Source of the DNA: Nitrososphaeraceae archaeon
GTDB taxonomy: Archaea > Thermoproteota > Nitrososphaeria > Nitrososphaerales > Nitrososphaeraceae
Length of the DNA: 10,785 nucleotides
Direction: 5' to 3'
Assembly: GCA_030038695.1 (NCBI GenBank)
Contig: JASHSN010000494.1
Location: 1 to 10,785 of the forward strand
In this document: positions 1 through 10,785 of the stretch, piece after piece
Position numbering within the stretch: position 1 is the first letter of the stretch
How the letters are laid out: the number at the start of each line of letters is the position of its first letter
Program-made: the position numbers and the translations under genes
The notes under the pieces: model-generated
Seen by the model: the letters and a program-made list of their open reading frames with translations, nothing else
Database searches by the model: none
Told to the model about the DNA's origin: nothing

Positions 1-570
1 TCAACTCCGCTTCAATATAAAACAATATTAGTACCTCACGATGGGTCTACGATGGCGGATATTGCTCTAAAACATGCTATTTACTTATCAAATTTATCTG
101 GAGCCGAAATTATCATCCTAAACGTGCTCGAACATGTTGATAGCGTTGACTCTAGCGCTGTATTGATCACTAGTAGACACGGAAATGAAACAAGAAATTA
201 TGAAATTAAATTAGAAGGAGAAGTAAAAAACATGGTAGATGAGAAAATAAGATTATGTAAACAAGCTGGACTGAAAGGTCAGGTGTCCTATAAAATACAA
301 ACTGGTAAGCCAGCTGAAGAAATAATTAAGGTTTCAGAAGAAATGAACATTGATCTATTAGTAATGGCTAGCAGTAAAGATTCTTCATTGGTAAGTAGGA
401 TTGTTGGAAGTACGGTCAGAAGAGTTGTTGACAATGTTAAAAATCCAGTACTTATTGTAGACCCGAAACATTACAAAAACAATGAGAAAGAATATGACTC
501 AACCAAACAATATGAAACTAGTGAACGAATGTCTCATGCTAACACAAAAGAAGAAGAACTAACTGCTTAA
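1..570 (+). CDS. Universal stress protein (UspA family), 5' end outside window
   Basis: The frame is open from base 1 and reads STPLQYKTILVPHDGS, the first beta strand and conserved Asp-Gly-Ser of the Usp fold, so the true start lies just upstream; the ATG at 52 is internal. The fold continues to the last strand NPVLIVDP. UspA proteins are small cytoplasmic dimers that bind ATP or other ligands and help cells survive stress; archaeal genomes carry many copies. The usual nucleotide loop is G-x2-G-x9-G-S/T. Here the matching stretch is A-S-S-K-x9-G-S: spacing is kept but the first two glycines are Ala and Lys, so ATP binding may be lost or changed. A charged, Lys/Glu-rich tail of about 35 residues follows the domain, making the protein longer than the common 140-160 residues. 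No co-directional partner gene is close by. Family assignment is firm; the ligand is unknown. Confidence 0.93.
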   Translation, partial: STPLQYKTILVPHDGSTMADIALKHAIYLSNLSGAEIIILNVLEHVDSVDSSAVLITSRHGNETRNYEIKLEGEVKNMVDEKIRLCKQAGLKGQVSYKIQTGKPAEEIIKVSEEMNIDLLVMASSKDSSLVSRIVGSTVRRVVDNVKNPVLIVDPKHYKNNEKEYDSTKQYETSERMSHANTKEEELTA

Positions 571-902
571 AGAAACCTCGGACTTGGCTTAGCTAAATGA
601 GACTGGGACATAATTCCATGTTTTCATTTTGCCAACTTCTATTGATAATTTAGTATAAAGCTAGCCTAGGGTGTCTAGTGTTTTGGTGACTAACGATCAG
701 ATTCACCCAAAGAAGGCTAGCCGCAATAAGTACTTCAGAATCCATCTTCGTCATCTTACAACAATGCCTCTTAACCCAGCTTAGTATACTACAACTACTA
801 TGGATATTGTGAAATGGGCACAGCATCAGGGTATTACTGTTCAAAACAATAACTTATTCAGTCGTTATATGCAAAGTTTTATGAATCAGAATCATTGTAT
901 GG
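571..902. other. Non-coding or fully decayed stretch after the usp gene
   Basis: No convincing gene is seen on either strand. A 35-codon plus-strand frame (800-907, beginning MDIVKWAQHQG) has ordinary composition but no ribosome site, and runs into the SDR remnant in another frame. An 8-base inverted repeat, gctagcct at 660-667 and aggctagc at 714-721, has a 46-base gap and is probably weak. A T-rich tract at 618-630 could end usp transcription. Confidence 0.5.
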
Positions 903-985
903 TTTGAAGAGGAGTTTGCCTCTGATGACAGCAGTTTTGTCACCGGTATAGAACTGTTCGTAGATGGGGTCAGGCACAAATCTGA
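903..985 (+). pseudogene. C-terminal remnant of a short-chain dehydrogenase/reductase
   Basis: From 915 the frame reads FASDDSSFVTGIELFVDG, the hallmark C-terminal segment of classical SDR enzymes (LASD-x-SS-F-V-T-G then VDGG). At the G-run near 966-969 one base appears to be missing: adding one G continues the reading as G-Q-A-Q-I followed by TGA at 983-985, a normal SDR ending. As it stands the frame instead runs on to a stop near 1020. Nothing upstream resembles the Rossmann fold, the Tyr-x3-Lys site or the NNAG motif, so only about the last 25 residues survive. It differs from the end of the intact SDR at 2011-2763 and is not a simple copy of it. Likely a deletion relic. Confidence 0.75.
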
Positions 986-1021
986 TAGCTTCTTCCGCCA
1001 CCAAACAGACATCAAGCTCTG

Positions 1022-1559
1022 ATAGTAGAATCGGATAAACAAAACATAACCGAACTACTCAGAAAAAGGTGGAACCCTTATGTTCATAGACATTCCGCAT
1101 TTACAGAAAAGTCTAGGTTGTTATCCTCAGATGCAAAGTTGAGGCAATTCGCTGGTTGGACGCCTCGCTCGAATATGCATTACAAGTACGTTCATTTTGG
1201 CGGCGGCGAATCAATGAAGGATTTGTTTGAGGGTAAAAGGTATTCTGAAAGATGAGAAGCAGTCAACAAACATATTACAACCCAAAATCTGTCCTAATTG
1301 CAGAGAATCTAACAAGCCAGATGCACAATTTTGCTTCAAGTGTAATTTCGTAATGTCATTTGAAGTTTATCAGAAGGGTATGGGAGAGAGGGAGAAGAAG
1401 GACCAGGAGTTGCAGAGTCTTCGTAATGAGCAGCAGATGTTGAAGGAGCATATGGCCAAGATGGAGGAGTCGCAGCTGAAGATCACAGAGCTTTTAGAGG
1501 TGATGAAAATAGCAAAATCCAGCTATGGCATGGTAGGCAAGGATAGGAACAATGCTTGA
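1022..1559 (+). pseudogene. C-terminal part of a tyrosine recombinase (integrase) with zinc-ribbon tail, frameshifted
   Basis: Two frames join into the C-terminus of a thaumarchaeal-type site-specific integrase. The first, open to TGA at 1253-1255, reads SDKQNITELLRKRWNPYV, then RHSAFTEKS, LRQFAGW and KYVHFG: the helix before the active site, the Arg-His-Ser box, the Trp that replaces the third-box His in many recombinases, and the nucleophile Tyr in Y-x-H. Around 1221-1240 the frame shifts by +1 and continues as GILKDEKQ, then a zinc ribbon CPNC-x10-CFKC, then a Lys/Glu/Gln-rich coiled coil ending at 1559. The SAM-like N-terminal domain and the first catalytic Arg are missing; the sequence before 1022 is an SDR remnant. 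The enzyme is therefore inactive unless rescued. The frame from TTG 1227 could still make a zinc-ribbon/coiled-coil protein of 110 residues. Confidence 0.8.
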
Positions 1560-1659
1560 TGAAAAACGCAGGGTGACGATCGGGTACGTGGACAATAATA
1601 ACCAGAGAGTAGAGATGAAAGTTCCAATCGATGGGTTCGAGATAGATGAAGGTCAGTAG
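1552..1659 (+). CDS. Small hypothetical protein overlapping the integrase tail
   Basis: A 35-residue frame begins at an ATG inside the last codons of the integrase tail (shared bases ATGCTTGA) and reads MLDEKRRVTIGYVDNNNQ, then VEMKVPIDGFEID. Composition is protein-like, with alternating beta-type residues and no low-complexity stretch. The overlapping start is typical of translational coupling, which would link it to the recombinase as a partner. It is short and I recognise no family, so it may be a chance frame or a remnant. Confidence 0.3.
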   Translation: MLDEKRRVTIGYVDNNNQRVEMKVPIDGFEIDEGQ

Positions 1660-1980
1660 TAATCTTCCTAAACGCAGGACGCAGAAATTATTATATGGTT
1701 TTTAGCGCTAGTTCCTATGTCCAGTAAGTAAACACCAGAAGAATACAAAGTGGCAAAGAATCTTGCAATATAAGGTTATGTATAGAAGCCTAATGCTGAC
1801 GAAGGATGACATATCCGGATAAGAAAAGTATGACTTCAATGTGGGGCGAATTCATCTGACTACCATATACACCAATTATACCACACAAGAGAAGGGAGCC
1901 TAATAGGCATGCAAAACACGGAGACCTGTTTGTAGTATCAAACCCAGCTGTCCATCATTCGGACTATTAGTACCGCTAAC
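1660..1980. other. Non-coding gap before the SDR gene
   Basis: All frames are rich in stops and I see no RNA gene, repeat or recognisable gene remnant. It separates the integrase remnant from the intact SDR and may be decayed mobile-element sequence. Confidence 0.4.
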
Positions 1981-1990
1981 GATAAATAAT
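1981..1990 (+). promoter_or_regulatory. Probable TATA box of the SDR gene
   Basis: The A/T stretch gataaataat lies about 21-30 bases before the GTG at 2011. This is the archaeal TATA-to-start distance, so the transcript would be leaderless or nearly so, in line with the lack of any Shine-Dalgarno site. Confidence 0.45.
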
Positions 1991-2010
1991 GCAAGAACAA
2001 TTTAAAACAC

Positions 2011-2763
2011 GTGACGGATCAAAAAGTTGCGATCGTAACAGGTGCTAGTTCTGGCATTGGAAGGGCAACCGCAGTTGCTCTTGCAAAACAAGGAGTTAAG
2101 GTCACGGTAGCCGCCCGTCGTGCTAAAGAAGGAGAGGAAACAGTGCATCTTGTCAAGGAAGCGGGAAGTGAAGGCATCTTTGTGAAGACCGATGTGGCAA
2201 ACGAAGATAATGTCAAGTCGCTTGTAGAAAAGACAGTCAAGAGATATGGTAGGCTTGATTATGCATTCAATAATGCAGGTGTGGTAGAAGATCCTTCATC
2301 ATTAATAGAACAGACATCAAATGTCTTTGATCAGATCATGAATGTAAATGTCAAAGGCGTTTGGTTGTGTATGAAATATGAGATTCCTGAGATGATTAGA
2401 TCGGGAGGTGGAGCAATAGTAAACACGTCTTCTGGAGCCGGTGTAATAGGAATTCCACAACAGCCAGTTTATAGTGCGAGCAAACATGCTGTGCTTGGAA
2501 TGACCAAATCAGCTGCACTAGAATATGCCAAATCTGGAATCAGAATAAATGCTATTGCTCCAGGTTTAGTTGAAACTGAAATGCTTGAAGAAGTAGCTGA
2601 AGACAACAAGCAGCTTATAGAAAGCCTTAAGTCAAAAACACCGATAGGACGCATAGGAGACCCACAAGAGATTGCTAATGCAGTAGTTTGGCTATTGTCT
2701 GACAAAGCATCTTTTGTCTTAGGTCATACGTTATTAGTTGATGGGGGAATAGTTAGCCGATGA
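2011..2763 (+). CDS. SDR family NAD(P)-dependent oxidoreductase
   Basis: A complete classical short-chain dehydrogenase of 250 residues, the family's usual length. Visible motifs in order: cofactor loop TGASSGIG (10-17); Arg36-Arg37 after the second strand, which favours NADP(H); Asp61 near the adenine; NNAG (87-90); structural Asn113; and the catalytic set Ser141, Tyr154 and Lys158 (Y-S-A-S-K). The C-terminus has the usual VDGG. These enzymes oxidise or reduce alcohol/keto groups in the cytoplasm; the sequence does not show which substrate. GTG at 2011 is the first start after an in-frame stop at 1987-1989, and the protein begins normally there. No ribosome site is seen, and a TATA-like box sits at leaderless distance. 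Neighbours are gene remnants, so there is no operon context. It is the healthiest gene between the two decay zones. Confidence 0.95.
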   Translation: MTDQKVAIVTGASSGIGRATAVALAKQGVKVTVAARRAKEGEETVHLVKEAGSEGIFVKTDVANEDNVKSLVEKTVKRYGRLDYAFNNAGVVEDPSSLIEQTSNVFDQIMNVNVKGVWLCMKYEIPEMIRSGGGAIVNTSSGAGVIGIPQQPVYSASKHAVLGMTKSAALEYAKSGIRINAIAPGLVETEMLEEVAEDNKQLIESLKSKTPIGRIGDPQEIANAVVWLLSDKASFVLGHTLLVDGGIVSR

Positions 2764-3500
2764 TTAGTTCTAAGGGGATCAATTGTCGATAAAATATCAA
2801 ACAACTTAGATAATATTCCATTGAGATAGATCAGACGATTTATTACAGCTTTCCCATCCTGCAACAGCTTAGTCCAACAGTTTAGTCGAACATATTCAAT
2901 CTGGGAAAATTTACCATTAGGCTTGGCATATTAATCATTAGTACCAGCTCGATAAGATATCTTGGCAAGAGCGATAAGATAATGTGCGACCTTTCTTCGA
3001 AAGATCTATCAGATAAATATCAAAAAGACTGACCTATTTAACTAAAGACGGGGACAGAATCCTATACACTCTTTTTCCTAGATGATGATAATGCACAAAG
3101 TATACAGTAGGTTGACCAGTTTAACAAAAATAGCGAAGAGAAGTTAACCGAACATAATTCAAAACTAAACTTCCAGACGGGTGCTTAATCAACTACACAT
3201 CCGTTAGTTAATTTGTTATGCGCGGATTGTCCATCCTAGTACAGATATTTTCAATGGTCAGATAACACATCCGAAAACCACTCTATTTTGCATAATCATC
3301 CTTAGCGATATACTTTCCGGCTGCTCGTACCAGTCCGGTTATTTGGTTGTATAATGGTGTATGAACAAGCATTTCAACTCGTCGCGTCAGATATACACAA
3401 AGTAACGAGTCCGAACTTGATAGTTGCGACGGAAATAATCTAGATCGTTGTGTTATGTGGATTAATAGTTTTGACATTTACGATGTGGCGGTCAACGTGA
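2764..3500. other. Long non-coding or decayed stretch
   Basis: About 740 bases with no convincing gene on either strand; a 64-codon minus-strand frame (3283-3477) has no family signature. A 10-base direct repeat cgataagata occurs at 2950-2959 and 2972-2981 (period 22). The missing N-terminal half of the hydrolase at 3501 would be expected here, but I could not find its nucleophile motif (G-H-S-x-G) in any frame. Confidence 0.45.
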
Positions 3501-3932
3501 GCAAAAGAGGGACAAACTGAGAACACAGCTAAGAATTCGCCTTCTCCGAAAGTCTTCGAGGGAAAACCTGTCCTGATCTTCGATAAGTCCGGATTCGCGT
3601 ACGTAAACCCAGCTATATACCATGATTTTATTGTTCAAGATGTTGATCAAGCTCAAGCTAAAGTCCTGGCTGCTGTGCAGAAACCAGCTAATGTATCAGG
3701 CATACTAAACGAAAAATCTGGTTCTCCAGCTTGGAAGCAACTTCCGACATGGTATCAGGTGTCTGAGAACGACCACGTTATCCCTCCTGCTGTCGAACGC
3801 ATGTTCGCAAAAGAGATGAATGCTACTACTATCTCACTTCCATCTAGTCATGCTTCGCTCATATCCCACCCATATGAGATTGCCCAATTAATCCTAAATG
3901 CCACAAAAGGAATCAAAGTAGCAATGCCATAA
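3501..3932 (+). pseudogene. C-terminal half of an alpha/beta hydrolase, N-terminus lost
   Basis: The frame is open from 3501 (after TGA at 3498-3500) to TAA at 3930-3932, about 143 residues, but has no start codon before a GTG at 3675. It reads GKPVLIFDKSGFAYVNP, AQAKVLAAVQKP, then PAWKQLPTWYQVSENDHVI and PSSHASLISHP. This matches the second half of secreted EstC/pyrethroid-hydrolase-like alpha/beta hydrolases common in soil Thaumarchaeota. The catalytic Asp (in S-E-N-D-H) and catalytic His (in S-S-H) are present. The oxyanion strand HGA and the nucleophile elbow G-x-S-x-G, which lie in the first half, are absent, as is any signal peptide. A protein made from GTG 3675 (85 residues) could not be catalytic. 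The conserved half is undamaged, so the truncation may be recent. Confidence 0.85.
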
Positions 3933-3999
3933 GGAGGACTCATTTGAGCTTCTGTTTAAAAGCTGTTGACTAACACTAACACCTAATCTGAGTCCAAGC

Positions 4000-4040
4000 G
4001 CCTGCCTCATCTTGGAGTGTAGATCTGATATGAGGCAGGC
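4000..4040. repeat. Perfect 11-bp inverted repeat (hairpin)
   Basis: gcctgcctcat at 4000-4010 pairs exactly with atgaggcaggc at 4030-4040 around a 19-base loop. Seven of the eleven pairs are G-C, so the RNA hairpin would be stable. It lies about 70 bases after the hydrolase remnant stop. No T-run follows, so it is not a typical archaeal terminator. It could be a structured RNA element or a site for a dimeric DNA-binding protein. Confidence 0.6.
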
Positions 4041-4233
4041 AGGTTGTCTATCTCAGCAGCAGAGAGTTTAAGTTTAAAAGGATTATGAGTTTGGAAGGGT
4101 GGAATTTTCCATGGCAGCCTGTTCAGGGTTCCATACTTGGGAGCCGGAGAGTAATAACGAAGGGAGCATTGTTGTGGCAGGGAGAGACCATTGTGATACA
4201 AAAGTTCTTCTCATAAAGGCATGTGAATCAGGC

Positions 4234-4257
4234 GAACTTCGAGAGGATTCGAAGTTC
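4234..4257. repeat. Perfect 9-bp inverted repeat, tight hairpin
   Basis: gaacttcga at 4234-4242 pairs with tcgaagttc at 4249-4257 around a 6-base loop (gaggat), extendable by a G-T pair. The short loop makes this a plausible RNA hairpin or an operator-like dyad. Confidence 0.55.
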
Positions 4258-4314
4258 TGTCAAAACATCGAACACGTAGAACACACTTGACCTGGCTGAA
4301 ACCATCTACTCCTT

Positions 4315-4354
4315 TCTTTTCCTACCCACCCTGGTCTAGTCTTTTCCTACCCAC
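4315..4354. repeat. Duplicated 15-mer in a C/T-rich tract
   Basis: tcttttcctacccac occurs at 4315-4329 and again at 4340-4354, a 25-base period with a less similar spacer. Surrounding bases are also C/T-rich on the plus strand. No third copy is seen. It lies in the gap after the hairpins, with no gene in either direction for about 250 bases. Confidence 0.6.
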
Positions 4355-4598
4355 TCCAACACATCAACTCAAAATGCTAATTTTTAGGTGAAAAGCTTGC
4401 CAAATATGGTCCAAAAAGCGATCTAGTGTAGATGATGAGCGTATATTTTAAATGGAGACGCTCAATACTTCGTGAACCCTAACCAGGCAATCTATAACTG
4501 GAGATAGGTAGTCTACGAATTCTCTTCTTCCGGTCTAACAGATAAACCCAATTTACCCTCCTTCTTATGATTTAAAAATCCTAACCGCTTAGACCACA

Positions 4599-4610
4599 GA
4601 AAATAAAAAT
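4599..4610 (-). terminator. T-rich tract ending the membrane-protein gene
   Basis: On the minus strand the bases just after the stop at 4612 read ATTTTTATTTTC. Archaeal RNA polymerase commonly stops at such oligo-T runs without a hairpin. Confidence 0.4.
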
Positions 4611-4611
4611 G

Positions 4612-5145
4612 TTAATTTCGATTGTATTTGTACGTCGTTCTTATTTTACTTTTTGAAATCAGATAAAATCCGTGTGCGGAGATAAGAAATGCAGATAGAG
4701 TCATTTGTGTTGCAAATATCAGATTCCATGGTGTCTTGGGATTGGGATATGGTATGCTTATGCTATCCAGCTTATATACTCCTTTTACTAAGTTGGCTGT
4801 CGCAAAAGAATTCCATAAGAAAAAATTGTAAGTGAATTCATATATAGCAATCACTGCAATAGCTAGCATAATCAGTTGTAAAGCAGATTTAATTGACTGA
4901 GGGATATTTTTCATTTTGTCTCCCGTGAATTTAGTAACACAAAACCATGACAATACAGAAGCAATCATCAGATATGTCACAAGCTTAGCATGACTGTGTA
5001 ACGGAAATTCAGTATTGACTAATACTTCACCAATGACTATCCTACCAGTCTTCAGATATTCTACAACGCTTATATAAAGTCCGAATAAACAAATAAGTAA
5101 CATAACCGTGGCCGAAAGATAAAAAGTAATAATGAAGACATTCAT
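4612..5145 (-). CDS. Four-helix membrane protein of unknown function
   Basis: A 177-residue protein with four hydrophobic segments at roughly 3-29, 54-72, 86-110 and 142-164, and basic residues at the C-terminal end (KSKIRTTYKYNRN). Between helices 1 and 2 lies a short polar loop with an H-S-H motif; between helices 3 and 4 is a soluble loop with several Pro/Tyr (SIPYPNPKTPW). I do not recognise the family. It could be a small integral membrane subunit or sensor, but nothing proves a role. The start ATG at 5145 is preceded by AAAGGATG about 8 bases upstream and by a TATA-like box at 5206-5215. The gene follows the small Cys/His protein (5194-5406) on the same strand with a 48-base gap, so the two could be co-transcribed, though this gene seems to have its own promoter. 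Confidence 0.8.
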   Translation of the reverse strand: MNVFIITFYLSATVMLLICLFGLYISVVEYLKTGRIVIGEVLVNTEFPLHSHAKLVTYLMIASVLSWFCVTKFTGDKMKNIPQSIKSALQLIMLAIAVIAIYEFTYNFFLWNSFATANLVKGVYKLDSISIPYPNPKTPWNLIFATQMTLSAFLISAHGFYLISKSKIRTTYKYNRN

Positions 5146-5193
5146 TGACTTTCATCCTTTTCAGAACCGAATTGCATAATTGCTAGATCCTAA

Positions 5194-5406
5194 TTAGAGA
5201 TGACTGATATAAAAATTCCTTTTTGCTTTGTAAGTTGATCTGTAGTACTTCCTGTCAGGCACAAAGCTCTTACATCGACATTTATAAATTAAACATTTCA
5301 TCTTGTCTCTCGCAGCAGTTCTATCGTGATCAATCTTTTGATGCTTACATTTTATACACTTAAGAAGCAGATCGGATTCGCTATTCATTGTTATTACATT
5401 GTACAT
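5194..5406 (-). CDS. Small Cys/His-rich (zinc-binding type) protein
   Basis: A 70-residue protein with the pattern CIKCKHQKIDHD, then KCLIYKCRCKSF: a C-x2-C-x-H-x4-H half followed by C-x4-C-x-C and a closing Phe. Small proteins with this C..C-x-H...H...C-x-C-x2-F layout are frequent in Thaumarchaeota and are expected to hold one zinc; the role is unknown, perhaps nucleic-acid or protein binding. The C-terminus is basic and aromatic. Two starts are possible: ATG 5406 (MYNVITMNSES) or ATG 5388 (MNSES). A TATA-like element on the minus strand at 5423-5431 (TTATAAAAA) predicts transcription from about 5400, which favours the shorter form. The gene is divergent from, and possibly overlapping, the plus-strand secreted-protein gene. 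Confidence 0.7.
   Translation of the reverse strand: MYNVITMNSESDLLLKCIKCKHQKIDHDRTAARDKMKCLIYKCRCKSFVPDRKYYRSTYKAKRNFYISHL
5206..5215 (-). promoter_or_regulatory. Probable TATA box for the membrane-protein gene
   Basis: On the minus strand this reads TTTTTATATC, a good archaeal TATA box, some 60-70 bases before the ATG at 5145. It would give a leader of roughly 35 bases carrying AAAGGATG. It lies inside the last codons of the upstream gene. Confidence 0.45.
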
Positions 5407-5409
5407 GCC

Positions 5410-5624
5410 TTGTTTTATTCGGTTTTTATAATCACTCTTGTTTCATTTGTATTAATCGGTACAGTTCAAGGTCAAGAAGAAAACGACACGACGCCCACCG
5501 TACACATGAAAATAGGTAAGTCTACGACCCGGACCAATACAGATGTATTTTACCAACGAATCCTCAGGCTTACGATTGTTTTATTGTACAGATGGTTGAA
5601 GCATGTTCTAAAAAAATGAAATGA
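5410..5624 (+). pseudogene. Small secreted protein, apparently frameshifted
   Basis: Frame 1 (stop at 5617-5619) encodes a hydrophobic signal-like segment LFYSVFIITLVSFVLIG, then TVQGQEENDTTPTVHMKIGK, with likely signal cleavage near VQG/QGQ. Its downstream reading then turns unusually hydrophobic and basic (LRLTIVLLYRWLKHVLKK). In frame 3, from 5520 to TGA at 5622-5624, the same DNA reads VYDPDQYRCILPTNPQAYDC then FIVQMVEACSKKMK, which looks much more like the C-terminus of a small thaumarchaeal secreted protein with Cys pairs. I infer one gene with a frameshift near 5510-5520. The start is uncertain: TTG 5410, or ATG 5341, which would overlap the minus-strand gene by 66 bases. No clear promoter is seen. 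It may be a pseudogene, a sequencing error, or two unrelated frames. Confidence 0.4.
5423..5431 (-). promoter_or_regulatory. Probable TATA box for the small Cys/His protein
   Basis: TTATAAAAA on the minus strand lies about 17-27 bases before the ATG at 5406 and 35-43 before the ATG at 5388. It falls inside the signal-peptide codons of the opposite-strand frame. Confidence 0.35.
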
Positions 5625-5732
5625 TTAATATCTTGTTTGTACATGGCTCGACGATTGCTTTGACGGAACACTGGTCAGCCAAAAGACTTATAATTCCCAC
5701 AGTTTCGCCAGCCTATCTCTTCCTTCCTGCCA

Positions 5733-6023
5733 TTATAACAAAATTTGATTTATATCATTGATCTCTCTGATAATGTTTGGACCGTACATATCTCTCATTT
5801 TTGTAGCATATGTCTTCAAAGAGTCTCCGTCAGGATGCGCCCAACCTTCCTTCGTTGGCCTCCAACCCATTGAAAGCATCACAAGACCATTGATACAACA
5901 TCCTTTAACCTGCCCTTGATCGTCGAAGCTCACATATGACTGGATGTGTTAATATTTCCAGGAATTTTTGTCGATGATGTCTAGAATCTCTTGTTTTGGA
6001 TCTAACATCAGTTTTTGTAACAT
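5733..6023 (-). pseudogene. Small hypothetical protein gene with an in-frame TAA
   Basis: On the minus strand the frame starts at ATG 6023 (or 6008) and reads MLDPKQEILDIIDKNSWKY, meets TAA at 5949-5951, and continues in the same frame as HIQSYVSFDDQGQVKGCCIN, LVMLSMGWRPTKEGWAHPDG, then MRDMYGPNIIREINDINQI to TAA at 5733-5735. The two parts form one sensible protein of about 96 residues: an N-terminal helix, a central G-C-C-x-N-G core and a C-terminal helix. The arrangement (helix plus Trp, then a Cys-containing Gly-rich strand, then E/D-rich N-D helix) faintly resembles DUF6197-type small proteins, but I would not assign it. A good TATA box lies 25-32 bases before ATG 6023, supporting that start as leaderless. 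A shorter protein could also begin at GTG 5933 (66 residues). Confidence 0.55.
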
Positions 6024-6047
6024 AATTGTAATGATAATGATTATTAA

Positions 6048-6055
6048 GATATAAA
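6048..6055 (-). promoter_or_regulatory. TATA box of the in-frame-stop gene
   Basis: TTTATATC on the minus strand, centred about 28 bases before the ATG at 6023, with no Shine-Dalgarno site between. This is the classic spacing for a leaderless archaeal transcript. Confidence 0.5.
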
Positions 6056-6331
6056 CCGTCGTTATTAATAATGATGTTATATTGTTAACAAGATTATTAA
6101 CAAGCAATTACTACATGCTATATATATTAAAATCTCTATGGACACCTAACGTAAATTTCTCCGACAGCAACAAAGTCTTTCAAACTAGGGAAATTCCAAT
6201 TCCACCTACGTGTCGACAGAAATCGATCATAGTTAGGGTATATAGCTTGTATCAAGTATATTAGTAAAGAGAGACTAAAATGTTCTACGGTTGTAGGACA
6301 AGCATAACTGATTAAAACGTAGATATTCGGG
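6056..6331. other. AT-rich intergenic region upstream of the HNH gene
   Basis: Overlapping plus (6082-6264) and minus (6136-6348) frames lack any family feature and I treat them as chance. Several TATA-like stretches occur (for example tatatatatta near 6118-6130 and aagtatatta near 6253-6262), but none sits at leaderless distance from ATG 6332; attaaaac at 6311-6318 is somewhat too close. Confidence 0.4.
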
Positions 6332-7009
6332 ATGACTAGCATTAACAACAGCGAGACAAAGGTAGGACACGTAGTTCTATGTGTACTGATTTACAGTACA
6401 TTCCTATTAGCAATTGTGTTCGGGGATCAAAATCTGTATGCATTATCTTCACTGGATCGGCATACTGGTGGATTCTCACATGGAGAGCAACAAGCGGCAA
6501 TAGACTTCCAAAATAAGATACCGTTCAACCCGGTATGTGTTGCACACACCACTTATTACTGTGCTGGCTATTTTAAGGCATATGATGTTACATGGAATAA
6601 TCTAGCGACTAACAGGCAGACATCAAATCCTAGTCCTAATCCTCCTGCTTCCAATTCTACTAGGACATTGCCTCCTGCTTCTAATAGTAACGTTACTGCC
6701 ACTCCTACTATTATTCCACAACCACCGACATATACTTGGGTTGCATTCATTGTATTTCTCCTTATCCTGATTGTTGCAATAGCATGGAAATTAAAACCCG
6801 AAAATGGAAAGCATAAAGAAAGACATCATTTTCCTGATCACCTTAAGGAAAAGGTTCTCGAAAAACAACATCATAGATGTGCTGATTGGAATAATGTATT
6901 GAATGTAGTTGATTGGCATCATAGAAATGGCGACAGGTCTGATAACAGAGAATCAAATTGTGTAGCATTATGTCCCAATTGTCACGCAATTAAAATCCGT
7001 AGACATTAA
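6332..7009 (+). CDS. Membrane-anchored protein with C-terminal HNH nuclease-like domain
   Basis: A 225-residue protein in four parts. (1) A signal or anchor helix at about 12-31. (2) An extracytoplasmic part at about 32-95 with F-S-H-G-x3-A-A-x-D (48-58), Cys69 and Y-C-A-G-Y-F-K-A-Y-x3-W (76-88), a pattern like small secreted thaumarchaeal proteins; Cys69 and Cys77 could form a disulfide. (3) A Pro/Ser/Asn stalk (96-133) with a repeated PPASNS and glycosylation-type N-S-T and N-V-T sites. (4) A second helix at 134-152 followed by a basic turn, then an HNH-type domain (165-225). The domain shows DWHHRNGDRSDN (194-205), Asn209 and LCPNCH (213-218), the beta-beta-alpha metal fold of HNH endonucleases. 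The first zinc knuckle is reduced to C-A-D-W (183-186), one Cys instead of two. Predicted topology puts the nuclease in the cytoplasm. Substrate and role are unknown. Confidence 0.82.
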   Translation: MTSINNSETKVGHVVLCVLIYSTFLLAIVFGDQNLYALSSLDRHTGGFSHGEQQAAIDFQNKIPFNPVCVAHTTYYCAGYFKAYDVTWNNLATNRQTSNPSPNPPASNSTRTLPPASNSNVTATPTIIPQPPTYTWVAFIVFLLILIVAIAWKLKPENGKHKERHHFPDHLKEKVLEKQHHRCADWNNVLNVVDWHHRNGDRSDNRESNCVALCPNCHAIKIRRH

Positions 7010-7174
7010 TGAATGCTTACAGAAAATTAGCCTACACTTACTAGTCATGGACAGGCGGATTCTAGTTATTTTTGTCCTTGTCGTTTGATAGTATATTCCA
7101 TTCATATTTTTGTCTATCTGGCATTAAAGTACTAGACTAATTTAAGCCGGAAACTTTGCCCCGTAATGAAATAA

Positions 7175-7369
7175 TTATTGGCTGAGGTTTCCATTGCTGA
7201 AGTAATCAGTATCGTAGTCTATATATTTGTCCTGTTTTATAATCTCCGTCAGGTCCCGGATTTCCTTCAGATCATTGAATTCATTAATTTTCTTTACGCT
7301 TAGGCCTAAAGATTCCAATTCGTTTATCCACCAACCATATCTTTCTGGGTGTTCTCTCATTGTGGCCAA
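7175..7369 (-). CDS. Small hypothetical protein, possibly a 5'-truncated gene
   Basis: A charged, helix-rich frame: MREHPERYGWWINELESLGL, then NEFNDLKEIRDLTEIIKQ and an acidic tail ending NGNLSQ. Starts available are TTG 7369 or ATG 7360, but the frame stays open to 7411 and the extra residues (FEAEISLTNLA) read on smoothly into the start region, so the original start may be lost. Composition is clearly protein-like but I recognise no family. A/T boxes at about 7399-7412 could serve as a promoter. It lies between the HNH gene (opposite strand) and the cupin gene (same strand, 148 bases upstream). Confidence 0.45.
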   Translation of the reverse strand: MATMREHPERYGWWINELESLGLSVKKINEFNDLKEIRDLTEIIKQDKYIDYDTDYFSNGNLSQ

Positions 7370-7516
7370 ATTAGTTAGTGATATCTCAGCCTCGAATATA
7401 TACTTAAATATTTACTATATGATTGTACTGTATTATATATGGATGTCAGGCACAGTTTTCCTATATGACATGTCCTATCCTATTCCACCACCCGGAACCA
7501 CACCTTGATCATCCAT

Positions 7517-7846
7517 TTAGCTTCTGCTGCCTAATGTATAAAATATTACAAGATCTTGTTTATTCCCATGGAAGCTGTGGTCAGCCTTGGCAGGAACAAA
7601 AATGCATGTTCCCTGACTGATTTGATGATCTTTTCCATCTAGTTTGATAATGCCATTGCCTTCAATAACATAATAGACCTCATCAACCGAATGCGGTTCT
7701 TGCGTATCCTTCTCACCAGGGTGTAATCGTATGATACCAGCCTGGATAGCCCTTGTACTTATAAAATCTATAAAGTACCCGCCTTGGTCCTCAAGTCCAG
7801 AGAGAAGTTTGTTTAGTTCAAATACTTTGGAATTCATCTCCTTCAC
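7517..7846 (-). CDS. Single-domain cupin protein
   Basis: A 109-residue one-domain cupin, or 106 residues if the ATG at 7837 is used. Cupin motif 1 is AGIIRLHPGE then EPHSVDEVYYVIEGNG: the second metal His and the Glu are present while the first His is Glu (E-P-H). Motif 2 is GTCIFVPAKADHSFHG, with the Pro-turn and final His. Enough ligands (His, Glu, His) remain for a metal centre. Such small cupins act as cytoplasmic metal-dependent dioxygenases, isomerases or sugar-binding proteins; the reaction cannot be told here. The ATG at 7837 is preceded by GGTGAAGGAG, a plausible archaeal ribosome site; the GTG at 7846 would overlap it, so I favour 7837. A TATA box at 7875-7881 is correctly spaced. 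It appears to be a single-gene unit. Confidence 0.88.
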   Translation of the reverse strand: MKEMNSKVFELNKLLSGLEDQGGYFIDFISTRAIQAGIIRLHPGEKDTQEPHSVDEVYYVIEGNGIIKLDGKDHQISQGTCIFVPAKADHSFHGNKQDLVIFYTLGSRS

Positions 7847-7874
7847 CCAGTGTAAGTTTTGTGTATTCTTGTTG

Positions 7875-7881
7875 TTTATAG
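7875..7881 (-). promoter_or_regulatory. Probable TATA box of the cupin gene
   Basis: CTATAAA on the minus strand predicts transcription from about 7850. This gives a short leader that carries GGTGAAGGAG just before the ATG at 7837. Confidence 0.4.
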
Positions 7882-7970
7882 ATTAGCATTAGTCGTTGTC
7901 GTTGGACTTTCTCGCCTACATCCCTGACAGGAGAATTGAGGAGAAATATCGCTATTTTTATATATAGTAT

Positions 7971-8034
7971 GAACCCTAGAATATCCTTGTCTATGAAAGG
8001 ACTTCCAAGAATAAAGCGAAAATCTCTAGGGTTC
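7971..8034. repeat. 10-bp inverted repeat bounding a short AT-rich segment
   Basis: gaaccctaga at 7971-7980 pairs exactly with tctagggttc at 8025-8034, with 44 bases between. A strong TATA-like run (tttttatatatag) lies just before it. The enclosed 22-codon ATG frame (7969-8037) is probably accidental. Possible structured RNA or paired protein-binding sites. Confidence 0.4.
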
Positions 8035-8115
8035 TAGAGTACATCATGCCCAACTTGGATTTAAAAGTTTATTATATGAAATTATTACACACAGATAACA
8101 GAGGAAGTGAGACTA

Positions 8116-8265
8116 ATGAAGAAGAAGCAAGTATTACGTACTTGTGCGGTTTGGAGTACAGACTCTACTGGCAAGTTAGCATTTCTTGATAATATGTTAT
8201 CTTTCTTTATAGCCGAAGTAGATGAGACGGGAAATTTCTCAGACAAAGCTAGAGAATTAAAATGA
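8116..8265 (+). CDS. Possible 49-residue protein
   Basis: An ATG frame MKKKQVLRTCAVWSTDSTGK, then LAFLDNMLSFFIAEVDETGN ending DKARELK. It is preceded by gaggaagtga about 6-15 bases upstream (a plausible ribosome site) and by tttaaaag at 8060-8067 (TATA-like, giving a leader of about 25 bases). Composition is balanced, with a basic start and an amphipathic, acidic C-terminal half. I recognise no family. After its TGA the same frame reopens at ATG 8284 for 39 codons (MEFGLQHPNYRF) across two intervening stops, so it may be the front of a longer decayed gene. Confidence 0.35.
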   Translation: MKKKQVLRTCAVWSTDSTGKLAFLDNMLSFFIAEVDETGNFSDKARELK

Positions 8266-8508
8266 TGGTGGTAATCTGATATTATGGAGTTCGGTCTTCA
8301 GCATCCTAATTATAGATTCGATCATAGAAACCACGATAGCGTAATAACATGGTCGCGTTTGACTCTTTTTGGTATTAGTTTTTGTCATAGTGATCCCTCT
8401 TGATTAAGTATTTAAAAACAATATTTCCGGTTGTCGTCCAGATCTCATCGAGAACGGATCCACATCTTCCACTCAAACAATGAGAGAATATAGTATTTAC
8501 ATTCATTG
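8266..8508. other. Intergenic stretch with no clear gene
   Basis: Apart from the 39-codon frame at 8284-8403, which continues the frame of the small upstream gene after two stops, I see no gene, repeat or RNA signature here. Confidence 0.35.
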
Positions 8509-8607
8509 TTACTGCCTTATCGGTACCTTAGCTACTCTACCTTCATAGAAGCGGACGATGTTATTGGAGATCTCTTCAAGACAGTCCTTTACGACAACCG
8601 ACTCGGG
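8509..8607 (-). pseudogene. Possible C-terminal tail of a D-2-hydroxyacid dehydrogenase
   Basis: Between TGA (8608-8610) and TAA (8509-8511) the minus strand reads PESVVVKDCLEEISNNIVRF then YEGRVAKVPI. This looks like the last helix of D-isomer-specific 2-hydroxyacid dehydrogenases (T-x-E-S...C-x-x-x-x-x-x-N-I-x-R-F-x-x-G followed by a Pro-containing end). No start codon and no Rossmann or catalytic segments precede it. The resemblance is from memory over about 30 residues, so it is tentative. Confidence 0.35.
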
Positions 8608-8616
8608 TCACTTTTT

Positions 8617-8703
8617 TTACTTGCGCGAATAGTTCACTTTGCCATCTTTGACTACAAGGCAATTTCCAATAACAATATTTGATTCTAAGAATATTTCGAC
8701 AAA
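8617..8703 (-). pseudogene. Short protein-like tail of unknown origin
   Basis: Between two in-frame stops the minus strand reads FVEIFLESNIVIGNCLVVKD then GKVNYSRK and TAA. It has the look of a real C-terminus (amphipathic strand, Lys/Arg end) but has no start codon and I cannot name a family. It lies right before the dehydrogenase-like tail and may belong to the same eroded gene or to another. Confidence 0.25.
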
Positions 8704-8763
8704 TCAATTTCCTTCCTGCAGACTGAACCGCGGCCAGATATAATAATACGGTACCTGCATATG

Positions 8764-9870
8764 TTATCCAGATGGAATAGCTTCAATAATGCTTAGAAAG
8801 TTTACAGGATCAGGTGATCGTATTACGTTAACCATGTCGAAACCAGAACCCTCAAGTAGGTTACGAAACTCTTTTTCAGTTCTTATTCTTCCTTTATCAG
8901 TTAGTGCTAGCATTAATATATCTGTAAATTTCCCAATAAAAGGTTCACTAGATTCTGGCATGATTATGTCAATAACTAATAATCTTATGTTGTTCTTTCG
9001 TTTAGTCTTATTTGATGATGTAGTTTTTATAGCTTGTAAACAATTTTTCAAGATTACCCCGGCATACTCATCATCCCAGTTTAGAATTACATTCTTTATG
9101 ATATAACCGTCTGCATCTACAGCAGGAATCGACTTGAAGAAGTCACCCTCTATTAATTTGCAACGGGCAAGAATATCACTATTGTTATCCTTTGAATTCG
9201 CACCCTTAACATACATTCTCTTGGCACTCTCGATTGCGTGAGGCAGATCAAATAGTATTCCCTGCAGTCTAGCATTATTCTTTAGAATAGTCGATAATAA
9301 CATACCTTGTCCTCCCCCTATATCTATAATAGTATTAAATCTTGAAAAATCATACATAGATAATATTGATGAAATGTGTGATGAGGTGAGTGAGGTCATT
9401 GCACTATTGAATATTTGAGCATCATTTTGATTTTGTTGTATGTACTCGTATATATCCAAGCCATTTGCATGTTTAAATGAACTGTCGCCAGTTTCTATGC
9501 TATACAAGAGGTCATCTATAGCTTTCTTAAATGATTCTAATCCAAACAACAGAGCAAAGTTTCTTACTGAATCTTTTGTTTCGGATAAGAGGAGGGATGC
9601 CAAAGAGGTCAGTTCGAATCTCTTATGATTAGTATGCTCTTCTACTACCGCTCCTTTTGTTTCTGCAAATATATCAATGCTAGCCAGCATGCGCAATAAC
9701 CTATAAAGAGAATTAGGATGGGTCCTAGTCTCTTTTGCCAGTTTTTCTATGTCTTTAGGACCATCATTTAAATAATCGGCTATTCTCAATTTTGCAGCGA
9801 TATAGATAGCCTTACTAGTTAGTTGTCCTCTAGTGAGCATATCAAGGATTATAAAAGCTGAGCTTCCCAT
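8764..9870 (-). CDS. SAM-dependent O-methyltransferase (Methyltransf_2/COMT type)
   Basis: A 368-residue enzyme with both parts of the family. The N-terminal winged-helix dimerisation domain (about 10-95) shows the typical LRIADYLNDGPKDIEKLAKE and HPNSLYRLLRMLASIDIF. The C-terminal Rossmann domain has the SAM loop DIGGGQG (183-189), FDLPHAIESA (207-216) and EGDFF (241-245). The family transfers methyl groups to hydroxyls of small aromatic or polyketide-like molecules in the cytoplasm; the substrate is unknown. In the active-site segment, normally V-L-H-D-W-D-D-E, this protein has V-I-L-N-W-D-D-E: the catalytic His is Leu263. It may therefore use another base, act on an acidic hydroxyl, or be inactive. 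A Lys/Asn/Ser-rich insert at 282-294 is unusual. ATG 9870 is supported by a TATA box at 9898-9904, so the gene is probably leaderless and alone. Confidence 0.92.
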   Translation of the reverse strand: MGSSAFIILDMLTRGQLTSKAIYIAAKLRIADYLNDGPKDIEKLAKETRTHPNSLYRLLRMLASIDIFAETKGAVVEEHTNHKRFELTSLASLLLSETKDSVRNFALLFGLESFKKAIDDLLYSIETGDSSFKHANGLDIYEYIQQNQNDAQIFNSAMTSLTSSHISSILSMYDFSRFNTIIDIGGGQGMLLSTILKNNARLQGILFDLPHAIESAKRMYVKGANSKDNNSDILARCKLIEGDFFKSIPAVDADGYIIKNVILNWDDEYAGVILKNCLQAIKTTSSNKTKRKNNIRLLVIDIIMPESSEPFIGKFTDILMLALTDKGRIRTEKEFRNLLEGSGFDMVNVIRSPDPVNFLSIIEAIPSG

Positions 9871-9897
9871 AGACGATAACGGATTTTACTACTATTC

Positions 9898-9904
9898 TTA
9901 TATT
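9898..9904 (-). promoter_or_regulatory. Probable TATA box of the O-methyltransferase gene
   Basis: AATATAA on the minus strand, about 28-34 bases before the ATG at 9870, with no ribosome site between. This fits a leaderless or nearly leaderless transcript. Confidence 0.45.
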
Positions 9905-10021
9905 ATTGTTTATAGAATTCAAATATCCGGGCCAGTCATGGGAGCACCAGCCGGAATCAGGTGTATTTCGGAGTGCAGAGAGGGAGTATTGTTACTGTTC
10001 ACATCTCACCTTCTCCACACT

Positions 10022-10060
10022 AATTTCTGATTCCTCAAAGGAGGAATTTCTGATTCCTCA
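10022..10060. repeat. 16-bp direct repeat with an alternative hairpin
   Basis: aatttctgattcctca occurs at 10022-10037 and 10045-10060. The gaggaat between them (10041-10047) is the reverse complement of the attcctc in both copies (10030-10036 and 10053-10059), so an RNA could form either of two mutually exclusive 7-bp hairpins. Confidence 0.6.
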
Positions 10061-10132
10061 CAGAAGACCTCACTACTATACCTCTCTATTTAGTAGCTGA
10101 CCCAGACTCTTGAAAGCATTTGAAATTAACCC

Positions 10133-10165
10133 AGTTGAATGGCAACTATTGAAAGTTGAATGGCA
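10133..10165. repeat. 12-bp direct repeat
   Basis: agttgaatggca occurs at 10133-10144 and 10154-10165, a period of 21 bases, about two helical turns. Possible paired binding site or slippage product. Confidence 0.5.
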
Positions 10166-10323
10166 TTCGTTACCTGTCTTGTCCTGGATGATGGTATATT
10201 CAACAGGAACACTGCAGGAATATTGGTCGCTCTTCTCTCCTAGTCACGAGCATCTCTGAGAAAGCTTGCAAGTCGGCTAATTCCCCATCTTCCTTTACAT
10301 ATATCTTTCAATTCTATAATACT

Positions 10324-10402
10324 GTTCGATTCAAACCAGATGCTTTTCACTGAATTGATATAAGGTTATCAACATTCACTCCTATAAAAGTTCGATTCAA
10401 AC
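10324..10402. repeat. 13-bp direct repeat, copies 66 bases apart
   Basis: gttcgattcaaac occurs at 10324-10336 and 10390-10402. The core ttcgattc resembles a tRNA T-loop, but the flanks do not pair, so these are not tRNA ends as they stand. Confidence 0.5.
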
Positions 10403-10473
10403 ATGCAGTTCCTTTCATCTCTATCTGGTATTTTATAATATACATAGCAGCTGTATCTATCTGCCATTGTACA

Positions 10474-10785
10474 TTATACACGCATAGCTATTAGAGGTGA
10501 TAGACGTGATGCTTTCCAAGCAGGAAAAAGTCCTGCTAGTAAGGTTACAGTTAGTGAGAGAAGCCACACTTGGAGAAGTTCATTTGGGAGAAAGATAGGT
10601 GCGATATAAGCCCCTCCTCCTGAAGCTCCAGATGCAGATAATAAATATGCAAGACCTATACCGCTAACTATTCCTAGAGATGCTCCGACAAAACCAATGA
10701 GTACGGCGTCACTCAAAAACATGGACATAATAAACAAGGGTTTTGCACCTATAGCTTTCATAGTCCCAATTTCCTTCTTTCTTTC
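10474..10785 (-). CDS. ABC transporter permease, FtsX/MacB type, C-terminal part
   Basis: The frame runs from the window edge (ERKKEIGT, then MKAIGAKP) to TAA at 10474-10476, giving the last 103 residues. This is the FtsX domain C-terminus: the E-I-G-T-M-K-A-I-G-A coupling segment, three hydrophobic stretches (MSMFLSDAVLIGFVGASLGI, a Gly/Ser/Ala-rich loop, then LLQVWLLSLTVTLLAGLFP) and the signature ending P-A-W-K-A-S-R-L-S-P-L-x-A-M-R. Such permeases pair with a LolD/MacB-like ATPase to move or release lipoproteins, peptides or drugs, or to transmit signals across the membrane. The ATG at 10761 is internal. The rest of the permease, and probably the ATPase gene, lie beyond the right edge. 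No clear terminator is seen below 10474. Confidence 0.93.
   Translation of the reverse strand, partial: ERKKEIGTMKAIGAKPLFIMSMFLSDAVLIGFVGASLGIVSGIGLAYLLSASGASGGGAYIAPIFLPNELLQVWLLSLTVTLLAGLFPAWKASRLSPLIAMRV

Follow-up and report, generated by a model that had tools for sequence, protein, structure and literature searches.

In a set of archaeal proteins that includes one encoded in the window (the whole 10,785-nucleotide stretch of DNA that was analysed, from an ammonia-oxidising archaeon of soil), a membrane helix joined to an HNH core forms a constant module, and the exterior in front of it is replaced and fast-diverging, to background level even at one syntenic locus. These proteins form a widespread family, found in ammonia-oxidising archaea and their relatives, in which an HNH core is tethered to the membrane, and we propose, with a probability of about 0.45 and largely by analogy, that they are nucleases of the inner membrane face which would cut arriving DNA, with the outside part as an adaptor. 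The outside part would reach the cell surface behind a signal helix, and the transmembrane helix, with some 14 residues of linker, would hold a zinc-stabilised HNH core at the inner face of the membrane. Such a short tether would let the nuclease act only on DNA at the membrane, sparing most of the chromosome, and the DNA cut while crossing the membrane would be virus genomes in the first place and DNA of rival mobile elements in the second. The outside part may serve as an adaptor that can be exchanged and that positions the nuclease, or releases it, at particular sites of entry. The short tether, the conserved HNH site and the replaceable exterior together suggest that location determines what the nuclease cuts. 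That these proteins cut, that their substrate is DNA at the membrane and that their purpose is defence is what we infer from comparison with known systems, and a defence role of the family is plausible. The wider claim, that this is an unrecognised surface-to-DNA defence family with a constant HNH part and a replaceable adaptor, independent of SNIPE, sometimes casposon-borne and cutting entering DNA, is put forward tentatively.

The window protein comprises, in order, a signal helix, a small Cys-containing outside domain, a stalk, a transmembrane helix, a basic linker and the HNH domain (Table 1). In an AlphaFold model built on an alignment of 72 rows, the signal helix, the outside domain (pLDDT block means of 79–87 for residues 51–90) and the transmembrane helix were well modelled. 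The HNH part was modelled poorly (block means of 45–63, mean pLDDT 59.7), and its fold is not judgeable from this model. The 15 residues after the computed helix window contain four Lys or Arg and the 15 before it none. The search of Rfam gave no match.

Table 1. Positions of the parts of the window gene and of the features at the casposon-associated locus L128.
Feature	Sequence	Position	Strand	Basis or remark
Whole gene, 225 aa, ATG start, TAA stop	Window	6332..7009	+	Open reading frame
Upstream stretch of about 100–115 bp, common to own-genome copies L002 (from 6229) and L007 (from 6215)	Window	6215..6331	+	
Signal/anchor helix, residues 7–34	Window	6350..6433	+	AlphaFold helix 7–34; hydropathy
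Outside domain, residues 38–97; helices 48–60 and 74–96; Cys69, Cys77; class C01	Window	6443..6622	+	AlphaFold; class count
Pro/Ser/Asn/Thr stalk, residues 98–133	Window	6623..6730	+	Sequence; pLDDT <50 for 98–132
Transmembrane helix, residues 134–153	Window	6731..6790	+	AlphaFold; hydropathy
Short basic linker, residues 154–166	Window	6791..6829	+	Lys/Arg count
HNH domain, residues 167–225; zinc Cys183, Cys214, Cys217; H-N-H = His197, Asn209, His218	Window	6830..7006	+	
Codon TGG, residue 186, Trp replacing the second zinc cysteine	Window	6887..6889	+	
Tethered HNH gene (family f9)	L128	6256–6867	-	Overlaps Cas1 gene by 4 bp; frame starts uncertain
Cas1 gene	L128	5189–6259	-	PF01867, E 4.6e-49
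Casposon-like element, about 6.5 kb	L128	471–6978		Inverted repeats of 87 nt at 471–557 and 6892–6978, 95% complementary

The preliminary description, made from the letters of the window, had proposed an HNH nuclease-like domain at the C-terminal end, and both profile searches and the fold of an intact relative bear this out. The HNH part of the window protein was matched by PHROGs HNH families (E 2.6e-5) and about 30–50 residues at its C-terminal end by the PADLOC ZorE models (E 1.9e-5), and Pfam PF01844 scored below its cut-off in this copy (16.5 bits vs. 21.4, E 0.0093). The same Pfam model reaches E 0.01 in 5 of the 72 members of alignment A2, and the tethered relative at L128 passes its cut-off with 22.2 bits. 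The HNH core of the intact relative L043 was modelled with a pLDDT of 88.2 as two strands and a helix, which is the beta-beta-alpha fold, and its best structural matches were HNH-fold proteins, with DotN and the type IV coupling complex among the best. The family's own profile A3 found IscB, the GVE2 HNH protein and ScoMcrA, weakly; it was run as the cleaner companion of profile A5, which was made from 43 of 59 segments (that of L043 two residues longer) plus the window segment and whose PDB matches are partly owed to its bacterial and viral rows.

For the analysis of conservation, 229 proteins were collected, of which 214 match the model of the module, 195 carry a complete HNH core and 166 remain once duplicates in the final 150 residues are removed. 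Of these 166 non-redundant relatives, 154 retain the full set of seven key residues (four Cys and H-N-H); counted singly, the residues at the His197, Asn209 and His218 positions are kept in 164, 163 and 162, respectively. The HNH part is under purifying selection, with dN/dS lower in the core (0.11–0.37) than outside it (0.23–0.71) in 12 of 12 pairs, which are not independent of each other. Two second-family proteins, L139 5965–6630 and L140 159–1016 (coordinates in coding orientation), keep the tethered layout and the zinc cysteines and have lost the H-N-H histidines (core His to Tyr, last His to Tyr or Phe), and are apparently non-catalytic versions. The exterior of L140 looks Ig-like by eye and gave no Pfam match.

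The first zinc knuckle had been called degenerate, which was offered as a sign that the domain might only bind. The degeneracy is real in the window copy, where Cys183 is kept and residue 186 is Trp, but does not extend to the family, in which the latter position is Cys in 163 of the 166 relatives. Because the other three zinc cysteines (183, 214 and 217) and all H-N-H residues are present in the window copy and the relatives keep the fourth Cys, the degeneration concerns this copy rather than the family. The binding-only reading likewise fails for the family, given the 154 members with every key residue, and may hold for the window copy. With one of four zinc ligands gone, the window copy is probably impaired or weakened, as judged from its residues. 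P0001, the closest relative among the matches listed (89% identical), has Cys at the position of Trp186, and in the same genome there are a near-full paralogue in which none of the four Cys is missing (L002, on contig C185), a paralogue on C53 that has lost the first Cys (L003) and several fragments, some of them at contig ends. The source assembly is fragmented and contaminated (679 contigs, 78.5% complete, 5.1% contaminated), so some of the own-genome copies could be foreign. The partial records P0065, P0079 and P0080, all with WBZ36 tags from one public Nitrosopolaris assembly, suggest that several copies or remnants per genome occur there too.

It is quite possible that the window copy is a decaying paralogue without present function, a state compatible with any reading of the family. 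The lost zinc Cys, the fragments and second damaged copy in the same genome and the poor AlphaFold folding of the HNH part all point to decay. On the other side, the frame is otherwise open and full-length, the HNH dN/dS against the paralogues is 0.16 and 0.26, though these pairs average over the time before any decay, and a base error in the metagenome assembly could yield the same TGG. The window has both the upstream stretch and the gene in common with L002 and L007, and L003 matches within the gene only; L002 and L009 have a further 307-bp upstream stretch in common (89%), at different distances. Around the window copy, no element boundary and no common downstream flank were seen, and several copies stop at contig ends, which hides such features.

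The tether is a property of the family. Immediately before the HNH core, 159 of the 166 relatives have a transmembrane helix (mean hydropathy ≥1.6), a count to be taken with caution as the search profiles contain the helix. The 15 residues on either side of it carry on average 6.5 Lys and Arg on the HNH side vs. 0.64 on the outside, and the HNH side has more in 158 of the 159, which places the HNH core, by prediction, in the cytoplasm. The conserved Phe that opens the core follows the helix at a median distance of 14 residues (5–95%: 10–16; extremes 6 and 41), and at so short a distance the core should be held against the membrane. Where more than 75 residues precede the transmembrane helix (134 members), 106 have a second hydrophobic helix near the N terminus. 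Glycosylation sequons in the outside parts showed no enrichment beyond noise. The proposed arrangement, in which a membrane-tethered HNH domain stands behind an extracytoplasmic part, is borne out by the helix before the core and the predicted cytoplasmic side of the HNH part.

This layout had been thought rare, which proved wrong: a strong match to the helix-plus-HNH profile (E ≤1e-20, starting at model position ≤8) was found in 28 of 70 genomes of the window's family. A further eight genomes with strong matches belong to a second family, f9, and the genus coded g12 has none. At E ≤1e-6, and with the weaker kind included, 91 of 300 genomes of the order match, and in the phylum sample 23 of 398 genomes match at 1e-8. 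The weaker matches occur in most genomes of the family, mostly begin after the helix columns and lie in frames of about 80–150 aa; L012, the one of this kind that was checked by hydropathy, has no helix. Among the 15 f9 loci (L128–L142) a helix precedes the HNH core in 13 and is absent in L129 and L141, the protein of the latter being that of L061; L014 and L043 also stand for one and the same protein, by which the genus coded g1, that of the window, is placed as Nitrosopolaris. The scan of genome contigs with a single protein gave no relative, and the scan with an alignment gave 33 loci. Among the proteins listed, 52 of 108 match the window protein at ≥59% identity over ≥80% of the query, and these matches include two own-genome paralogues and some truncated proteins. 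An assembly fusion of two genes is ruled out by these matches and by the other outside parts that are joined to the same HNH module in many genomes. Ten bacterial loci among the 33 of the alignment scan (L066–L075, E 6e-7 or weaker) were set aside as HNH proteins of another kind, and a viral origin of the gene is unsupported, as the 22 loci on viral contigs (E 4e-7 or weaker) are HNH proteins without the layout.

The records with members are those of Candidatus Nitrosopolaris, Nitrosocosmicus, Nitrososphaera sp. AFS, other Nitrososphaeraceae and Nitrososphaerales and some titled Nitrosopumilus. The proteins of L052 and L053 (Nitrosopumilus sp. records) and L056 (Nitrososphaera sp. AFS) are identical to proteins of f1/g2 and f1/g1 genomes, and the titles of these records may be wrong or outdated. 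P0020 (Candidatus Nitrosopolaris sp.) lies on a contig of 7,409,497 bases, vs. 0.8–4.9 Mb for the genomes listed. Annotation captures the family incompletely: at NCBI some members carry the name "HNH endonuclease signature motif containing protein", JGI mostly has "hypothetical protein", and the Pfam HNH model finds the few members of alignment A2 given above.

The exteriors were compared in the 138 of 166 relatives with at least 60 aa before the helix, less P0070, P0077, P0093, P0109 and P0110. The remaining 133 exteriors sort into 18 classes at BLAST E ≤1e-6, with no similarity detected between the classes, or into 15 at 1e-4. Two exteriors pass Pfam cut-offs, as PsbP_2 (P0095) and PKD (P0129), and others are small Cys domains or have several membrane helices. 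The HNH cores of P0074 (PsbP-type exterior) and P0067 (a different exterior) are 89% identical, and those of L002 and P0072, the latter a short frame, are 92% identical with exteriors that do not match. On the HNH tree, a quick, short and weak tree built from the 74-column core, the class of the exterior switches at least 27 times where 18 classes require no fewer than 17, a surplus that is suggestive. At one syntenic locus of Nitrosocosmicus-type genomes, members of different classes have exteriors of 15–23%, cores of 56–62% and neighbour proteins of 40–87% identity, and one pair within class C06 has an exterior of 26% vs. a core of 67%. The replaced or fast-diverging exteriors, together with the one casposon-borne copy described below, fit sensing or defence without being proof of it.

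In a search with the outside domain alone (P0028 residues 50–114), 18 of 19 candidates were family members or their fragments. At L005, L010, L011 and L013 of the window's genome, secreted-looking proteins without HNH bear the Cys/Tyr/Gly outside domain or similar parts, and one of the first three has tandem repeats that resemble TPR by eye. Since the outside domain also occurs on proteins without HNH, the exteriors appear to be drawn from the secretome, and the Cys/Tyr/Gly domain would, by its sequence, be an unnamed exterior module of these archaea.

The closest functional parallel is SNIPE. As described in the sections of PMC13190303 drawn on here, SNIPE is anchored in the inner membrane of E. 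coli and cuts phage DNA at injection, and is toxic to the chromosome when untethered; conservation is highest in the nuclease, and the N-terminal part, regarded as an adaptor, is highly variable. To judge by that account, the archaeal proteins are like SNIPE in combining a transmembrane anchor, a predicted cytoplasmic nuclease and a variable N-terminal part in one polypeptide; they differ in having an HNH core, a signal helix and an extracytoplasmic domain, whereas SNIPE has DUF4041 and a GIY-YIG nuclease, and its homologues are tallied in bacteria in the same sections. In the window protein no GIY-YIG family matched at E up to 1 and DUF4041 did not match; in the genome-level search for DUF4041 no control genome matched. 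The archaeal family would work like SNIPE without being a member of it. Zorya, Kiwa and SNIPE are grouped as systems that depend on membrane location in passages of a review (PMC12904381). Hits to the PADLOC ZorE models were obtained with 29 of 30 diverse family members (best E 3.9e-10), but the likeness to ZorE, the HNH endonuclease of Zorya type II, is limited to about 30–60 core residues (window copy and P0002). A ZorA-type MotA/ExbB protein (PF01618) was not found in the window's genome, 78.5% complete, in a search whose control matched in 8 of 14 genomes; as the motor gene was not found, the family is not Zorya. The McrA-type HNH nucleases EcoKMcrA (6ghc) and ScoMcrA (5zmm) and the phage GVE2 HNH protein (5h0m) resemble the archaeal core in its zinc knuckles and H-N-H, the difference being that in the archaeal family the core follows a transmembrane helix. 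No modified-base reading domain was matched in the profile searches of the window protein, whose outside part may be divergent.

Among the other readings of the family, it is unlikely that these proteins are surface receptors whose HNH part is freed or activated against the cell's own DNA or RNA as a signalling or suicide effector. The receptor-like layout with exchangeable exteriors agrees with such a role, and the two second-family members without HNH histidines could be pure binders; but almost every member retains the H-N-H residues, the linker, at about 14 residues, gives little reach, and no neighbour gene recurs across groups. We consider it rather improbable that the HNH-like domain is a non-cutting structural zinc adaptor that keeps a membrane complex together. 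In favour of this, DotN, an adaptor protein of the type IV coupling complex of Legionella, is with that complex among the best fold matches; unlike DotN, however, the archaeal family keeps the H-N-H residues, and a scaffold would not need the conservation seen at the His197, Asn209 and His218 positions. A surface part with a predicted cytoplasmic-face nuclease would also suit an enzyme of DNA uptake or processing (transformation, or DNA as food), in which the outside captures DNA and the HNH part nicks it on arrival, and two exteriors are domains of secreted proteins (PsbP-like and PKD). This is very unlikely in our view: no Competence/ComEC protein (PF03772) was found in the window's genome (78.5% complete; control matched in 10 of 14), although archaea could take up DNA through other proteins, and a housekeeping role in uptake would not readily account for the replacement of exteriors.

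Operon partners were searched at 43 anchored loci, some of them duplicates, using ORFs of at least 80 aa and clusters present in at least three loci. No partner common across groups was found among the best 30 clusters, in keeping with the single-gene layout that had been proposed. The recurring neighbours mostly reflect synteny within groups, namely the Nitrosocosmicus-type loci, L045/L046/L053, L058–L060 and L134/L138/L139. Neighbours were also scanned with PADLOC: 40 loci gave 381 ORFs, 175 of them within 2.5 kb, of which 149 were scanned. At E 1e-5, 36 models match, and the best 25 of the 36, among them Cas1, AbiU and mad3, each match in one ORF. Looking singly at 30 of the 149 ORFs located the Cas1 match at L128 and the AbiU match at L061. 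The AbiU-like gene (L061 3876–5591, + strand, PADLOC E 2.1e-42) lies near an untethered HNH relative.

The single Cas1 among the 149 scanned ORFs is at L128, where the tethered HNH gene lies within a casposon-like element (Table 1). Genes for a family-B polymerase (PF03175, E 2.3e-25) and for a DOT1-like methyltransferase are nearby, and direct repeats flank the element where another gene has its 3' end. The tethered HNH gene of L128 is casposon cargo, which is consistent with thaumarchaeal casposons of family 1. HNH nucleases are present in some of these according to the casposon section of PMC6563490, and the copy at L128 is likewise found with Cas1 and PolB; that section names the HNH nucleases without a membrane part, and the comparison is by description only. 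L130, the sister of L128 on the tree, has a HEPN-like neighbour, below cut-off, and no Cas1 among its scanned neighbours. A casposon-borne copy indicates that members can travel, in a setting of conflict between elements, and this favours the defence reading as well as its mobile-element rival. The least probable reading, that the module belongs to casposons or similar elements and serves their movement, with the chromosomal copies as leftovers, draws on the overlap of the L128 HNH gene with Cas1, its place between inverted repeats with PolB and the casposons with HNH nucleases published in that section of PMC6563490, but is opposed by the one Cas1 in 149 neighbour ORFs at 40 loci, the conserved chromosomal locus in Nitrosocosmicus-type genomes and a signal helix and outside part without evident use in transposition.

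Ammonia-oxidising archaea drive nitrification in soils and seas. If the membrane-face nuclease reading is right, they have their own tethered DNA-entry nuclease, from another nuclease fold than that of bacteria, which would support a general rule of tethering a nuclease at the entry site and swapping its adaptor, and would yield a short list of genes for testing. Tethered HNH proteins in these archaea were not described in the literature searched, mostly open-access journal articles by title and abstract opening, nor were the membrane part and the changing exterior joined together there; in PMC10117904, a term search for HNH and nuclease found neither.

The surroundings of the gene in the window were recorded as well. 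A single frame at about 3495–3932 (+), open to its end and with the front part missing, looks like the remnant of an alpha/beta hydrolase gene, its last 85 aa matching PF12697 weakly (E 1.7e-4, below cut-off). Upstream of the HNH gene on the other strand, positions 4612–5406 encode a hydrophobic protein of 177 aa, which gave no match at E 1 in Pfam, NCBIfam or PADLOC, and a Cys-containing protein of 70 aa. An O-methyltransferase with a dimerisation domain (PF00891, PF08100) is encoded at 8764–9870 (-).
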